Positions 1-64,000 of a DNA stretch of 64,000 nucleotides are shown piece by piece. Below the pieces are notes generated by a model. The model did no database searches, was not told the origin of the DNA, and worked only from the letters and a program-made list of their open reading frames with translations. The DNA lies in NCBI GenBank assembly GCA_900299185.1, contig OMIV01000070.1, positions 1-64,000 on the forward strand, written 5' to 3'. The position numbers and the translations under genes are program-made. Position 1 is the stretch's first letter, and each line of letters starts with the position of its first letter. This DNA comes from Planctomycetaceae bacterium (lineage in GTDB: Bacteria; Planctomycetota; Planctomycetia; Planctomycetales; Planctomycetaceae).

Positions 1-116
1 CGAGCTTACGGCTACCGCAACCGCAATCACTTCATCCTGAGAATCGAAACACTTCACACCACCAAAGTCAGACTCGTCGGCTGATACCAGTTACCCCCAC
101 GGTTTTGCGATGAGCC
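1..116 (+). mobile_element. 3' end of an ISL3-like insertion sequence (transposase C-terminus plus right terminal repeat)
   Basis: Frame 1 of the plus strand is open from base 1 to a TGA at 82-84. It encodes a 27-residue tail containing AYGYRNRNHFILRI, which resembles the C-termini of ISL3-family transposases (recalled family resemblance, not searched). The transposase start lies outside the window. After the stop, bases 101-116 end in GATGAGCC; read inward from base 116 on the minus strand this is GGCTCATCGCAAAACC, in the style of an ISL3 terminal inverted repeat. I place the IS boundary at about 116. It interrupts the minus-strand gene that starts at 410. The left end and the target-site duplication are outside the window, so both assignments remain provisional. 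Confidence 0.6.
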
Positions 117-410
117 GAAAACCATGCGATCGAACATGACGAAGCCTTCTTGGGCCAGCGGATCTTTATCCGCTGCCGCACCACCAGCTCCGCCGTGTGC
201 GTCTCCGTGAGCATCGCCATGACTACCGCCTGCGTCTGCTGCATGCTCGCCGCCTTCAGCGTGTCCGCCGTCTGCTGCATGAGCTTCGCCGCCTTCGGCA
301 GTGGTTGCCGTCTTGGGCTTGTCCAACCCCAGTAACTTGGGCAAGGCGACGCCTGCCGCCGCACCCAGAATGGCCAGCACGCCAAAGATGACAATCTTTT
401 TGGTGTTCAT
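54..410 (-). pseudogene. Membrane-anchored His/Ala/Gly-rich protein, 3' end replaced by IS sequence (possibly FliL-like)
   Basis: The open frame has 118 codons. The product has a short cytoplasmic start, one hydrophobic segment at about residues 6-27, then a low-complexity linker rich in His, Ala, Gly and Asp at about residues 35-82. A conserved-looking stretch containing GFVMFDRMVF follows. Codons after that Phe coincide with the ISL3-like terminal repeat (bases 116 down to 101), so the last 20 or so residues are IS-derived and the native C-terminal domain is missing. A single N-terminal membrane segment, a flexible linker and an 'F-V-x-F-D' beta strand recall FliL-type flagellar stator-associated proteins. 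That is only a guess, because the diagnostic domain is cut away and no flagellar gene is nearby. Confidence 0.5.
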
Positions 411-648
411 GGTGAGATCTCGAATTGAGCCCGGATGAGTCTGCTATCCAACATTTGTCATCGCTTTTGAGTCGGCGACGAGGGGCGTCAGTTTGCCAAC
501 TCAGGAACTCAGGGCAAGCGCGAACATGCGAACGCAACCGTGCTCAGTGAGTGCATCGTCCAGTTTGGCAGTTTGACTTTAACGATTCTGGCGACTTTGC
601 CCTTTGGGCAAGCAGCAGCAGCCTGGATGAGCGGCATGATTTGGCAAA

Positions 649-2250
649 CTATTCTCCAGAAGTCGTTGCGGCACCGAGCTTTTCCGACGAAGGGAACAAG
701 ATTGTCTCAAGCCTCCCGTCGCGCTCAATTTGGACCTCGACTGGAGTCTTTGGAGCCGCCAACTGCTCGCTGAAGTCTGGCGATTCGGGCAACGAACCGA
801 CCGGTTGCCCTCTAACGGCCCTGATCCGATCACCAATTTGGAGACCGCGACGCTGAGCCAGCGAGGACTCGACGAGACCCGCGACGATCGCACTGCCTGG
901 CTCGGCGGAGTCTCGTTTGGTGCTCAGGCCGACTCGAACTGGTTCTCCGGCGAGTTTCAGTTGGAGCGTCAGGGATTCTTCGCCTCGTTTGATCTTGGCT
1001 GCGACCTGTTGCGGAGCGGCGAGCACGATGGCTCCGAATTCGACTCCGTCAGCCAGTTGTTGTCCGCCCAGTTCGACAATCTCGTCTCCGATCCGAATCC
1101 CGGCTTGATCGGCTGGACCGTTGGTTTGAACGTTGACCACTTTGATGATGTGTTTGGCTTCGAGAACCGGATCAAAGCTGACGCCCAGCCTTTCTGGCCG
1201 GGGAGTCAGTGTTCGTTGCGGTGGGCCGAGCTTCGCCAGGGCGTTGAGTTCGGGGAGTTCTTCTCGGGCTGCGTCGCGGAACTTAGGCAATGAGTCGGCG
1301 TTGGCAGCTGCCACAGTTATCCGCAGCAGGGTTCGAGTCACCTTTTGCAGACCTGGGACGTTGATCAACTCGGCGTCGTCGCTGGGGCGGTGGTAGTCAT
1401 CATGCTTGCCGGTATGCAACATCAGGCTGGGAATGCCACGCTCGAAGAACGGCCAATGATCGCTCTCTGGGACGTAGCGAAGATTGAAGTCGATGCGCAG
1501 TGATTCTGCATTTTGATGCGTGACCCATTGGCGGAGACCCAAGCCTGTTCGCCATCCGGTGATCTCTAGCCCTCCGTCGCGCAGTCGGCCCAGCATGTCG
1601 GCGGTCAGTACGAGCTTTAGTTGTTCGAGCGGCCGTCGCGGATGGGCGGCAAAGAAACGAGAGCCGAGCAGACCCTTCTCTTCTCCGTCCCAGAAGGCAA
1701 ACAGCACCGTGCGACGCAGTGGGAGCTTGCTTTCGGAGAGTGCTTCAACAACTTCCAGTAAGGCGGTGGTGCCGCTAGCATTGTCGTCGGCCCCGTTGTG
1801 AACGTACCCAATCGGCCCGCGACTATTGTTGGGAGCTCCGAAGCCCACATGGTCGTAATGACCGCCGACCAGCAGCCATTCGTCTTTCAAGGAGTCGTCC
1901 GATCCCGGCAGCACTCCGAGAATGTTACGCATGTTGCCGTTGAAGTACTGAAACCACTCGCCGCCATCTCCGGCTGGCTTGAGGGCCGACTTCTTGAGTT
2001 CGGTGACCAGATAAGTCCCCGCTGCATGATTGCCGACAGTCCCAGCTTCGCGACCTTGCAGCGTGTCACTGGCGAGAAGCTCGACGTGCTTCTTGAGCTC
2101 CTCGACGGTGATTGATTCGAGTGCTGCTTTTAATTCAGGGAGATCGTTCGCCGGCGCTTCGATCGTTCGTAGCCACAGCGCGATGGCCACAGTCAGCACG
2201 ATGTGACAATTGGCATCGCTCAACCAACGTATTTTCCTCGGACGATTCAC
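649..2250 (-). CDS. Secreted M28 family zinc aminopeptidase with C-terminal PDZ domains
   Basis: This is a predicted exported metallopeptidase of 533 residues. It starts at a GTG preceded by a strong GGAGG site. A hydrophobic signal segment lies at about residues 16-32. The M28 di-zinc ligand pattern is complete: HYDHVG at 131-136, the bridging Asp in HNGADDNASG (151-160), the Glu pair of WDGEEKG (about 187-193), Asp217 in TADMLG, and a C-terminal His near 287 (DDYHRPS). Residues from about 350 on form two PDZ-like units, each with the typical 'A-G-I/L-x-x-G-D-x-I' loop (AGIRIGDEIV and RGLQIGDRIR). M28 enzymes remove N-terminal residues from peptides, and the PDZ units probably bind substrate C-termini. 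The substrate is unknown. It likely acts in the periplasm or at the cell surface. Confidence 0.9.
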   Translation of the reverse strand: MNRPRKIRWLSDANCHIVLTVAIALWLRTIEAPANDLPELKAALESITVEELKKHVELLASDTLQGREAGTVGNHAAGTYLVTELKKSALKPAGDGGEWFQYFNGNMRNILGVLPGSDDSLKDEWLLVGGHYDHVGFGAPNNSRGPIGYVHNGADDNASGTTALLEVVEALSESKLPLRRTVLFAFWDGEEKGLLGSRFFAAHPRRPLEQLKLVLTADMLGRLRDGGLEITGWRTGLGLRQWVTHQNAESLRIDFNLRYVPESDHWPFFERGIPSLMLHTGKHDDYHRPSDDAELINVPGLQKVTRTLLRITVAAANADSLPKFRDAAREELPELNALAKLGPPQRTLTPRPERLGVSFDPVLEAKHIIKVVNVQTNGPADQAGIRIGDEIVELGGQQLADGVEFGAIVLAAPQQVAAKIKRGEESLTLQLKLAGEPVRVGLSTKRDSAEPGSAIVAGLVESSLAQRRGLQIGDRIRAVRGQPVGSLPESPDFSEQLAAPKTPVEVQIERDGRLETILFPSSEKLGAATTSGE

Positions 2251-2678
2251 GAAGCGACCTCCTGTCTGGCAAGGCTGCGAATGATCGGCGAGTGGAAGCC
2301 ATCGCGAACGTCAGAGCAAGTGACGGAATGATGGCAGTTCGGCGATTGTGGCTTCTCGGCGATCAACTCGATTCATCGAATGTCGCAGGGCTCTGTATTC
2401 GAAGAGGGCCAATCACGGCGATGCGGATGTTGGCTCAACTGCCAAATCGGGATGTCCTTGAGACTGGTGCTGGAGTTTGTCCTGCTCGCCTCGCGGATTG
2501 GCGGCGGCGTTGCTTGTGATGTTGCGCCATCCTTAGTGTCTGCCGTGTTGCTTCGTAACCAAGTTGCTCAGACGCGACACAAAACCTGACTTATGGTTGA
2601 GTGCGGTCCGTAATTCGTCGCGACGACCTTGCTTCTCGTTTCCTGTCAGACTTGATTTAACTGCCATTCGGAAGTCAC
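2251..2678. other. Intergenic region, 428 bp, divergent promoters expected
   Basis: This region lies between the divergent M28 peptidase and the PilO/PilP-like gene. Short open frames cross it on the plus strand, but their translations are Arg/Ser-rich and look like out-of-frame noise. No tRNA, hairpin terminator or repeat was recognised. It should contain promoters for both flanking genes, but none stood out. Confidence 0.4.
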
Positions 2679-4421
2679 ATGACTAAGCGTGAGAAAACAT
2701 TGGGCGGTGCTTTGGGTGGCGCGTTCGCCGTCTTGGTGGTGATCCCTTGGATCTGGAGTTTGCTCAGCGGACCAATCGTTGATGAGCAAAAGAAGCTGAC
2801 GTTGGCGACTCGTCGCTTGCAGGCCGAGACCGATCGTTTCGATGAAGCCAATGCCAAGCTGCGGAAGATGGTCGCGTTCAAAGAGCGAAGTCTGTCGTCG
2901 AATGCTTCTCAAGGAGCGTTGGCCTATCAGCAATGGCTGTCAGACCTGGCCGAAGTGGTCGTCAAACTGAATCGCTCGCAGGTCACTCCCGAACGCATCA
3001 CCCCGGCTCGCGATAACTCGAATGTGGTTGTGCGAGTGAAGGTGACGGGCGAAGGCACGGTCGAGCAATTGCGCGAGCTGCTGTTTCGCTTCTATCGAGC
3101 CAACGTCTTGCACCAAATCACGGCGTTGAATGTTGAGGCTCAGGACAGCAGCAGCCAGCCGCGATTGGCGATTACGTTGACCATTGAGGCCTTGTCATTG
3201 CGAGATGCCCCGGCCAAAGGCGCGACGTTGTTTTCGAGAACCACTCTCTCGGAAGACGTGAAAGACGACGCGACCGAGATCACTGTCGGCAGTGTTAAAG
3301 GCTTTCCCGAGAAGACGCCGTTCGAGATTCGAATTGGGGATCAGTACGTCAACGTGGTGGGATCGACGAACAATGTCTGGAAGATTGAACGAGCTCCGAA
3401 GCAGAGTCTGGTGTTGAAGTCGGGGACGGTTGTGGAACTGTCTCCGGTGCATCCCGATTACGCGAAGAAGACTCGGGACGATTATGAATCGCTCATCAAG
3501 CTCAATCCTTTTGCGAAGCCGATTCCTTATCGACCTCGCTTCGAACTCGTGGGTGACAAGAGCGTTATTCGAGGTGGCAGTCTGACTGCCGAGCCAAAGG
3601 CCAGTGGCTTCGATGCTCGTGGCGGAAAGCCTCAGTACGAGGCCGTTTCCGAATTGCCTGAAGGCATGACGTTGGCCGACGGCAAGTTGACGTGGAAGCC
3701 GACGGCAGAGGCCAAGCCGGGCTCGTTCAAGGTCAAGTTGAAGGCAACGGCTCCGGGTTTGAAAGAGCCGCTGACGTCCGAGTTCGAATTGACTTTGAAG
3801 GACGTGAATGTGCCTCCGAAGGTGACTCCACCGGGCGATTTGGTGGCGACGTTAGGGCAGCCGCTGACCATCAAAGTTGCGGCTACGGATGCCGAGACTC
3901 CCGTCGACCAGTTGACCTTTAAGCTGAACGACCCGAAGCCCGAAGGCGCGACCATCAACGAGAAAACCGGCGAGATCTCGTTCACTCCGCCGATGACGTC
4001 TCAGCCTGGCAGTGTGACGCTGACTGTGGCTGTCACAGATGCGGGCACGCCGCCGCAGACGGCGACTTTGCCGCTGTCGGTGACCATTCAAGATGACACC
4101 GCCGTCTTCACGTTCCTGACGGGTTTCGTTGCGGCCGATAGCGAGCGGCATGCGTTCCTTCATGACCGCGCGAACAATCGCACGTTGTTGCTGAGGGAAG
4201 GGAAGCCGCTGAAGTACGCGGGCTTTGATGCTGTGGTGAAGACGATCTCAAAGGACTCAGTCTTGTTCTTGCAAAAGGACAAGCTGTGGCGCTTGAACCT
4301 GGGAGAGAACCTCAGGAGTGCCAAGCCCGAAGCTCAAACGGCAGAGGCCACGCCAGCCGCCGGAGCATCTGCGGGTGAGCCGCCGTTGCCAGAAGATCGC
4401 GACGCTGCGCCCAAGGCTTAG
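2679..4421 (+). CDS. Membrane-anchored PilO/PilP-like protein with Ig/cadherin-like repeats
   Basis: A 580-residue protein of undetermined function. An N-terminal transmembrane segment (about residues 10-30) is followed by a heptad-like helix (about 35-70), and then an alpha/beta region at about 100-180. That region has the pattern of PilO: strand, 'L-R-E-L-L-F-R-F', strand, strand. Residues about 290-470 contain two Ig/cadherin-like repeats with the Pro-rich boundary VNVPPKVTPPG and the 'D-x-x-T-P' strand pattern. Residues about 485-550 (LLLREGKPLKYAGF to LWRLNLGENL) look like a PilP/GspC-type beta domain. PilO and PilP are the periplasmic alignment proteins of type IV pili, so a role in a pilus or secretion assembly is inferred. 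The next gene encodes a pseudopilin-like protein, which fits. The Ig repeats are not part of known PilO or PilP. Confidence 0.6.
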   Translation: MTKREKTLGGALGGAFAVLVVIPWIWSLLSGPIVDEQKKLTLATRRLQAETDRFDEANAKLRKMVAFKERSLSSNASQGALAYQQWLSDLAEVVVKLNRSQVTPERITPARDNSNVVVRVKVTGEGTVEQLRELLFRFYRANVLHQITALNVEAQDSSSQPRLAITLTIEALSLRDAPAKGATLFSRTTLSEDVKDDATEITVGSVKGFPEKTPFEIRIGDQYVNVVGSTNNVWKIERAPKQSLVLKSGTVVELSPVHPDYAKKTRDDYESLIKLNPFAKPIPYRPRFELVGDKSVIRGGSLTAEPKASGFDARGGKPQYEAVSELPEGMTLADGKLTWKPTAEAKPGSFKVKLKATAPGLKEPLTSEFELTLKDVNVPPKVTPPGDLVATLGQPLTIKVAATDAETPVDQLTFKLNDPKPEGATINEKTGEISFTPPMTSQPGSVTLTVAVTDAGTPPQTATLPLSVTIQDDTAVFTFLTGFVAADSERHAFLHDRANNRTLLLREGKPLKYAGFDAVVKTISKDSVLFLQKDKLWRLNLGENLRSAKPEAQTAEATPAAGASAGEPPLPEDRDAAPKA

Positions 4422-4584
4422 GCTCACGACCGCCGACTGACCTTGCTCAGTCAGCTAGCGAGGTGCCGGTCAGACGTTGGCCAGTGTTGCACAAATCTTG
4501 ATCGCTCAGATGGCTGAGTTGAGTCGCCTCGATCGACACACTGCGACCCGTTGACTACTTCACATGCCGTTCAAGAGGTCGATC

Positions 4585-5601
4585 ATGAGTCATCGCCGTA
4601 CCCGATTGGGTTTCACTCTTATCGAGTTACTGGTTGTTATCGCGATCATTGCTGTGTTGGTTGCTCTGTTGTTGCCTGCGGTGCAGCAAGCTCGCGAGGC
4701 AGCGCGACGTTCGTCGTGTCGCAACAACTTGAAGCAGATCGGTCTGGCGATTGCGAACTACGAATCGACCGTGGGTTGCTTGCCGCCGAGCATGTGCATC
4801 AAGCCCACGTTAACGAGCAACTCCAGTTGGTCTGTGCATGGGCGACTGATGCCGTATCTGGAACAGCAGAACTTCTTCGATCAGATCGACCTCGGTCAGG
4901 CGTGGGGCAACTTCCCCATCATCAGCGGCTTCCGAGTTCCCGGCTATGTCTGCCCGACTGATCCCAAGGGAGATCTGCAACGCAACACGGGAACGAACGG
5001 CATCTTCCTCTATCCGACGACCTACGGTTTCAACTTTGGTTCGTGGTTCGTCTACGACCCTGTCACCGGCGCGGGTGGAGATGGGCTCTTCTTCCCGAAT
5101 AGCTCGATCAAGATCGGTGGGATTACAGACGGCGTCAGCAACACATTGTTAGCGTCCGAAGTCCATGCTTGGACGGCCTACACTCGCAACAGCGTGCCAC
5201 CTTCAACGGCTGTTCCTCAAACGCCAGCCGACGTGGCTGCCTTGGCGGCCACCGGAGTTCATGATCGCATCTTTCCTGCGACGAAGGACGGTTCGGCGCA
5301 TACCGAATGGGCCAACGGTCACTCGCATCACAGCGGCTTCACGACTGTCATGAGTCCCAACACGTATGTGACTTACAACTGGTCGGGAGTCACATTCGAT
5401 GTCGACTACTCCGCACGCCAAGAAGGCAGCAGCACGACGTTGGCGAGCTACACGTCGGCGACTTCGCGAAGCCATCACACCGGACTCGTTCACGCGGTCA
5501 TGGCCGACGGTTCGGTGAAGACCGTCAACAGCAACATCAATCTCAACGTCTGGAGAGCCGTCGGCACTCGCTCTGGCGGCGAGTCGGAAACAATCGAGTA
5601 G
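4585..5601 (+). CDS. DUF1559 prepilin-like protein
   Basis: A 338-residue member of the large planctomycete DUF1559 family, which has type IV prepilin N-termini. The start at 4585 is chosen over an in-frame ATG at 4564 because AGAGG sits 7 bases upstream of it and the leader is then a typical short basic one (MSHRRTRLG). The prepilin peptidase site is G-F-T-L-I-E at residues 9-14, with Glu at mature position +5, followed by a hydrophobic helix to about residue 34. The C-terminus carries the family's 'H-x9-DG' signature as [13 protein letters not shown]. Members are probably surface-exposed pseudopilins, and individual roles are unknown. The PilO/PilP-like gene immediately upstream supports a shared assembly system. 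Confidence 0.9.
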
Positions 5602-5658
5602 CAACTTTTCCATAGTCTGGGTGAAGTTGTTGCCGTCCACACTCGGCGCTGACAGGAG

Positions 5659-6104
5659 CTATCGAGGTCGGCCGCGCCAAGTCGGCTCACGAAGCACATC
5701 GCGTTCGTAAGTGCGAATCATCTCGCGAGCGGAGTCGAATTCGGCAGGGCTTAGTGACTCGATGAGCGTGATAACTTCTTGCCCTTGGCTTACCGCCGCG
5801 ATTGCATCTGATTGAATGAACTGTGAGTTAGGTTCGTAGTCCGCGACGTTTCGAATCATTCGCAGGGAACGCAGATGGGAACCAGCAGCGGCGACTTTGG
5901 TTCCCGTGCAACTCAATAGACGTCGCCACAGATAGGCGTGAACGAGTTCGGCTTTCGGGATTGTGAAACCCATCGAGTAGAGCATCGATCGAGCTGCATG
6001 AAATGCGGCGTAGTAGCTCGACCTACTGCGGCTCTCCATTCCACTTCACGAGACATGCCGCTCAGCGTTTCGGCAAGCTGTTGCAGATCGTTGGGACGAA
6101 TCAT
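5659..6104 (-). pseudogene. HEPN-domain protein gene, frameshifted
   Basis: The gene appears to start at 6104, where its ATG overlaps the stop of the upstream gene (ATGA, bases 6104-6101), and to end at 5659. The first part reads MIRPNDLQQLAETLSG and then EWRAAVGRA. The rest, in the next frame, reads SYYAAFHAARSMLYSMGF and continues for about 110 residues. HEPN proteins have 'R-x-A-x-x-R-A-Y-Y-A-x-F-H-A-A-R' as one continuous helix, so one base is missing between bases 6016 and 6015, after CGA GC. Restored, the protein would be about 148 residues with the HEPN RNase-type core. Either the gene is inactivated or the sequence has a single-base error. HEPN proteins often act as toxins paired with a small partner, here the 106-residue protein upstream. 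Confidence 0.7.
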
Positions 6105-6421
6105 GTTCGCCCTCGAGTCAGCATCGCGAAATTGCTGCGGTACGGCATGGGGCAGCAACCCCCGATGCGGCGGTGCCATTCCCCGTTGCGCTCGCAAAGC
6201 TTTTCGACCGACTCTTCGGCGTGATGGACGATAACAACGATGCAGGACTCGCCTGGAATCTCTGGATCGTCATGTCGCTCTAATTCCAATTCAGCCGTTG
6301 GGAAGACTGCATGGCTCATTGCGAGCACTGGCGAGAGGTACTCAGTCACGCCGAGCTGTATGGCCAATTCAGCGATCTCGCGCGACAACGATTCGAGGAC
6401 AGTTTCAACGATCAGTGGCAT
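6101..6421 (-). CDS. Small protein translationally coupled to the HEPN gene
   Basis: A 106-residue protein with no membrane segment. I do not recognise a named family. The start has GGGAG 7 bases upstream. The N-terminal third is helical (ETVLESLSREIAELAIQLG). The middle has an acidic strand pattern (ELELERHDDPEIPGESC) followed by a hydrophobic strand (IVVIVHH), and the C-terminal third has EWHRRIGG. Its stop overlaps the HEPN start by ATGA, so the two are almost certainly co-translated. The order fits an antitoxin-like partner followed by HEPN. However, it lacks the GSx10DxD motif of MNT nucleotidyltransferase antitoxins, so it is not the usual partner. Function is inferred only from context. 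Confidence 0.6.
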   Translation of the reverse strand: MPLIVETVLESLSREIAELAIQLGVTEYLSPVLAMSHAVFPTAELELERHDDPEIPGESCIVVIVHHAEESVEKLCERNGEWHRRIGGCCPMPYRSNFAMLTRGRT

Positions 6422-6518
6422 GAAACACTCCCGGTGAGTTTGGCGACGACCAGTCTCGCTTGTGGCATCTTTTCAATGCGGAGTCGCTGGAACGATTGGG
6501 CCACAGATAACTGATTCG

Positions 6519-7562
6519 TCAGCGTTTCCTCAATCCCTCTTCGGCTTTGATGGCGGCGGTGGTGTGGCGGTACTTGGTGATCAGTTCTTGGCGGAGCGAT
6601 GCGGCTTCGGTGCTCAGTCCGGTTCTCTCGATGCATACGCTGGCGTTGAACAGGGCATCGGCGGTGATGGGGTGGTCGGTGGGATGAGCGAACGGCAGAC
6701 GCAGAAACGCGGCGGCGGCGAGGTCGAATTCGTGCCGTCGTTCGAAGGCGAGCCCGAGCATGAAGTACGGACCGGCTCGCAAGGGCGGTTCTAGTTTGGT
6801 GACACGACTTTCCCAGCGAGCGATCTCGGTGTCTTCAATGCCTTCGACAGCGGCTCGGCGTCGATAGCTTTGCCATTGAGCCAGCGTTCGCAGTCGCTCG
6901 TCGGGCAGCCTCACCAAAGACGGCCACGCTTGCTCGCACTCGGCGTCGTACTTGGCTTCAAAACACAGCCAGCTTGCGGCGAGCAGTTGCGTCAGCGGTT
7001 GTTGTTTATCTCGTAACCAAACTGCGGCCTGTCCGCGCGCCGCTGCAGTATCGATTGGACGTGGCGACCAATTCAACGGCAGTAAGTCGACATGCCGCGT
7101 GTCGGGATCGCTTTGATAGAGGCGACTGAAGCGTTGACCGGCTGCGACCCAATCGGCTCGTCGCAGCGAGCAACGGATTTGGAGTGCCAGTAATTCGCGT
7201 CGGACCCAGGTGCGTAGCTCTTGGTTGACGGCGCGATCAAAGGCGGCTTCAGCGGCGTCGGTATCGCCCGCTGCAAGTGCCTTGAGGCCAGACTCGTGTG
7301 CGTCGGTGTGCATGGTGCGGACCGAGACAACATCTGCTGCGGAGTATGTCTGCTCGTTCTTATTGGCCGCCGTTTTGATGACCAGTTTCTTGCCCGTGTA
7401 ATCGAGCACCTCGCAGTTGATGGTGATGCGACTGGTCGAGGTCGAGCCATGCACCACGACTTCATCCGCCAGACCGATTGAGTCGCTGACAGCCAACGCT
7501 CCCAGCAGGCCGAGTAATGTGCCGGTGAAGCGTCTGTAATGCTGGCTACACAGCTCGATCAT
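6519..7562 (-). CDS. Exported TPR-like repeat protein
   Basis: A 347-residue protein with a hydrophobic signal or anchor at about residues 13-32. After it comes a small beta-rich region (about 35-80, with CEVLDYTGKKLVIKT), then helical TPR-like repeats (about 90-140 and 260-340). A repeat-like hairpin such as AFERRHEFDLAAAAFLRLPF is visible near residue 285. It begins with an ATGA overlap (7562-7559) with the permease stop, so the two are co-transcribed and probably translationally coupled. The beta-rich part resembles domains seen in other planctomycete TPR proteins, but I cannot name it. The likely role is a periplasmic scaffold, partner unknown. Confidence 0.7.
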   Translation of the reverse strand: MIELCSQHYRRFTGTLLGLLGALAVSDSIGLADEVVVHGSTSTSRITINCEVLDYTGKKLVIKTAANKNEQTYSAADVVSVRTMHTDAHESGLKALAAGDTDAAEAAFDRAVNQELRTWVRRELLALQIRCSLRRADWVAAGQRFSRLYQSDPDTRHVDLLPLNWSPRPIDTAAARGQAAVWLRDKQQPLTQLLAASWLCFEAKYDAECEQAWPSLVRLPDERLRTLAQWQSYRRRAAVEGIEDTEIARWESRVTKLEPPLRAGPYFMLGLAFERRHEFDLAAAAFLRLPFAHPTDHPITADALFNASVCIERTGLSTEAASLRQELITKYRHTTAAIKAEEGLRKR

Positions 7563-8812
7563 GGCGATCCCTTGCCAGTGGTGCTGCGCCGTTCTCGCAC
7601 GACTTTGATTCCCAACACGATGGCGACCAGTGCTCCGACGGTGGCTCCGGTCGCAAGTTTATGAGTGGTCGACATCGCTCCCGAAATGACTCCGGCTAAC
7701 AACGACAAGATCAGCCAGCTGAAAATGCCGAGCCCGCCGGGGAAGTACCGCCGCTGGAAAGTTCGACTACCGCTTTGCTCATTCAACGTGACGGCCAACA
7801 CCACCAGAATGCCGACAATGAGCCCCTGAAAGTCATCGGGCTTCGACTTCACCGTCTTCGCGACGGAGTCCATGACGGTCCTCAAGAAGAGTGCTCCGAG
7901 CATCGTGCCAGAGATCGTGCCGATGCCTCCCGACAGACTGCAGCCACCAACAACCGCTGCGGCAATGGCATTCAACTCGAAGCCAACGGCGTCCGTGGCA
8001 GGGTTCGCTTGCCCGACGTTGGCCGAATACATGATGCCGCCGATCGACGCGGTGACGGCTCCCACGCAATAGGCCAACCACTTCAGTCGATCCGTGCGAA
8101 TGCCACTTAGTCGAGCCGCTTGTTCGTTGCCGCCCATCGCCAGCAAGTGCCGCCCGACTACAGTCTTGGTGAGTAAGATCCAACACACCACGCTCAGCAC
8201 GAGGAATGTAACCAGCGGTACTCCCACGGTTTGCCCGAGGGCTCGGAAGACGGCTCCCTTTACATACATCTGCGTGTTTGAGTCGCCCGTGATGGCCGAG
8301 TTAACGTCCTGCACGATAACTCGGCCCAGGCTTCTCAAGCCGACGAGCGATGCCAAGGTCGCCACGAATGGCGGCAGTTTCACGACCGTGATCAGCCACG
8401 CATGAAACGTCCCGACTAGGACCGCAACGACCAGCGTGCCGGCGACACCGGCCAGCGCGATCCAGATAGAAATGTCCTCGGTCAGCGGCATGCCGCGCGC
8501 GTTTTGTGGAGCTAGTCGGAGGATGATCGAGCAGCAGATCACTCCGCTGAAGGCCATCACCGACCCCGCCGACAAGTCGATGCCGCCGGAGATGATCACG
8601 ATCGTCGCCCCTAACGCGACGACTCCCAAGATGGACGACTGCCGCAGAATCTCGGCCGCGTTTTCGACCGGCTTCTTCGCGTAGGACTGCGACCGATCCA
8701 TCGCCATCGTCCCGACCACAACGGCAATCAGAGCGATGAAAAGGCTAATCTCAGAACGGAAGCGGCGGGCCAAAGTCTTGATGAGCGAAGGCTGCGATGA
8801 GTTATCGGTCAC
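7559..8812 (-). CDS. RbsC-type ABC transporter permease
   Basis: A 417-residue integral membrane protein of the BPD_transp_2 (ribose/simple-sugar permease) family. About ten hydrophobic segments are visible, with the family signature GGIDLSAGS near residue 75 and the cytoplasmic loop GGNEQAARLSGIRTDRLKW near residue 230, where the ATPase contacts the permease. These permeases work with an ATPase (RbsA-like) and a periplasmic sugar-binding protein. Neither is next to it here: upstream is the M24-like gene and downstream the TPR protein. The missing partners may be encoded elsewhere. Substrate cannot be told; sugars or nucleosides are typical for the family. Confidence 0.85.
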   Translation of the reverse strand: MTDNSSQPSLIKTLARRFRSEISLFIALIAVVVGTMAMDRSQSYAKKPVENAAEILRQSSILGVVALGATIVIISGGIDLSAGSVMAFSGVICCSIILRLAPQNARGMPLTEDISIWIALAGVAGTLVVAVLVGTFHAWLITVVKLPPFVATLASLVGLRSLGRVIVQDVNSAITGDSNTQMYVKGAVFRALGQTVGVPLVTFLVLSVVCWILLTKTVVGRHLLAMGGNEQAARLSGIRTDRLKWLAYCVGAVTASIGGIMYSANVGQANPATDAVGFELNAIAAAVVGGCSLSGGIGTISGTMLGALFLRTVMDSVAKTVKSKPDDFQGLIVGILVVLAVTLNEQSGSRTFQRRYFPGGLGIFSWLILSLLAGVISGAMSTTHKLATGATVGALVAIVLGIKVVRERRSTTGKGSP

Positions 8813-9119
8813 GGTCAGTGCTTCGGATGAAAAGGTGAAAGGCGTGGAACTCGGGAACTGATGCCAGTCAGTTCGCAGAACGACGCCGATTTAGTCATCC
8901 ATCGAGCCACTCGCCAGCGACCTCGTCGCTTTGCTGACGTGATTTCAACGATCGCGAAGTTGATGAACGCTGAGAATTGTGTGTGCTGGCCAACGAATCC
9001 CTGTCTCCGCAGGAATGCTCAAATGTTTGACCGAGCCGGATAAAACTGGCACCACCATGAATGAACTTCAGGGGATGTCGACTTGGGGCGGACATTTCTC
9101 GTAGGGAGCAACAGCGTGC
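8813..9119. other. Intergenic region, 307 bp
   Basis: This region lies between two minus-strand genes (the M24-like gene upstream, the permease downstream). No hairpin terminator, tRNA or coding frame with protein-like composition was recognised. A promoter for the permease is expected here, but none was convincing. Confidence 0.35.
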
Positions 9120-10277
9120 CTACGGTCTGAGCAACATGTCGGGGCGAGGGATTGGCACCTGCTTCACATCGATGTCGATCGTCGGCCAATTCTGCATCGG
9201 AGTCAGCAATTCGAAGCCTTCTTCTTGCACCAGGATGGTGTCCATCGTGAAGGCCGAACGGATCGACGGATGCCACAAGACGGGAGTGCCGGGGCTGAGC
9301 CGATAGCCGTTCTTGGGAACGATCGGTGTCTCGCTGATCTCGTAGCCGATAACACTGCCTTGATCGGCCAGATGCCATTCTTCGCCGTGCCCGAACTTTT
9401 CATAGATGCGTTGAGCGCGTTGCCAAACTTGGGCGACGTCGCGGTCAGCTTGCGAGAAGAACATGCTCGTGGCTTGCACTAACAAGCAGGCGAGATGCGC
9501 GTCGCGCACCGACTTTGGAGGTTCTCCAAAGGTGACGGTTCGAGACACGCCCACATGCAAACCGTGCCTGCGACCAACTGCAGAAATGGTGGCGTAACCT
9601 CGCAACGACTTTTGGCTGTGACTCCAATGGCGATACGCCTGGCCGTGACCATCAGCAAGCACTTGCAGTCTGACCGGTTGAATGTCGTGACGGAGCAAGC
9701 GATGCGCGACTTGGCCCGCGATCTCGGATTCCGTATCGCCTTTCTGACAAGTTCGCGCGGTTGCTTCCACGGCATGCGCGACGAGGGCTCCGAGTTCTCG
9801 CAGCCGATGAATCTCGACCTTCGCCAACGGCAGTCTCATCCCAGTCAACGGGATGGAAATGTCTTCGCAGTTCTCAAACGCTTGGTCGCATCCGATCCGG
9901 CGACCGCGACACAAATCGCTGAGCAGAATGTGCCGAGGTTCTTGCCATGCTCGTTCTTTGAGTTGAAAGCCGAGTCGCGGAATCTCGCGATCGAAGAGTT
10001 GCGCTGAATCGGCTTTACGAGTCAGTGCGACTCGGGCGTCCTTATTGAGAAACAGTGCCGCCGTAACGTCGTACCAACTGCCGCGCGTCGAGTCACCGCC
10101 GGATGTGAACCATGCGAAGTTCGACGGACGTGTCAGAATGATTCCATCTAAGCCACGCTCGATGATGAAGTCGCCCATCAGCTTCTGCTTGCGGTCAATG
10201 TCAGCCAGCCGTTCGTGATCGACGATCACAAACTCTGACGAGGACATCGACGACGCATCGAGATCAGCCAGCGACAT
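9120..10277 (-). CDS. M24-fold (Xaa-Pro aminopeptidase-like) protein lacking metal ligands, probable pseudoenzyme
   Basis: A 385-residue soluble protein with the two-domain layout of creatinase/prolidase-type M24 enzymes. The N-terminal domain is at about 25-160 (with GLDGIILTRPSNFAWFT) and a pita-bread domain at about 160-385. Its core still reads like M24: 'AVGRRHGLHVGVSRTVTFG' aligns with the usual 'D-x-G-x-x-x-x-G-Y-x-S-D-x-T-R-T'. Both Asp ligands are replaced (Ala and Gly). The 'GHGIG' His position reads GSVIG, and the terminal 'E-P-G' reads HPSI. Most of the di-metal site is therefore gone. A catalytic peptidase role is unlikely; binding or regulation is a guess. The gene stands alone on the minus strand, with short gaps on both sides. 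Confidence 0.75.
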   Translation of the reverse strand: MSLADLDASSMSSSEFVIVDHERLADIDRKQKLMGDFIIERGLDGIILTRPSNFAWFTSGGDSTRGSWYDVTAALFLNKDARVALTRKADSAQLFDREIPRLGFQLKERAWQEPRHILLSDLCRGRRIGCDQAFENCEDISIPLTGMRLPLAKVEIHRLRELGALVAHAVEATARTCQKGDTESEIAGQVAHRLLRHDIQPVRLQVLADGHGQAYRHWSHSQKSLRGYATISAVGRRHGLHVGVSRTVTFGEPPKSVRDAHLACLLVQATSMFFSQADRDVAQVWQRAQRIYEKFGHGEEWHLADQGSVIGYEISETPIVPKNGYRLSPGTPVLWHPSIRSAFTMDTILVQEEGFELLTPMQNWPTIDIDVKQVPIPRPDMLLRP

Positions 10278-10480
10278 GCAACAAGAACTCCTGTGAATAG
10301 CTCATAACGAGAGCGGCAACCGTATCAGGATATCGCTCGCGGGCCTGATCCGAGACGAATTCTGATGTTGGTTGGGCGACGCTGCGGAGAGGTCGCGCGA
10401 TGCTGCTCGATAGTCGTGAATCGCAGGCCGTCGCATCATCGAGACGTCGTGACGATCGCCCGCATCTGACAGGTGAGTTC

Positions 10481-12055
10481 CTATTGTCCGGGCAGTTCTT
10501 CGATGGTCATGACGATCGGTTCGGACTGCGAAGTCGTTCGCGAAAGCTTCACGCTGAACCTCGACTCGCGATAAACCCAGTATTCGGTGACGTGCTTGCT
10601 GCTGAGCAGCTTAGTCACATGAGTCGGCGCCCCGAGTGTCTTGCGGACTTGCTGCCGAGTCATGCCAGGGATGACGCGGCCTTCGCGCATGGCGATAGCC
10701 GTGGGCGAGTTTTCAATGGCACTGATTTCTTGCTCGGTCATCCAGCGACCTTCGTACTGGCGATAGCCATATGCGGCGAACAAGGTCTTAGCTTCTTCGA
10801 TGCCGGGGCGTTGTCGTTCAGCTTCCATCAACAAGTCGATGATGATGCGCCTGCGATCTCGGGGGCCCTCGTAGCCGACGTGGTACAGCGCGGCTAATTC
10901 AACGAGCCCGGCAGCGTCTTGCTTCTTCAGAACTTCCTCGCGTTTGGTAAACCACCGAACGAGCAAGTCTTTCGAATCTTCGGTACGTCCCAGTTCCGCA
11001 AGTTCCTTTCGCAAGGCAGACATCTCAGTGAAAGACATCTTGTCCACAGCCACCAATCGCGAGGCGTATTCAGCGTCTCGGTAGCCCACCGCGAGGTCAC
11101 TGTACTCTGGCAACACTCGCAGCAATTCAGCAGCAACCGATTTGCCGTTCGAACCATCTTTCTTCATTCGATGCTTGAGGCTTTCCAGCACCAACTCAGA
11201 AAACATGACGCGATAGATCTTGCGGCATCGAGCTTCTCGCTGTTCGTTGCTGAGTTGTGGATTGCTAATGGTCTTATCGAAGCAGTCGACTGGTGATTGA
11301 AGGTATTCGGTTCGCAAGGGTTGATCGGCAGCGACGAGCGGTTGATTGCTACCAGGCCAATCTCGGGCCAAGTTCATTGCTAAGCCATAAAGCTCATCTG
11401 CTGTTGCTCGGCTCTTCATCGCTTCGGACCAACGCAGATGCGCCGCCTCATGTGTGAGCTGCTGCTTCAGCGTATCTTTGCCCGTTAGCTCAACAGACTT
11501 GCGACCAAGTTCCTGCAGTGCCTCGATGGTGCGTTCCTTCATGGTTGCACGTTCGATGCGCAACGCTTCGTCATAGCACTGCTTGCCTTTTTGGACGAGC
11601 TCGGTGTCCTTGTAGAACGTGCCGCGACTAACGGCCCAATCCCCCAACTCGTACCACGGTTGAGAACTCAAGCGATTAAGCTCGACGCGCCGCCGTTCGA
11701 AGATTCGATCATCCGAATCGAGCTTCTTGTAAGACGCGAGCTTGAAATAGATCGCTCCCGTTCGGTCGTCGCGAGCCAGTTCGCCGGCAACTTCAATGAC
11801 ATCTTTCTTCACGTCGAACCGAGGCAGTTTCTCTTTCGCGCGGAACTCCAACGAACAACCCTGCAAGCCCAAGACATTGTCGGTAGTGCCAGCCACTCGA
11901 CCTTGAATGAGGAACTTCGAGCCGATCAGCTCGTCCCATTTCGACTTGAGCTTGAGGAAGTCTTCGACAGTCTCGCCGCTGGCTTGGGCGAGCGTTGCAC
12001 TTGCTAACGTGATGACCAGCAGCAGGGCACAGCGAATGTGTAGCTTCCAATTCAT
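10481..12055 (-). CDS. Exported protein with helical repeats and BamE-like C-terminal motif
   Basis: A 524-residue protein with a signal peptide (about residues 5-25, ending near AQAS). An OB-like beta region (about 30-110, with KFLIQGRVAGTTDNVLGLQG) is followed by mostly helical repeats to about 440. A C-terminal unit near 460-520 reads 'R-V-I-P-G-M-T-R-Q-Q-V-R-K-T-L-G-A-P-T' and then TEYWVY. This matches the SmpA/BamE pattern of 'G-M-x-x-x-x-V-x-x-x-L-G-x-P' followed by a 'W-x-Y' strand. The start overlaps the upstream gene by ATGA (12055-12052), so both proteins probably act together. The function is unknown; envelope assembly or quality control is suggested only by the BamE resemblance. 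Confidence 0.65.
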   Translation of the reverse strand: MNWKLHIRCALLLVITLASATLAQASGETVEDFLKLKSKWDELIGSKFLIQGRVAGTTDNVLGLQGCSLEFRAKEKLPRFDVKKDVIEVAGELARDDRTGAIYFKLASYKKLDSDDRIFERRRVELNRLSSQPWYELGDWAVSRGTFYKDTELVQKGKQCYDEALRIERATMKERTIEALQELGRKSVELTGKDTLKQQLTHEAAHLRWSEAMKSRATADELYGLAMNLARDWPGSNQPLVAADQPLRTEYLQSPVDCFDKTISNPQLSNEQREARCRKIYRVMFSELVLESLKHRMKKDGSNGKSVAAELLRVLPEYSDLAVGYRDAEYASRLVAVDKMSFTEMSALRKELAELGRTEDSKDLLVRWFTKREEVLKKQDAAGLVELAALYHVGYEGPRDRRRIIIDLLMEAERQRPGIEEAKTLFAAYGYRQYEGRWMTEQEISAIENSPTAIAMREGRVIPGMTRQQVRKTLGAPTHVTKLLSSKHVTEYWVYRESRFSVKLSRTTSQSEPIVMTIEELPGQ

Positions 12056-13257
12056 GGAGTCCCCACTTTCGGCGAAGTGGCCTCTGCGACTGCGGTGTTT
12101 TCGCGACCTGCGGCCACTTGGCGTTCAATCAACTGGCGATAGAAGTGAGTGGTCTCTTCGTCGCTGATTGGGAAGAGGCCCAATCGTTTCAACGTTTCAA
12201 ACTCTTGCCACAAGAAAACCGAGTCCCTCTGAATGCTGACGAGAAATGCTGAGCCTTGATCCGCGAGCTCGATCTTTTCGATCTGTGCTGCAATGAGAAC
12301 TTCGGTCAGTCCACCTTTCTTGGCTTGCTCGGCCACGGCATCGAGTCCACGTAATCGGACCGGCTTCTTAGCTCCAAACAGATCCCATTCGATGCTGGAT
12401 TTTGAATCGGTCGAGATTGCATGGGTCACAACGGGAGCGTGAATGATGACCCAGCGACCTGAGATCTCTGAGGCTGGCAGTTCCAGAAGTTCGAACAAGT
12501 CGAGATCGACCAATCGTAAGATCGACAATGTATGCAACTGGCGAATGCGGATGTGATCGCGCTGCGCTGAAGAGAGCCCAAGGATCTCTGCGGCTATCAA
12601 CGCTTCATCGAATTCGCTTCGAGCTTTGCCAAAGTCACCTTGTTCGAAAGCGAGATGTCCCGAGTCGGAAGCTTGCTTGTATCGAATCTCTGCGGACTCG
12701 CGCCGATGCTGGCGAAGCATCCAACCGACAGCTCCGATGACGAGGACGCTTAAGACCGCCATCAGTGTCAGAACTTTTCCACGCGAGCCGGGTCGGTCCG
12801 GTGTTGCGACTTCAATCGAGTCTAATCTCACTGCTCGCCGTCGTGGCTGGGGTCGTTGGGGTGTGGGCTCATCGTCGTCATCTTCAACAATTCTCAAACC
12901 GTCATCGGAATGAGTTGGGCGTTTCGGCTTTCGACTTGCGACTCGTGGCTTTCGCATCGATGGCGATGAATCAGCCAGCGCGACTTTGCCGTCCAATTCG
13001 TCCATTTCGTCGGTCGAATCTAGTGCTTCTTCAAACTCCTCGCCCGCGAAGTACTTCCATTCCGATACGGGATAACGATTAACCGGTAAGACGAATTGAG
13101 CGCGGCCGCACTCCGAGCAGATCAAACGGCGAGCTCGTTCTTGTCGCATGCCCGTCAATGATTGACCACACAGGCATTTCATTTCGAATGGCACAGGGAT
13201 CGGTCGTTCGGAAGACGATTCCTCGCGTCCCAACGCTTTGTGCAGCCAGTTGCCCAT
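12052..13257 (-). CDS. Zinc-ribbon membrane protein with TPR-like tail
   Basis: A 401-residue protein. The N-terminal 70 residues hold a zinc ribbon with two Cys pairs, CLCGQSL and CSECGRA. An acidic then basic, Pro-rich linker (about 80-155) precedes one transmembrane segment (about 162-180, TLMAVLSVLVIGAVGWML). The remaining half contains a TPR-like helical pair (about 190-235) and a beta-rich region. The layout (cytoplasmic Zn ribbon, linker, membrane helix, outside domain) is common among planctomycete proteins of unknown role. It is coupled by a 4-base overlap to the BamE-like exported protein downstream, so the two may form a complex across the membrane. Confidence 0.65.
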   Translation of the reverse strand: MGNWLHKALGREESSSERPIPVPFEMKCLCGQSLTGMRQERARRLICSECGRAQFVLPVNRYPVSEWKYFAGEEFEEALDSTDEMDELDGKVALADSSPSMRKPRVASRKPKRPTHSDDGLRIVEDDDDEPTPQRPQPRRRAVRLDSIEVATPDRPGSRGKVLTLMAVLSVLVIGAVGWMLRQHRRESAEIRYKQASDSGHLAFEQGDFGKARSEFDEALIAAEILGLSSAQRDHIRIRQLHTLSILRLVDLDLFELLELPASEISGRWVIIHAPVVTHAISTDSKSSIEWDLFGAKKPVRLRGLDAVAEQAKKGGLTEVLIAAQIEKIELADQGSAFLVSIQRDSVFLWQEFETLKRLGLFPISDEETTHFYRQLIERQVAAGRENTAVAEATSPKVGTP

Positions 13258-13634
13258 GCCTTAGATCCTTCCGAGTGCCACCGCGACGGTTGCGTGTGGC
13301 TTGTAAGCACCAACGAGTTGGTCTCATTGGAGTTGTCGAGTGCTCATCAACGAGATTTCACGACTTTATGTCTTGATGATAAACGTCCTGGCCATCGATT
13401 TTGAAACAGTCTCTAAATCACGTAGTTCGAGCAATGTACCGGATTGGCTTCTATTGGTCGTGATCGATCTAATTGGACGTGGGGATTTCGAGTTTTCGTC
13501 ACAGAGCGGCTGGCTATACTGACGCCCGATTTCGCGGGTTAAGGAGTCTCGGCGGTCATTATGGCTCAATGGTCGCCCCACGAGAGGCACCCGCGACCTC
13601 AATCTCTCATACGAAATTGGCAAGGACGTGCCAC
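13258..13634. other. Divergent intergenic region, 377 bp
   Basis: This region separates the minus-strand zinc-ribbon gene from the plus-strand glucan phosphorylase gene. The phosphorylase frame is open upstream to 13473, but the extra residues are not protein-like, so the start is placed at 13635. A possible TTGAAA at about 13402 has no clear -10 partner, so no promoter is claimed. Confidence 0.35.
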
Positions 13635-15773
13635 ATGGCAGAGCAGAAATCGCTGCATCGCAAGTTGTCCGAACTTAGTAGCAACTTATGGTGGAGCTGG
13701 CAGCCGGAAGTGTCAGAAATCTTCCGGCAACTTGAACCCACTCGCTGGTCAGAGTTGATGCATAACCCGGTAGTGCTTTTGAAGGAGTACACCGAAGAGC
13801 GGCTTGAGCAACGAGCAACCGAAATGGCTTTGCACTCGCGAATCCATGCTGCTTACCGACGTTGGAATAAGTACATGGAGTCGGCGGAGACGTGGGGGCA
13901 AACGCATGCAGACCTGCTCGCCTTCAAACCCGTGGCTTACTTCTCGGCTGAATTCGGGATTCACGAGTCGTTGCCGATTTACTCTGGTGGTCTAGGCGTG
14001 TTGGCGGGTGACCATCTCAAGAGTTCGTCGGACTTGGGTATTCCGCTGGTGGGTGTGGGGCTCTTCTATCGAGAGGGGTACTTTTCTCAAAACATCGACG
14101 ACAATGGCTGGCAGAAGGAAATCTACAACGAGAACGTCATTAGCGAACTCCCCATCAAGCCGGCGTGTGACAAGAGTGGCCAGCAGGTTGAGATCAGTGT
14201 TGAAACTCGTTGGGGAGCGATCTTCGCTCGCGTGTGGCATATTCAAGTCGGACGCATTCCGCTGTATCTGCTCGACACCAACGTGGAGAAGAACTCGGAC
14301 GAGATTCGAAACCTGACTTCGCGATTGTATGGCGGCGATCATCGCACTCGTATTCGTCAAGAAATTGTGCTGGGTATTGGCGGCGTGCGAGCACTCGCCA
14401 AGCTGGGAATTGAGCCGAGCGTGATTCACTTAAACGAAGGCCACTCGGCGTTCGCGGCTCTCGATGTCATTCGCCAGAAGATGCACGATGATGGCATGTC
14501 GTTTAACGACGCGCTGCGAGAGACGGCTGCCATGAGCGTCTTCACCACTCACACGCCGGTTCCTGCCGGTCATGACCGCTTCGGTGGTGATCTCATCAAC
14601 GAGCACGTTGGTCCGTTGGGCGACCAATTAGGACTCAACTACGACGGGCTTATGGGCCTGGGGCGTGTGAATCCTCAAGACCACGGCGAGCCATTCACTA
14701 TGACGGTCTTGGCGTTCAAACTGAGTCGGCATGCGAACGCCGTTTCCAGTTTGCACGGCGTGGTCTCGCGTCGCATGTGGGCGAGCTTGTGGCCGTGGCA
14801 GTCGGAAGACGAGTTGCCGATTGGGCACATCACCAACGGCGTGCATATGGGAACGTGGCTCGCGCCTCAGATGCGATCAATCTACGATCGAGTGCTGCCC
14901 GAGAAGTGGTACACTCGCAGTGGTGAGCCAGATACTTGGGCTGGCGTGAAGAACATCATTCCTTCTGAGCTGTGGGAAACTCACCAGACTCAAAAGCATC
15001 GCTTAATCGTCTACGCGCGAAGTCGCTTGGTGAAGCAAGCCAAACGGTACGGAGCTTCGCAGGATGAGATCGATGCGCTTAGCAAGGTGCTCGATCCGTT
15101 TGCGTTGCTTGTTGGTTTCGCACGTCGCTTTGCACCTTACAAGCGAGCTGACTTGCTGTTGCGGGACCTCGATGTGCTGGCTGAGTTGATCACTAACACG
15201 AAGCAGCCCGTGCAATTCGTCTTCGCTGGTAAGTCGCACCCGGCTGACGATCACGGCAAAGCGATCCTGCAACGCATTCATCGCATCACTCAGCAAGAGC
15301 CGTTTAAGGGCCGCATCGTTCTGCTGGAAGACTACGACATCAACCTTGGACGGCACTTGGTTCAAGGCGTTGATGTTTGGTTGAATAACCCGCGTCGACC
15401 GTTGGAAGCATCCGGTACCAGCGGCCAGAAAGTCATTCTTAATGGTGGTTTGAATTGCTCGATCTTGGATGGTTGGTGGGCCGAAGCCTTCGACGGCAAG
15501 AATGGCTTTGCGATTGGCTCAGGACGGACGCACGTGAACTCCGACATTCAAGACGATCGTGATGCCGAGTACTTGCGAAACGTGCTGCGGAACGAAGTCA
15601 TCCCCTTGTACTACGACCGCGATGCCGACGATCTGCCGTTGGAATGGATCAACCGCATGAAGCGATCGATTCGTACTCTCGGTTGGCGTTTCAATGCAGA
15701 CCGCCAAGTTATGGACTACGTCAGGCACACCTACGTGCCCTCTGCTGGCGGTTTGTCTTGCAAGATGCCGTGA
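13635..15773 (+). CDS. glgP: Alpha-glucan phosphorylase (GT35)
   Basis: This enzyme releases glucose-1-phosphate from the non-reducing ends of glycogen or maltodextrin, using phosphate and pyridoxal phosphate. The start ATG at 13635 has AAGGA about 9 bases upstream and gives 712 residues ([14 protein letters not shown]). This is the shorter bacterial type, not the 800-plus-residue MalP/GlgP type. Features seen: [20 protein letters not shown] (about residues 104-123), typical of the N-terminal domain; LNEGHSAFA; and the PLP lysine motif [15 protein letters not shown] with Lys599. The gene is monocistronic, with a strong terminator at 15811-15858. No other glycogen gene is nearby. The role is storage polysaccharide breakdown in the cytoplasm. 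Confidence 0.93.
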
Positions 15774-15810
15774 TTGCGGCGTCGTGCTGATGTTGATCGC
15801 TGAATAATAC

Positions 15811-15858
15811 CAAAGGGACGTTGTGGGTGGATACTGTCCGCACCGCAACGTCCCTTTG
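15811..15858 (+). terminator. Long-stem hairpin between the converging glgP and DUF2617 genes
   Basis: A perfect 13-bp inverted repeat, CAAAGGGACGTTG at 15811-15823 and its complement at 15846-15858, with a 22-base loop. It starts 37 bases after the glgP stop and about 90 bases before the end of the oppositely oriented DUF2617 gene. No long T-run follows on the plus strand. It could serve both strands. Confidence 0.7.
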
Positions 15859-15947
15859 CTTTGGATGGCCTAACTCAGTGATTGATTTGTCAGACGATCG
15901 CGCCGCCTGCTGTGGCACGCTGATGAGTGGCCTTCGACGGCTCTGGC

Positions 15948-16490
15948 TCAAACCTCAAAGAGAGACTGCGTCTTCACGATCGCGCAGTCGGCTGGGAAGG
16001 TGTGGCATGTGTGGACCAGAATGCTGTTCGGCCAGACGTCGACTTGCAGGTAACTCAACGCTGCTGGAGCGAGTCGATTGGCAGGCGGGAAGATGTAGGA
16101 CAAAGGTGCCTTCTCGCAGTCTTGCAGGAGTTCATCATGCAAGGCGAGGAACGCTTCGGGGCTGAGTCTCTCGCTTTGAAAACTCGTGCTATAGGCGAGT
16201 CCGTTTTGGCACCTCAGCGATTCGTCGCGAGAGCCTTTGACTCGACGCTGAAAGACTTCAAAGCGTTCTGGCAACGTGTGACCTTTCGCCGCGACGACCT
16301 CTGTCAAAATGCCGGACGGCGTCCGAAACTCGACCGTGTGTCCTTCGTCGCAGATCTGAAACCTTGCCAAGAATTTTGGCTGCTGAACGATTCCTGCGGC
16401 GAAGATCTCGAACAGCTCTGGATGGACCGAACGCTCGAAGACATGCAATTGCAACTCGGACACGTTCGGTCGAACAAATCCCACACTCAT
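15948..16490 (-). CDS. DUF2617 family protein
   Basis: A 180-residue cytoplasmic protein with no signal or membrane segment. The opening (SVGFVRPNVSELQLHVFERS, then VHPELFEI) and the central 'TPSGILTEVVAA' with 'LPER' at about residue 73 match my recollection of DUF2617, a family found in planctomycetes and actinobacteria with no known function. The 'L-T-E' segment followed by 'L-P-E-R' is the most characteristic part. It faces glgP convergently and is followed upstream (to the right) by the alkyltransferase gene, also on the minus strand, with a 267-base gap. No functional inference is safe. Confidence 0.7.
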   Translation of the reverse strand: MSVGFVRPNVSELQLHVFERSVHPELFEIFAAGIVQQPKFLARFQICDEGHTVEFRTPSGILTEVVAAKGHTLPERFEVFQRRVKGSRDESLRCQNGLAYSTSFQSERLSPEAFLALHDELLQDCEKAPLSYIFPPANRLAPAALSYLQVDVWPNSILVHTCHTFPADCAIVKTQSLFEV

Positions 16491-16757
16491 AGATCAACCC
16501 TGCCGACTCCTGGAGGGCAAGAAGTCGCTTTACATCCCTGGACCGCGACATTCGACTGACGACTATGCACCGAGGCCAAACTCACGCTCGATGCCAACGA
16601 ATTTCGGCGGAGTCTAGGGACGAATTCGAGGGCTTCGAAAGTTGGCGTCGCACGATTCTTGGAAGCTCAGCGATGTTGCCAAACGATTCGGAATCGACCT
16701 TGCGAAGGCATGGTTCAGAGCTTAGCCCGTGCTCGATCGAGGCATCGATCGGTGACT

Positions 16758-17315
16758 TCATCGGGACTCCATAGCGAGCAGTCGTTGTTTCAAATTTAAG
16801 CCGCCAGGAGCTGTGAATCCTCCGAGATGGCCTCCGCTGCCAACGACTCGATGGCAAGGCACAATGATCGGAAACAGATTCGTGGCCATGGAATTGCCAA
16901 CAGCGCGAGCAGCTTTTGGAGAACCAGCTCGTGCAGCTAACTCCAAGTACGACACCGTTCGTCCCGATGGAATGCGTCGAGTGGCCTTGATGACTTCGCT
17001 TCGAAATGGAGGCAGCTTGCGAAAGTAGAAGATCTCGACATCGGCGAAGTCGTCAACGGCACCGCTGCAGTACTCTTGAAGTCGAGTCGCCAAGTTCGGC
17101 TGCCAATCGCGTTCGATCATCTCAGACGTGGTTAACTCGTAGCTCTTACCAAATGCAGGCACGACATCGCTTCGACGAAGATGGCCGATGCGGATGCCCA
17201 ATAGACGCCCCGCCTGACCAAGAAGTCCGAACCAACCGAACGCCGTCTCGAATGTAGAAACCTCGAAGGGAAGCTCGATGTTTGTGACGACAGAGAGTGC
17301 AAATCGCGAAGACAT
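16758..17315 (-). CDS. ogt: Methylated-DNA-[protein]-cysteine S-methyltransferase
   Basis: A suicidal DNA repair protein that transfers the alkyl group from O6-alkylguanine to its own cysteine. The product is 185 residues. The C-terminal half is the ATase/MGMT DNA-binding domain, with the acceptor motif PCHRV (Cys154), the helix-turn-helix ending GSPKAARAVGNSMATN, and the Arg-finger region. Just before it, 'IPSGRTVSYLELA' is the standard family opening. The N-terminal half is a diverged ribonuclease-H-like domain. No AdaA/AraC domain is attached, so it is Ogt-like rather than Ada. It stands alone. Confidence 0.93.
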   Translation of the reverse strand: MSSRFALSVVTNIELPFEVSTFETAFGWFGLLGQAGRLLGIRIGHLRRSDVVPAFGKSYELTTSEMIERDWQPNLATRLQEYCSGAVDDFADVEIFYFRKLPPFRSEVIKATRRIPSGRTVSYLELAARAGSPKAARAVGNSMATNLFPIIVPCHRVVGSGGHLGGFTAPGGLNLKQRLLAMESR

Positions 17316-17602
17316 TAATGAGCCTGTTTGTTTGGGAGAGCATCTGCGTTCGTCGCGTCTTTGACCGTGTTTTTGAGCGGTCCTAGACTCAACCGACGCT
17401 CAAAATCGTAGAGTTATAACGAGGAGACGGATTCGACAATTAGGCTGAGTATCTCAGATCGAAGGCGTGATGCTTGGCTTCAGTTGAAATGACGGAAGCC
17501 TAAGTCGATTCGCTCTTGTAGACAGGTCAGTTTCGCTGACCTGCAGCCGTATTCGTCGCTAAGAGATCGAAGTCTCCTCTTCAATTTCTGCCGAGGTGTG
17601 TG

Positions 17603-18346
17603 ATGCAGCCGTATTCAACGCTGGCCGACGACTTTTATTGCAACATGCATCTCAATACCGAAATGGCTCTGCCTGCGGATCGAGAGACGATTCTGAGTTT
17701 CTTCGAACGCGTGCAGAAGACCTATCCTTCGATGCGCAACTTCTTCACGCGAGAGAACGGAGACTTCGTGCTTGAGCAGGATAAAGAAGACGGTTCGAAG
17801 CGCTGGGTCTCTTTGGAACCTCGTCGCATTTGCAGAGGCTTTCTCAATCCTCCCAGCATTGATGAAGCGATCGGGCAGCACGAACTCGTGCTCGACTTAA
17901 TCCCGTTCATGCTTTCGGTCAGTAAGCTGGATTGCGAAGCTCTCGATTACGTTTACGGCTTTGACTACCTCTATCGTGGCAATCATGACCAGCTTGTGGC
18001 TGACGCGTTAGGTGTGCCTACGAGCTTGGCTAGCTTTGCGAAGATTCCTGGAGCGCAGGTCATCAACTTTGAGCCTGTTGTAACTCTGGCGCTCGAAGAG
18101 TCCTGCCGTCGACATGCGAGGTGGCAGGTTGAAACGCGAACCAATGCTTATCAGGTTCGGCGGCAAGAGTTTCCCGAAGAAAATGTGACGGTCTGCTTCA
18201 CGGTGCGGCAATACGGTAGTCTTGGTCCCGATTCGACGTTTGAAGATACCGTTCGAGCCTTGCGGGTGATGAGCGACGAGCTGATGGAGCAATGTGTTAT
18301 GGAGCAAATCTTACAACCGATTCGCGAAACAATTGCCGCGAGATGA
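17603..18346 (+). CDS. Conserved protein of unknown function (247 aa)
   Basis: A 247-residue protein with no membrane segment and no signal. The start ATG at 17603 has GAGG 6 bases upstream; a GTG one codon earlier is also in frame but less likely. The sequence is evenly mixed alpha/beta with an acidic bias. Notable stretches are TILSFFERVQKTYPSMRNFF at about 28-47, EALDYVYGFDYLYRGNHDQLV at about 112-132, and FEDTVRALRVMSDELMEQCV near the C-terminus. I do not recognise the family. The well-ordered frame and ribosome binding site support a real gene. The gene ends 82 bases before the VWA protein gene and might share its transcript. Confidence 0.6.
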   Translation: MQPYSTLADDFYCNMHLNTEMALPADRETILSFFERVQKTYPSMRNFFTRENGDFVLEQDKEDGSKRWVSLEPRRICRGFLNPPSIDEAIGQHELVLDLIPFMLSVSKLDCEALDYVYGFDYLYRGNHDQLVADALGVPTSLASFAKIPGAQVINFEPVVTLALEESCRRHARWQVETRTNAYQVRRQEFPEENVTVCFTVRQYGSLGPDSTFEDTVRALRVMSDELMEQCVMEQILQPIRETIAAR

Positions 18347-18428
18347 GCCCAGTCTGAGTCCTCATTCTTGTCTCTAAAAACATTGCCGCTCGGCGAAGAA
18401 CGGTGCTTTCTTTGTTCCCGCAAGGCAC

Positions 18429-20984
18429 GTGAAACTCATGCAACGCAGTTTCCTTTTTCAGGCGTTCGCGAACACCGGCTGGTTCTGGTTCTCGCTGGCG
18501 TGTTGCCTGGTCGCTGCTGCATTGATCGTGACTCTCTTGCGCTATGAACGTCGATTGGTGTCTCGGCGAGTCGGCTTAACTCTCCTGAGCTTACGCCTTT
18601 CGACGATAGCCGTGCTGTTCATGACGTTCTTGGAACCGGTTGTCTCATCACGGCTCGATCGGACAAAAGCAGGACGGATCGTCGTCGCGGTCGACGTATC
18701 GGAGAGCATGACGACGTCTGACCGGTATGCGTCGAAGTCTGAATTACTACGCTGGGCTCGGGCGGTTGAGATGATCGGCAACGCTCAAATCAACGAGCGA
18801 CTTGATACTTATCAGCAAGCTTTTGATGCCGGAGTAGAGCCTCAATGGGTGTTAAATGGAGAAACCAATAGCGACTCGAAACGTGATGCACTGACGAAAC
18901 TTCGAAGCGAAGAAGTAGCTCAGGTTTTAGAGCAAGTTCGAAGTCTGCCGCGTAACGAGCTTGTGCGACGCTTTCTCGCAAAAACCTCTAAACCCTTATT
19001 GGCCGAACTCGCTGATGTCGGCGCCGTTGATATTCGCATTTTTGGAAGTCAGTCAGAGAGCATTGAACCGAGCGTCGCAGTGGATTCAATCACAACCCCA
19101 CCATCTGCAATTGGGCTCAAACAATCAGATCTCGCGTTAGCCTTGGATATCGGGAATGGAGACTCCACGGCTCAGTTGACCGGGGTCGTATTGATAACTG
19201 ATGGTCGGCATAACGGTGATCGAGATCCTGTGTTAATTGCTGATAGAGTTGGTGCTGCGGGCATTCCTGTTATCCCCGTGATGATTGGCTCAGAACAGCG
19301 GCCTCGCGATATTTCCATTGTAAGCGTTGATGCCCCACAAGTGGTCTTTAAGGATGATAGTTCGGTTGTCAAAGCGCGACTGACACTGGATGGCTTTGAG
19401 CATGAAATTATCAACGTAGCTCTCGAAATGCCGGACGGCACAAACGAGACAAAAAGTGTGAAACTGGCCGGAAAAAACGCCCAATCTGCCGAAGTCGAAT
19501 TCAACTTCAAGGCGACAGAGATTGGGCATCATCGCTTCACTCTGCGAACTGACGTGCGTCCGCACGAGACGCGAGATGGCAACAATTCTCGCGAGTTCTC
19601 GATTCAGGTCGTTGATGATAAATCGCGAGTCTTGCTCGTCGATGGTGAGGCGCGCTGGGAGTTCCGGTTTATTCATGCCGCATATGAGCGAGATGAACGG
19701 ATAGAGTTGACTCCCGTCGTGTTTAATCAGCCTTATATTGGTGTCTTACCTGAGCCGTTTTTCTCTCGCCGAATTCCTACGCCGCAACCAGGACCGCACC
19801 CTGTTGAGCGAAAACGTTCAGTTCTTGGAAATTATGATCTCGTAATAATTGGCGATGTCTCGCCGCAACAATTCGGTGACGACGCTTGGAACATTCTCGA
19901 AGATTTCGTGCGAGAAGATGGAGGTTCGATCGTTCTTTTGGCCGGGAAAAATCATTTTCCCAAGGAACATAAGGCTCCGTCACTCGCCCGCATGTTTCCC
20001 ATGCGAGAACTGAGACTTGTTGACCTTGCTCAACAGGCCGCAGAACTTCCATCGGCTGAACGAGGCCTTCGATTCAGGCTGACGCCTGATGGCGAAAAGC
20101 AAACGATGTTTCAACTTGTTGCTGACGCGGTTGAGAATCGTAATATTTGGAATCAAATGCCCGGGCATGTTTGGGGTATCTTGGGGGAAGCTCGGCCTGG
20201 AACAACCGTCTTCGCGACGGCACGCTGGGCTGCTTCCGATAATCTAAACGATGAACGAAAAAATGCGCTGGCCGTACATCAGTATTATGGCTTTGGGCAG
20301 ATTCTTTGGTTGGGGCTTGATAGCACCTGGCGTTGGCGTCATCGAGTAGGCGACAAATATCACCACCGGTTCTGGGGGCAACTTGCTCGTTGGGCTGCCG
20401 AAAACAAAGCTTCGGCTGGTAACTCGATCGTGCGGCTCAGCCTTCGAGAAAATCCAAAAAATGCCGGTTCCGACGCCGTTGTGCAGACTCGTTGGGATCC
20501 CCGATTCTTAGAGCAGCACTCCGATCTGAAGGCGTTTGTGGAAGTTTTTCAGGACGACACAATACAGAAGGGGAAGCCACTCACGCGGCAACCTTTGGTG
20601 TTTGTTGATGGAAAGCCATTTACGGCTGAGGCTCGTCTGAATGGGCTAGCATCCGGCACGTATCGTCTGAGAATTATTGCAGAGGATGTCGATCTCGGAA
20701 CGACTCCTGTAGAAACAACTCTATATGTGCAAGAGCCACAAACTGGTGAATTAAGTGACCTAAGTGCGAATCGTGAACTGCTCACCAAGATTGCGACTGC
20801 TGCTCGGTCCCGAGTTGTATTGCCTGATCAAATTCATGAGATTGCTGCACTCATCCAACCTCCGAGTACAAGTTTGGTTCAGCAATCCGAGACGACTTTG
20901 TTTGACCATTGGTTGACACTGTGGATTTTCTTTTTGTTGCTGACGGTTGAGTGGGTCGTTCGCAAGCTTTGCGGTTTGCCTTGA
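18429..20984 (+). CDS. VWA-domain / GATase-like membrane protein
   Basis: An 851-residue membrane protein of a planctomycete-type family. Two N-terminal membrane segments (about 19-37 and 51-70) are followed by a von Willebrand A domain with a MIDAS-type DVSESMT at 89-95. A second Asp-rich strand (TGVVLITDGRHN) falls near residue 255. A class I glutamine amidotransferase-like region follows (LLVDGEARWEFRFI, then LVIIGDVSPQQFGDDAW). It lacks the catalytic Cys-His pair as far as I can see, so it is probably only a fold. A single C-terminal membrane helix lies at about 828-846. Such proteins usually lie near DUF58 and BatA-like genes; here those are 25 kb away (43-50 kb). The role is unknown, possibly envelope quality control. 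Confidence 0.8.
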   Translation: MKLMQRSFLFQAFANTGWFWFSLACCLVAAALIVTLLRYERRLVSRRVGLTLLSLRLSTIAVLFMTFLEPVVSSRLDRTKAGRIVVAVDVSESMTTSDRYASKSELLRWARAVEMIGNAQINERLDTYQQAFDAGVEPQWVLNGETNSDSKRDALTKLRSEEVAQVLEQVRSLPRNELVRRFLAKTSKPLLAELADVGAVDIRIFGSQSESIEPSVAVDSITTPPSAIGLKQSDLALALDIGNGDSTAQLTGVVLITDGRHNGDRDPVLIADRVGAAGIPVIPVMIGSEQRPRDISIVSVDAPQVVFKDDSSVVKARLTLDGFEHEIINVALEMPDGTNETKSVKLAGKNAQSAEVEFNFKATEIGHHRFTLRTDVRPHETRDGNNSREFSIQVVDDKSRVLLVDGEARWEFRFIHAAYERDERIELTPVVFNQPYIGVLPEPFFSRRIPTPQPGPHPVERKRSVLGNYDLVIIGDVSPQQFGDDAWNILEDFVREDGGSIVLLAGKNHFPKEHKAPSLARMFPMRELRLVDLAQQAAELPSAERGLRFRLTPDGEKQTMFQLVADAVENRNIWNQMPGHVWGILGEARPGTTVFATARWAASDNLNDERKNALAVHQYYGFGQILWLGLDSTWRWRHRVGDKYHHRFWGQLARWAAENKASAGNSIVRLSLRENPKNAGSDAVVQTRWDPRFLEQHSDLKAFVEVFQDDTIQKGKPLTRQPLVFVDGKPFTAEARLNGLASGTYRLRIIAEDVDLGTTPVETTLYVQEPQTGELSDLSANRELLTKIATAARSRVVLPDQIHEIAALIQPPSTSLVQQSETTLFDHWLTLWIFFLLLTVEWVVRKLCGLP

Positions 20985-21092
20985 TTCTGCTTTTTGCTGA
21001 AGTTTCGGCTATGTCGCTCATGTGAAGTTGTCTGTTCTCGATTGTGGAAATGTCATTTTATGGCCAAACAAAGTGCCTGTGAGGTCGGGGGG

Positions 21093-22115
21093 ATGCGTCC
21101 GCTATTTATTGGCGAAGTTCACCCAAATGGCATTCAGCATTTAGGCTCATGTTCTAATTTGTCGCAATTGCGTTCGTTTATTGCCAACAGTTCTGCCGAA
21201 TGGATAGCGATTTCATGTATCAATGCTGTCAACGGCTCGCTTATGGATTTAAAGATTGGAGATTCACTCTCTCTGCATAGCGGGCGCGTCACCGTTGGCT
21301 TTTTGCCGCTGGCTCTCACTGAATTATGGGCGTGGCATGAATCTCGGTTAGGACTGCCACTCACTGGTGTGTTGTTTGCTCCTGAGCAATTCGGAGTTGT
21401 ATTTGCTCGTCGAGACGTGTTGATTGATGGAGCGGGACTCACTCATTCGATTTTTCCTGTTTGGGAATTCTGGATCAATTCAATCGGTGCGAAGAATGCT
21501 CTATTTAAATCGTTGTTTGCGGTGAACTGCGAGTCTGATGATGCCTTATTATCCTACTCGCAATTAAGTGTTCCGCTGCTGGTGCCAAAGCGGCCGAGAA
21601 GTGATTGGAACTGGTTGCTCGAGCATATTCAAGACTTGCCACTAAAGGTGTTGGCTAATGGTGACGCCAATTCCACTGAGTTGCTCGTTTTAAGAGCAGG
21701 ACTATTGCAATGGCATGATTTCTTGGATGAAAGCCATCAATGTTCGCAGCAGGTAGAAGGCGAAGGGCGGGATCGCAACGGCGATTACTGGCATGCGATT
21801 ATGCATCGACGAGAACCCGATTATTCGAATTCAATGTATTGGTTGCGGCGGGTCGGTACTCATCCAGTATTCGAGCGGTTGGCGGCTACGGCTCAAAAGA
21901 TTCTCTTGGAGTCGGGGGCATTTGAGGCTGAATGCCGGAGCCGAGTCCTGGGGCTACCTCTGCAGTGGAACTCCGTCGCATTCGTTGAGTTTTGCGAAGA
22001 GTTTGGGAGTCAGCCTGATTCGCAGTTGGGGCTTGCGGCCCGATTTATTCAAAGAGCGGAGCAGTCCATGTTGATCTGTCACACTTACGCTGCCCCGCAA
22101 GCCAAAAACGAGTGA
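21093..22115 (+). CDS. Conserved protein of unknown function (about 340 aa)
   Basis: The start ATG at 21093 (MRPLFIGEVHPNG) has GAGG 8 bases upstream. An in-frame ATG at 21060 and an upstream TTG would lengthen the protein but lack a ribosome binding site. The product is about 340 residues, without membrane segments. A striking segment near residue 230, DYWHAIMHRREPDYSNSMYW followed by LRRVGTHPVF, looks strongly constrained; I recall a similar segment in other planctomycete hypothetical proteins, but this is unchecked. I do not know its function. It lies 108 bases after the VWA gene and may be co-transcribed with it. Confidence 0.6.
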   Translation: MRPLFIGEVHPNGIQHLGSCSNLSQLRSFIANSSAEWIAISCINAVNGSLMDLKIGDSLSLHSGRVTVGFLPLALTELWAWHESRLGLPLTGVLFAPEQFGVVFARRDVLIDGAGLTHSIFPVWEFWINSIGAKNALFKSLFAVNCESDDALLSYSQLSVPLLVPKRPRSDWNWLLEHIQDLPLKVLANGDANSTELLVLRAGLLQWHDFLDESHQCSQQVEGEGRDRNGDYWHAIMHRREPDYSNSMYWLRRVGTHPVFERLAATAQKILLESGAFEAECRSRVLGLPLQWNSVAFVEFCEEFGSQPDSQLGLAARFIQRAEQSMLICHTYAAPQAKNE

Positions 22116-22536
22116 TTTAGGATTTCTATGGTTTTGCAAGAAATCTTTGGAACTCTCGGAAATAGCTGCTCGTCTCATGGTGATCCCGGATGCGATTCTT
22201 GTGAATCCGCGTTTTTAGAGATCTAAAAACCGCAACCGACCTTAGTTGTCTGCCAGGTTGTTTGGCTCTTGGGACGTTGATGAGTCTTAAAAAGTTCCGC
22301 CGACTTGGGTGTTACGTCGAGAACGAATGAGTTCGGGTGGGTTTTCGACCAAATCGCTAAACACCTCAGCGGCGGTTTCTTGGCGGATCGAGTTGGATGC
22401 CTTGCAGTTAGGTTTCCAATCCGATTGTTCGTCAATAGAGTTTTGTGGTAGTTTTGCTGATAAATTGCAGTTCGATTCGCATTTCTCTCGTCTTCTCATC
22501 TCTCGGCTCTTCAGCCACCAATCGGAGTTTGCTGTC
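22116..22536. other. Intergenic region upstream of the pilus operon, 421 bp, with a near-palindrome
   Basis: This region separates the 340-aa gene from pilM. An AT-rich near-palindrome, GTTTTTAGAGATCTAAAAAC at 22211-22230, has two 9-base arms around a 2-base centre. It could be a weak terminator or an operator; no other element stands out. The pilM frame is open upstream to 22309, but the reading there is not protein-like. Confidence 0.35.
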
Positions 22537-24768
22537 ATGGCAGAAAATCGAGGCGTCTGGGGTATTGATATTGGTCAAGCAGGCCTCAAGGCGATTCGGC
22601 TTAAATATGCTGAGAACGCCAAGCAAGCTCTCGCGGTTGCGTTTGATTACATCCCGCATGCGAAGTTGCTGAGTCAGCCGGATGCCAATCCCAAAGAGTT
22701 AATTCAGCAAGCGCTGCAAACTTTTCTGTCTCGAAATGACATCCGTGGAGATCAGATTGCAATCAGTCTTCCCGGAAGTACCGCTTTGGCACGGTTTATT
22801 CAATTGCCACCGGTCGAAGAGAAGAAGGTTGCTGACGTCGTAAAGTACGAGGCTAAACAGCAGATCCCTTTCGCACTCGAAGACGTGATTTGGGACTTCC
22901 AGACGCTCGGCGGTGGAATCGTTGAAAGCGGTTTCATGCTCGGGGCTGAAGTTGGTCTGTTTGCGATGAAGAAGGAGCAAGTCGCCGATGCTCTACGACC
23001 ATTTGACGAAGCGAAGGTCGAAGTTGAACTCGTACAGATTGCCCCTCTCGCGTTGTATAATTTTATATGTTATGATCATTTTGGTGTCCGACTCGGCAGC
23101 GATGAGGGGACTAGCCAAGACTTCCACGTCGTTCTTGATATGGGAACGGATAATACGACGTTGTTGGTCACGAACGGAGAAAAGATTTGGATTCGTAATG
23201 TGCCGATTGGTGGAAACCACTTCACGAGAGCTTTGCTCAAGGAAATGAAGCTCACGTTTGCGAAAGCTGAGCATCTTAAATGCAACGCTACGAAATCTCC
23301 TGATCCGCGTGCTGTCTTTCAAGCGCTGCGTCCAGTCTTCAACGATTATGTCGCCGAAATTCAGCGTTCGATTGGTTACTTCTCCAGCGTAAATCGCGAT
23401 TGTCAGATCACGAAAGTCATTGGAGTTGGTAATGGTTTCAAGCTAGCGGGGCTCCAAAAGTTCTTGCAGCAAAACCTGAATTACGAAGTAGAACGCGTCG
23501 AGACGTTCCGGGCCGTGATTGGTGATACCGTTCTTAGCGCGCCGGTATTCCAAGAGAACATCATGGCCTTTGTGGTGCCTTATGGCCTGGCATTGCAAAC
23601 ACTCAACATCACTAAGATTCATACAACATTATTGCCGCCGGAAATTGCACGTGCTCGGCGTATTCGACGAAAGAAACCTTGGGCGTTGGTGACTGCTGCG
23701 TCGTTGCTTGCTGGTCTAGCGGCCTCTTCTGCTGGTTATGCGAATGTCAGCAAGTCGGTGAGTACAGCTAGATTTGGAACTCAAGAAAAGTCTGTTGCCG
23801 ATCTGAAGAGTACCGTCAAAGGTGGTCAGGATAAGTACGATGGAGCGAAAGGTGAGCACCAGAAGTTGGTGGTTGCTGGTGAGTCGCTTATCACGTATGT
23901 TGATACTCGTGAACTTTGGCCTGAGCTTTACCGCACAATCAACGAGTGCCTGCCTCGGCTTACGACGAATCAAAATGACATTCGGGATCCTCGAAAGCTC
24001 CCGATTCTTTACGTTCGTAGTGTGACAATGAAAAAATATACGGACACCAAACAGTGGTTTGATGGTCTGTTGCCAACGTTTAAGGACTATCTGAGAGAAG
24101 AAGAGAAAGCTGGTCCGACCGGTCCGGGCTACGTGGTTACGCTGAGCGGCACTCATTACTTCGAACAAGAAGATCCATGGCAATTGGTGAGGGATGGTTT
24201 CATCAAGAATCTGGAGAAGGATTTTCACAAATCAGAACTGAGTGAAGGTGGCATGGTCCCCGTTCGGCATCTCGGCGTTTCGCACGCACTGCTTGGGGTG
24301 CACATCAATCGGAAAACTATGTGGTATCCAGGTGGGCCACCCAAAGGTGGGGCTGGGGCACTCGGAGTTGGATTCCCAATGCCACAAATAACTCCCATGC
24401 CCATGGCAACTGGACCCGGTACTGGGGCAGACGGCAATAAACCATCGAACCAGCCGGTCGAGATTGAAGAGCATGTCTTTGACATTCAGTTTGTTTGGAA
24501 GCCAACTCCTGTAAAAGAGCGAAAAGCTCCTGTGGTTGCGACTCCTGTTGCTGACCCGAATGGAGTGACTCCCAGTGGTGTCGGGACTGGAGAATTGGGG
24601 GCACCGGGAAGTGGCCAGGTGCCAGCCGCAGGGACGCCAGTTGGAACATCCAATGGACTGTCCGGGGCATCAGGGGGGGCTGGAGTTCCGCCAAATTCGG
24701 TTCCGCCAGGTGCCCCTGCAACGGGTGTAACGCCGCAGCCGGTTCCCCAGCCAACGATTGGGCAATAG
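22537..24768 (+). CDS. pilM: PilM-PilN fusion-like type IV pilus assembly protein
   Basis: The start is ATG at 22537 (MAENRGVWGIDIG); the frame is open further upstream but those residues are not protein-like. The protein has 743 residues. Residues 1 to about 350 form an actin-like ATPase as in PilM: 'GIDIGQAGLKAIRL' (phosphate 1), 'VVLDMGTDNTTLLV' (phosphate 2) and 'IGVGNGFKLAGL' (adenosine motif). A membrane segment follows at about 380-398, then a coiled-coil and a PilN-like alpha/beta domain. The C-terminal 150 residues are Pro/Gly-rich and disordered-looking. PilM binds the N-terminal tail of PilN, so a covalent fusion is a plausible way to fix this pair. It begins a three-gene operon. 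Confidence 0.8.
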   Translation: MAENRGVWGIDIGQAGLKAIRLKYAENAKQALAVAFDYIPHAKLLSQPDANPKELIQQALQTFLSRNDIRGDQIAISLPGSTALARFIQLPPVEEKKVADVVKYEAKQQIPFALEDVIWDFQTLGGGIVESGFMLGAEVGLFAMKKEQVADALRPFDEAKVEVELVQIAPLALYNFICYDHFGVRLGSDEGTSQDFHVVLDMGTDNTTLLVTNGEKIWIRNVPIGGNHFTRALLKEMKLTFAKAEHLKCNATKSPDPRAVFQALRPVFNDYVAEIQRSIGYFSSVNRDCQITKVIGVGNGFKLAGLQKFLQQNLNYEVERVETFRAVIGDTVLSAPVFQENIMAFVVPYGLALQTLNITKIHTTLLPPEIARARRIRRKKPWALVTAASLLAGLAASSAGYANVSKSVSTARFGTQEKSVADLKSTVKGGQDKYDGAKGEHQKLVVAGESLITYVDTRELWPELYRTINECLPRLTTNQNDIRDPRKLPILYVRSVTMKKYTDTKQWFDGLLPTFKDYLREEEKAGPTGPGYVVTLSGTHYFEQEDPWQLVRDGFIKNLEKDFHKSELSEGGMVPVRHLGVSHALLGVHINRKTMWYPGGPPKGGAGALGVGFPMPQITPMPMATGPGTGADGNKPSNQPVEIEEHVFDIQFVWKPTPVKERKAPVVATPVADPNGVTPSGVGTGELGAPGSGQVPAAGTPVGTSNGLSGASGGAGVPPNSVPPGAPATGVTPQPVPQPTIGQ

Positions 24769-24814
24769 TTTACTAATGTTGAAATAAATCACTTCTAAAG
24801 AATAGGTGGTTATG

Positions 24815-26500
24815 ATGGATAAACTGCGACCTCTCATTATATATCGGTTTTGGATTATTCTTGTCGTTGTTCTCTTGCTTCCGCCAATTGGTTGGTGGAT
24901 GGCAAGTGGTAAGCTCAAAGCGGAGATCGATAAGAGGGTAAGTGATCTCACCTCTCTTAAGTCCGGTATTCCATCCGGTCAGGGGGCACCGAATGACGAT
25001 TGGTTTAATCAGGCCCAAAAGCTTGTCGATGTCCGTAAGATTCGCAATGAGCTTGCTCTAAAGGTCTTGTGGGACGCCCAAGTCAAGACTCGGGTGTGGC
25101 CTGCATCGATCGCTAAATACATGGGTGAATGCCCCTATCGCGGAGAAATCTCGGATCGAAGCAAGCGAGAGAGAATTCCCGACCTTTATCGCGATGCATA
25201 CGACCGTGAATTGGCTCGGATTTGGCAGATACCATTTCCTCGACAGGATATGTCTGATCCCAATCGTCCGAAAGTTGTCGACTTTCCAATTAATCGATTG
25301 CCACGAGTTCCAGCATTGACCTGGCGAGGGATTGCTCCGACTTGGCCTGAGATCTGGAATTCGTCCGAGGATTTCTGGCTGCTTGAACAACTCATGCAGT
25401 CAGTTCAACGAACGAATGCCTATGCGACGAGTCTTACTGACGCGAACGTGAAGCAGATTGAAGTCGTTGAACTATTTGGCGGAAAGAGATTGGGGCCGAC
25501 CGAGGCGTCGACAACGACTGCGTCGACCGGTGGTCCTGGTAGTGCTCCTGCTGGATATCCCGGAGGGATGCCGCCAGGCGGTGGTCCAGGTGGCATAGGA
25601 GGTGCAGCAGCAACTGCGGTAACTTCTGCCGAGTTCAATGTTGGTGAAGAGTATCAGGTCACTCCGACTCGCGGGGCGACGATGGGTGGTGCAGACATGA
25701 TGGGGGGCTCGGCGCCCGGTGCGGTCGCGGCTACTCCGGGTGCGGCGGCTAACCCAAATGAGGGCAGGTATATACAAGACACGCCTGCATTTCGCACTCG
25801 CGGATTCCGTATCAAGGTGATTGTGCGGCAACAGAACGCGATGGAGTTGGTAAGGGAGCTGTTGAATTCCCAATACCCCGTGGAAATTGTGCGTGTGCAG
25901 CAGTTTGTTCTCAATCCGGCGTTTGGAATGTCGAGCGGCGCTGGCGGTGGGTTCGGAGGTGGTCTGGGGGGAGGAAGCTTCCCTGGATTTCCGATGCCTA
26001 TGGGAATTGAGGGGGGCAGTGGCGGAGGTACTCTTGGCTTCGAAGGTGGAGCTGCATTGACTCCGACCGATCCGCTCGCTGGAGCGGCTCTTGGAGGCGA
26101 GAGTGCGGGCGCGGTTTCTGGTGCCTCTCCTCAAGACTCACTTGTGTATCAAGATCCTCACCTCGTATCACTCGTGATATTAGGTGAGATGTATATCTAC
26201 AATGAACCAAAGTTGCCAGAAACACCTGCCGGTGCAGCGAGTGACCCTAATGCGACGACGCCAGTTCAACCAATGGGTGATCCTGCTGGCGATCCAAGTT
26301 CAGCCGCTCCTGCATCAAACGTGGCGGCACCCGCTGTAAGTGAAGGGGCTCCGATGCCCGCACCTGCTGGAGCGACTTCTGAGGCTCCTGTTGGAACAGC
26401 TACTCCGGCTGGCCCAGCAGGGACGGGTGATTCGCCATCGAATGCTGGTGGTGCGACTAATCCGCCTGCGGCTCAGGCGAGTCCTCCAACTGCAAATTGA
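24815..26500 (+). CDS. PilO-like membrane protein with Gly/Pro/Ala-rich linkers
   Basis: The start at ATG 24815 has AGGTGG 5 bases upstream; ATG at 24812 and GTG at 24806 are also in frame. The product of about 561 residues has one N-terminal transmembrane segment (about 7-30, FWIILVVVLLLPPIGWWM). A helical domain (about 30-235, with many Trp and Arg) follows, then a long low-complexity linker (about 240-330). The alpha/beta unit after it (FRTRGFRIKVIVRQQNAMEL, then VREL) matches the PilO strand-helix-strand layout. Another Gly-rich stretch (about 370-420) and a Pro/Ala-rich tail (about 465-560) complete it. It lies 46 bases after the PilM-PilN gene. The function as the periplasmic PilO partner is inferred from layout and position. 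Confidence 0.65.
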   Translation: MDKLRPLIIYRFWIILVVVLLLPPIGWWMASGKLKAEIDKRVSDLTSLKSGIPSGQGAPNDDWFNQAQKLVDVRKIRNELALKVLWDAQVKTRVWPASIAKYMGECPYRGEISDRSKRERIPDLYRDAYDRELARIWQIPFPRQDMSDPNRPKVVDFPINRLPRVPALTWRGIAPTWPEIWNSSEDFWLLEQLMQSVQRTNAYATSLTDANVKQIEVVELFGGKRLGPTEASTTTASTGGPGSAPAGYPGGMPPGGGPGGIGGAAATAVTSAEFNVGEEYQVTPTRGATMGGADMMGGSAPGAVAATPGAAANPNEGRYIQDTPAFRTRGFRIKVIVRQQNAMELVRELLNSQYPVEIVRVQQFVLNPAFGMSSGAGGGFGGGLGGGSFPGFPMPMGIEGGSGGGTLGFEGGAALTPTDPLAGAALGGESAGAVSGASPQDSLVYQDPHLVSLVILGEMYIYNEPKLPETPAGAASDPNATTPVQPMGDPAGDPSSAAPASNVAAPAVSEGAPMPAPAGATSEAPVGTATPAGPAGTGDSPSNAGGATNPPAAQASPPTAN

Positions 26501-26575
26501 TGTAAGTCTGACTGTGTTTTCTTGCATCCCGTAAAGTCGAAAATTGACGTTATTAAATCTATCTGGAGTGCTGCC

Positions 26576-28972
26576 ATGGGAAGTCTTGGTGCTCAGCTCA
26601 AAGGGATGAACTGGAAGGAATTCGCCATCAACCATTGCGAGAAAATGGTTCTTGGAATGGTTGGCGTGTTCGTGGCGTCGTCCTTGGCGTCCACGCAGTG
26701 GAAGTCGTTTCCCACGCAGCCTGAAGAATTCGACGACGCAGTCAAAAAGGCCAAAACTGCATATTCCGCTTCGCGTTGGCCGGAAGAGAATCAGAAAGAT
26801 TTCCAGGCACGCGATCTTGGAGATGTGGTGGCAGGTGTTACTCAGGGTATTCAGCAGCGGGCTAACGATATTTATACCTTTGGTACACCTTGGGTGCGTC
26901 CGATATATCCGCCTAAGTTGAAGCGTGGAGAAGTGAATTGGCTAGCTCTCGAGGAGCCGATTGCTGACTCCGGTAAAGTCTTGTTGGCCTTTGCGCCAGC
27001 CGCAGCTGCCAACACCACACCCCAAATGGAAGTTGTTGTACAAGGTTCGGCTGCCGATCGAGGACCGAGAAATACTGATCTAGACGATGATTCGAAGCCG
27101 CGAGGAATTGATGGTCCACGTAATCCTGGTGCCGTGATTCCTATGCCCATGCCAATGCCAACTGCGCCGGCAGGGGCCGGTCACGGAGGTGGTGGGGGGG
27201 GGCGAAGAACACCACCTGGGAGAAACGCCGGTGGCGGCGGCCATGCGGCGGGTGGTTCAGTCGATCCTTCGATGATGATGTACGCTGAAGGCGCTGCGAT
27301 GCCTGGAGGTGCTGGCGCTACGGGACGCAATGTCGAGGCAAAAGGATTTCGTTTCGTGTCAGTACGGGCCGTCTTCCCGTTGAAGCGTCAGCTTGAGGAG
27401 ATTCGTAAGGCCTTGCAGCTCGAGACGACAACTCAAGCCTGGGATCAAATGAAGTTCGGAGATTTCAAGATCCAACGTCAAACGGCCCTGGCGGGTGATC
27501 AGCCTTGGGCTGGTCAATGGGAAGATGTCGATATTCAGACGGCGCTCGACATACTTGGTCGCGTAGATTTCGACGTAGACGTGGTGGAAGAGAAGTATCG
27601 CGATCCGGTTATCACTATGCCGTTGCCATTTCGCGAAACAGGCACGTGGAAGTCTCATGCTTCTCACCCGCAGATTAAGAAACTGTTGACTGAGGAAGAG
27701 GCGACTCGGCAGGAAGCACTCAATCGCGCTATGGTTGAAACAGGAGAGAAGTTGAAACTCAAGCAAGGCGGTGCAGGCGGCTTCTCTGGAATTCAGCACA
27801 ATACCCGTGATCTTCAACGACAGATTATGGGTAATAGTAGCGCTCAGTCGACGTTTAATGAACTCTATCAGCAGATGACGCCGGAAATGATGGGTGGTGG
27901 AAGCATGCATCCCGGAATGGGTGGTGGCCATGGAGCTTCCGGACCGGCGAGTTACCCGATGCCTATTATGGCGGGTGGTGGCCACGGGGCCGTTGGTCCC
28001 GGTATGAGTGGCATGGCTCCAGGCATGTCCGGTGGTGGGATGATGAGCGGAAACGCAATGGCTATGGGGGGTGGTATGGGAGCCGGAGCAGGTATCTCGA
28101 TTCCGGAAGTGTTGCTGTTTAGGTATCTCGACTTCGATGTCGTACCGGGTAATGCCTATCGCTACAGAGTTCAGCTCGTGATGAAGAATCCAAACCTTGG
28201 TTGGGACGCGAACGAACTTAAAGATCCGAGTTCTGCGAATGGTGAGACTCGTGATACTAAAGTCTCTACGCCTACTAACCCGGTCGTCATTGAAGACGAG
28301 TTGAAGCTGTTTGTTAATCAAGTCAATTCATCCACTACGGGCAACTTGACCGCGAATATCGACGTTCTTCAGTGGTTGACCGATTCCGGAAGTTACGTGA
28401 TGGCACCGTTCCTGAAGCTCGCGAGAGGCGATCAAATTGCGGCTGTTACAGGGAAGGATCCAAAGACTGGGGAGAAGAATGGAGGTGTCGAAGTAGAGTT
28501 GCTGCGACCAGCCAACCAGACTTTTAAGAAAGAGCGTATCGACTTCGAAACTCCCAACGTCTTGTTGAACATGACTGTGAGTAATGTTGTTTCTCCCGAA
28601 GACAATCCAGACCTCGAACTGCCAACTAAGCGTATTGCTACTAAGTTGGAAGAAGTGGTGATGGTGAACCGATTCGGTGAGATCGTCGATGTTGATAACG
28701 TCACTCAGAAGACAGCTCAGTCGAAGGCCACTGGAATCATCAAAGCTCAGGACGAAGCATTTCAAAGCTTTAAGGTTTCAGCAGCAGCCCCGGGGGCGGG
28801 TATGTCTGGGTTGGCTGGATACCTTGGAAATGCTCCTGGGATGGATGCAGCTGGGATGCCAGGCGCTCCAGGTAAAGGTAAGCCAGCGAAGAGGAGTGGC
28901 AGTTCGTTGAAGCGAGGAGCCATGCCAGGGATGTCGATGCCAGGAATGTCGATGCCGGGATCTGCGAACTAG
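26576..28972 (+). CDS. Large third protein of the pilus operon, Gly/Met-rich linkers
   Basis: The start ATG at 26576 has GGAG 7 bases upstream; the frame is open to a TTG at 26522. The product of 798 residues has a short N-terminal membrane segment (about 24-40, MVLGMVGVFVASSLAS). A mixed domain (to about 180) precedes Gly/His/Met/Pro-rich linkers at about 195-255 and 440-510. Between them is a conserved-looking domain with KGFRFVSVRAVFPLKRQLEE. Residues about 520-690 form another domain (PEVLLFRYLDFDVVPGNAYR). I recognise no named family. Being third after PilM-N and PilO-like genes, with a membrane anchor and periplasmic domains, it fits a PilP- or secretin-interacting role, which is inference only. 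A strong terminator follows. Confidence 0.6.
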   Translation: MGSLGAQLKGMNWKEFAINHCEKMVLGMVGVFVASSLASTQWKSFPTQPEEFDDAVKKAKTAYSASRWPEENQKDFQARDLGDVVAGVTQGIQQRANDIYTFGTPWVRPIYPPKLKRGEVNWLALEEPIADSGKVLLAFAPAAAANTTPQMEVVVQGSAADRGPRNTDLDDDSKPRGIDGPRNPGAVIPMPMPMPTAPAGAGHGGGGGGRRTPPGRNAGGGGHAAGGSVDPSMMMYAEGAAMPGGAGATGRNVEAKGFRFVSVRAVFPLKRQLEEIRKALQLETTTQAWDQMKFGDFKIQRQTALAGDQPWAGQWEDVDIQTALDILGRVDFDVDVVEEKYRDPVITMPLPFRETGTWKSHASHPQIKKLLTEEEATRQEALNRAMVETGEKLKLKQGGAGGFSGIQHNTRDLQRQIMGNSSAQSTFNELYQQMTPEMMGGGSMHPGMGGGHGASGPASYPMPIMAGGGHGAVGPGMSGMAPGMSGGGMMSGNAMAMGGGMGAGAGISIPEVLLFRYLDFDVVPGNAYRYRVQLVMKNPNLGWDANELKDPSSANGETRDTKVSTPTNPVVIEDELKLFVNQVNSSTTGNLTANIDVLQWLTDSGSYVMAPFLKLARGDQIAAVTGKDPKTGEKNGGVEVELLRPANQTFKKERIDFETPNVLLNMTVSNVVSPEDNPDLELPTKRIATKLEEVVMVNRFGEIVDVDNVTQKTAQSKATGIIKAQDEAFQSFKVSAAAPGAGMSGLAGYLGNAPGMDAAGMPGAPGKGKPAKRSGSSLKRGAMPGMSMPGMSMPGSAN

Positions 28973-29003
28973 TCTCAGTCATTCTTCAACATGTAACACA
29001 ATT

Positions 29004-29040
29004 GCGGCGGTCAGACTTGCGTCTGATCGCCGCTTTTTTA
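29004..29040 (+). terminator. Rho-independent terminator of the pilus operon
   Basis: GCGGCGGTCAGAC (29004-29016), a TTGC loop, and GTCTGATCGCCGC (29021-29033) form a 13-bp stem with one G-U pair, followed by six T residues and an A (29034-29040). It lies 31 bases after the operon's last stop and before the next promoter region. Confidence 0.93.
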
Positions 29041-29102
29041 TTTGTTGTAGGCGAGCGAGAATTGTCTTAGCAAAAAGAGTCTCTGAGCGAGGAGTTAGAT
29101 CA

Positions 29103-29963
29103 ATGTCTGATCGGGCGAGGATTGGAGTTGTGGGGCTCGGCTTAATGGGATCAGCGATGGCTGCTCGGCTTCTTGAACTTGGGTTCGACGTATTGGTATG
29201 GAATCGATCCCGCGAAAAGTCTGAGTCTTTGTTGGCACTGGGCGCTCATTGGTCGGACAATCCATTTCGAGATTGTGATCGAGTAATTGTTAGTCTTTAT
29301 ACCACCTCTGTGGTGAATGAAGTCGTCGAGGCACTCAGTGATGGGCTGCACGCTGGATTGCTCGTAATTGATACGACTACAGGGGAGCCGGATCAAACAG
29401 CGACGTTGGGGGCTCGATTGGCTCGACGAAATGTGAGATACCTTGATGCTCCGATCTCGGGGTCGAGTGAGCAAACTCGTCGAGGTGAAGTGTCGATAAT
29501 GGTTGGCGGCAGTGAGAACGATTTCCGAGAGTGCGAGGACTTGTGGAAGCTGTTGTCTCAAAAAGTATTCTACTGTGGGCCTTGTGGTAGTGCTGCGAAA
29601 ATGAAGCTCGTTAGTAATTTGGTACTAGGGTTAAATCGAGCCGCGTTAGCGGAAGGATTCGCGTTCGCACGAGCATTGGGACTTGATCTCAGTGCGACAC
29701 TGGATGTGTTCCGTGGCAGCATGGCCGCGTCGCGGATCATGGATACCAAGGGACGCAAGATGATTGATCGCGACTACTCGGTGCAGGCGAAGTTGTCCCA
29801 GCATCTGAAAGATTTACGACTGATGCTTGATGTGGCAGATGCGAGAGGGCTGACGCTTCCACTCACGAGTACTCATGCCGGGCTACTAGAACTTGCTGAA
29901 AGTGCAGGTTTGGGCGAGTCGGATAACAGTGCCGTGTTTGAAGCGTATCGAGTTCTCGGTTGA
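29103..29963 (+). CDS. Beta-hydroxyacid dehydrogenase (3-hydroxyisobutyrate dehydrogenase family)
   Basis: An NAD(P)-dependent oxidoreductase of 286 residues. The N-terminal Rossmann motif GLGLMGSAMA is at 11-20; Asn34-Arg35 of 'VWNRS' follows. The substrate segment DAPISGSSEQTRRGEVSIMV is at about 115-134. The catalytic lysine is Lys168 in 'KMKLVSNL', matching the family's 'K-x-x-N-N' with Ser for the first Asn. GAGGAG stands 8 bases before the start. The family covers 3-hydroxyisobutyrate, tartronate semialdehyde, glyoxylate/succinic semialdehyde and related dehydrogenases; substrate cannot be decided here. It is preceded by the pilus-operon terminator, so it has its own promoter, and it converges with the transporter gene 3 bases away. 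Confidence 0.85.
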   Translation: MSDRARIGVVGLGLMGSAMAARLLELGFDVLVWNRSREKSESLLALGAHWSDNPFRDCDRVIVSLYTTSVVNEVVEALSDGLHAGLLVIDTTTGEPDQTATLGARLARRNVRYLDAPISGSSEQTRRGEVSIMVGGSENDFRECEDLWKLLSQKVFYCGPCGSAAKMKLVSNLVLGLNRAALAEGFAFARALGLDLSATLDVFRGSMAASRIMDTKGRKMIDRDYSVQAKLSQHLKDLRLMLDVADARGLTLPLTSTHAGLLELAESAGLGESDNSAVFEAYRVLG

Positions 29964-29966
29964 TAA

Positions 29967-31019
29967 CTAATTTGCCGCTTTTTGTACGCTGTCTATCTTC
30001 TTATCTGTCATGTCGTCGTCTCGTTTGGCAAATCGATCAGCGACTAACGTATCGATGACGAGCTGGCTGGCGTGAAACATGAGCATCGGAAAGACGGCAA
30101 ACGGAATAGCGGCGAATGCGGGGCTAGATGCTAAGAAAACTCCGACAGGCAAAGTCTTTTGACTACCAGCAAACGCCGCTGCGATGCGGTCACTCGGAGC
30201 GAAACCGAAAATATGTCCTCCGTGATTTGCGATCGCGAGGCCGACTGAATGCAGTGAGATGCACGAAAGCCATGCCACGGCGAGTCCGAAGATCTCACGG
30301 CTGACATTCGACACTCGCAGCTCGTTGCCCGCTTTGCAGGCGCTCACAAATACCAACAGCAAGATGCCCGATTGAGCAATGACTCCGAGCATGGGTTTTC
30401 TGACCTTGGCAAAGCTGGCTGCTGGCTTGGGGATGCGAGCGATTTGACCAAGCAGGCTGGGGATGAGCACCGTTAAGGCGAGATCCTGAGCGAGTGCTGT
30501 TGAATCCAAATTCACTTTTTGTCCGGTCGCCAATTGCAGCCAGATTGGCGTTGTTAGGAAGCACAGCCCGTTTGTCAGCAATGTTGTCAGTAGCGAGATC
30601 GCGTCGTTGCCAGCAGCTCTTCTTGTGCAAACTGATGCGGCGGCAACGGTGCAGGGAACCGCGGCCGCGATCATGACGCCAATTCGAAAATGATCTGCGA
30701 CTTGGACTCCTATCAAGCTCCAGCCCAAGAGTGGGATTAGTCCCATGTTGATCAGGCAAGCCCATAGAACGGGGGCTGGTCGACGAAAGGAAGCTCGGAG
30801 TTGGCTGCTATCGAGCGAGAACGCCATCAGAAACAGCACGATTGGCGTGATGACTCCCGAGCGAATCACGTTTTGGATCGACTTCACCGCTGCGGCGGTG
30901 TTGTGATAGCCCACTGCCAGCCCGCAGGTAATGAGGCTCAAAAGAGTGATGAGAAACCAGCGTGATCTCAGGAAGTTCAACATGCGGTGAGCTTTGGCGA
31001 TGAGGATCGTTCGAGCCAT
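29967..31019 (-). CDS. Bile acid:sodium symporter (BASS)-type transporter
   Basis: A membrane protein of up to 350 residues with about nine hydrophobic segments. An internal ATG at 30983 (MLNFLRSRW) is an alternative start; neither start has a clear ribosome binding site. The segment VAAASVCTRRAAGNDAISLL near residue 130 and the Gly/Ser 'FAGSQKTLPVGVFLASS' near residue 285 match the two crossover motifs of the SBF/BASS fold ('GSQK' is typical of the YfeH-like subgroup). These carriers move organic anions with sodium. The substrate is unknown. It begins just downstream of the helicase gene and may be co-transcribed with it; the converging dehydrogenase ends 3 bases away. Confidence 0.8.
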   Translation of the reverse strand: MARTILIAKAHRMLNFLRSRWFLITLLSLITCGLAVGYHNTAAAVKSIQNVIRSGVITPIVLFLMAFSLDSSQLRASFRRPAPVLWACLINMGLIPLLGWSLIGVQVADHFRIGVMIAAAVPCTVAAASVCTRRAAGNDAISLLTTLLTNGLCFLTTPIWLQLATGQKVNLDSTALAQDLALTVLIPSLLGQIARIPKPAASFAKVRKPMLGVIAQSGILLLVFVSACKAGNELRVSNVSREIFGLAVAWLSCISLHSVGLAIANHGGHIFGFAPSDRIAAAFAGSQKTLPVGVFLASSPAFAAIPFAVFPMLMFHASQLVIDTLVADRFAKRDDDMTDKKIDSVQKAAN

Positions 31020-31052
31020 GAAGGAGAGTCGCGGAGGTTGTCTGTTCTCCGA

Positions 31053-32960
31053 TCATGACGCAAACCCGAACTCCCAAACGCTGCCATAGGCTGAGTGGTT
31101 TTCGAAGTGCTTAATGAGCCGATCGAAAAAAGGATGGGACGCGAGCGTCGCCGAATCGCCGATCACAATCAGTTTTCTTCGTGCACGCGTCAGGGCGACA
31201 TTCATACGGCGAGTGTCGTTTAGGAAGCCGATTTCGCCGCGATCGTTTGAGCGGACCAGCGAGATCACAACAGCTTCTTTCTCGCGTCCTTGGAAACCAT
31301 CGACGGTGTCGGCTTCGACTTCCGAGGGCAGCAGGTCACGCAGCAATCGTGCTTGAGCGGCATACGGAGTGATCACCGCGATGTCGTCGGCAGGCACTCC
31401 TGCTTCGATGAGTTCTGCAACTTGCTTGGTCGCGAATTCGGCCTCGCGAGGATTGGTGCGACTCTCACCATCAGCGCCGAACTCTTCGTCGAAACTCGCG
31501 CCAGCAGTGTCGATGAATTGCAGTGGAGTCTCTCTGAGTGGGGATGCGGTGATATCAGAAAGCTGAGCTAGGCAATGTGACGCGACGGTCTCGTGAGCCT
31601 GTAATGAGTCCTCGTAAAACTCGTGTGATGAAAACTCCATAATGGCGGAGTTCATGCGGTATTGAACGGTCAAACGACGTGCGATCGAAGCGCCGACTTG
31701 GTGATCTTCGACGAGTCGTTGCATCAGGCTTAGACCGAGGCCCAAGCGTTGAGCTTCTGGCGATATGACGGTCGCGGGAAGTTGGCAGTGGTCGCCAGCG
31801 AGGACCGTTCGTTTGGCTCGAACGATCGCCGTCCAGGCTGCTGGTTCAATTGCTTGAGCCGCCTCATCAATGACGGCGATGTCGAAGATTCGATCGCCGA
31901 GGATATCGGGATCGAGGCCGGTCAATGTTGCGCACACGACGCTGGCTGAGTCGATTAGATGCGCGATGCCTTGTTCTTCAAGTCGACGAGCATCGGCAGA
32001 GAGTTCGCGGATTTCATTTCGCAGTGCTTGCTTCTCGGTCGGTGTGGGTTTGATGCGATACCACTTGCCGAGTCGTTTCCGGAGCGTGCGAGCGTTCTCG
32101 TGAAGTTCGCGAGCGAGTTCTAAGTCCGGGTGATTGACCATCAGCATGTCGAGCGTTCGGCTTTGAACTTCCGGGGTCACTCGCAGGGGATGGCCGAGTC
32201 GGACGATCTTTTCGCCAGCGTTGATCAATCGCTCGCAGAGATTGTCGACAGCGAGATTGCTGGGGGCACAAGCGAGAACTTTCTCGCCACGTTGAATGGC
32301 TTGCCGAATGAATTCGACAACGGTGGTTGTCTTACCGGTGCCTGGCGGACCATGAATGATGGCGATGTCGTTGGCTGCAAGTGCGAGTTCGATCGCTGCT
32401 TTCTGTGGCTCGTTAAGAGACGGGTTGAGTGGGACGAACGGCTTGATGGTGCTGCAGCGCGGTTCGCGTTCTTGGAGCATGATGGCTCGAAGTTCGGCGA
32501 CTCTTCCTCGTTCGACTGTGGAGACCTTTTGCAGGGCTCGCTCGATGCGCTGGCGACTGATCTCATCGGAAGACAAATCCACGCGCACGATCGGGTGCTC
32601 GGCTTCGAACTCTGGAGCTTCGTCGAAGACAACCTCGATGGTGTCTCGATCCCGACCAGCGACGATTCCTCGAAAATGAGGTTGGTCCGGCTGCCCGGCC
32701 AGTCGCTCTTCGGTCATCACAATCGGCGAGCCTGTTTGGAGACGACAAAACGGCAAGGGAGCTAAATGCCGTTTGCCAAACATGTACTTGATGCGTCCTC
32801 CAACGGCGGGACGTTCGTCGCGAACGAGCAAGCCGCAGAGAGCGTATCCGGATTTTTCAGCGACAGATCCAGAGAGAGACTTAATTCGCTCCGCCTCGGC
32901 TTGAGCTTCAAGTGCAAGCAAGGCTTTGAGGCGGTCAAAGTGAGCAGCGGCGGAGAGCAT
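31053..32960 (-). CDS. SF1B helicase, IGHMBP2/DNA2-like
   Basis: A 635-residue P-loop helicase. Motif I is GPPGTGKTTT (about residue 205), motif II is VIDEAAQA, motif III is GDHCQLPATV, then QYRMN (motif IV), VDGFQGREKEAVV (motif V) and ALTRARRKL (motif VI). The N-terminal 190 residues carry a beta-barrel-like region as in IGHMBP2/SMUBP-2-type enzymes. The family unwinds DNA or RNA, 5' to 3', with ATP. The bacterial members' role is not well known; they are assumed to help in nucleic acid repair or R-loop processing. No nuclease domain is attached. It is followed 33 bases later by the BASS transporter gene. Confidence 0.9.
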   Translation of the reverse strand: MLSAAAHFDRLKALLALEAQAEAERIKSLSGSVAEKSGYALCGLLVRDERPAVGGRIKYMFGKRHLAPLPFCRLQTGSPIVMTEERLAGQPDQPHFRGIVAGRDRDTIEVVFDEAPEFEAEHPIVRVDLSSDEISRQRIERALQKVSTVERGRVAELRAIMLQEREPRCSTIKPFVPLNPSLNEPQKAAIELALAANDIAIIHGPPGTGKTTTVVEFIRQAIQRGEKVLACAPSNLAVDNLCERLINAGEKIVRLGHPLRVTPEVQSRTLDMLMVNHPDLELARELHENARTLRKRLGKWYRIKPTPTEKQALRNEIRELSADARRLEEQGIAHLIDSASVVCATLTGLDPDILGDRIFDIAVIDEAAQAIEPAAWTAIVRAKRTVLAGDHCQLPATVISPEAQRLGLGLSLMQRLVEDHQVGASIARRLTVQYRMNSAIMEFSSHEFYEDSLQAHETVASHCLAQLSDITASPLRETPLQFIDTAGASFDEEFGADGESRTNPREAEFATKQVAELIEAGVPADDIAVITPYAAQARLLRDLLPSEVEADTVDGFQGREKEAVVISLVRSNDRGEIGFLNDTRRMNVALTRARRKLIVIGDSATLASHPFFDRLIKHFENHSAYGSVWEFGFAS

Positions 32961-33152
32961 TCTCAGAGGCTTTCAATCGAACGAAACGGCAATAGGAATC
33001 GGCTGGTCGGACTGTGTCATGTTCTGATTCGCCGTGGCGGCTAGAACATGGTGATCTCCAACGACGCCAGAGAACCGGACGGTAGCGCGTTCCGGCTGAT
33101 GCGGCCAGAATCCGGCAATAAGAGATTGGGCACAGCCGATGTGATGGACTTC

Positions 33153-35087
33153 TTACACGTCCAAGTCGTCTGCGAAGGCCGCTTCTTCCATGATGACCTT
33201 GTAACGCTCTGAGGCTTCTTTACCGAGAAGCTGCGTGATGACTTGGTCGGCTTCGATCTGGCTGTCGATGTCGACTCGCAGAAGAGTTCGCAACGTTGGG
33301 TCGAGAGTGGTCTCCTTGAGTTGTTGCGCGGTCATTTCTCCCAACCCTTTGAACCGAGTGACCTCGTATTTCCGGTTGGCAGGGAATTCAGCCAGCAAAT
33401 CTTCTTTGTGCTTGTCGTCACGAGCGTAGATCGTCTTGTTCCCGATCGAGATGCGGAACAATGGAGGCTGAGCCATGAAGAGCTTGCCTTGTCGAATGAT
33501 CTCGATCATGTGACGGAAGAAGAACGTCAGCAGCAGAGTGCTGATGTGATAGCCGTCGCTATCGGCATCCATCAGCAACACGATCTTGTCGTAGCGCAGT
33601 CGTCGCAAATCGAAGCTTGGGCCAATTCCAGTGCCGAGCGTGTCGACCAAGTCTTGGATCTCCTGATTGCCGAGCACCTTGGTCGTCGCGAGAGACTCGG
33701 TATTCAGCACCTTGCCCTTTAGAGGCAGAACGGCCTGAATGCGACTGTCTCGTCCCATCGCTGCGGTGCCACCTGCCGACAGACCTTCCACGATGAAGAG
33801 TTCGGACTCATCAGGCTTGTTGGAACGGCAATCCAATAGTTTGCCAGGCAGGTTCGTTTTCTTTCCGCCTGCTGATTTACGACGAACTTCCTTCTGAGCT
33901 TCACGACTTGCGGCTCGTGCTTTCGCCGCGAGGATTATGCGTCCGACGATGGCATCGGCGATCGAGGCATTGTTATTGAGCCAGGTTTCAACGGCAGCTC
34001 GCACGATGCCTTCAACTTGGCTGTTGGTTTCAGGATTGTTGAGCTTGTCTTTGGTTTGTCCCTGAAACATCGGGTCGGTCAAGAAGACTGACAGGATGCT
34101 GCATGTGCCTTCGCGATGATCATCGGGGGTAATTGTTACTCCCTTGGGGCGGATCTCGTGGACCTCCATGTAATTCTTAATTGCCTTGGAGATGCCCGAC
34201 CGCAAACCGTTCTCGTGAGTGCCACCCGCATGCGTGCGAATGCCATTCACGTAGCTGCGGGTCCATGAGTCGGTCGACTCGGTCCAGCGCAGCGCGAGTT
34301 CCACACGAGTTCCCTCGTCGAAGTCCTTGGTGACCGTGAAGAGGTCAGGGTGCACCGGCTTGCGTTGCTCCTCTTGGGTGATCTTTTCCAAGTAGGAAGT
34401 AATGCCATCGGGATGCGAGAAGGTGTGCGTCTCATTCTTGGTTTCATCGACGAAGGTGATCTTCAGGCCGCCGTGGATGAAGGAGATGTCTTCCAGATGT
34501 TGCTTGATGACATCGGCTCGAAACTGCACTTGCCGAAAGATCTGCTCGTCGGGGCGAAAGAAGATTTCCGTGCCGTGACCGCGGAAGGGCTTCACCTTCT
34601 TGACCGGACCTTGAGGCGTGCCGCGTCGATACTCTTGCTGGTACTCGAAGCCGTCTCGATGGACCGTCGCTCGCATTTCGACTGACAGAGCGTTGACGAC
34701 TGACGAACCAACGCCGTGCAAGCCGCCGCTTCGGGCATAGTTCTTGTTCGAGAACTTGCCGCCGGCATGCAGCACCGTCAGCACGACTTCGAGAGCGGGC
34801 TTCTTGAGTGTGGGGTGAATGTCGACTGGTATGCCGCGACCGTTGTCGGCGACGCTCATTGAGGCGCCGTCTTTATGCAGCGTGACTTTGATTTCGGTGC
34901 ATTCGCCGGCGAGGTACTCGTCGACTGAGTTGTCCACGATCTCCCACAGCAAGTGATGGAGCCCGCGGTTATCAACGCCACCGATATACATAGACGGTCG
35001 GCGGCGGACGGCTTCAAGTCCTTCCAAGACTTCAATGTCGGCGCCGGTGTAGTTCGACTTCTTGTTGGTTGCAGTGTCAGTGCTCAT
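33153..35087 (-). CDS. Type IIA DNA topoisomerase subunit B (GyrB/ParE)
   Basis: The ATPase and TOPRIM subunit of gyrase or topoisomerase IV. The start is placed at ATG 35087 (MSTDTATNKKSNY), giving 644 residues; the frame is open to 35189 but those residues are not conserved. Motifs: EIVDNSVDEYLAG (ATPase), GLHGVGSSVVNALS, TOPRIM Glu in IVEGLSAGGTA, and DADSDGYHISTLLL. The 'DADSDG' form is more like ParE than the 'DADVDGSH' of GyrB, while the 'LLTFFFRHM' that follows resembles GyrB, so I leave the symbol blank. No A subunit is nearby. The gene probably shares a transcript with the small genes upstream on the minus strand. Confidence 0.9.
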   Translation of the reverse strand: MSTDTATNKKSNYTGADIEVLEGLEAVRRRPSMYIGGVDNRGLHHLLWEIVDNSVDEYLAGECTEIKVTLHKDGASMSVADNGRGIPVDIHPTLKKPALEVVLTVLHAGGKFSNKNYARSGGLHGVGSSVVNALSVEMRATVHRDGFEYQQEYRRGTPQGPVKKVKPFRGHGTEIFFRPDEQIFRQVQFRADVIKQHLEDISFIHGGLKITFVDETKNETHTFSHPDGITSYLEKITQEEQRKPVHPDLFTVTKDFDEGTRVELALRWTESTDSWTRSYVNGIRTHAGGTHENGLRSGISKAIKNYMEVHEIRPKGVTITPDDHREGTCSILSVFLTDPMFQGQTKDKLNNPETNSQVEGIVRAAVETWLNNNASIADAIVGRIILAAKARAASREAQKEVRRKSAGGKKTNLPGKLLDCRSNKPDESELFIVEGLSAGGTAAMGRDSRIQAVLPLKGKVLNTESLATTKVLGNQEIQDLVDTLGTGIGPSFDLRRLRYDKIVLLMDADSDGYHISTLLLTFFFRHMIEIIRQGKLFMAQPPLFRISIGNKTIYARDDKHKEDLLAEFPANRKYEVTRFKGLGEMTAQQLKETTLDPTLRTLLRVDIDSQIEADQVITQLLGKEASERYKVIMEEAAFADDLDV

Positions 35088-35213
35088 CGCATCCGTTCGC
35101 TTTAGAAGGTCATCCGTGGGTGAAATAGATCGCGACTGCTGGTGTTGAGTGGTGTGATTCGGGCGGCAGTCGTTCGCCATCGCTCGCATCGGGATCCTGT
35201 GGCCGAGGTCGCA

Positions 35214-35525
35214 TCATGCTCCACAGCCGCGATCCATATAGACCAAACCTAATTCCAACTGATCCACTCGAGCGATCAGGTTACGAATCAACGCGTCGTG
35301 TCGTTCTAGCACGTCACCGAGCTTGTTGACGGTCGACTGTAAGTCTGCGCGACGAGCCTCCAAATCGGGTGACGTCAGCAAGTCAGAGAGAGACGAAACA
35401 AGTGGAGTGATGTCGGACACGATGGGGCTTTGTAGTTGGTTTGGTGATTGGGAATTTGAGACGGGAGACGAAGTAGACCAGCAACCTGACTCACGGACGA
35501 GGGAACGCAATCTTCTGTCCTGCAT
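35214..35525 (-). CDS. Small coiled-coil-like hypothetical protein
   Basis: Up to 103 residues, but the first 35 are low-complexity Ser-rich and have no ribosome binding site. A GTG at 35421 (VSDITPLVSSLSDLL) would give about 68 residues and is the better guess. The protein is helical with a heptad-like pattern (LEARRADLQSTVNKLGDVLE) and a short ending (LGLVYMDRGCGA). I do not recognise it. It lies between the amino-acid-kinase gene and the topoisomerase gene on the same strand, and may be part of that transcript. Confidence 0.4.
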   Translation of the reverse strand: MQDRRLRSLVRESGCWSTSSPVSNSQSPNQLQSPIVSDITPLVSSLSDLLTSPDLEARRADLQSTVNKLGDVLERHDALIRNLIARVDQLELGLVYMDRGCGA

Positions 35526-35613
35526 CAGGTCTTTGGGGCAACATCGTCTCGTCGATTGGCGAGCACGCTGCGTGCAAAAACGCTCGGTCAGACTGCTCGT
35601 ACTGCGGCGGTTT

Positions 35614-36219
35614 TTACTGGAGTGCCCGGACTTCGTCAGCTCGTCTTGTATTCACCGCGACGGGTACTGGTGCTCGAAGATTGCACCACCAAATCTCGGA
35701 TAAACGAGGCAGGAGAATTGGCAGGTAGGCATCGAGTGTGTCGGTCGCAGCGAGGTCTGCTGGGGCATCGACTGACTTGGCGAAGATCACTCGATCGAAG
35801 GGCCAATGGATCGACAACCAAGCTGCAATTGAATCGCTCGTGACATGCCAGCCTGCAGGCAAAGTGTTACATCCATCGGCGATGAGTTCCTCGATCAACG
35901 AGCATGCATCGAGAATTGGAGTTCGACCCGTACTCCAGGCAACTTCGACTTCGTAACGAGTCCAACAATGCTTGGTTCCTGAGATCAGTTTTTCGGCGAA
36001 GGATGCGGTGAGGCTCATGGCCTCAATCGCCAATTGATGAGATTCGATTGGCGTCAGTTTGAAAGTGCGATCCCACTCTCGCACTGCGTCAGCAGCTTCG
36101 GCACCGCCGATGAGCAATGCCACTCGATCGTCATTGCAACTCTTGATCAACTGCTTGATCCGAACTGCGAGATCTGGGAACGACAACAGGCTGCCACCGA
36201 CTTTGATGACCGAGCTCAT
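35614..36219 (-). CDS. Amino-acid-kinase-family protein (possibly MfnE-like)
   Basis: The start is placed at ATG 36219 (MSSVIKVGGSLLS), since the upstream extension to 36339 is not protein-like. It gives 201 residues. The AAK-fold phosphate-binding strand is VIKVGGSLL, followed by VALLIGGAEAADAVREW. Close relatives include UMP kinase, glutamate 5-kinase and the archaeal MfnE of methanofuran synthesis. A small AAK-family protein is, as I recall, among the genes found with H4MPT-linked C1 clusters in methylotrophs. With fae and the methylene-H4MPT dehydrogenase 23 kb away, a cofactor-synthesis role is plausible but unproven. The upstream 231-aa gene ends 37 bases before it. Confidence 0.6.
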   Translation of the reverse strand: MSSVIKVGGSLLSFPDLAVRIKQLIKSCNDDRVALLIGGAEAADAVREWDRTFKLTPIESHQLAIEAMSLTASFAEKLISGTKHCWTRYEVEVAWSTGRTPILDACSLIEELIADGCNTLPAGWHVTSDSIAAWLSIHWPFDRVIFAKSVDAPADLAATDTLDAYLPILLPRLSEIWWCNLRAPVPVAVNTRRADEVRALQ

Positions 36220-36256
36220 CGCGACGTCTTTCTGAGATGCTTCGTCGAGACGACGG

Positions 36257-36952
36257 TTATCGCGACCAGGGCAGCAAGCCTTTTTCACGCAACTCCTGAA
36301 CGTTGCCGGGGGTACTGGCCATGATTCGCTCGGTCGCAAACTTCATCACTGCGACACCTGCGAGTCTCGCCGGAGCGCTGAGGATCGCGACTCGATCTTC
36401 GTCTTCGCTATCGAGCTGCCGATTTAGCTTGGCGACGACTTCCTCAACGCTGTCGCTGACCAGCTTCTCTGGGCCCGAACGATTCGTCAGCTTGAGGTTC
36501 GAGAACAACGAAGCTCGCCGCGCGAGCATAAAGTCGATGATGCCTTCGTCCCCGTCTTGTTCTTCGAAGAAGTCTCGAAACTCGGGGTGCATGTTGTCCG
36601 GAGTGAGGATCAACGGGCGAGCAATCTTCACTTCGCCCTTACGAACCTTGACCATGCCGCCTTGCTTGTCGGGAGCGCAGACTAAGTAATACGGCAGGTC
36701 GGAATCCCCGAAGGTGAAGAGTGTGTATTCGATATTCCGCTCGATACGCACCGAACTCCACAAGCGACGGAAGTGAGATTCGTCTTCATAGTCAGGGAAG
36801 AGCATTTCAAACCCAATTGGTGTGAAGACTGTTGCGCCCGTCCCTGGGCCAAGACCTGGTATTGGACTCTCTGAGTCACCCACTGAACTCTGCAATGGGA
36901 GTTGCTCTGCGATCCCAGTCTTATAGCCACAAATACTTGTAGAGGAACTCAA
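36257..36952 (-). CDS. Conserved protein of unknown function (about 231 aa)
   Basis: The frame gives up to 231 residues and overlaps the HlyD gene's end by 32 bases. Start uncertain: the first 48 residues look less structured, and an ATG at 36805 (MLFPDYEDESHFRRLW) is an alternative without a ribosome binding site. The core from residue 50 is well mixed alpha/beta, with YTLFTFGDSDLPYYLVCAPD, then VKIARPLILTPDN and a helical tail. I do not recognise a family. It lies between the GAF-HlyD fusion and the amino-acid kinase in a same-strand run. Confidence 0.55.
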   Translation of the reverse strand: MSSSTSICGYKTGIAEQLPLQSSVGDSESPIPGLGPGTGATVFTPIGFEMLFPDYEDESHFRRLWSSVRIERNIEYTLFTFGDSDLPYYLVCAPDKQGGMVKVRKGEVKIARPLILTPDNMHPEFRDFFEEQDGDEGIIDFMLARRASLFSNLKLTNRSGPEKLVSDSVEEVVAKLNRQLDSEDEDRVAILSAPARLAGVAVMKFATERIMASTPGNVQELREKGLLPWSR

Positions 36953-38966
36953 TCACGTCGCCGAATAGCACGTAACCTAACGGCTTCAGACCGCAGTTGA
37001 TCTTGGCTCGAACCTCTGCGCCGATGCGCGGACCACGCGGCAGTTTCTCGGGATCGATTGATGCGAAGAAGACGACGACCGCGCCTTTCTCTTCGGATGG
37101 ATTGGTTCGAGTCGCCATCTCGCCGAGAACGCCGTTGAATGTTTTTTCGGAGTCCGTCGCCAATACGAACTCAACTGGAAGCTCTGTGGTATTGAGAGCC
37201 TTTTGAGCGTCGATGATGTGGCCCATGCGATGGTCTTGGACATCCAGTTCCAGTCGCCACTGTTGTTTGTCGTCCTTGATCTCCAGCAAGACTTCGCCAC
37301 GTCTTACGGGGCGGTTCTGCAGAAGTTGTTTGATCTGGAAGGTGGAAATGATGCCGTCGATTGGTGACTTCACATGCAGCGAGTCGATGCGCTCGCCGAG
37401 GACCGCACGTTGCTGAATCAAACCCTCGATTTCAGCCGCGTTTTGCAGGAGTTGGCCGTTGAGTTTGTCGCGTTCGGTTTGGTCGACGGTGCGTTGTAAT
37501 TGTGCTTCCAGCCCGGCTCGCACAGCGTCTTTAGCCGCGAGGTCGGTACCTGCTGCAACGAACTGTTGATTGAGTTCCTTGTTTTCGATGACGAGCAATA
37601 AGTCGTCCTGTTTCACGCGCTGGCCACTATCAACTTTGATATCGATAACGTCACCGTCCCAGGGAGCGAATACGTCCTTCTGTACCACCGGCATCATGCG
37701 GCCTTCGCCTTCGACGCGGTAATCCCACTGCACGAGCCACAGGGCTGCGAGCGTTAACAGCACGCCGATGACAGCCAGGCCGGCCTTCATGCCGTTTTTG
37801 CCTTCGAGCAACGTCCACGCTTTGCCGAGTTTGACCCAGACCGGCATCAAGAAGATGCGGTGGTAGCGCTTGGCGTTGAAGATTGCCGAGCCAACGTGGT
37901 CCGCGATCAAGTCGGCTTTGTCGACGACTCCCGGCTTGGGCTGACTCTCTGAAACTTGCTCGACGATGATTCCGCCTACTGCCTTGCGAACCTTCTCTTT
38001 GGGGCGAGCTCGATCGTCGTCCTTCTTGATGAGTTCATCCGGTTCAAATACCGGAATGACCATCACCATGCGCGAACCGCTCTCTTGGATGAAGTCCCCC
38101 AAGACCTTCTCGGTCTTCGGTGGCAGTTGCTCGATCTTGCCCGAGTAAGCCAGTTTTTCGCCGGTGGAGATCACATCTTGAGCGAGGTCGGTCAGCTTGC
38201 GAACGAGGTTCGCTCGTTGATTTACAGACTCTTGCCCGCTGATGGCGCGAATGACGGCTTTCTTACCATCGAGCACCGCGACGCTCATGCGATCGCAACC
38301 CACAAGCAGGCGACCATCGTTGGCAGCAGTGAACGCGACTTCGCGAGGATCCAGCGACTTATGCAGTTGAAGAATGAACTGCTCGAACTCTTCGGCCACC
38401 TTACCAACGGTGACTCCGTGGTCGTGCTGTTCGGAAGCTTGTCGATCCAGAAATCGACAGGCGTAGCCCGTCATTTGCTCGACGAACTGAAGAAAACCCG
38501 GCCGCGCCGCCTTGGGTGTGTCGGCTCTTTGGAAGATCTCGACGACACCGACAACCTCTTTGTTTTGCTGCAGAGCGGCCAGAACCAACATGTCTTCAGT
38601 GGGGAGTTCGGCCTGCGTTTCGCCGGGTTGATAGGTACAGGCTTGGCCGTGCGACAGCACTTCCCCCAACAACTTCTGATTGGCAGACAACGCGTTAGGG
38701 CTGTTGTTGAAGCCAATCTTGTCGAGATTCTGCTCGACCAGTAACTCAATCCGGTTGGCATTGCTCTTGAGCCACACGGCGCCAGCTCGCGCACCAACGG
38801 CCGCGATCACTCGCTTCAGAAATTCGGTGAAGAAGATCTTGGGAGTCAGGTCTGACTTCTTGGAGTACTCCTCAATTTCGCGAGCCAGTTGAATGATCTT
38901 CTCGCGGACTGCTCTGACGGGATCGTTGTCATTGTCAGGAGTTGGCGGGGCTTTGGGCGATGACAT
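36921..38966 (-). CDS. GAF-domain / HlyD-type membrane fusion protein
   Basis: A 681-residue protein. The N-terminal 350 residues are cytoplasmic, with two GAF-like regions (about 40-175, containing ARAGAVWLKSNANRIELLVE, and about 195-350, containing LLVGCDRMSVAVLDGKKAVI). One membrane segment at about 396-414 follows (GLAVIGVLLTLAALWLV). Then a HlyD/RND-adaptor periplasmic part: the first lipoyl-like half with 'VFAPWDGDVIDIKVDSGQRV', a helical hairpin (about 465-535), the second lipoyl half with 'VKSPIDGIIST', and a beta barrel. GAF domains usually sense small ligands. The fusion suggests an export adaptor whose assembly is ligand-controlled. No exporter permease or TolC-like gene lies next to it in the window. 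Confidence 0.85.
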   Translation of the reverse strand: MSSPKAPPTPDNDNDPVRAVREKIIQLAREIEEYSKKSDLTPKIFFTEFLKRVIAAVGARAGAVWLKSNANRIELLVEQNLDKIGFNNSPNALSANQKLLGEVLSHGQACTYQPGETQAELPTEDMLVLAALQQNKEVVGVVEIFQRADTPKAARPGFLQFVEQMTGYACRFLDRQASEQHDHGVTVGKVAEEFEQFILQLHKSLDPREVAFTAANDGRLLVGCDRMSVAVLDGKKAVIRAISGQESVNQRANLVRKLTDLAQDVISTGEKLAYSGKIEQLPPKTEKVLGDFIQESGSRMVMVIPVFEPDELIKKDDDRARPKEKVRKAVGGIIVEQVSESQPKPGVVDKADLIADHVGSAIFNAKRYHRIFLMPVWVKLGKAWTLLEGKNGMKAGLAVIGVLLTLAALWLVQWDYRVEGEGRMMPVVQKDVFAPWDGDVIDIKVDSGQRVKQDDLLLVIENKELNQQFVAAGTDLAAKDAVRAGLEAQLQRTVDQTERDKLNGQLLQNAAEIEGLIQQRAVLGERIDSLHVKSPIDGIISTFQIKQLLQNRPVRRGEVLLEIKDDKQQWRLELDVQDHRMGHIIDAQKALNTTELPVEFVLATDSEKTFNGVLGEMATRTNPSEEKGAVVVFFASIDPEKLPRGPRIGAEVRAKINCGLKPLGYVLFGDVIEFLYKYLWL

Positions 38967-39113
38967 ATTGGGCTCAGAAATTTCGGGGAGAACGCTCGAA
39001 ACTACGGCAAGTAAAGCTTTGTAGTCGTTCCCGAAATTGGCCGGAAGGCCATGTCTGACTAACCGCTATGACAGAGTTTTGATTGCCCAGTCTCTCGCTA
39101 GATGAAATGAAAA

Positions 39114-39158
39114 ACTGCCAGTGCCGAGTCCTCGTAAAGAGGGCCTAGCACTGGCAGT
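39114..39158 (-). terminator. Terminator of the HD-GYP gene
   Basis: ACTGCCAGTGC at 39114-39124 pairs perfectly with the complement at 39148-39158 (11-bp stem). On the minus strand the stem is followed by T residues (TTTTCATTTC). It lies about 40 bases past the stop of the HD-GYP gene. An inner CCTC/GAGG pairing further stabilises the loop. Confidence 0.85.
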
Positions 39159-39200
39159 CGTATGGATTCGTAGGCAATCGATGGATGCTGTCTGCTGAGG

Positions 39201-40454
39201 CTATTCGTTGTCCGCGTACTGAAGCTGTACTTCGACGATCTCTTTGGAACGTCGGAAGAAGGCGTCGAGCACTCGCGGGTCGAATTGAGTGCCGCGTTTC
39301 TCTTCGAGCATCTTGAAACACTTCTCGCGGGGAAACGGAGCCTTGTAGGGCCGCTTGCTTGAGAGAGCGTCGTAAACGTCGGCAACTGCAGTGATGCGTC
39401 CTTCGATCGGAATGTCTTCGCCAGCGAGTCCCAGTGGGTAGCCTTGTCCGTTCCACCACTCATGATGAGTTAGCGCGACTCGCGAAGCCAGACGCATGAC
39501 CGGCGAGGACTTCACATTCATCAGCAACCCACCGAGTTCCGTGTGATGCTTAAGTGCGTTCCACTCACTTTCTGGCATGCTGCTAACGATCTTGTTTCCG
39601 AAGCCGCAATGGCGTTGCATCATGGCGTACTCTTCGGGGTCGAGCTTGCCGGGCTTGTGCAAAATGGCATCTGGAATGCCGATCTTACCGACATCGTGAA
39701 GCTGAGCAGCTTGCTCCAAAGCGTCGACTTGGTGGTCGCGGAAACCGAGTTCTTTGGCGATGAGTCCAGCGAACTTGCCAACGCGAATCACATGATGGCC
39801 GGTGTCGTTGTCACGGAATTCCGCCGCGCGAGCCAAGCAGTAAATGATTTGTTTGCGGGACGCGGCGAGTTCTTCTGTGCGGCGGCGAACTTGTTCTTCG
39901 AGGTCTTCTGAGTACCGCGACAACATGTCGAAGTGAGACTTTGCCGCCAGCACGTTGCGGACTCGCAGAACCAGCTCATGAGTCTCGACTGGCTTCGAGA
40001 GGAAGTCGGTTGCTCCCAGTTCGAGGGCTTGGACTTTGATGTTCGCTTCGGGAGATGCTGTGAGGATGACAACAGGAATATGCGACAGCTCACGGTCGTG
40101 TTTCATCGTTCGCAAGATGTCGAGGCCACTGACTCCCGGCATCATTACATCGAGCAACACAATGTCGGGTTTCTCATCGCGGACGACTTTGAGAGCCTTG
40201 TCCGACTCAGTGAGCGTCAAGAAGTTGGAGTATCCACTGTGCTGTAAGAATTTCTTCACGACGAGCATGTTATACGGCTCGTCATCCACGATCATGATCT
40301 TCGCATCTTGCGTGAAGAGGTCGGGTTTGGGGTGAGGCGACTCTCGCGCTGTGCCCGATGAATTGGTTGAGAGTTCATCGAGTCCGAGCGAGTTCAAGGT
40401 CTCGTCCAAACTGACGACCGGTGTAGTGGGGCGGCGGGTAACTGCGGCAACCAT
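39201..40454 (-). CDS. Response regulator with HD-GYP phosphodiesterase domain
   Basis: The start is placed at ATG 40454 (MVAAVTRRPTTPVVS), with GGGAAG upstream; 417 residues. A receiver domain runs from about residue 50 (KIMIVDDEPYN) with the phospho-acceptor Asp in DIVLLDVMMPG and Lys in LSKPVE. A coiled linker (about 175-205) connects to the HD-GYP domain: HDVGKIGIPD, then ALTHHEWWNGQGYPLGLAG, the GYP motif. HD-GYP domains hydrolyse cyclic di-GMP to pGpG or GMP. So this is a two-component output that lowers c-di-GMP, controlling motility or attachment. The histidine kinase is not adjacent; the kinase at 50.8-51.9 kb is a candidate only. A terminator follows. Confidence 0.93.
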   Translation of the reverse strand: MVAAVTRRPTTPVVSLDETLNSLGLDELSTNSSGTARESPHPKPDLFTQDAKIMIVDDEPYNMLVVKKFLQHSGYSNFLTLTESDKALKVVRDEKPDIVLLDVMMPGVSGLDILRTMKHDRELSHIPVVILTASPEANIKVQALELGATDFLSKPVETHELVLRVRNVLAAKSHFDMLSRYSEDLEEQVRRRTEELAASRKQIIYCLARAAEFRDNDTGHHVIRVGKFAGLIAKELGFRDHQVDALEQAAQLHDVGKIGIPDAILHKPGKLDPEEYAMMQRHCGFGNKIVSSMPESEWNALKHHTELGGLLMNVKSSPVMRLASRVALTHHEWWNGQGYPLGLAGEDIPIEGRITAVADVYDALSSKRPYKAPFPREKCFKMLEEKRGTQFDPRVLDAFFRRSKEIVEVQLQYADNE

Positions 40455-41750
40455 GACAAGCTTCCCGAGGTCCAGGGCCTCATTGGTGCAACGTTGAAGC
40501 GTTCGTCGCACAAGTCTCAAGTTGCGTCAGTGAGACGTGAGTTCAAGCGGCCTACGCGATGAACTTCACAGAACGCCGTACATCGACGCGACTCCTTGCT
40601 CATGCCCGAGTGTGACGATGTGACGCTCAACCATTGGTCAAGTTTTCGACTTTCAGCGTTAGGCATTTTGGGTGAGTCCAATTTGTCTCATTCGGTCGGT
40701 CTAGTTGATGGGGTTGTGATGATCGATCCAGTCGTTGGGGTGGAGACATGAGGCGATTTCCGTCCGTTTGCGGTCGCACATCGGCTCGTTACGATCCCGC
40801 CCGCTTCAAACGGCGGAAGAATTGCATCGCAGCACGAGGGTGTTACGGGCAGTTTGGAAGACGGTTGAAGATTCCAATCCGCAGCCTCTCGGAGACGGAA
40901 AGTCTTTGGGCGGCACGGTGGAAGAGCGGTTTCGATCCGGGCGATTGTGGGCTCGGACGTCTTTCCCTGACCAAGTTATGTTGTTGAACCGATGATGGTT
41001 CCTTTGCAAACAGTCGCGCTCGCCCTAGCTGGCCTGCTGTTGCTGATCGTTCTGACCTTGTGGTCGCGCTGTGCGCGACTCGGTCGTGGTCTCGTTCCGG
41101 CGGTCGTTCTCTTCGATCGATCCGTGCGAGGTTCGCGAGTTGGTCAGGTTCAGCAGTGGTTTGGCTCGTGCCGGTGGCATCCGTGGCTCGCCAACCGGCG
41201 TCGCTCATCTGAGGATGGGCGAGACTCGGGCGGATGGCGAGAGCGGGTTCGGATCGCACTGCTGCCATAACGCTAGGTCCGCTCTGCCACTGTGCCACTC
41301 GGTCATCGTCCTTATTCCTTTCGGTATTGGATGACCGAGCCGAAGTCTCGTCCGACTCCAGTTCGGCATTTTCTCCGGTCTTGTCTTGAGATGTTTGGCG
41401 AGTCTCATCCCTTTCGATGTGACTCGATCATTGAACTTTGACTGGTATGGCACTCGTAACTTGAGGCGCTACGGCGACTCGAAGTGACGTGGCTTTACCG
41501 AGTCTGGGCTCAATGAATGCTTGCACGGCCTTGTTGATCCGCGCGAGTCGTGACTGGGTGATTCGTCTCTTCATAGAGTTGGTGTGACGAGCGAATTCAT
41601 ACCGGTCGCGATCTCGGTTGGTCGGCGGTCGCGAGCGTGAATGACGTCGCGAGATAGGACTGGTGAGTGCTGAATTCTCTGTCTCGCCGCCGCAGCCTCG
41701 CGCGGACAGTGAGAGCGGCTGCGTCCTTGGGCTGATAAGGGACGCACTCA
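40455..41750. other. Gene-poor region, 1.3 kb, with inverted repeats
   Basis: The longest apparent gap in the window. Several open frames cross it, including a 92-codon plus-strand frame at 40992-41270 with a hydrophobic start (TVALALAGLLLLIVLTLW), but the rest of each translation looks random. Inverted repeats: CTCGGTCATC at 41299-41308 with its complement at 41330-41339; and TGCGTCC at 41720-41726 with GGACGCA at 41740-41746, covering the rny ribosome binding region. No tRNA was seen. It may hold a non-coding RNA or a decayed gene. Confidence 0.4.
41720..41746 (+). promoter_or_regulatory. Hairpin over the rny ribosome binding site
   Basis: TGCGTCC (41720-41726) can pair with GGACGCA (41740-41746). 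The 3' arm and loop include the AAGGG that lies about 10 bases before the rny ATG at 41751. Folding would hide the ribosome binding site. This would suit autoregulation of an RNase gene, but this is inference from pairing alone. Confidence 0.35.
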
Positions 41751-43289
41751 ATGGAATATTTGATCGGAATTGTGGCTCTGGCCGTGGGCGGCGGAGTCGG
41801 CTTCTACTTCGACCGAATGCGGATGGGCGCCGCGTTCAAAGATCGCGACCAGATTGTCGAGCAGGCTCGGCGCGATGCAGAAAACATTCGTCGTGACGAG
41901 GAGCTGAAGTCGCGCGAAGAACTGCTCAAACGCCGCGAGGAACTTGAAGGTTCGTTGAAGACTCTGCGTGACGAAGTGCATCAGCAGCAACGCGAGCTCG
42001 ATCGCCGCGAGATGACGCTCAACGAACGCGACTCGGAATACAAGAAGCGCGAGAAGCTGGTTGAGAGTCAGCAGCAGAAGCTGGCCGCCAAGACGAAGTC
42101 GGTTGAGACCAAAGAGAAGGAACTCGATCGCATGATCGCTGACGAGCAACAACAGCTCTTCAAGATCAGCGGCATGAATCAAGACGACGCACGCGTCATG
42201 GTCTTGGAGCGACTGGAACGCACTCTCAAGGACGAAGCTGGAGCGTTGGTGCTCAAGTTCGAAGGAGAGATCAAGCAACGACAAGAAGAGTTGTCTCGCG
42301 AGATCCTCGGCATGGCGATGCAACGCATTGCGTCGGTGCATACGTCTGAAATGACCGTCTCGACCGTCGACATTCCGAGCGACGAAATGAAGGGACGCAT
42401 CATTGGTCGTGAAGGTCGCAACATCCGCGCGTTCGAAAAGATTGCCGGTGTCGATGTGATCGTGGACGACACTCCCGGCGTCGTTGTTGTTTCGGCGTTC
42501 GACAAAGTGCGCCGCGAAGTTGCTCGGCTGTCTCTCGTTAAGCTGATTGAAGACGGACGCATTCATCCGACTCGGATTGAGGAGATCGTCAACGAGACTC
42601 AGGCTGAGATGGATGCCTTCATCCGTCGAACCGGCCAAGAAGCGTGTCACGAAGCGCATGTCATCGGCATGCATGACAAGCTGATCGACCTGATGGGCCG
42701 ATTGCACTTTCGAACCAGCTACAGCCAGAACGTGCTGCGACACTCGATCGAAGTGGCGCACATCGCGGGCTTGCTGGCGGAACAGATCGGTTTGGATGGC
42801 ACGTTGGCTCGACGCTGCGGCTTCTTGCATGACATCGGTAAGGCTGCCGATCACGAGATGGAAGGCGGACATCCCGCCGTCGGTGCTGAGTTGCTGAAGC
42901 GATATGGCGAACGCGAAGAAGTCGTGCATGCGGCTGCTGGCCATCACGACGACATTCGCCCCGAGTTCATCTACACGGTGCTGGTGGCGACAGCGGATGC
43001 TGCCTCGGCTTCGCGTCCGGGTGCTCGTCGCGAGAACTTGGAACGCTACGTCAAACGCTTGGAAGAACTCGAAGCAGTGGCCTGTGGATTCCCCGGAGTC
43101 GAGCAAGCCTATGCCGTGCAGGCTGGTCGCGAGATTCGCATCATCGTCAACTCGGATCAGGTCAATGATCCCGAGGCCGCGAAGATGTGTCGCGAGATCG
43201 CTCTGCAGATCGAGCAGACGCTGACGTACCCCGGCGAAGTCAAAGTGGTGGTGATGCGCGAGACACGTTCGATCGAGTTCGCGCGCTAA
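41751..43289 (+). CDS. rny: Ribonuclease Y
   Basis: A membrane-anchored endoribonuclease that starts mRNA decay. It has 512 residues, the usual length. An N-terminal membrane helix (about 2-20) and a long charged coiled-coil (about 30-200) are followed by a KH RNA-binding domain ([20 protein letters not shown], from about 217). The HD domain has [28 protein letters not shown] and AAGHHDD from about 325 to 410, with the HD metal pair in 'LHDIGK'. The C-terminus ends in the family's [10 protein letters not shown]. It is single, ending in a strong terminator. Confidence 0.97.
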
Positions 43290-43310
43290 CAACAGCCTGC
43301 CGTGTGTCTT

Positions 43311-43358
43311 CAACGCCCCGTCGTGCGAGTTACTCGAACGACGGGGCGTTTTGTTTTT
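43311..43358 (+). terminator. Terminator after rny
   Basis: AACGCCCCGTCGT at 43312-43324 pairs with ACGACGGGGCGTT at 43338-43350 (13-bp perfect stem), followed by TTGTTTTT. An inner pairing (CGAGT/ACTCG) closes the loop. It is about 22 bases after the rny stop. Confidence 0.92.
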
Positions 43359-43418
43359 GCGATAGTTTGTGGGCTCGTGCTCTTGGCGGGTCGATGAGTT
43401 CCGGCACAGAATGGCGGT

Positions 43419-44372
43419 ATGACTCAAACTGCTGCTCCCACCGCTCGCTACATCGAACCGAAAGCGCTGATGCGGATTCGCTCGCTCGAACTCCGCGTCA
43501 AGGCGGTGATGGAAGGCTTCGTCACGGGTTTGCATCGCAGCCCGTTTCATGGGTTCTCGGTCGAGTTCACGGAGTACCGGCAATTCTCCAACGGTGATGA
43601 CCCACGCTTTCTCGATTGGAAGGTCGTGGCACGCTCCGATCGGTACTACATCAAACGCTTTGAGGATGAGACCAATCTTCGCTGTCACTTGTTGGTCGAT
43701 AACAGTCGTTCGATGAGCTACGGCTCTGGCACGTTTGCGAAGGCTGACTACGCGAAGACTTTGGCCGCGTGTTTGGCTTACAGCTTGAGTCAGCAGCGTG
43801 ACGCAGTGGGGCTGGTACTCTTCGATGAAAAAGTTGAAGACCAATTGCCGGCTCGGTTTCGGCATGGCCACTTGCGACAGATTTTGGTGGCACTCGAACG
43901 TGCGACGGGTGGGCAATCGACCAACCTGGTTGAGCCGCTCGAAAGAGTGGCTTCGCAAGTTCGCAAACGTGGTCTCGTCGTCTTGATCTCTGACTTGCTG
44001 GCTCCGACGACGGGACTCGAACGAGCACTGACGGCATTGTCTTCTTGCGGGCACGAGTTGGTTGTCTTTCAAACTCTGGATCCGCGCGAACTCGATTTTG
44101 GGTTCGAGTCCGCAGCGTTGTTCGTGGATCAAGAATCGGGGCGTGAGCTTTATGTAGATCCCGCTACATCAAGAGATCACTACAAGCGGCGGCTGGATGC
44201 ACATCTCTCTGAGTTGCGGACGATCTGCGAAAAACTCGGCGCGATCTATCACTTGGTCCCGACAGACATGCCGCTCGAAATCTTGCTCGGAGAGTTCTTC
44301 ACCGAGAGCCAACGGTTGAAGTCCCGAGGTCGTCAGTCGCGCCGGTCGACTGGAGGAGCGAGGTCAACATGA
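43419..44372 (+). CDS. DUF58 domain protein
   Basis: A 317-residue protein without membrane segments. The DUF58 core 'G-F-S-V-E-F-T-E-Y-R-Q-F' with GDDPRFLDWKVVARSDRYYI (near residue 65) is complete. A VWA-like fold follows (LLVDNSRSMSYGS, near residue 95), as in the typical DUF58 C-terminal half. DUF58 genes normally sit after a MoxR-type AAA ATPase gene; none lies upstream here (rny does). It overlaps the next gene by ATGA (44372-44369). The role, probably in envelope or chaperone-like assembly, is not established. Confidence 0.92.
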   Translation: MTQTAAPTARYIEPKALMRIRSLELRVKAVMEGFVTGLHRSPFHGFSVEFTEYRQFSNGDDPRFLDWKVVARSDRYYIKRFEDETNLRCHLLVDNSRSMSYGSGTFAKADYAKTLAACLAYSLSQQRDAVGLVLFDEKVEDQLPARFRHGHLRQILVALERATGGQSTNLVEPLERVASQVRKRGLVVLISDLLAPTTGLERALTALSSCGHELVVFQTLDPRELDFGFESAALFVDQESGRELYVDPATSRDHYKRRLDAHLSELRTICEKLGAIYHLVPTDMPLEILLGEFFTESQRLKSRGRQSRRSTGGARST

Positions 44373-46432
44373 GCGTGTTGAGTTGGTTATATGTCGCGGG
44401 AGTGGCGCTCGTCGGAGTGCCCATCTTCTTACACATGATCCGTCGCACGCCGCATGGTAAAGTCCCCTTCAGCACGTTGATGTTCTTGCAGCCGTCGCCG
44501 CCGCGCATGACCCATCGGTCGCGCATCGAGCATTGGCTGCTGTTGCTCTTACGGGCATTGGCAGTGGTGTTGATTGCTCTGGCCTTCGCGCGACCGTACT
44601 GGCGAGAGACCGAGCAACAGACGTTGGCAAGAGGTGGACGGCGCGTCGCGCTGCTAATTGATGTCAGCGCCAGCCTGCAGCGAAAGGGCATGTGGGCTCA
44701 GTCGCAAGAGCGAGTTACCCATGTGCTCAAGGATCTCGGTTCCGAGGACTCGCTGGCGGTCTTCACCTTCGATACGGCACTCGCTTCCGTATTGAGATTC
44801 GATGACTGGGACCAGCTCGCGGCGGATGCTCGGCGCCCGGTGCTTGATGAGCGATTAAAGACGCTCGCTCCCAATTGGAAAGGCACCGATCTTGGACATG
44901 CCTTGAGCGAAGCTGTGGCTGCTGTTGCTGAACGCGGTTCTGGCAAGCAGCCCAAGTCGGTCGAATTGGTTGTGATCTCTGACTTTCAACAGGGCGGTCG
45001 GATTGAAAGCTTGCAGCAGTTTCAATGGCCCGACGGCATCGTGGTGCGGCCTGAATTTTTGAAGGCCAATACCGAGAACAATGCGGGCTTGCATGTGGCA
45101 GCGAGCTTGTCACGCGAAGATGTGAAAGCGCGGATTGAGAATTCCATCGATGCAACTGCCGAGCGGTTTGCCATCGGGGGCGAGGCTGTTGGCAATGCGA
45201 CGGCTGAAGTCCCGTCGCAGCAAGATGCCGTCATCCCGCCGGGGCAGAGTCGTGTCTTGAAGGTCGGCGAGATTGATTCTTCAACGGCGTGGCGTGTCAC
45301 GCTCAGCGGTGATGACGAACCGTTTGATAACACCGTTTGGGTTTCGAAAGCGGCGCCTCGACGAGTGACCGTGGCTTACTACGGTAATGACTCTGCCGAT
45401 GACCCGAAGGCGTTGCGTTACTTTCTAGAACGAGCCTTCTTGCCGACTCCCGAACGCGAGGTTGAGTTCCTGGCATACGCTGCGGGGCAACCTGTGTTGG
45501 CAGGCGATCGTCCCGTGCTGGTCTTTGTCGTGGCACCTCAAGAGTCATCTGTGCTGCAAACGTTGGGCAAGCAGATTGAGGACGGACTGCGAGTCGTCGT
45601 GATTGCTCGCGACGATGAGATGACTCGGTTGGCCGTGGCCTTGGCGGGGCATGAACCGGTCGAGGTGAGCGAAGCCAAAGTCAGCAATTACGCGATGCTG
45701 ACCAACGTGGACTTTGAGCATCCGCTGTTCTCTGAATTCAGTGATGCCAAGCTCGCCGACTTTACGAAGCTGCCGATTTGGAAACATCGCGCGGTCGATG
45801 CTCGCGCGTTGAAGGGGGGCCGCGTGCTGGCTCAGTTTGATGGTGAGTCCTCGCTCCCCGCATTGGTTGAACTGCCGCGAGGATCAGGTTCGGTCATCGT
45901 TTCGCTGTTCGGTTGGCATGGGGATGACAGCCGCTTCGTGCTGTGGTCGAAGTTCGTGCCGATGGTGAATCACTTGCTGACTCACTCGTTGGGAAGTGCT
46001 CCTCAACCGCGCGGGCTGATGGTGGGCGATCGTCTGCCGCTGGCTTTGGGTGTGAAAGATTGCGTCATCAAGTTGCCATCCGGAGAGACGCGGACCGTCG
46101 CAGCTTCCGAGGCGTTCCATACGACCGAGCCAGGTTTGTACGTGGTCACTGCGTCGGATGCTGAGCCGTCGGTTTGGGCCGTGAATTTGGATCCGCTCGA
46201 AAGTCGAACGACTCCTTTGCGGCTCGACGAATTGAAATCGTTGGGATTGCCGCTGACCGACATGGCTGCCGCGAGCACTGATGAGGAACGTCGTCAGCTT
46301 CAATCTCGTGAATTGGAAGAACGCCAAAAGTACTGGCAGTGGTTAATTTCGGCGGGCATTGTCGTGTTGATGCTGGAAACATGGCTCGCCGGAAGAACCG
46401 CGTACCAGCAATCTGCGGCAATGCAGGGATGA
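44369..46432 (+). CDS. BatA-like VWA membrane protein
   Basis: A 687-residue protein. The first 70 residues match the BatA N-terminus, with two membrane helices and 'IPxFLHMIRR-x-P-x-x-x-x-F-S-T-L-x-F-L'. A VWA domain follows from about residue 92, with DVSASLQRKG and MIDAS-like residues. Residues about 320-600 form a GATase-like and beta region. The C-terminal end (about 665-680) contains a last membrane helix. It is co-translated with DUF58 upstream. Such pairs belong with the DUF4175-like gene that follows; the group is thought to be one membrane-associated assembly of unknown role. Confidence 0.88.
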   Translation: MSVLSWLYVAGVALVGVPIFLHMIRRTPHGKVPFSTLMFLQPSPPRMTHRSRIEHWLLLLLRALAVVLIALAFARPYWRETEQQTLARGGRRVALLIDVSASLQRKGMWAQSQERVTHVLKDLGSEDSLAVFTFDTALASVLRFDDWDQLAADARRPVLDERLKTLAPNWKGTDLGHALSEAVAAVAERGSGKQPKSVELVVISDFQQGGRIESLQQFQWPDGIVVRPEFLKANTENNAGLHVAASLSREDVKARIENSIDATAERFAIGGEAVGNATAEVPSQQDAVIPPGQSRVLKVGEIDSSTAWRVTLSGDDEPFDNTVWVSKAAPRRVTVAYYGNDSADDPKALRYFLERAFLPTPEREVEFLAYAAGQPVLAGDRPVLVFVVAPQESSVLQTLGKQIEDGLRVVVIARDDEMTRLAVALAGHEPVEVSEAKVSNYAMLTNVDFEHPLFSEFSDAKLADFTKLPIWKHRAVDARALKGGRVLAQFDGESSLPALVELPRGSGSVIVSLFGWHGDDSRFVLWSKFVPMVNHLLTHSLGSAPQPRGLMVGDRLPLALGVKDCVIKLPSGETRTVAASEAFHTTEPGLYVVTASDAEPSVWAVNLDPLESRTTPLRLDELKSLGLPLTDMAAASTDEERRQLQSRELEERQKYWQWLISAGIVVLMLETWLAGRTAYQQSAAMQG

Positions 46433-46490
46433 AGTTGGTGGTATGGACGCGCTGCAGTGAATGAACGAAGAACTGAGACGACTAACGGCA

Positions 46491-46569
46491 AGCATTGGTA
46501 GTACGACGGACTTCTAGCCCCTCGCAATGAACGGCTGACCGACTGAAGGGCCGTCGTACAACTAATGCT
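46491..46569. repeat. Imperfect 19-bp inverted repeat (MITE/REP-like)
   Basis: AGCATTGGTAGTACGACGG at 46491-46509 and CCGTCGTACAACTAATGCT at 46551-46569 pair over 17 of 19 positions, with a 41-base centre. The 'GTACGACGG-ACTTC' part resembles a short palindromic repeat I recall as common in planctomycete genomes (unverified). It lies in the gap between the BatA-like and the DUF4175-like gene. No transposase is inside. Confidence 0.55.
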
Positions 46570-46611
46570 GCTGGTAAACGTGCATAAGGCTCCTTTCTCG
46601 GAGACTCCGCG

Positions 46612-49600
46612 ATGGACGCTCGCTTGTTGGAACTGCTGGATGAAGTGGTGCGGCGGACTCGAACCCTGAAGGCTCGTCGCGCTGCGATTGCTGTTTGGTG
46701 TTTGGCGTCGACTCTGTTGCTTGTCGCTGGTGCCGCACTCAAGACGTGGCCTGTGGCTCTTCATGCGGCTTCGATAGCGAGCCTTGTGACTGCGGGTATT
46801 GGCCTCGTGCTGGCTTACCGGGGGGCGAGAGCGACCGCTCAGGATCGACTCGATGCTGCCCGCTTGGTTGAAGCCACTCATCCCGAATTGAAGCAACGCT
46901 TGCTGACGTTGCTTGAACAACGGCCCGATTCAGAAAGCGGGCAATTCAATGTCTTGCAGAGGCAGTTGCAGCACGAAGTTTTGACGCAAGCCGAAGTCGG
47001 TGATTGGACTGAGTGTGTTCCGGCGGCGTCGTTGAAGAGCAGTCGCAATCGCACCATCGTCGCGATGCTGACCTGCTGCGTGTTGTTCGGTTTCTTGTGG
47101 CGATCTGATGCCAGCAGCTTATTGCCTTCGAGCGCTCCCGATGTTGTCTCGACGTCCGCTGCAGTACCAACAGAGCCGGTGACGACTGTCTCCATCGAAC
47201 CAGGAAACACCGAAGTCGAACGCGGCAGCAACGTGCTGGTGCTGGCTCGATTTGATGGACCGTTGCCTGCGGCTGTGAGTCTGATCAAAGACGATCCGAA
47301 GGCGGGTGAAGTGCGGATCGACATGAGCAAGAGTCTCGACGATCCCGTCTTCGGTGCTCGGATTCCGAATATCGAACGAGCCTTTCGTTACCGCGTCGAA
47401 TTCTCCGAGGGCCGATCAGAAAACTATGACGTCGGTGTGTTCGAGTACCCGAAAGTTGAACGCGTCGATGCGCGGATCGAATTCCCCGACTACACCGGGC
47501 TCAGCGCCGAAGAGATTCCTGATACCTGGTTGATTTCGGCTGTTGAAGGTGCGACGGCGACGCTCGTTTGTCATCTCAATAAGCCGATCGCCGAGGGTTC
47601 GTTGGTGAGCAGTGACGGCGAACGGTCGTTTCCGCTGACGGTCGCGCCGTCTCAGGCAAAGTCGGTCGAGGGAGCCGGCGAAAAGTCTGGCGTGCAGATG
47701 TTGGTGAAGGTTCCGATCAGCAAGTCGATGAAGCTGCGATTCGAGCTCAAGGACGATCGCGATCGAGAAAATCGAGAGCCGGGTGAAGTCCGAATTACAG
47801 CACTTCCGAATCGCCCCGCAGATGTGGTTGTCACATTTCCGGCCAAGGACCAAAGAGTCTCGCCGCTGGAAGAAATGCAGCTAGAAGCAACGGTGTGGGA
47901 TGACTTTGGCGTGAAAGATCACGGCTTGATTCTGGCTGTGGGTGATCGTCGGCCGGTGTCGATCTCGCTTGGCAAGGACGCTCCTGCCAAGCAGAAGACG
48001 CAACTGAAGCATTTGGTGTCGTTAGAACTACAGAAGGCCGAGCCTGATCAGCTCGTTTCCTACTTCTTCTATGCCGACGATATCGCGGCCAACGGAAAGA
48101 CGCGTCGGACTTCGTCGGACATGTTCTTTGCGGAAGTTCGGCACTTCGAAGAGATCTTTCGAGAAGGCGAACAGCAACCCAATGGGGCGAGTGCTCAGCA
48201 GCAGCAAAAGGGCGACAGTCCTCAGGCCAACGCGGCTGAGAAGTTGGGCGATCAGCAAAAGCAGATCATCAACGCGACATGGAAAATCATTCGTCGTGAG
48301 ACCGGCGATGAGTTGACCGCCACGTTTGCCGCCGACGTGAAGCAGGTGCAAGAGGGGCAGCAGAAGGCGATTGAGGCACTCGATCAATTGATAGAGACGC
48401 TCTCCGACACAAAGTCGAAAGCACATGCCGACATTGCCAAGAAATCGATGATCGCGGCTGATGTTCAATTCAAACTCGCGATTGACGGGCCGGTTCGCGA
48501 TCCACTCACTCCCGCGTTGACGTCGGCGCGAGCAGCTTATGAAGCATTGCTCAAACTGCGGGCTCGCGAACATCAGGTGCAACAGAAGCAAAATGGCGGC
48601 GGGCAAGGGCAGGGCTCGGTTGGTCTCGCTCAGCAGCAGCTCAATCAGTTGGAACTCGACGCTAAGAAGAATCGCTACGAGGCCGAGCGAAAGGCGAATC
48701 AACAGTCGCCTCAAGCCGCCGCAAATCGTGAGCAATTGCAAGTTCTGAATCGTTTGCGTGAGTTGGCTCAGCGTCAGTCCGATGCCAATCAAAAACTCAA
48801 GGAGTTGGAGAGTGCGTTGCGAGCTGCCAAGGACGATGCTGAGAAAGAAGAATTACAGCGACAACTCAAACGCTTGCGTGATGAGCAGCGCGACTTGCTC
48901 AACAACGTCGACGAGTTGCGCAATCGCATGGACAAGCCCGAGAATCAGCCGCAGATGGCGGACTCGCGGCAGCAGCTTGAAGAAACTCGTTCGCAAGTGC
49001 GTCAGGCGTCCGATGCTTTGGAGTCGGGAAAATTACAGCAAGCCTTGAATAGTGGGACTCGGGCCGAACGCGAGCTGCAGCAGCTTCGCGATGAATTCCG
49101 TCAAAAGGCTGCCGGGCAATTCAATGATGCGATGCGCAACTTGCGTCAGCAGGCGAAGGAGCTGTCTCAAAAGCAGGACGAGATCGCTCAAGCTCTGCAA
49201 GATCCCAATGCACCGCGTAAGGACGCGGGCAAGCCTGACGGTGAGAAGACTGAAGGAAGTCAGAACTCACGTTCGAAGACCGATACTTCGAAGCCTGGCG
49301 AGTCGAAGCCCACTGAATCTCAATCGGGTCGCGAAGCACAAAAACCTGGCGGAGCCGACACCACTAAGCCGGGTAACTCGCCGAAGCCCAATCCCGCTGA
49401 TGATGGGAAATCGAATGGGTCCGATGTCGCGAAATCAGATCCAACCAAGAGGGAACCCGCGAAGCGTTCGTTGCGATCGCAGTCAGACAATCGGCAGCAG
49501 TTGACCGACGAGTTGAAGCAGCAGCGCGAACAATTTGATCGAGTGATGGAGCAGGCTCGACAAGTTGTAGAACAAGCTGAGAGCACCGAGCCGACGTTGG

Positions 49601-50640
49601 CGAAGGAACTTTACGAGACCGTTCGTAAGTCTATTTCGGATCGTCCCGGTGAGGCGTTGGATGTGACTCGCGAGTTACTGCGTCGAGGGCTGACCAATGA
49701 TGCTCGACAGACGGAACAGATCGCCAACCAAGGTCTCGATCGGCTGCAAGAAGGCATCGACAAAGCGAGCAAACTTGTGCTTGGCGACGAAGTTGAATCG
49801 CTCAAGCGAGCCCGTGAGCAAGTGCGTCAATTGAAAGGCTCTGTGGCCGATGAGGTCGCTCAGAACGATCCCAAACGAGCCGCGAAGTCACCTTCCGGCG
49901 CGGCTGAATCCAAAGAGCAATCCAATCAGTCCGGCAATCAGCCCATGCCTATGAACCAGACCGGCAAACAACCGGGTCAGCAACCGGGTCAACAACCAGG
50001 TCAGCAACCAGGTCAGCAACCAGGACAGCAACCAGGACAACAACCAGGACAACAACCGGGACAACAACCGGGACAACAACCAGGTCAACAACCAGGTCAA
50101 CAACCGGGACAGCAACCGGGACAGCAACCGGGTCAGCAACCAGGTCAACAACCGGGACAGCAACCAGGACAACAACCAGGTGGCGAGGGGCGAAGGAGTC
50201 CGGGATTACGTTCGAGTTCGCCGAACGGACGTCGTGGAAGTACTGGGCCAGCTGCTGAAACATCTGGCGGGGAAGAGCAGCCGGGTGGAGTTGGGCCTGT
50301 GAATCCGATTACAGGGAAGGGCTTCAACGAGTTCACGGATCAACTTCGTGAAGTCGAGGAGTTGGTGAGCGATCCGAAGTTGCGAGCTGACATCGCACGA
50401 GTGCGTGAGACGGCTCGGTCGATGCGAGCGGAATTTAAGCGACACTCGAAGGCTCCCGAGTGGGAGTCGGTCAAGATGCAAATTTCTCAGCCATTGGCCG
50501 AGATTGAACGTCGCATCGCTGAGGAAATCACTCGCCAGCAATCTCCAGATTCGTTTGTGCCGCTCGACAAGGACCCCATTCCAGATCGATACAGCGAACT
50601 CGTCCGCAAGTACTACGAACGATTGAGCCAAGGGAAGTAG
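46612..50640 (+). CDS. Giant DUF4175-like membrane protein with coiled-coils and a PGQQ minisatellite
   Basis: A 1342-residue protein. Two N-terminal membrane segments lie at about 20-40 and 48-66, with a third hydrophobic stretch at about 145-160. A beta-rich periplasmic part (about 190-490) contains repeat-like Ig strands. From about residue 520 to 930 it is almost all charged coiled-coil rich in Gln, Glu, Arg and Lys. A Ser/Pro/Lys linker (about 870-960), more helix, and a Gln/Pro/Gly tandem array (about 1120-1191) precede a short helical end. The layout resembles DUF4175 proteins. GGAG precedes the ATG by 9 bases. It completes the DUF58/BatA group. It may be a long spacer between membrane and other layers; this is inference. 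Confidence 0.8.
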   Translation: MDARLLELLDEVVRRTRTLKARRAAIAVWCLASTLLLVAGAALKTWPVALHAASIASLVTAGIGLVLAYRGARATAQDRLDAARLVEATHPELKQRLLTLLEQRPDSESGQFNVLQRQLQHEVLTQAEVGDWTECVPAASLKSSRNRTIVAMLTCCVLFGFLWRSDASSLLPSSAPDVVSTSAAVPTEPVTTVSIEPGNTEVERGSNVLVLARFDGPLPAAVSLIKDDPKAGEVRIDMSKSLDDPVFGARIPNIERAFRYRVEFSEGRSENYDVGVFEYPKVERVDARIEFPDYTGLSAEEIPDTWLISAVEGATATLVCHLNKPIAEGSLVSSDGERSFPLTVAPSQAKSVEGAGEKSGVQMLVKVPISKSMKLRFELKDDRDRENREPGEVRITALPNRPADVVVTFPAKDQRVSPLEEMQLEATVWDDFGVKDHGLILAVGDRRPVSISLGKDAPAKQKTQLKHLVSLELQKAEPDQLVSYFFYADDIAANGKTRRTSSDMFFAEVRHFEEIFREGEQQPNGASAQQQQKGDSPQANAAEKLGDQQKQIINATWKIIRRETGDELTATFAADVKQVQEGQQKAIEALDQLIETLSDTKSKAHADIAKKSMIAADVQFKLAIDGPVRDPLTPALTSARAAYEALLKLRAREHQVQQKQNGGGQGQGSVGLAQQQLNQLELDAKKNRYEAERKANQQSPQAAANREQLQVLNRLRELAQRQSDANQKLKELESALRAAKDDAEKEELQRQLKRLRDEQRDLLNNVDELRNRMDKPENQPQMADSRQQLEETRSQVRQASDALESGKLQQALNSGTRAERELQQLRDEFRQKAAGQFNDAMRNLRQQAKELSQKQDEIAQALQDPNAPRKDAGKPDGEKTEGSQNSRSKTDTSKPGESKPTESQSGREAQKPGGADTTKPGNSPKPNPADDGKSNGSDVAKSDPTKREPAKRSLRSQSDNRQQLTDELKQQREQFDRVMEQARQVVEQAESTEPTLAKELYETVRKSISDRPGEALDVTRELLRRGLTNDARQTEQIANQGLDRLQEGIDKASKLVLGDEVESLKRAREQVRQLKGSVADEVAQNDPKRAAKSPSGAAESKEQSNQSGNQPMPMNQTGKQPGQQPGQQPGQQPGQQPGQQPGQQPGQQPGQQPGQQPGQQPGQQPGQQPGQQPGQQPGQQPGQQPGQQPGGEGRRSPGLRSSSPNGRRGSTGPAAETSGGEEQPGGVGPVNPITGKGFNEFTDQLREVEELVSDPKLRADIARVRETARSMRAEFKRHSKAPEWESVKMQISQPLAEIERRIAEEITRQQSPDSFVPLDKDPIPDRYSELVRKYYERLSQGK
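49969..50181 (+). repeat. 12-bp tandem minisatellite encoding (QPGQ)n
   Basis: Seventeen whole 12-base units plus a partial one, each CAACC(A/G)GG(T/G/A)CA(A/G), coding Gln-Pro-Gly-Gln without interruption. Units vary only at third codon positions, so the protein repeat is perfect while the DNA is not. Units can be gained or lost in steps of four residues without a frameshift. Antisense frames across the array are artefacts. Confidence 0.95.
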
Positions 50641-50783
50641 GCAACAATCACGTAAATGCTAATCGGGACGATTCGAAGAATCGTGGACCGCGTGTGGGCC
50701 CTCGAAGTGAGTGCTTGGAACGGCGGTTTGTGAAGACTCAAACTCTCGCCGGTAGTGCTGATGGAGATGTACGAGTTCTTGCA

Positions 50784-51896
50784 CTACCCGTTCGTTGGCC
50801 AATCTGCGACTAACCAAAACCCGGACTCTCGATCTCCACCGGCGTCGATATTGCCGCCATGCAGGCGGACGATGCGCCAACACTTACTGAGTCCAAAGCC
50901 CAATCCTCGACCTGCAGGGCGACCGGAATAGAACGGGTCAAAGAGATGCTCGCAGTCGATCTCGGTAAGTCCGGGACCGTCGTCCTGAAGTTTGATGCGG
51001 ACAAGTGGCTGCTGATCACTCTCGACGGCAGCGACTTCAATCGAGCACGTACCGCCTCGAGACAACGCTTCGAGTTCATTGCGCAGCAAGCAGGCGACGA
51101 AGACTCGGAATTGTTCCCGATCAGCAGACAGCTTGATTGACTCGTCACCCGAAATGTTCAACGAGATGCCGGCCAACTTCAGGCGGTCTTCGAAACTCGT
51201 CAGGACCGATCGGATTTCCGGGATCGGCGAGATCAGTTGCGGTTGGGGCTGCGGAGGCCGTGCGAAAGTCATCGCGTCGCCGATCATGTCGCGGACTCGA
51301 TACGCCTGCCCGCCGATTGTCTCGAGTGATCGACGACGCTCAGGGGCGGTCTCGGTTCGCAACAACAGATTGGCTCGGCCTGCGATCGTGGCCAGTGGAT
51401 TGTTGATTTCATGACCGGCACCAGCAGCGAATTCGGCCATCGCTTCTAGCTTGCGATTGCGAAGGTCGCGCTCTTGAATCAGCCATTGAGTGACCAGCTT
51501 CAGGCTGATGTCGAAGAGCGGTGCAAGTTGCTGTTCTTCGATGTTCACACCCCAGCATGCGAGACCTCCGCAATGCTCACCGTTCATCACGAACGGTAAA
51601 ACCATTGTCGGAGCTTCTGTGGGGAGCTTCACGATCACTCGCGTTGATGTCAGCCAGTCAGTTCTGTTCCACTTGCCGAGTCGTTTTTGCGCGAACACCG
51701 TCGGCTGGTTGATCAGTTGGTGGCCTACAACCGCGAGGTCTTCAGATGCCACGCAGACGACCACCTCACAGTCAAAGAGGTGGCTCCATGTTTCCGTGAT
51801 GGCCTGCACGAGCGGCCGTGCTTCATTCACCGGCAATGCCCGAGTTGCGAGCTGCAAACTCTCTCGGCAGATCGTTTCGTCGGTCGGGGCCGTCAC
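50784..51896 (-). CDS. Sensor histidine kinase with GAF-like input
   Basis: A 370-residue soluble kinase. The N-terminal 140 residues form a GAF-like sensor (VLPFVMNGEHCGGLACWGVN at about 99-118). The HisKA box is EFAAGAGHEINNPLATIAGR, with the phosphorylated His162. The HATPase domain has an altered N box (LLRNELEALSRGG, around residue 273), G1 DDGPGL and G2 GRGLGFGLSKC. No membrane segment is visible, so it is cytoplasmic and senses an internal signal. No response regulator is adjacent; the HD-GYP regulator at 39.2-40.5 kb is the only one in the window. The nearby 12-bp repeat gene is on the other strand and converges. Confidence 0.92.
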   Translation of the reverse strand: MTAPTDETICRESLQLATRALPVNEARPLVQAITETWSHLFDCEVVVCVASEDLAVVGHQLINQPTVFAQKRLGKWNRTDWLTSTRVIVKLPTEAPTMVLPFVMNGEHCGGLACWGVNIEEQQLAPLFDISLKLVTQWLIQERDLRNRKLEAMAEFAAGAGHEINNPLATIAGRANLLLRTETAPERRRSLETIGGQAYRVRDMIGDAMTFARPPQPQPQLISPIPEIRSVLTSFEDRLKLAGISLNISGDESIKLSADREQFRVFVACLLRNELEALSRGGTCSIEVAAVESDQQPLVRIKLQDDGPGLTEIDCEHLFDPFYSGRPAGRGLGFGLSKCWRIVRLHGGNIDAGGDRESGFWLVADWPTNG

Positions 51897-51930
51897 GATG
51901 TGGTGAACCTGATTAGGAATGAAACAAACA

Positions 51931-51974
51931 ACCGCGACTCGTTGCCGGGAACAAGTTCCTGAACGAGTCGCGGT
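51931..51974 (-). terminator. Terminator of the tandem DUF3467 gene
   Basis: ACCGCGACTCGTT at 51931-51943 and its perfect complement at 51962-51974 form a 13-bp stem with an 18-base loop. On the minus strand it is followed by TGTTTGTTTC. It lies 58 bases past the DUF3467 gene's stop and before the kinase start on the same strand. Confidence 0.85.
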
Positions 51975-52032
51975 CTGATGGAACCGAGTTGTCTTGTATG
52001 CAAGGTGATGGCAGACGCCTTGGTCTAACCAA

Positions 52033-52704
52033 CTAGAACTGCGATGTATCGAAGGTATCCGTTCCGGCTGGTGGTGGCGGCGGTTGGCGATTCTTGTTTT
52101 GGAACTGCTGGAAGGAATGCTTCAACGAGTCCAGGAATCGCGGCACGTTGGGGGCGGACAAGAAGACGCGATTCGAAACCACTGAACGTGGGAAAAACGT
52201 CGTGATGAAGTCGAACGAGAACTCGGTCGGCGTGTGGCCGATCATCACGGCGTTGGCATAGGTGCCCCACATATCCGTCTGGCCAAACTTCAGTTGCTCG
52301 TAAAGCTCTTCGGCAGACACCTGAGGCTGTGGAGGCTGGCCAGGTTTGGGCAATGCCGCATCCGGCAGCTTTGGCTCGCCGAACCGAGACTTGTAGTTGT
52401 CCAGGTTTTCTTGGAGCGCTTGAATCATGCGCGGCACGACAGCGGGCGGTAGGACCACTCGAGCGGCGACTTGATGCGGGCGATTCATGCGCAGCAGGAA
52501 GTCGATGATGAACTCGTAGTTCCCGTTGAGGATGACGGCTCCCGTGCTGAACACGCCGCGGGCGACCTTCTCTGGGACGAGCGCGCCAATGTGGCTATGT
52601 CGGACCTCTTGGCTTTGAATTTCGGCTTCACGTTGCTCGCGTTCGAGTCGCTCGAACTCAGTTTCGTCGGGATTTTCACGGTTCTCAAAGTCGTCGTCGT
52701 GCAT
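52033..52704 (-). CDS. Tandem DUF3467 protein
   Basis: A 223-residue soluble protein made of an acidic N-terminal tail (about 1-35), a first DUF3467-like unit (about 50-110: GVFSTGAVILNGNYEFIIDF, then VVLPPAVVPRMIQALQENL) and a second one (about 145-205: GTYANAVMIGHTPTEFSFDF and VFLSAPNVPRFLDSLKHSF). Between them is a Pro-rich linker, and the end is Pro-rich. Single-domain DUF3467 proteins of about 100 residues are common. Two domains in one chain suggests a fixed dimer. Function unknown; the family is small, cytoplasmic and widespread. Confidence 0.8.
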   Translation of the reverse strand: MHDDDFENRENPDETEFERLEREQREAEIQSQEVRHSHIGALVPEKVARGVFSTGAVILNGNYEFIIDFLLRMNRPHQVAARVVLPPAVVPRMIQALQENLDNYKSRFGEPKLPDAALPKPGQPPQPQVSAEELYEQLKFGQTDMWGTYANAVMIGHTPTEFSFDFITTFFPRSVVSNRVFLSAPNVPRFLDSLKHSFQQFQNKNRQPPPPPAGTDTFDTSQF

Positions 52705-52907
52705 GTGGTGCTCGAATCGTTGAAGCGTTGTTTGAATGGATCGCGCCCAAGCGGAGTTTGTCGTGACAGTCTAAAGGGCGTCAACCATGTGATTTCAGGA
52801 TGCTCGTTTTGACTTGGAACCTTTGCTGCTTTGCGGGAAAGGCATAGTCCCACTAGCCTGCTCACCTATGGAAGTTCCGTCCGGTTCGCAAGTTAGGGGA
52901 GAGCCCA

Positions 52908-54266
52908 GTGCTTCGAAGTGCGCCAACGCCGTTGTCGTCCCAGCCAGTGGTCATTGAAGATGTGCGTCAACTCTTGCAAACAGAGTGTGAATTTGGACCT
53001 GCGCAAGCTTCGCATGTCATTCGCGCAACCAATCGCCAGTACGCGCATCTCGTTCGTCAAGACATCGTGGCTTTGCAGAAGACTGTCGATGCAGCCTCGA
53101 AGACTAACGACAACACCCTCGCCAAATTGGGATTGGGTTTGTTTCTGCTCGGTCAGGCTGAAGCAGCTCTGCCGTACTTCGAGAAAGCTCCACGACACCT
53201 CGTGGCTGCGTATTACCAGGCTGAAGCGTTGATCTCACTGGATCGTCCCGCTGAGGCTGAGCCGTTGTTTGCCAAGGCTGCTGTTCTGGGTTTCGATCCG
53301 ATCACCTGCGAGTTGCAGCGAGTCGGCGCTTTGCGACTTTCCAAGCGAGTTGACGAGGCCGAGAAGTCACTGAAGGCCATCGCTGCCAAGGCTGTTTCTC
53401 GAGCAGACTACTCCTTCCAGTTTGGTTGCATCCTGGCGGATAAGGGCGACACATTTGGGGCAATCGAGTACTTCGAACGCGCTGTGGACATGGATCCTCA
53501 GCACTCGAAAGCGTTGTTCTGGTTGGCCAACGAGACCGCTCGCATGGGCAACGACGAAGACGCGGTCGTGCTTTATGAACGCTGTTTGTCGAAGCCACCG
53601 TACTTCGTCGCAGCCTTGTTGAACCTTGGCTTGTTGTACGAAGACTTGGATCGTCCGCAGTGCGCGTCGTTCTGCTTCCGCGAAGTCTTGAAGTCCTACC
53701 CGAATCATCCGCGAGCGATTCAGTTCCTCAAGGACATCGACACCAACGAGAGCCTGCTGATCGATGAAGCGTCCGCTAAAGAGGAAGCTAAGCATCGTCA
53801 GACGTTGGCTCGTCCGTTGTCCGACTTCGAAATCTCGGTCCGCAGCCGCAATTGCTTGGTTCGGCTGAACCTCAACTCGCTGGGGGATCTCACGAAGATT
53901 ACCGAGGCCGAGTTGCTGGCCAGTCGTAACTTTGGTGAGACATCGCTCAAAGAATTGCGCGAGCTGATGGAAGCTCAGAATTTGAAGATCGGGCAATACG
54001 CCCACGCTCATGACAAGAAAGAGCAAGAGCTTGTTCCTCAAGACTTGCCGCCAGAGCAGCGAGCGATTCTCGAACAGCCGATCTCCGATCTCAACTTGTC
54101 GGTTCGGGCGAGAAAGTGCATGTCGCGGCTTAACATCACTGTGATTGGCGAATTGGTTTCGAGGACTCCCGACGAGCTGTTGTCGACACGCAACTTCGGT
54201 GTGACGTCGCTCAATGAAATCCGAGCGAAGCTCACAGAGTTTGGTTTGTCGTTGCGAAACGATTAA
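52908..54266 (+). CDS. TPR protein with two RNA polymerase alpha-CTD-like domains
   Basis: A 452-residue protein starting with GTG, with GGGGA 9 bases upstream. The first 270 residues hold TPR repeats (for example SFQFGCILADKGDTFGAIEY and LFWLANETARMGNDEDAVVL). Two copies of the alpha-subunit C-terminal domain follow, at about 305-362 (LNLNSLGDLTKITEAELLAS then RNFGETSLKEL) and about 385-450 (LNITVIGELVSRTPDELLST then RNFGVTSLNEI). In RNA polymerase this domain contacts UP-element DNA and activators. Here two copies stand on a TPR scaffold, without the alpha N-terminal domain, so it cannot be the core subunit. A DNA- or transcription-factor-binding adaptor is inferred. A long terminator follows. 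Confidence 0.85.
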   Translation: MLRSAPTPLSSQPVVIEDVRQLLQTECEFGPAQASHVIRATNRQYAHLVRQDIVALQKTVDAASKTNDNTLAKLGLGLFLLGQAEAALPYFEKAPRHLVAAYYQAEALISLDRPAEAEPLFAKAAVLGFDPITCELQRVGALRLSKRVDEAEKSLKAIAAKAVSRADYSFQFGCILADKGDTFGAIEYFERAVDMDPQHSKALFWLANETARMGNDEDAVVLYERCLSKPPYFVAALLNLGLLYEDLDRPQCASFCFREVLKSYPNHPRAIQFLKDIDTNESLLIDEASAKEEAKHRQTLARPLSDFEISVRSRNCLVRLNLNSLGDLTKITEAELLASRNFGETSLKELRELMEAQNLKIGQYAHAHDKKEQELVPQDLPPEQRAILEQPISDLNLSVRARKCMSRLNITVIGELVSRTPDELLSTRNFGVTSLNEIRAKLTEFGLSLRND

Positions 54267-54300
54267 GACTCCGAGCGTCGCGGCGAGACCCGATTCCGCA

Positions 54301-54385
54301 GAGACCAATGTCACCGAGGCTACGATGACGGACGCCGATTGATCCGTCGGTCCTGTAGCAACGGTGACATTGGTCTCTTTCGTTT
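54301..54385 (+). terminator. Long-stem terminator after the alpha-CTD/TPR gene
   Basis: GAGACCAATGTCACCG at 54301-54316 pairs perfectly with CGGTGACATTGGTCTC at 54362-54377 (16-bp stem), followed by TTTCGTTTTC. The 45-base loop contains a second possible stem (GACGG/CCGTC). It starts 35 bases after the stop. Confidence 0.88.
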
Positions 54386-54467
54386 TCAAAGGCAGCCAGG
54401 CTTCCCGAGGCAAGCGACGTACTTCTTTTGATCGCTTTCTTTTCAACTTCATCGAAAGGTGTCTTCC

Positions 54468-55436
54468 ATGCTGCGTTCGATGTGTTTGGGTTTGCTGGTC
54501 ATGTCGGTTTTCTTCCAGGAAGTCTCTTCCTGGGCTGCCGACTCTGTCTTGGCTCCAGGTGCAGTGCCGAAGAAGTTGCTTGATCAAGGAGCGGGTGAGG
54601 GGCCGGTCTGGCACGCTCAGCATGGGCTGCTCTTCAGCGGAGACGGCAACATTCATCAGTTGTCGCTCAACGGCGAGTTCAAAGTATTCCGTGCCGGGGC
54701 CGGTACGAACGGGCTGTTGTTCGATGGGCAAGGACGACTTTTCGCGTGCGAGCACGGGGCTCGGCGAGTCACTCGAACAGAACGAGATGGGACCATCACA
54801 GTGCTGGCCGACAACTACCACGGCATGAAGTTCAACTCCCCCAACGATCTCACGCTCGACAGCAAGGGGCGTCTCTATTTCACCGATCCTCGCTATGGGG
54901 ATCGAGCAACGATGGAGATGAAGGATGCTCGCGGTAACTTGGTGGAAGGCGTCTATCGAATCGACTTAGATGGCTCGTTGTCGCGAATCCTGACGAGCGA
55001 AGTCGATCGGCCAAACGGGTTGGTGATCACTGCTGACGACCGCTACTTGTTTGTGGCTGACAACAATAACAATCAAACCGGCGCCGCTCGGAAGCTCTAC
55101 CGCTTCACGCTGCGAGCTGATGGCTCGGCGATCCCTGAATCTCGCAAGCTGATTTTTGATTGGGGCAACAGCCGTGGTCCCGATGGCATGGAGCTTGACC
55201 AGCAAGGCCGCCTGTTTGTGGCGGGGGGACTGAATCAGGCACAGCCGCCTCACGAGACCAACGAACGCAAAGGCGGCGTGTATGTGCTGACTCAGGATGG
55301 GCAGCTTCTAGAGTTCATTCCCATTCCGCGCGACGAAGTCACCAACGTGGCCTTTGGCGGCGCTGACCGGAAGACTCTTTACATCACTGCCGGTGGTTCG
55401 TTGTGGTCCGTCGCTCTGCAAGTGCCGGGACGTTAA
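54468..55436 (+). CDS. Exported SMP-30/gluconolactonase-like protein
   Basis: The start is ATG 54468, with AAAGG 8 bases upstream; 322 residues. The signal peptide covers about residues 1-23 (ends near SSWAAD). The six-bladed propeller shows the family ligands: Glu in GEGPVW, Asn in NSPNDLTLD, Asn in RPNGLVI, and Asp in GPDGMELD. The family includes gluconolactonases and lactonases that hydrolyse sugar lactones with a divalent metal. The export signal suggests a periplasmic enzyme. It stands alone, between the terminator at 54301 and the converging hisN-like gene. Confidence 0.88.
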   Translation: MLRSMCLGLLVMSVFFQEVSSWAADSVLAPGAVPKKLLDQGAGEGPVWHAQHGLLFSGDGNIHQLSLNGEFKVFRAGAGTNGLLFDGQGRLFACEHGARRVTRTERDGTITVLADNYHGMKFNSPNDLTLDSKGRLYFTDPRYGDRATMEMKDARGNLVEGVYRIDLDGSLSRILTSEVDRPNGLVITADDRYLFVADNNNNQTGAARKLYRFTLRADGSAIPESRKLIFDWGNSRGPDGMELDQQGRLFVAGGLNQAQPPHETNERKGGVYVLTQDGQLLEFIPIPRDEVTNVAFGGADRKTLYITAGGSLWSVALQVPGR

Positions 55437-55486
55437 GCGGCGGCTGTGATTGAAGGTCGAGTCGTTTGGCGGCTCGACCGAGCGGC

Positions 55487-56302
55487 TTAGCAGCAATCGT
55501 CGCAGCTCAAGATCTCCAGTAAGGCATCTTTCAACCCTGCATTCACAGAGAGACCGTTGCCCGAGTAGATCGTTTCAACGCCTTTGAAGTCGACGAACGA
55601 ACCACCGGCTTCTTTGAGAATTGGAACGAACGCGGCGCAGTCCCAGGGATTGAGCAGCGGGTCGACCATCACGTCGACTCGACCCGTGGCGGCCAAGGCG
55701 TGCCCATAGCAGTCGCCCCAGCCGCGACTGATTGCCGCAGTACCAGTGATGCGTTCGAAGGCTGCTTGGCGTCCGACTCTCTTCCAACCCTGGATCGTGG
55801 TGGTACTGAAAGTGGCTTGGGAGAGATCGCTGACGTCGGAGACTTTGGCGCGGCGAGGATCTCGATTGGCGACTTGCCACCACGCTCCTTGTCCGTCGGC
55901 TCCGTAAATGACTTCTTGCAAGGCGGGCAGGCGACAAACGCCCGCGACCGGGCGGCCTTCTTGTTCGACGCCGATCAATGTGCCGAACAACGGCACTCCG
56001 TGAATGAACGACTTAGTGCCGTCGACTGGATCGAGCACCCAACGCCAGCCGCTTGTGCCAGACGATTCGCCGAACTCTTCACCCAGGATCGCGTCATTCG
56101 GGTAGCGGTCGGCCAATAGCTTGCGAATTAGTTGCTCGGCACCGCGATCTGCTTCTGTCACAGGCGACGCATCGCGTTTGCGATCAACGGATAGCTCGGG
56201 CGATTGGTAGTAACTCATTATGAATTCGCCCGCTTGTCGAGCGGCATCAAGTGCGAACTGCAGGCGAGCGGAGAGGTCAGCGGCGGATGTTTCAATCGTC
56301 AT
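55487..56302 (-). CDS. hisN: Histidinol-phosphatase-type inositol monophosphatase family protein
   Basis: The start ATG 56302 gives 271 residues; the frame is open to a TTG at 56422 that overlaps the hypF stop, but family length favours 56302. The IMPase metal sites are GEEFGE (Glu75-Glu76), VLDPVDGTKSF (Asp91, Asp94), and NPWDCAAF near residue 217. 'GVPLFGTLIGV' and 'GDCYGHALAATGRVD' match the histidinol-phosphatase subgroup. It therefore probably dephosphorylates histidinol phosphate in histidine synthesis; generic inositol phosphatase activity cannot be excluded. It follows hypF on the minus strand and may be its operon partner. Confidence 0.8.
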   Translation of the reverse strand: MTIETSAADLSARLQFALDAARQAGEFIMSYYQSPELSVDRKRDASPVTEADRGAEQLIRKLLADRYPNDAILGEEFGESSGTSGWRWVLDPVDGTKSFIHGVPLFGTLIGVEQEGRPVAGVCRLPALQEVIYGADGQGAWWQVANRDPRRAKVSDVSDLSQATFSTTTIQGWKRVGRQAAFERITGTAAISRGWGDCYGHALAATGRVDVMVDPLLNPWDCAAFVPILKEAGGSFVDFKGVETIYSGNGLSVNAGLKDALLEILSCDDCC

Positions 56303-56418
56303 GGCGTTCCAAGCATCGGTCAGTCGTTGGTGTGAGAAAGCTGGCACAAAGTTGTCGCAGATTCGCGAGCCACTCACGACTTTTCCAGCGGTCACTCGTT
56401 TGATTGAAGAGAGGAGTG

Positions 56419-58755
56419 TCAAAACTCTTGCTGTGATTTGGCGGAGCGAAGCGCGTCTGCGACAGCTAACTGCCCGCTGGCCAGACCTCCGTCACCCGGT
56501 GGGATGCGCTGAGGCACGAAGAGTCCCCAGCGACGATTTGACGATGCTGCTTCGATGAGCGTTCTTAGCAGTCCGTTTTGGAAGCATCCGCCGGATAACA
56601 CGAGCGGGACATTCGCATGTTCCCCAGAGAGTTCATTCGCCCAATCGGCGATCGCTCGATGGAACTTCATGGCGATTTGGCCGGGCGTTGCGGCGTTGTT
56701 GCGATCGTTGATGACTGCCGCAATCAGTTGCCGCCAGTCGGCGCTGCCAGTCGATCGATCCCCGATGAGTTCGTAGCGGCCGATCGCAGATTCATCTGCC
56801 GAGAACTCCAGCAGCATCGCGGCCCGGCCATCATCGGAGCTATGTGACACTCCAAGCGCGATCGCGGCGATGCCATCAAAGAGCCGCCCCATGCTCGTCG
56901 TCTTGGGCATGAGTTGTGGGCGCGTGAGCAACTTCAAGACGTCGTCGATTTGCTGACTGGTGACCTTGGGCCAAGTGAGCTGACGAGCGATTTCGAATCC
57001 GCATGAATCGGCAACAAGAGCGACTGCGATACGCCACGGTTCGAAGATCGCACGCTCTCCTCCAGGCAGAGGAATGGCTCTCAAGGAGCCGACTCGGTGG
57101 AAGTTGGAACGTGTTGCGAGCAGAGCTTCGCTGCCCCAGATCGTGCCGTCTGGTCCGTAGCCCGTTCCGTCCCACGCGAGTCCTAAGACTTCTCGATCAA
57201 GATCATGTTCCAACATCACAGAGGCGATGTGTGCGTGATGATGGAAAACCGAGGTCCGACTCTGGCCGCGATCAGTCATCCAGCGAGAGGTGAAGTAATC
57301 GGGATGCGCATCTCCGACGAGATCTGCATCTGTAACGGACACTCCATAGAGCGATGCCATTGCGATGAGGTGCTCGTTCCAACGGCTGCAATTCGAAAGG
57401 CTATCGAGGTCTCCGACATGCGGGCCTAAGACGGCTTGCGAGCCATTGGAAAGTGCGATGGCATTCTTCATGTGCCCGCCGAGAGCGATCAGCGGTCGCT
57501 CTGAAACCAGCGACCGCAGACGCAACGGCGCGAGGCCGCGAGCGAGTCGCAGAAGGCACGGCTTGTTGTTGATGACTCGCAGAACAGAGTCGTCGATCGG
57601 ACGCTCGATGTGGCGATCATGGTGCAGCCAAAGATCGGCGATGTCGGCGAGATCGCGAGTGGCTGTGATCTCAGTCGCAGCCAACGCGTCGCCGTCTCGA
57701 TTGCCGCTGGTGGTGACAAGTGGCACCTTTGTTTGGCTGAGCAACAACGCATGCAACGGTGTCGTCGGCAGCTTTAGGCCGACGGTCGGAAGGCTCGGTG
57801 AGATGGCTGGCGAAAGCGATGAGTTTTCGCGTTGTCGGAGGATGACAATGGGCCCGGCTGAACTAGCAAGCTGACGTCGCTCGGCGTCGTTGACGACTGC
57901 CAATTGCTCGGCAGCGGCAAGATTTGGAACCATCACCGCCAGCGGTTTGTGAAGTCGCTGCTTGCGAGTTCTAAGCCGTTGGACCGCAACCGTTGATGTG
58001 GCATCGACGAGCAACTGATAACCGCCGAGTCCCTTCATCGCGACGATTTGGCCGGCTCTTAAAGCGGCGGCTGCAGTGAGAATGGCGTCTGTGTTGTCGG
58101 CGAGTTGTCGTCCTCGAGCATCGCAAACCCAAAGACGCGGACCACACTCAGGGCAGGCATTGGTTTGAGCGTGATAGCGGCGGTCGTCCTCGGATTCGTA
58201 CTCCTGGCGACACGCTGGGCAGAGTAAGAATTGCTGCATGCTCGTGGCCGCTCGATCGTAAGGCATGGTCGAAATGATCGAGTAACGCGGACCGCATTGA
58301 GTGCAGCTCGTAAAGGCATGACCGAATCGCCGGTTTGCAGGATGGCTGATCTCATCCAAGCAGTTGGAGCACGTCACGAGATCGATGGGCACAGTCGCGG
58401 AAATTGTTCCGGGCTCGTGATGATCTCGGATCTCGAAGAGTTGGCAGTCGGTGATTGGGATGGGCTCGCTGCTGATCTCTGCAACGACCGCGCCCGTCGG
58501 AAGAGCTGGGGCGAAGCTCTCTTCGAACGACGCGACGGAAGACGCGGCACCTTCCACAACGATCTGCAAGCCTAGCGATGTGTTGGCGACATAGCCCGCA
58601 AGGTTTAGTCCGCGAGCGAGCCGTGCAACGGTCGGACGAATACCGAGTCCTTGGACAAGTCCGCAAGCGGTCAACTGTCGCGCGACGCGATCGTCTGTGG
58701 GAGCGGAGTGGTGGTGCGGATTGTCTCCAGGGCAGCTTATCGGTTGGGGCGGCAT
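56419..58755 (-). CDS. hypF: Carbamoyltransferase HypF
   Basis: Makes the CN ligand precursor for [NiFe] hydrogenase from carbamoyl phosphate, transferring the carbamoyl group to HypE. The protein has 778 residues, the usual length. N-terminal acylphosphatase domain: GLVQGLGIRP with Arg40. Two zinc fingers: Cys129/132/151/154 and Cys179/182/201/204. YrdC domain: KGLGGYQLLVDAT, then RTRKQRLHKPLAVM. Kae1/TsaD-like domain: VFHHHAHIASVML, with the His pair for metal. It overlaps hypB by 19 bases, so the two are coupled. HypC, D, E and A are not in the window. Confidence 0.95.
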   Translation of the reverse strand: MPPQPISCPGDNPHHHSAPTDDRVARQLTACGLVQGLGIRPTVARLARGLNLAGYVANTSLGLQIVVEGAASSVASFEESFAPALPTGAVVAEISSEPIPITDCQLFEIRDHHEPGTISATVPIDLVTCSNCLDEISHPANRRFGHAFTSCTQCGPRYSIISTMPYDRAATSMQQFLLCPACRQEYESEDDRRYHAQTNACPECGPRLWVCDARGRQLADNTDAILTAAAALRAGQIVAMKGLGGYQLLVDATSTVAVQRLRTRKQRLHKPLAVMVPNLAAAEQLAVVNDAERRQLASSAGPIVILRQRENSSLSPAISPSLPTVGLKLPTTPLHALLLSQTKVPLVTTSGNRDGDALAATEITATRDLADIADLWLHHDRHIERPIDDSVLRVINNKPCLLRLARGLAPLRLRSLVSERPLIALGGHMKNAIALSNGSQAVLGPHVGDLDSLSNCSRWNEHLIAMASLYGVSVTDADLVGDAHPDYFTSRWMTDRGQSRTSVFHHHAHIASVMLEHDLDREVLGLAWDGTGYGPDGTIWGSEALLATRSNFHRVGSLRAIPLPGGERAIFEPWRIAVALVADSCGFEIARQLTWPKVTSQQIDDVLKLLTRPQLMPKTTSMGRLFDGIAAIALGVSHSSDDGRAAMLLEFSADESAIGRYELIGDRSTGSADWRQLIAAVINDRNNAATPGQIAMKFHRAIADWANELSGEHANVPLVLSGGCFQNGLLRTLIEAASSNRRWGLFVPQRIPPGDGGLASGQLAVADALRSAKSQQEF

Positions 58756-59465
58756 ACATCACCACTCAGCAGTTGTCGGCGCTGTTCGATGAGATAACCA
58801 CACCAGGCTTCCAATCCATGTGGCGGTCGCGTGCTCGTTGGGAAGACAGCCATGTCGGGACGGATCGATCGAGCGTCGGCGATGGCGCTTTCAACATTGA
58901 AGTGTACGTATGGCAACATGTCCGTCTTGCTGATGATCAGAGCATGACTGGTGCGAAACGCTTTGGGGTACTTGGCGGGTTTGTCGTCACCTTCAGTCGT
59001 GCTCAGAAGGAGGACTCGCAGATGCTCGCCGAGGTCGTACGATGCCGGACAAACGAGGTTGCCGATGTTCTCCACGAAGAGGAATTCGACATCGGGTTTT
59101 CCCAGGGCGTTCCAACCGTGTTCGACGAGTGGATACTCGAGATGACAAGCTCCTCCGGTCGTGAGTTGAACGGCCGGAGCATGCTCGGCGAGCCGCTGGG
59201 CGTCTCGGTCGGTTGCTATGTCGCCGACCAGCACGGCCATGCGAAGCGGCGTGCTCATGCTGGCCATGCAGTCCGCCGTGGCTGACAGCAACGATGTTTT
59301 GCCGGCACCGGGTGAAGACAGAACGTTGATCACCAGAGTTCCGCGAGCGGCCATCTGTTGTCGGAACGAGTCGGCTTGACCGATGACAGCGGCCTGAACG
59401 TCTCGGCGAACGGTGATTACGGTGGGGCGAGTGGACGGTGACGAGATCAAAATGTGCTCCGACAT
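58737..59465 (-). CDS. hypB: Hydrogenase nickel incorporation GTPase HypB
   Basis: A 242-residue GTPase delivering nickel to [NiFe] hydrogenase precursors. P-loop: SSPGAGKTS at 50-58. Metal-binding pair: TGGACHLE, with Cys107 and His108 at the dimer interface. ENIGNLVCPASYDLGEH holds Cys139. The His-rich nickel store found before the G domain in many HypB proteins is absent, and the N-terminal CxxCGC high-affinity site of E. coli-type HypB is also not visible. It overlaps hypF. The plus-strand fae gene is divergent 174 bases away. Confidence 0.95.
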   Translation of the reverse strand: MSEHILISSPSTRPTVITVRRDVQAAVIGQADSFRQQMAARGTLVINVLSSPGAGKTSLLSATADCMASMSTPLRMAVLVGDIATDRDAQRLAEHAPAVQLTTGGACHLEYPLVEHGWNALGKPDVEFLFVENIGNLVCPASYDLGEHLRVLLLSTTEGDDKPAKYPKAFRTSHALIISKTDMLPYVHFNVESAIADARSIRPDMAVFPTSTRPPHGLEAWCGYLIEQRRQLLSGDVCRPNR

Positions 59466-59639
59466 CTAAGTGCGAGCAGGGCGAGCTAGGCGGGTTGTGG
59501 CTCTACTTACCGTGAGGCTTGCGACCTTGAAACCGATTGCTCAGACTTCCGACCGCCTCGATAGGGGCTTCAATGAAACGTGACGCAGCAAAGAGCTGCG
59601 GATTGTTTTGGAACTCATTTTTTGGCTTAGGAGCACAGC

Positions 59640-60137
59640 ATGTCGATGTTCGTCGGAGAAGCCTTGGTCGGCGATGGTAACGAAGTCTCTCACATTGACC
59701 TCTTGATCGGCGACAAGTGCGGTCCCGTCGGCACGGCGTTCGCCAACGCGTTGGCTGATCAGAAGATGGGCCACAGCAATCTGTTGGCCGTGTTGACCCC
59801 AAACCTCGCTGTTAAGCCAGCCACCGTCATGATCACCAAGGTGACCATCAAGGGTGCTCGTCAGGCCGTGCAGATGTTCGGCCCCGCTCAGAAGGCGGTT
59901 GCTGACGCTGTGGCTGACTCGGTTGAAGCCGGTGTCATTCCTCAAGATCAGTGCGAAAACCTCGTCATCGTTTGCGGCGTCTTCATTCACTGGGACGCAG
60001 CGGATGACAAGAAGATCTACAAGTACAACTACGAAGCCACGAAGCTGTCGATCGCTCGCGCCATGAAGAACGAGCCTTCGGCTGCCGAAATGCTGGCGAA
60101 GAAGGGTGCAGCTCAGCATCCGTTCTACGCGGGCTAA
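59640..60137 (+). CDS. fae: Formaldehyde-activating enzyme
   Basis: Condenses formaldehyde with tetrahydromethanopterin to methylene-H4MPT, the entry step of the H4MPT C1 pathway. The product has 165 residues. The N-terminal signature [19 protein letters not shown] carries the catalytic His18. Further family segments: [11 protein letters not shown] and MVTKVTI-like '[14 protein letters not shown]'. AGGAG lies 7 bases before the ATG. A terminator follows at 60162-60197. The next gene encodes the pathway's following enzyme. It is cytoplasmic. The hypB gene is divergent. Confidence 0.97.
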
Positions 60138-60161
60138 TTCAGGTTGCCGCGTTGAATACAC

Positions 60162-60197
60162 AAACCCGGTCTCACCGCGAGGCCGGGTTTTCTTTTT
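60162..60197 (+). terminator. Terminator between fae and the dehydrogenase
   Basis: AAACCCGG at 60162-60169 pairs with CCGGGTTT at 60183-60190, with an inner CTC/GAG pair, followed by TCTTTTT. It probably allows partial read-through into the next gene. Confidence 0.85.
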
Positions 60198-60283
60198 GGT
60201 AGCAGCAGCTTGGCCAATTTGCGGGTCTGCTTAGTGCGATGACCTCAACTCTTCGACTGCTGACGCTCAAGGGACAGAATCGA

Positions 60284-61141
60284 ATGCGAAAGATCCTCAT
60301 TCAGCTCGACACCGACACGCTGCCGAGCACCTTTGATCGTGTGGTTGCCGTCGACGCTGGGGTTGATGAACTCTTCACTTACGGCGGCGTGACTCCGGCG
60401 AATGTGACTTCGTTGGTCCACGGTGCCATGTTCACTCGCGGTCCCAAGGATTTGCAGAACACGGCCATCTTCATCGGTGGCAGCAATGTGGCTCAGGGCG
60501 AAGAACTGCTTGCCAAAGTGCAATCACTGTTCTTTGGGCCGGTGAGAGTCTCGGTGATGATGGACTCCAATGGCTCCAACACGACGGCTGCTGCTGCTGT
60601 GCTGGCTGCTGCCAAGCACTTGGATCTGTCGCAAACGACGGCGTTGATTTTGGGTGGAACAGGCCCTGTCGGTCAGAGAGCCGCTCAGCTTTTGGCGAAT
60701 CGCGGTGCGATGGTTCGAGTGGGCTCACGCGACCAAGCCAACGCAGCCAAGACGTGTGATGCCGTTCGCAGCAAAGTTCCGAACGGCAAACTGACGGGGC
60801 ACTCGACGTCTTCGGCGGAGTCCCTCATGGCTGCTGCTGATGGCGTGAACTTGATCATTGCTTGCGGCGCTGCGGGAGTGCAGTTGCTGTCGACCGAGCA
60901 GCGGAAGTCTCTGTCGGCGCTAAAGGTGGCGATCGATCTGAATGCGGTTCCGCCGGCTGGACTGCAAGGCATTGATGTCTTCGACAAAGCTGTCGATCGC
61001 GACGGTGTGTTAAGTTACGGAGCCATCGGAGTAGGCGGGACGAAGATGAAGATTCATCGCGCTGCGGTGGATCGACTCTTCTCGAAGAATGATCTCGTAC
61101 TCGACACAGAACCCATCTACGAGATTGGTCAGACGCTGTGA
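60284..61141 (+). CDS. Methylene-tetrahydromethanopterin dehydrogenase (MtdA/B/C type)
   Basis: Oxidises methylene-H4MPT to methenyl-H4MPT with NAD(P)+. The start ATG 60284 (MRKILIQLDTDTLPSTFDR) has AAGGGA about 9 bases upstream; the frame is open to 60239. The product has 285 residues. The dinucleotide site is ILGGTGPVGQRAAQLLANRG at about 122-141. 'AYGAIGVGGTKMKIH'-type end (SYGAIGVGGTKMKIHRAAVD) is typical of the family. Planctomycete enzymes of this type have been named MtdC and prefer NADP and H4MPT; by eye I cannot separate MtdA, B and C. It lies next to fae. Downstream mch, fhc genes are not in the window. Confidence 0.92.
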   Translation: MRKILIQLDTDTLPSTFDRVVAVDAGVDELFTYGGVTPANVTSLVHGAMFTRGPKDLQNTAIFIGGSNVAQGEELLAKVQSLFFGPVRVSVMMDSNGSNTTAAAAVLAAAKHLDLSQTTALILGGTGPVGQRAAQLLANRGAMVRVGSRDQANAAKTCDAVRSKVPNGKLTGHSTSSAESLMAAADGVNLIIACGAAGVQLLSTEQRKSLSALKVAIDLNAVPPAGLQGIDVFDKAVDRDGVLSYGAIGVGGTKMKIHRAAVDRLFSKNDLVLDTEPIYEIGQTL

Positions 61142-61206
61142 GTGTGTAGTAATCGCTACGTTGAGACTGATTCCGTTTCGTCAGAGCGCGAGAAACGAGG
61201 CTCATC

Positions 61207-62658
61207 ATGCCTGATGCTCAACTCGGTTTCGGCAGCACGGACAATTCGCCGCTGCCGGTGAATCGTCGGTCGTTCTTGCGGTCGTCGGGGACAGGGCTGG
61301 GGATGCTGTCTCTCAGCATATTGCTCAATCAGTCGTCAGGAGCCGAATCGTCGCTCGGTAATAGTTCTTCCGCTCCGTTGTTTCGCCCCCGAGCGAAGCG
61401 TGTCATCTACTTGCACATGATCGGTGCTCCTTCGCAGTTGGACCTCTACGAAGATAAGCCCGAGCTCAAGCGTCGAGACGGCCAAGAGTGTCCCCAGTCG
61501 TTTCTAGAAGATCGACGCTTTGCCTTTATCGGCGGCAAGATGTCGCTGGCCGGATCTCCGTTCTTGTTTCGGCAACACGGAGATAGCGGGCAAGTGCTTT
61601 CGGAGAACTTGCCGCACTTAGGGAGCGTAGCGGATGACATCGCGATCATTCGGACCATGCAGACCGAAGAGATCAATCACGCTCCGGCTCAGATGTTTTT
61701 GCATACCGGTTTTGGTCGAGGTGGTCGTCCCAGTTTTGGATCGTGGGTGACCTACGGTCTGGGTGCCGAGAATGACGATCTGCCTGCGTATGTCGTGCTG
61801 TTGTCGGGACCGTTGGGAGGAGCGGGAACATCGTTGTGGGCGAGTGGCTTCTTGCCGAGTCGGCATCAAGGCATTCAGTTCCGGTCCACCGGAGAGCCGG
61901 TGTTGTTTCTCAATAACCCCAAAGGTCATACCGCTGCTGATCGACGTCGTGTCATCGACGCCATCAACAAACTGAATCAAGTGCAGCTCGACGATATTGG
62001 CGATCCCGAGATCGCGACTCGTATCAGCCAATACGAGATGGCATTTCGCATGCAGACATCAGTGCCCGAACTGATGGATCTGTCGCAAGAGACCGCCGGC
62101 ACGCTCGACTCGTATGGAGCAAAGCCAGGGCAAGCGTCCTTTGCCAACAACTGCTTGCTCGCGCGTCGGATGGTGGAACGTGGCGTGCGAGTGGTCGAAC
62201 TCTATGACGCCGATTGGGACCATCATTCCAATCTGAGAAAGGCGTTGCCCAGCAAGGCTAAGGACATCGATCGACCGATGGCGGCGCTTATCAAGGACTT
62301 GAAGCAACGCGGGCTCTTCGAGGACACGTTGGTGATTTGGGGAGCAGAGTTTGGACGCACTCCGTTACGTCAAGGCATCGATGGAGACGGCAAGCAAACG
62401 AATCCTGGTCGCGATCATCACAAGGACGCTTACTGCATGTGGTTGGCGGGTGGCGGAGTGAAAGGCGGCACGTCGATCGGCATGACGGACGAGTTCGGCT
62501 TTAGTGCCATCGAACGGCCGGTCCATGTGCATGATCTCAACGCGACCGTCTTGCACTTGCTGGGTTTCGATCACGAGCGATTGACCTACAAGTATCAGGG
62601 CCGCGAGTTTCGTCTGACCGACATTCATGGGAAGGTAGTCAGCGAGTTGTTGTCGTGA
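61207..62658 (+). CDS. DUF1501 protein with Tat signal
   Basis: A 483-residue exported protein of the DUF1501 family (sulfatase/alkaline-phosphatase-like fold). A twin-arginine signal is NRRSFLRSS at 19-27, followed by a hydrophobic stretch. Family segments: YLHMIGAPSQLDLYEDKPEL, HAPAQMFLHTGF, and GRDHHKDAYCMWLAGGGVKG near the C-terminus (about 398-417). The family is very abundant in planctomycetes, often beside DUF1549/DUF1553 or sulfatase genes; here a sulfatase gene follows. The role is unknown, presumed hydrolase in the periplasm. Confidence 0.93.
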   Translation: MPDAQLGFGSTDNSPLPVNRRSFLRSSGTGLGMLSLSILLNQSSGAESSLGNSSSAPLFRPRAKRVIYLHMIGAPSQLDLYEDKPELKRRDGQECPQSFLEDRRFAFIGGKMSLAGSPFLFRQHGDSGQVLSENLPHLGSVADDIAIIRTMQTEEINHAPAQMFLHTGFGRGGRPSFGSWVTYGLGAENDDLPAYVVLLSGPLGGAGTSLWASGFLPSRHQGIQFRSTGEPVLFLNNPKGHTAADRRRVIDAINKLNQVQLDDIGDPEIATRISQYEMAFRMQTSVPELMDLSQETAGTLDSYGAKPGQASFANNCLLARRMVERGVRVVELYDADWDHHSNLRKALPSKAKDIDRPMAALIKDLKQRGLFEDTLVIWGAEFGRTPLRQGIDGDGKQTNPGRDHHKDAYCMWLAGGGVKGGTSIGMTDEFGFSAIERPVHVHDLNATVLHLLGFDHERLTYKYQGREFRLTDIHGKVVSELLS

Positions 62659-62783
62659 ATCGAGCGATCGTTCGATGTGCCCAACACGAAGTTCAAAGCT
62701 CGAAGGTTCACGATCCCTGGCAAGTTGAATGTTATCTCGGCGCCGAGTGGTCGCCGTTCCGTGTTCTATCTGGAGAGAACTCT

Positions 62784-64000
62784 GTGAAGCGACTTCTTGG
62801 TTTGCTCTTGGCGGTTGCGGCGTTGGTTGTTTCTCGCGCGAATGCTGCTGATACGAAATTGCCCAACGTGGTGCTTATTGTCTCCGACGACCACGCTTGG
62901 ACTGACTACAGCTTCATGGGGCATGATCAGATCAAGACGCCGCATTTGGATAAGCTCGCGGCGCAGAGCATGACCTTTCGACGCTGCTATGTGCCGTCGA
63001 GTCTTTGTTGTCCGAGTCTGGCGACAATTATCACCGGACTTCATCCGCAGCAGCACAAAGTCACGAGCAACGATCCTCCGATTCCGATGGGTGTGAAGCC
63101 CGGAGAGTTTCAAAAGTCCGCCGCATTTGCTGACGGCCGAGAAGTGATGAACCGGCACCTCGAAGCCGTGCCGACGTTGCCGCGAGTGCTCGGAGCGCAG
63201 GGCTATCTCAGTTTGCAGACCGGCAAGTGGTGGCAGGGCAACTTCAAGCGCGGTGGCTTTACTCACGGCATGACTAAGGGGCTGCGGCATGGTGATGAAG
63301 GACTCGAAATTGGTCGCAAAACAATGCAGCCCATCTTCGACTTCATCTCCACAGCCAAGTCCGAGCAGAAGCCGTTCATGGTTTGGTACGCACCGATGAT
63401 GCCGCATGATCCTCACACACCGCCGGAACGCTTGCTTGCGAAGTACCGAGACAAGACGCCGTCACTGCATGTGGCCAAGTATTGGGCGATGGTGGAATGG
63501 TTCGATGAGACCTGCGGACAACTCTTGGATCATCTGGATCAGCAGGGAGTGGCCGATAACACGATCGTGATCTACGTGACAGACAATGGATGGATTCAGA
63601 ACCCTGAAGCTCCGCGATACGCAGCCCGCTCGAAGCGATCTCCTTATGACGGCGGCTTGCGAACACCCTTGATGGTGCGTTGGTCGAGCAAGATCAAGCC
63701 TCAGATGCGAGACGACTTGGTTATGTCGCTCGACATTATGCCGACTCTATTGGCGGCGATCGGCCAAAAGCCGACGGCTCAGATGCAGGGACTGAATTTG
63801 CTCGACGACAACGCTGTCAAAGCTCGCACGACGATTCAAGGAGCATGTTTTACTCACAATGCAGTCGACCTCAATGACCCTCGTCGGAATGTCGAGAATC
63901 GTTGGATCATCGATGGTGACTTCAAGCTGATTGTTCCCGGATCAAATCCCACTGAGCCCCAGCGGCCTGAATTGTTCGACATCAAGTCCGACCCGTTTGA
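62784..64000 (+). CDS. Sulfatase (arylsulfatase family), C-terminus beyond the window
   Basis: The start is GTG 62784 with GGAGAG 6 bases upstream. A signal peptide runs to about residue 22 (ANAAD). The frame is open to base 64000, so about 405 residues are seen, with the C-terminus beyond the window. Metal site: VLIVSDDHAW. The FGly motif region reads SSLCCPSLATIITG: the Cys that would become formylglycine and the Pro are present, but the Arg of 'C-x-P-x-R' is Leu. Later family segments are 'YVTDNGW' and 'RSPYDGGLRTPLMVRW'. Sulfatases desulfate sulfated polysaccharides. The Arg-to-Leu change may mark a subgroup, or a defect. Confidence 0.88.
   Translation, partial: MKRLLGLLLAVAALVVSRANAADTKLPNVVLIVSDDHAWTDYSFMGHDQIKTPHLDKLAAQSMTFRRCYVPSSLCCPSLATIITGLHPQQHKVTSNDPPIPMGVKPGEFQKSAAFADGREVMNRHLEAVPTLPRVLGAQGYLSLQTGKWWQGNFKRGGFTHGMTKGLRHGDEGLEIGRKTMQPIFDFISTAKSEQKPFMVWYAPMMPHDPHTPPERLLAKYRDKTPSLHVAKYWAMVEWFDETCGQLLDHLDQQGVADNTIVIYVTDNGWIQNPEAPRYAARSKRSPYDGGLRTPLMVRWSSKIKPQMRDDLVMSLDIMPTLLAAIGQKPTAQMQGLNLLDDNAVKARTTIQGACFTHNAVDLNDPRRNVENRWIIDGDFKLIVPGSNPTEPQRPELFDIKSDPF

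Follow-up and report, generated by a model that had tools for sequence, protein, structure and literature searches.

The GAF-HlyD gene is located on the minus strand of the window (the whole 64,000-nucleotide stretch of DNA analyzed here), at positions 36921–38966. The open reading frame starts with an ATG codon, contains no internal stop codons, and encodes a protein of 681 residues. This protein has two GAF domains, a single membrane helix, a periplasmic adaptor of the HlyD/MacA type, and a C-terminal amphipathic helix, in this order. No exporter or channel gene adjoining it is found in the window.

The gene directly upstream, on the same strand (39204–40520), encodes a response regulator with an HD-GYP-type HD_5 domain, a candidate c-di-GMP phosphodiesterase. 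Proteins of the same sequence cluster are encoded near GAF-HlyD in two other loci (L017 and L019), at other positions. An amino-acid-kinase family protein is encoded at 35617–36339 (minus strand), and its sub-threshold match to MfnE (54 bits, with a cut-off of 300) hints at a methanopterin-type C1 pathway. On the plus strand, positions 46612–50640 contain an ORF of 1342 residues with no Pfam matches, adjoining DUF58 and BatA/VWA genes.

The downstream gene, c3 (36260–36805, minus strand), is a neighbor of GAF-HlyD in the nearest homologues only (L006–L011 and L029). In the window and in L006–L008, L010, L011, and L029, it lies downstream on the strand of GAF-HlyD, as would be expected if GAF-HlyD and c3 formed a two-gene functional unit. 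However, 22 of 25 genomes in the family carry c3 as a single copy, it lies elsewhere in the genome in others, and it is also present in two genomes (G002 and G004) that have no GAF-HlyD match. This distribution rejects c3 as a partner in the system and already largely refutes the two-gene unit, which we consider extremely improbable. The AF2 model of c3 (pLDDT 39) is too poor for use.

Domain organization of the GAF-HlyD protein

The first GAF domain (residues 42–150; 38517–38843, minus strand, as for all parts of the protein) is recognized by a Pfam GAF_3 match over residues 50–149 (E value 2.7e-6), and in two homologues (L071 and L031) by PF01590. The second GAF domain (residues 206–346; 37929–38351) is under the Pfam threshold in the window protein and is found by Pfam at the same place in homologues, where PF01590 covers residues 194–354 of L023, residues 195–325 of L012, and two stretches of L074. 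With sequence profiles, the first domain has no matches in the Protein Data Bank, and the second has weak matches to sensor-kinase GAF structures alone (best E value 0.015). The AF2 model of the protein has a mean pLDDT of 83, and its pTM of 0.39 makes the packing of the domains unsure. Both regions show the canonical GAF topology in this model, with a helix of about 50 residues between them.

The membrane helix (residues 392–411; 37734–37793) is hydrophobic in sequence and helical in the AF2 model. Lysine residues flanking its N-terminal side suggest that the N terminus is inside and the C terminus outside. Roughly 390 residues are located ahead of this helix, rather than the 350 or so given in the preliminary description.

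The periplasmic adaptor (residues 412–661; 36984–37733) has a Pfam HlyD_3 match over residues 532–640 (E value 3e-10). The top matches to the model in a Foldseek search are MacA (2.2e-14), AcrA, and MexA. The predicted fold of this part contains the lipoyl, hairpin, and barrel elements, with MacA and AcrA as the nearest structures. MacA, AcrA, and MexA share this fold with the periplasmic half of GAF-HlyD, but are without the cytoplasmic GAF pair. The two-helix hairpin (residues 463–528) has 30 residues in each arm in the model. In a crude test with a regular expression for RLS-type TolC docking, RxxxL(6)S/T, the adaptor hairpins of the window clade give no match, with one exception. The chain ends in the conserved amphipathic helix (residues 662–681; 36924–36983).

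Among 17 close homologues, pairwise identity averages 61–66% in the GAF half, 50–57% in the barrel and lipoyl parts, and 31% in the hairpin. Conservation is highest over residues 656–681, which include the C-terminal helix, with an average of 76%.

Pfam, the AF2 model, and the homologue matches therefore agree on two GAF domains and an HlyD adaptor in one protein, as had been proposed for this gene. This confirms an intact, real gene in which two cytoplasmic GAF domains are joined to a periplasmic adaptor. A fusion of two separate genes by chance or by a frameshift, which had been named as a possible refutation, is ruled out by collinear, full-length homologues at 44–70% identity. Homologues with the same architecture are found in 26 planctomycete loci, and full-length ones are met again and again across Planctomycetota, which makes the fusion an old and selected one rather than a sequencing artefact. 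A plasmid search with GAF-HlyD gives only weak matches, at the level of HlyD.

Loci in relatives and probable partner genes in the window genome

The architecture of GAF-HlyD is already known. Kamneva, Poudel, and Ward reported it in 2015 as recurring in SecA2/M50-HlyD loci, together with a secondary SecA, an M50-peptidase-HlyD protein, and HlyD; GAF-HlyD is present in most of the loci and a TolC-type/OEP gene in some (PMC4452313). The partners lie elsewhere in the genome in some cases, and the authors termed the biological role of the loci completely unknown (PMC4452313).

The loci in the relatives of the window gene have the same components, and the SecA2/M50-HlyD/HlyD/TolC system is found in planctomycetes and some other bacteria. 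From 44% identity downwards, homologues of GAF-HlyD are located beside SecA2, the short HlyD, M50-HlyD, or TolC, and those at 43–48% identity are linked to TolC/SecA2 or to HlyD/M50-HlyD. A contiguous set is found in distant planctomycete families (L110–L112, L115, L116, and L118), and OEP flanks the homologues in L023–L027. A GAF-HlyD match is present in 18 of 98 planctomycete genomes, and every one of these 18 has M50-HlyD as well (Fisher 7e-15). The short HlyD of one locus (L071, 10360–12255, in genome G027) is fused to WD40 repeats, in a protein of 631 residues.

The preliminary description had named an M50 peptidase, TolC, and an ABC exporter as neighbors to look for beside orthologues. 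The first two are found there, the peptidase in the form of M50-HlyD. In comparison, the scanned neighbor clusters that recur beside homologues contain no ABC or RND transporter families, including the ABC partner that classical type I membership calls for; an MFS-like Nuc_H_symport cluster is located beside a few homologues. These neighborhoods bear on the explanation that GAF-HlyD works with a conventional tripartite pump (ABC, RND, or MFS) whose genes lie elsewhere, its GAF domains being an allosteric ligand switch. Such a pump would be in keeping with an adaptor fold nearest to those of MacA, AcrA, and MexA, but SecA2 and M50-HlyD recur in place of the ABC and RND families, and we consider it very unlikely.

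The window genome has three GAF-HlyD genes (the window gene on C70 and those on C94 and C156), three M50-HlyD genes (C14, C173, and C156), and three genes for a secondary SecA/SecA2 (C357, C179, and C156). A short HlyD is located upstream of the C14 copy of M50-HlyD. The sole complete contiguous locus of the genome, on C156, includes OEP. The gene on C94 (positions 22210–24246 in genome G000; 9205–11370 of L031) is a second GAF-HlyD paralogue, at 33% identity, and Pfam misses its HlyD part. It comes after genes for a transglutaminase-like membrane protein and a DUF58-like protein, and not after any secretion gene.

In the GAF-HlyD tree, the window protein is located in a clade of 26 rows (SH-aLRT 99), with proteins of G013, G016, G019, and L023–L027. 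The M50-HlyD protein of C14 groups with the partners from G013 and G016 (95/92), which adjoin GAF-HlyDs of the window type. In the SecA2 tree, the C357 protein groups with those of L023–L027 (98/96), which also adjoin window-type homologues, and G019 is one fork further out (88/90). From these trees and the copy numbers, we infer that the window protein would partner the M50-HlyD of C14 and the SecA2 of C357, genes that are unlinked here. The HlyD on C14 belongs to the same tree-matched set, and TolC is not among the assigned partners. The gene adjoining the C357 SecA2 was considered as TolC and rejected, with Pfam identifying it as a PSD4/planctomycete cytochrome protein.

The window protein thus combines GAF and HlyD/biotin_lipoyl domains, and its genome contains a tree-congruent secondary SecA (C357) and M50-HlyD (C14). 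The window has no secondary SecA, M50-HlyD, or HlyD in the same locus, a linkage that is typical of the system and not strictly required. Membership of the window protein in the SecA2/M50-HlyD system is highly probable. The earlier remark that no exporter is adjacent holds for the window itself, but is misleading, as the missing partners are encoded elsewhere in the genome. Because of these dispersed partners, and because a GAF-HlyD match is present in 38 of 40 relatives, the window protein is a split-off subunit of a putative export system rather than an adaptor without an exporter. Our main reading, with a probability of roughly 75%, is that it is the GAF-HlyD subunit of a SecA2/M50-HlyD/HlyD/TolC export system with a dispersed, matched set of genes. 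Against this reading count the unlinked partners in this genome, the missing TolC in the assigned set, and an adaptor hairpin in which the crude expression recognizes no TolC-docking motif. The domain set is the same as in the 2015 system; the window set differs in that its genes are dispersed and that the genome has three such sets.

Alternatively, the window copy could have left the secretion system and become a lone membrane-anchored sensor, in which a ligand bound by GAF alters the periplasmic HlyD part, or the reverse, and which signals the state of the cell envelope. In the window clade, the gene is unlinked from any partner, and conservation of the GAF half equals or exceeds that of the adaptor. 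Moreover, the GAF gene of M. extorquens AM1 is expressed while the other genes of its operon are nearly silent (PMC4452313). On the other hand, the tree-matched M50-HlyD and SecA2 are kept in the same genome, the homologues at 43–48% identity have linked partners, and the best conserved part of the protein is the C-terminal end of the adaptor. A lone sensor is therefore unlikely.

RTX proteins with an N-terminal LExRxLL region

RTX-repeat genes are located near the GAF-HlyD loci in L012–L015, L018, L024–L027, L090, and L112. This neighborhood was judged on RTX-poor genomes, because it is weak on its own in RTX-rich genomes, as most planctomycetes here are; the window genome has 212 RTX repeat matches. 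In G014, which is a single contig, all four RTX matches are in one ORF, the only RTX ORF of the genome. It is located directly upstream of the SecA2/GAF-HlyD/HlyD/M50-HlyD locus, and its protein also matches the NCBIfam model LEPR-XLL (NF012209). In G019 and G033, the RTX genes lie far away from the loci and are unlinked to them.

A basic N terminus followed by the motif [LFV]ExRx[LVIM][LVPM] (to be called LExRxLL) is present in 16 of the 18 RTX ORFs of the window genome, counted with the second form of the expression, which was loosened after the first 20 sequences had been viewed. The motif is also found in 2 of 120 other long ORFs of those sequences, both of which had been fetched for that motif. 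A simple hydropathy test of the first 90 residues finds no Sec-like hydrophobic stretch in any of the 16 RTX ORFs. LExRxLL recurs on the RTX proteins of G010, G013, G014, G019, and G021, with variants in G028 and G033, and the RTX proteins without it in this check of other genomes are mostly contig-edge fragments or have variant motifs. The RTX proteins from the window genome in L131–L149 share the basic N-terminal region ending in LExRxLL, and this region may mark a general export leader of planctomycete giant proteins.

The curated LEPR-XLL model is over its cut-off in 11 of 98 planctomycete genomes, and 10 of these 11 have M50-HlyD (Fisher 1e-6). The co-occurrence is weaker by family (7 of 8, p=6e-4). 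G127, with LEPR-XLL and no M50-HlyD, is a counter-example, and LEPR-XLL is not over the cut-off in 14 of the 24 genomes with M50-HlyD. The motif and the export system could share lineage history.

Judged from these sequence associations, the system may export large calcium-binding RTX surface proteins. That the LExRxLL proteins are its substrates has, in our estimate, a chance just short of even. The link to LExRxLL and RTX is added by the present analysis: RTX and PqqD are absent from the text of the 2015 report, which proposes no substrate (PMC4452313). A literature search found no papers on the combination of PqqD, M50, and HlyD, and only unrelated ones on LEPR-XLL.

Proposed mechanism and comparison with other systems

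The residues of the M50 site (HExxH and N-N-P..D-G) are invariant in 15 sequences, and proteolysis is for this reason probably part of the job of the system. The M50 half of the C14 M50-HlyD resembles the Daptide and YydH-LiaK intramembrane HExxH metalloproteases (NF041824 and NF058609). It matches NF041824 with an E value of 1.9e-54, at a score (185 of 300 bits) that is far under the equivalog cut-off, and it differs from these proteases in being fused to HlyD.

In the export complex that we infer, SecA2 would drive translocation with ATP, taking the role that the ABC transporter has in type I secretion. M50-HlyD, a multi-pass protein, would serve both as the component in the inner membrane and as an intramembrane protease, possibly a leader protease. 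The short HlyD, GAF-HlyD, and M50-HlyD would together form the periplasmic adaptor ring, and a TolC-type protein the exit duct. The tandem GAF domains in the cytoplasm could act through the membrane helix to gate or recruit the periplasmic ring, depending on a ligand or on SecA2. The cargo would be large RTX/adhesin-like proteins with the N-terminal LExRxLL (LEPR-XLL-type) leader.

The GAF pair is probably located next to SecA2 in the cytoplasm, where it would either sense a ligand or dock SecA2. A cytoplasmic sensing role is plausible, and the odds that the pair is a regulatory sensor appear evenly balanced. In a sub-variant of our main reading, the GAF domains are instead a structural platform for dimerization and SecA2 docking within the same system, and do not sense ligands. 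The long helices between and after the GAF domains are like those of dimeric tandem-GAF proteins, and SecA2, as a cytosolic ATPase, needs a partner for docking at the membrane, but a GAF architecture usually implies ligand binding. A pure docking platform is possible, with the odds leaning against it.

The export system of the main reading is similar to type I secretion (HlyB-HlyD-TolC) in its HlyD-type adaptor, the TolC-type duct of some loci, and RTX proteins as the candidate cargo. In contrast to type I secretion, the loci contain an additional SecA and a protein that joins an M50 protease to an adaptor, and no ABC transporter was found in them. Classic RTX toxins have a C-terminal signal, whereas the cargo here would bear an N-terminal leader.

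We tentatively propose, at somewhat less than even odds, that the SecA2/M50-HlyD/GAF-HlyD/TolC set forms a protein export pathway of its own for the giant surface proteins of planctomycetes. The pathway would recognize the basic LExRxLL leader of giant RTX/adhesin-like proteins without a Sec-type signal. SecA2 would replace the ABC transporter, the M50 protease might clip the leader, and the GAF domains would act as the switch. A candidate cargo class with an N-terminal motif, together with a parts list of the dispersed set, makes this role directly testable. The lasting value of the analysis lies in a class of candidate substrates for a secretion-like system that otherwise has no explanation. 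If the proposal is true, it would explain how the many large surface proteins of planctomycetes are exported when no ABC-type type I system is used.
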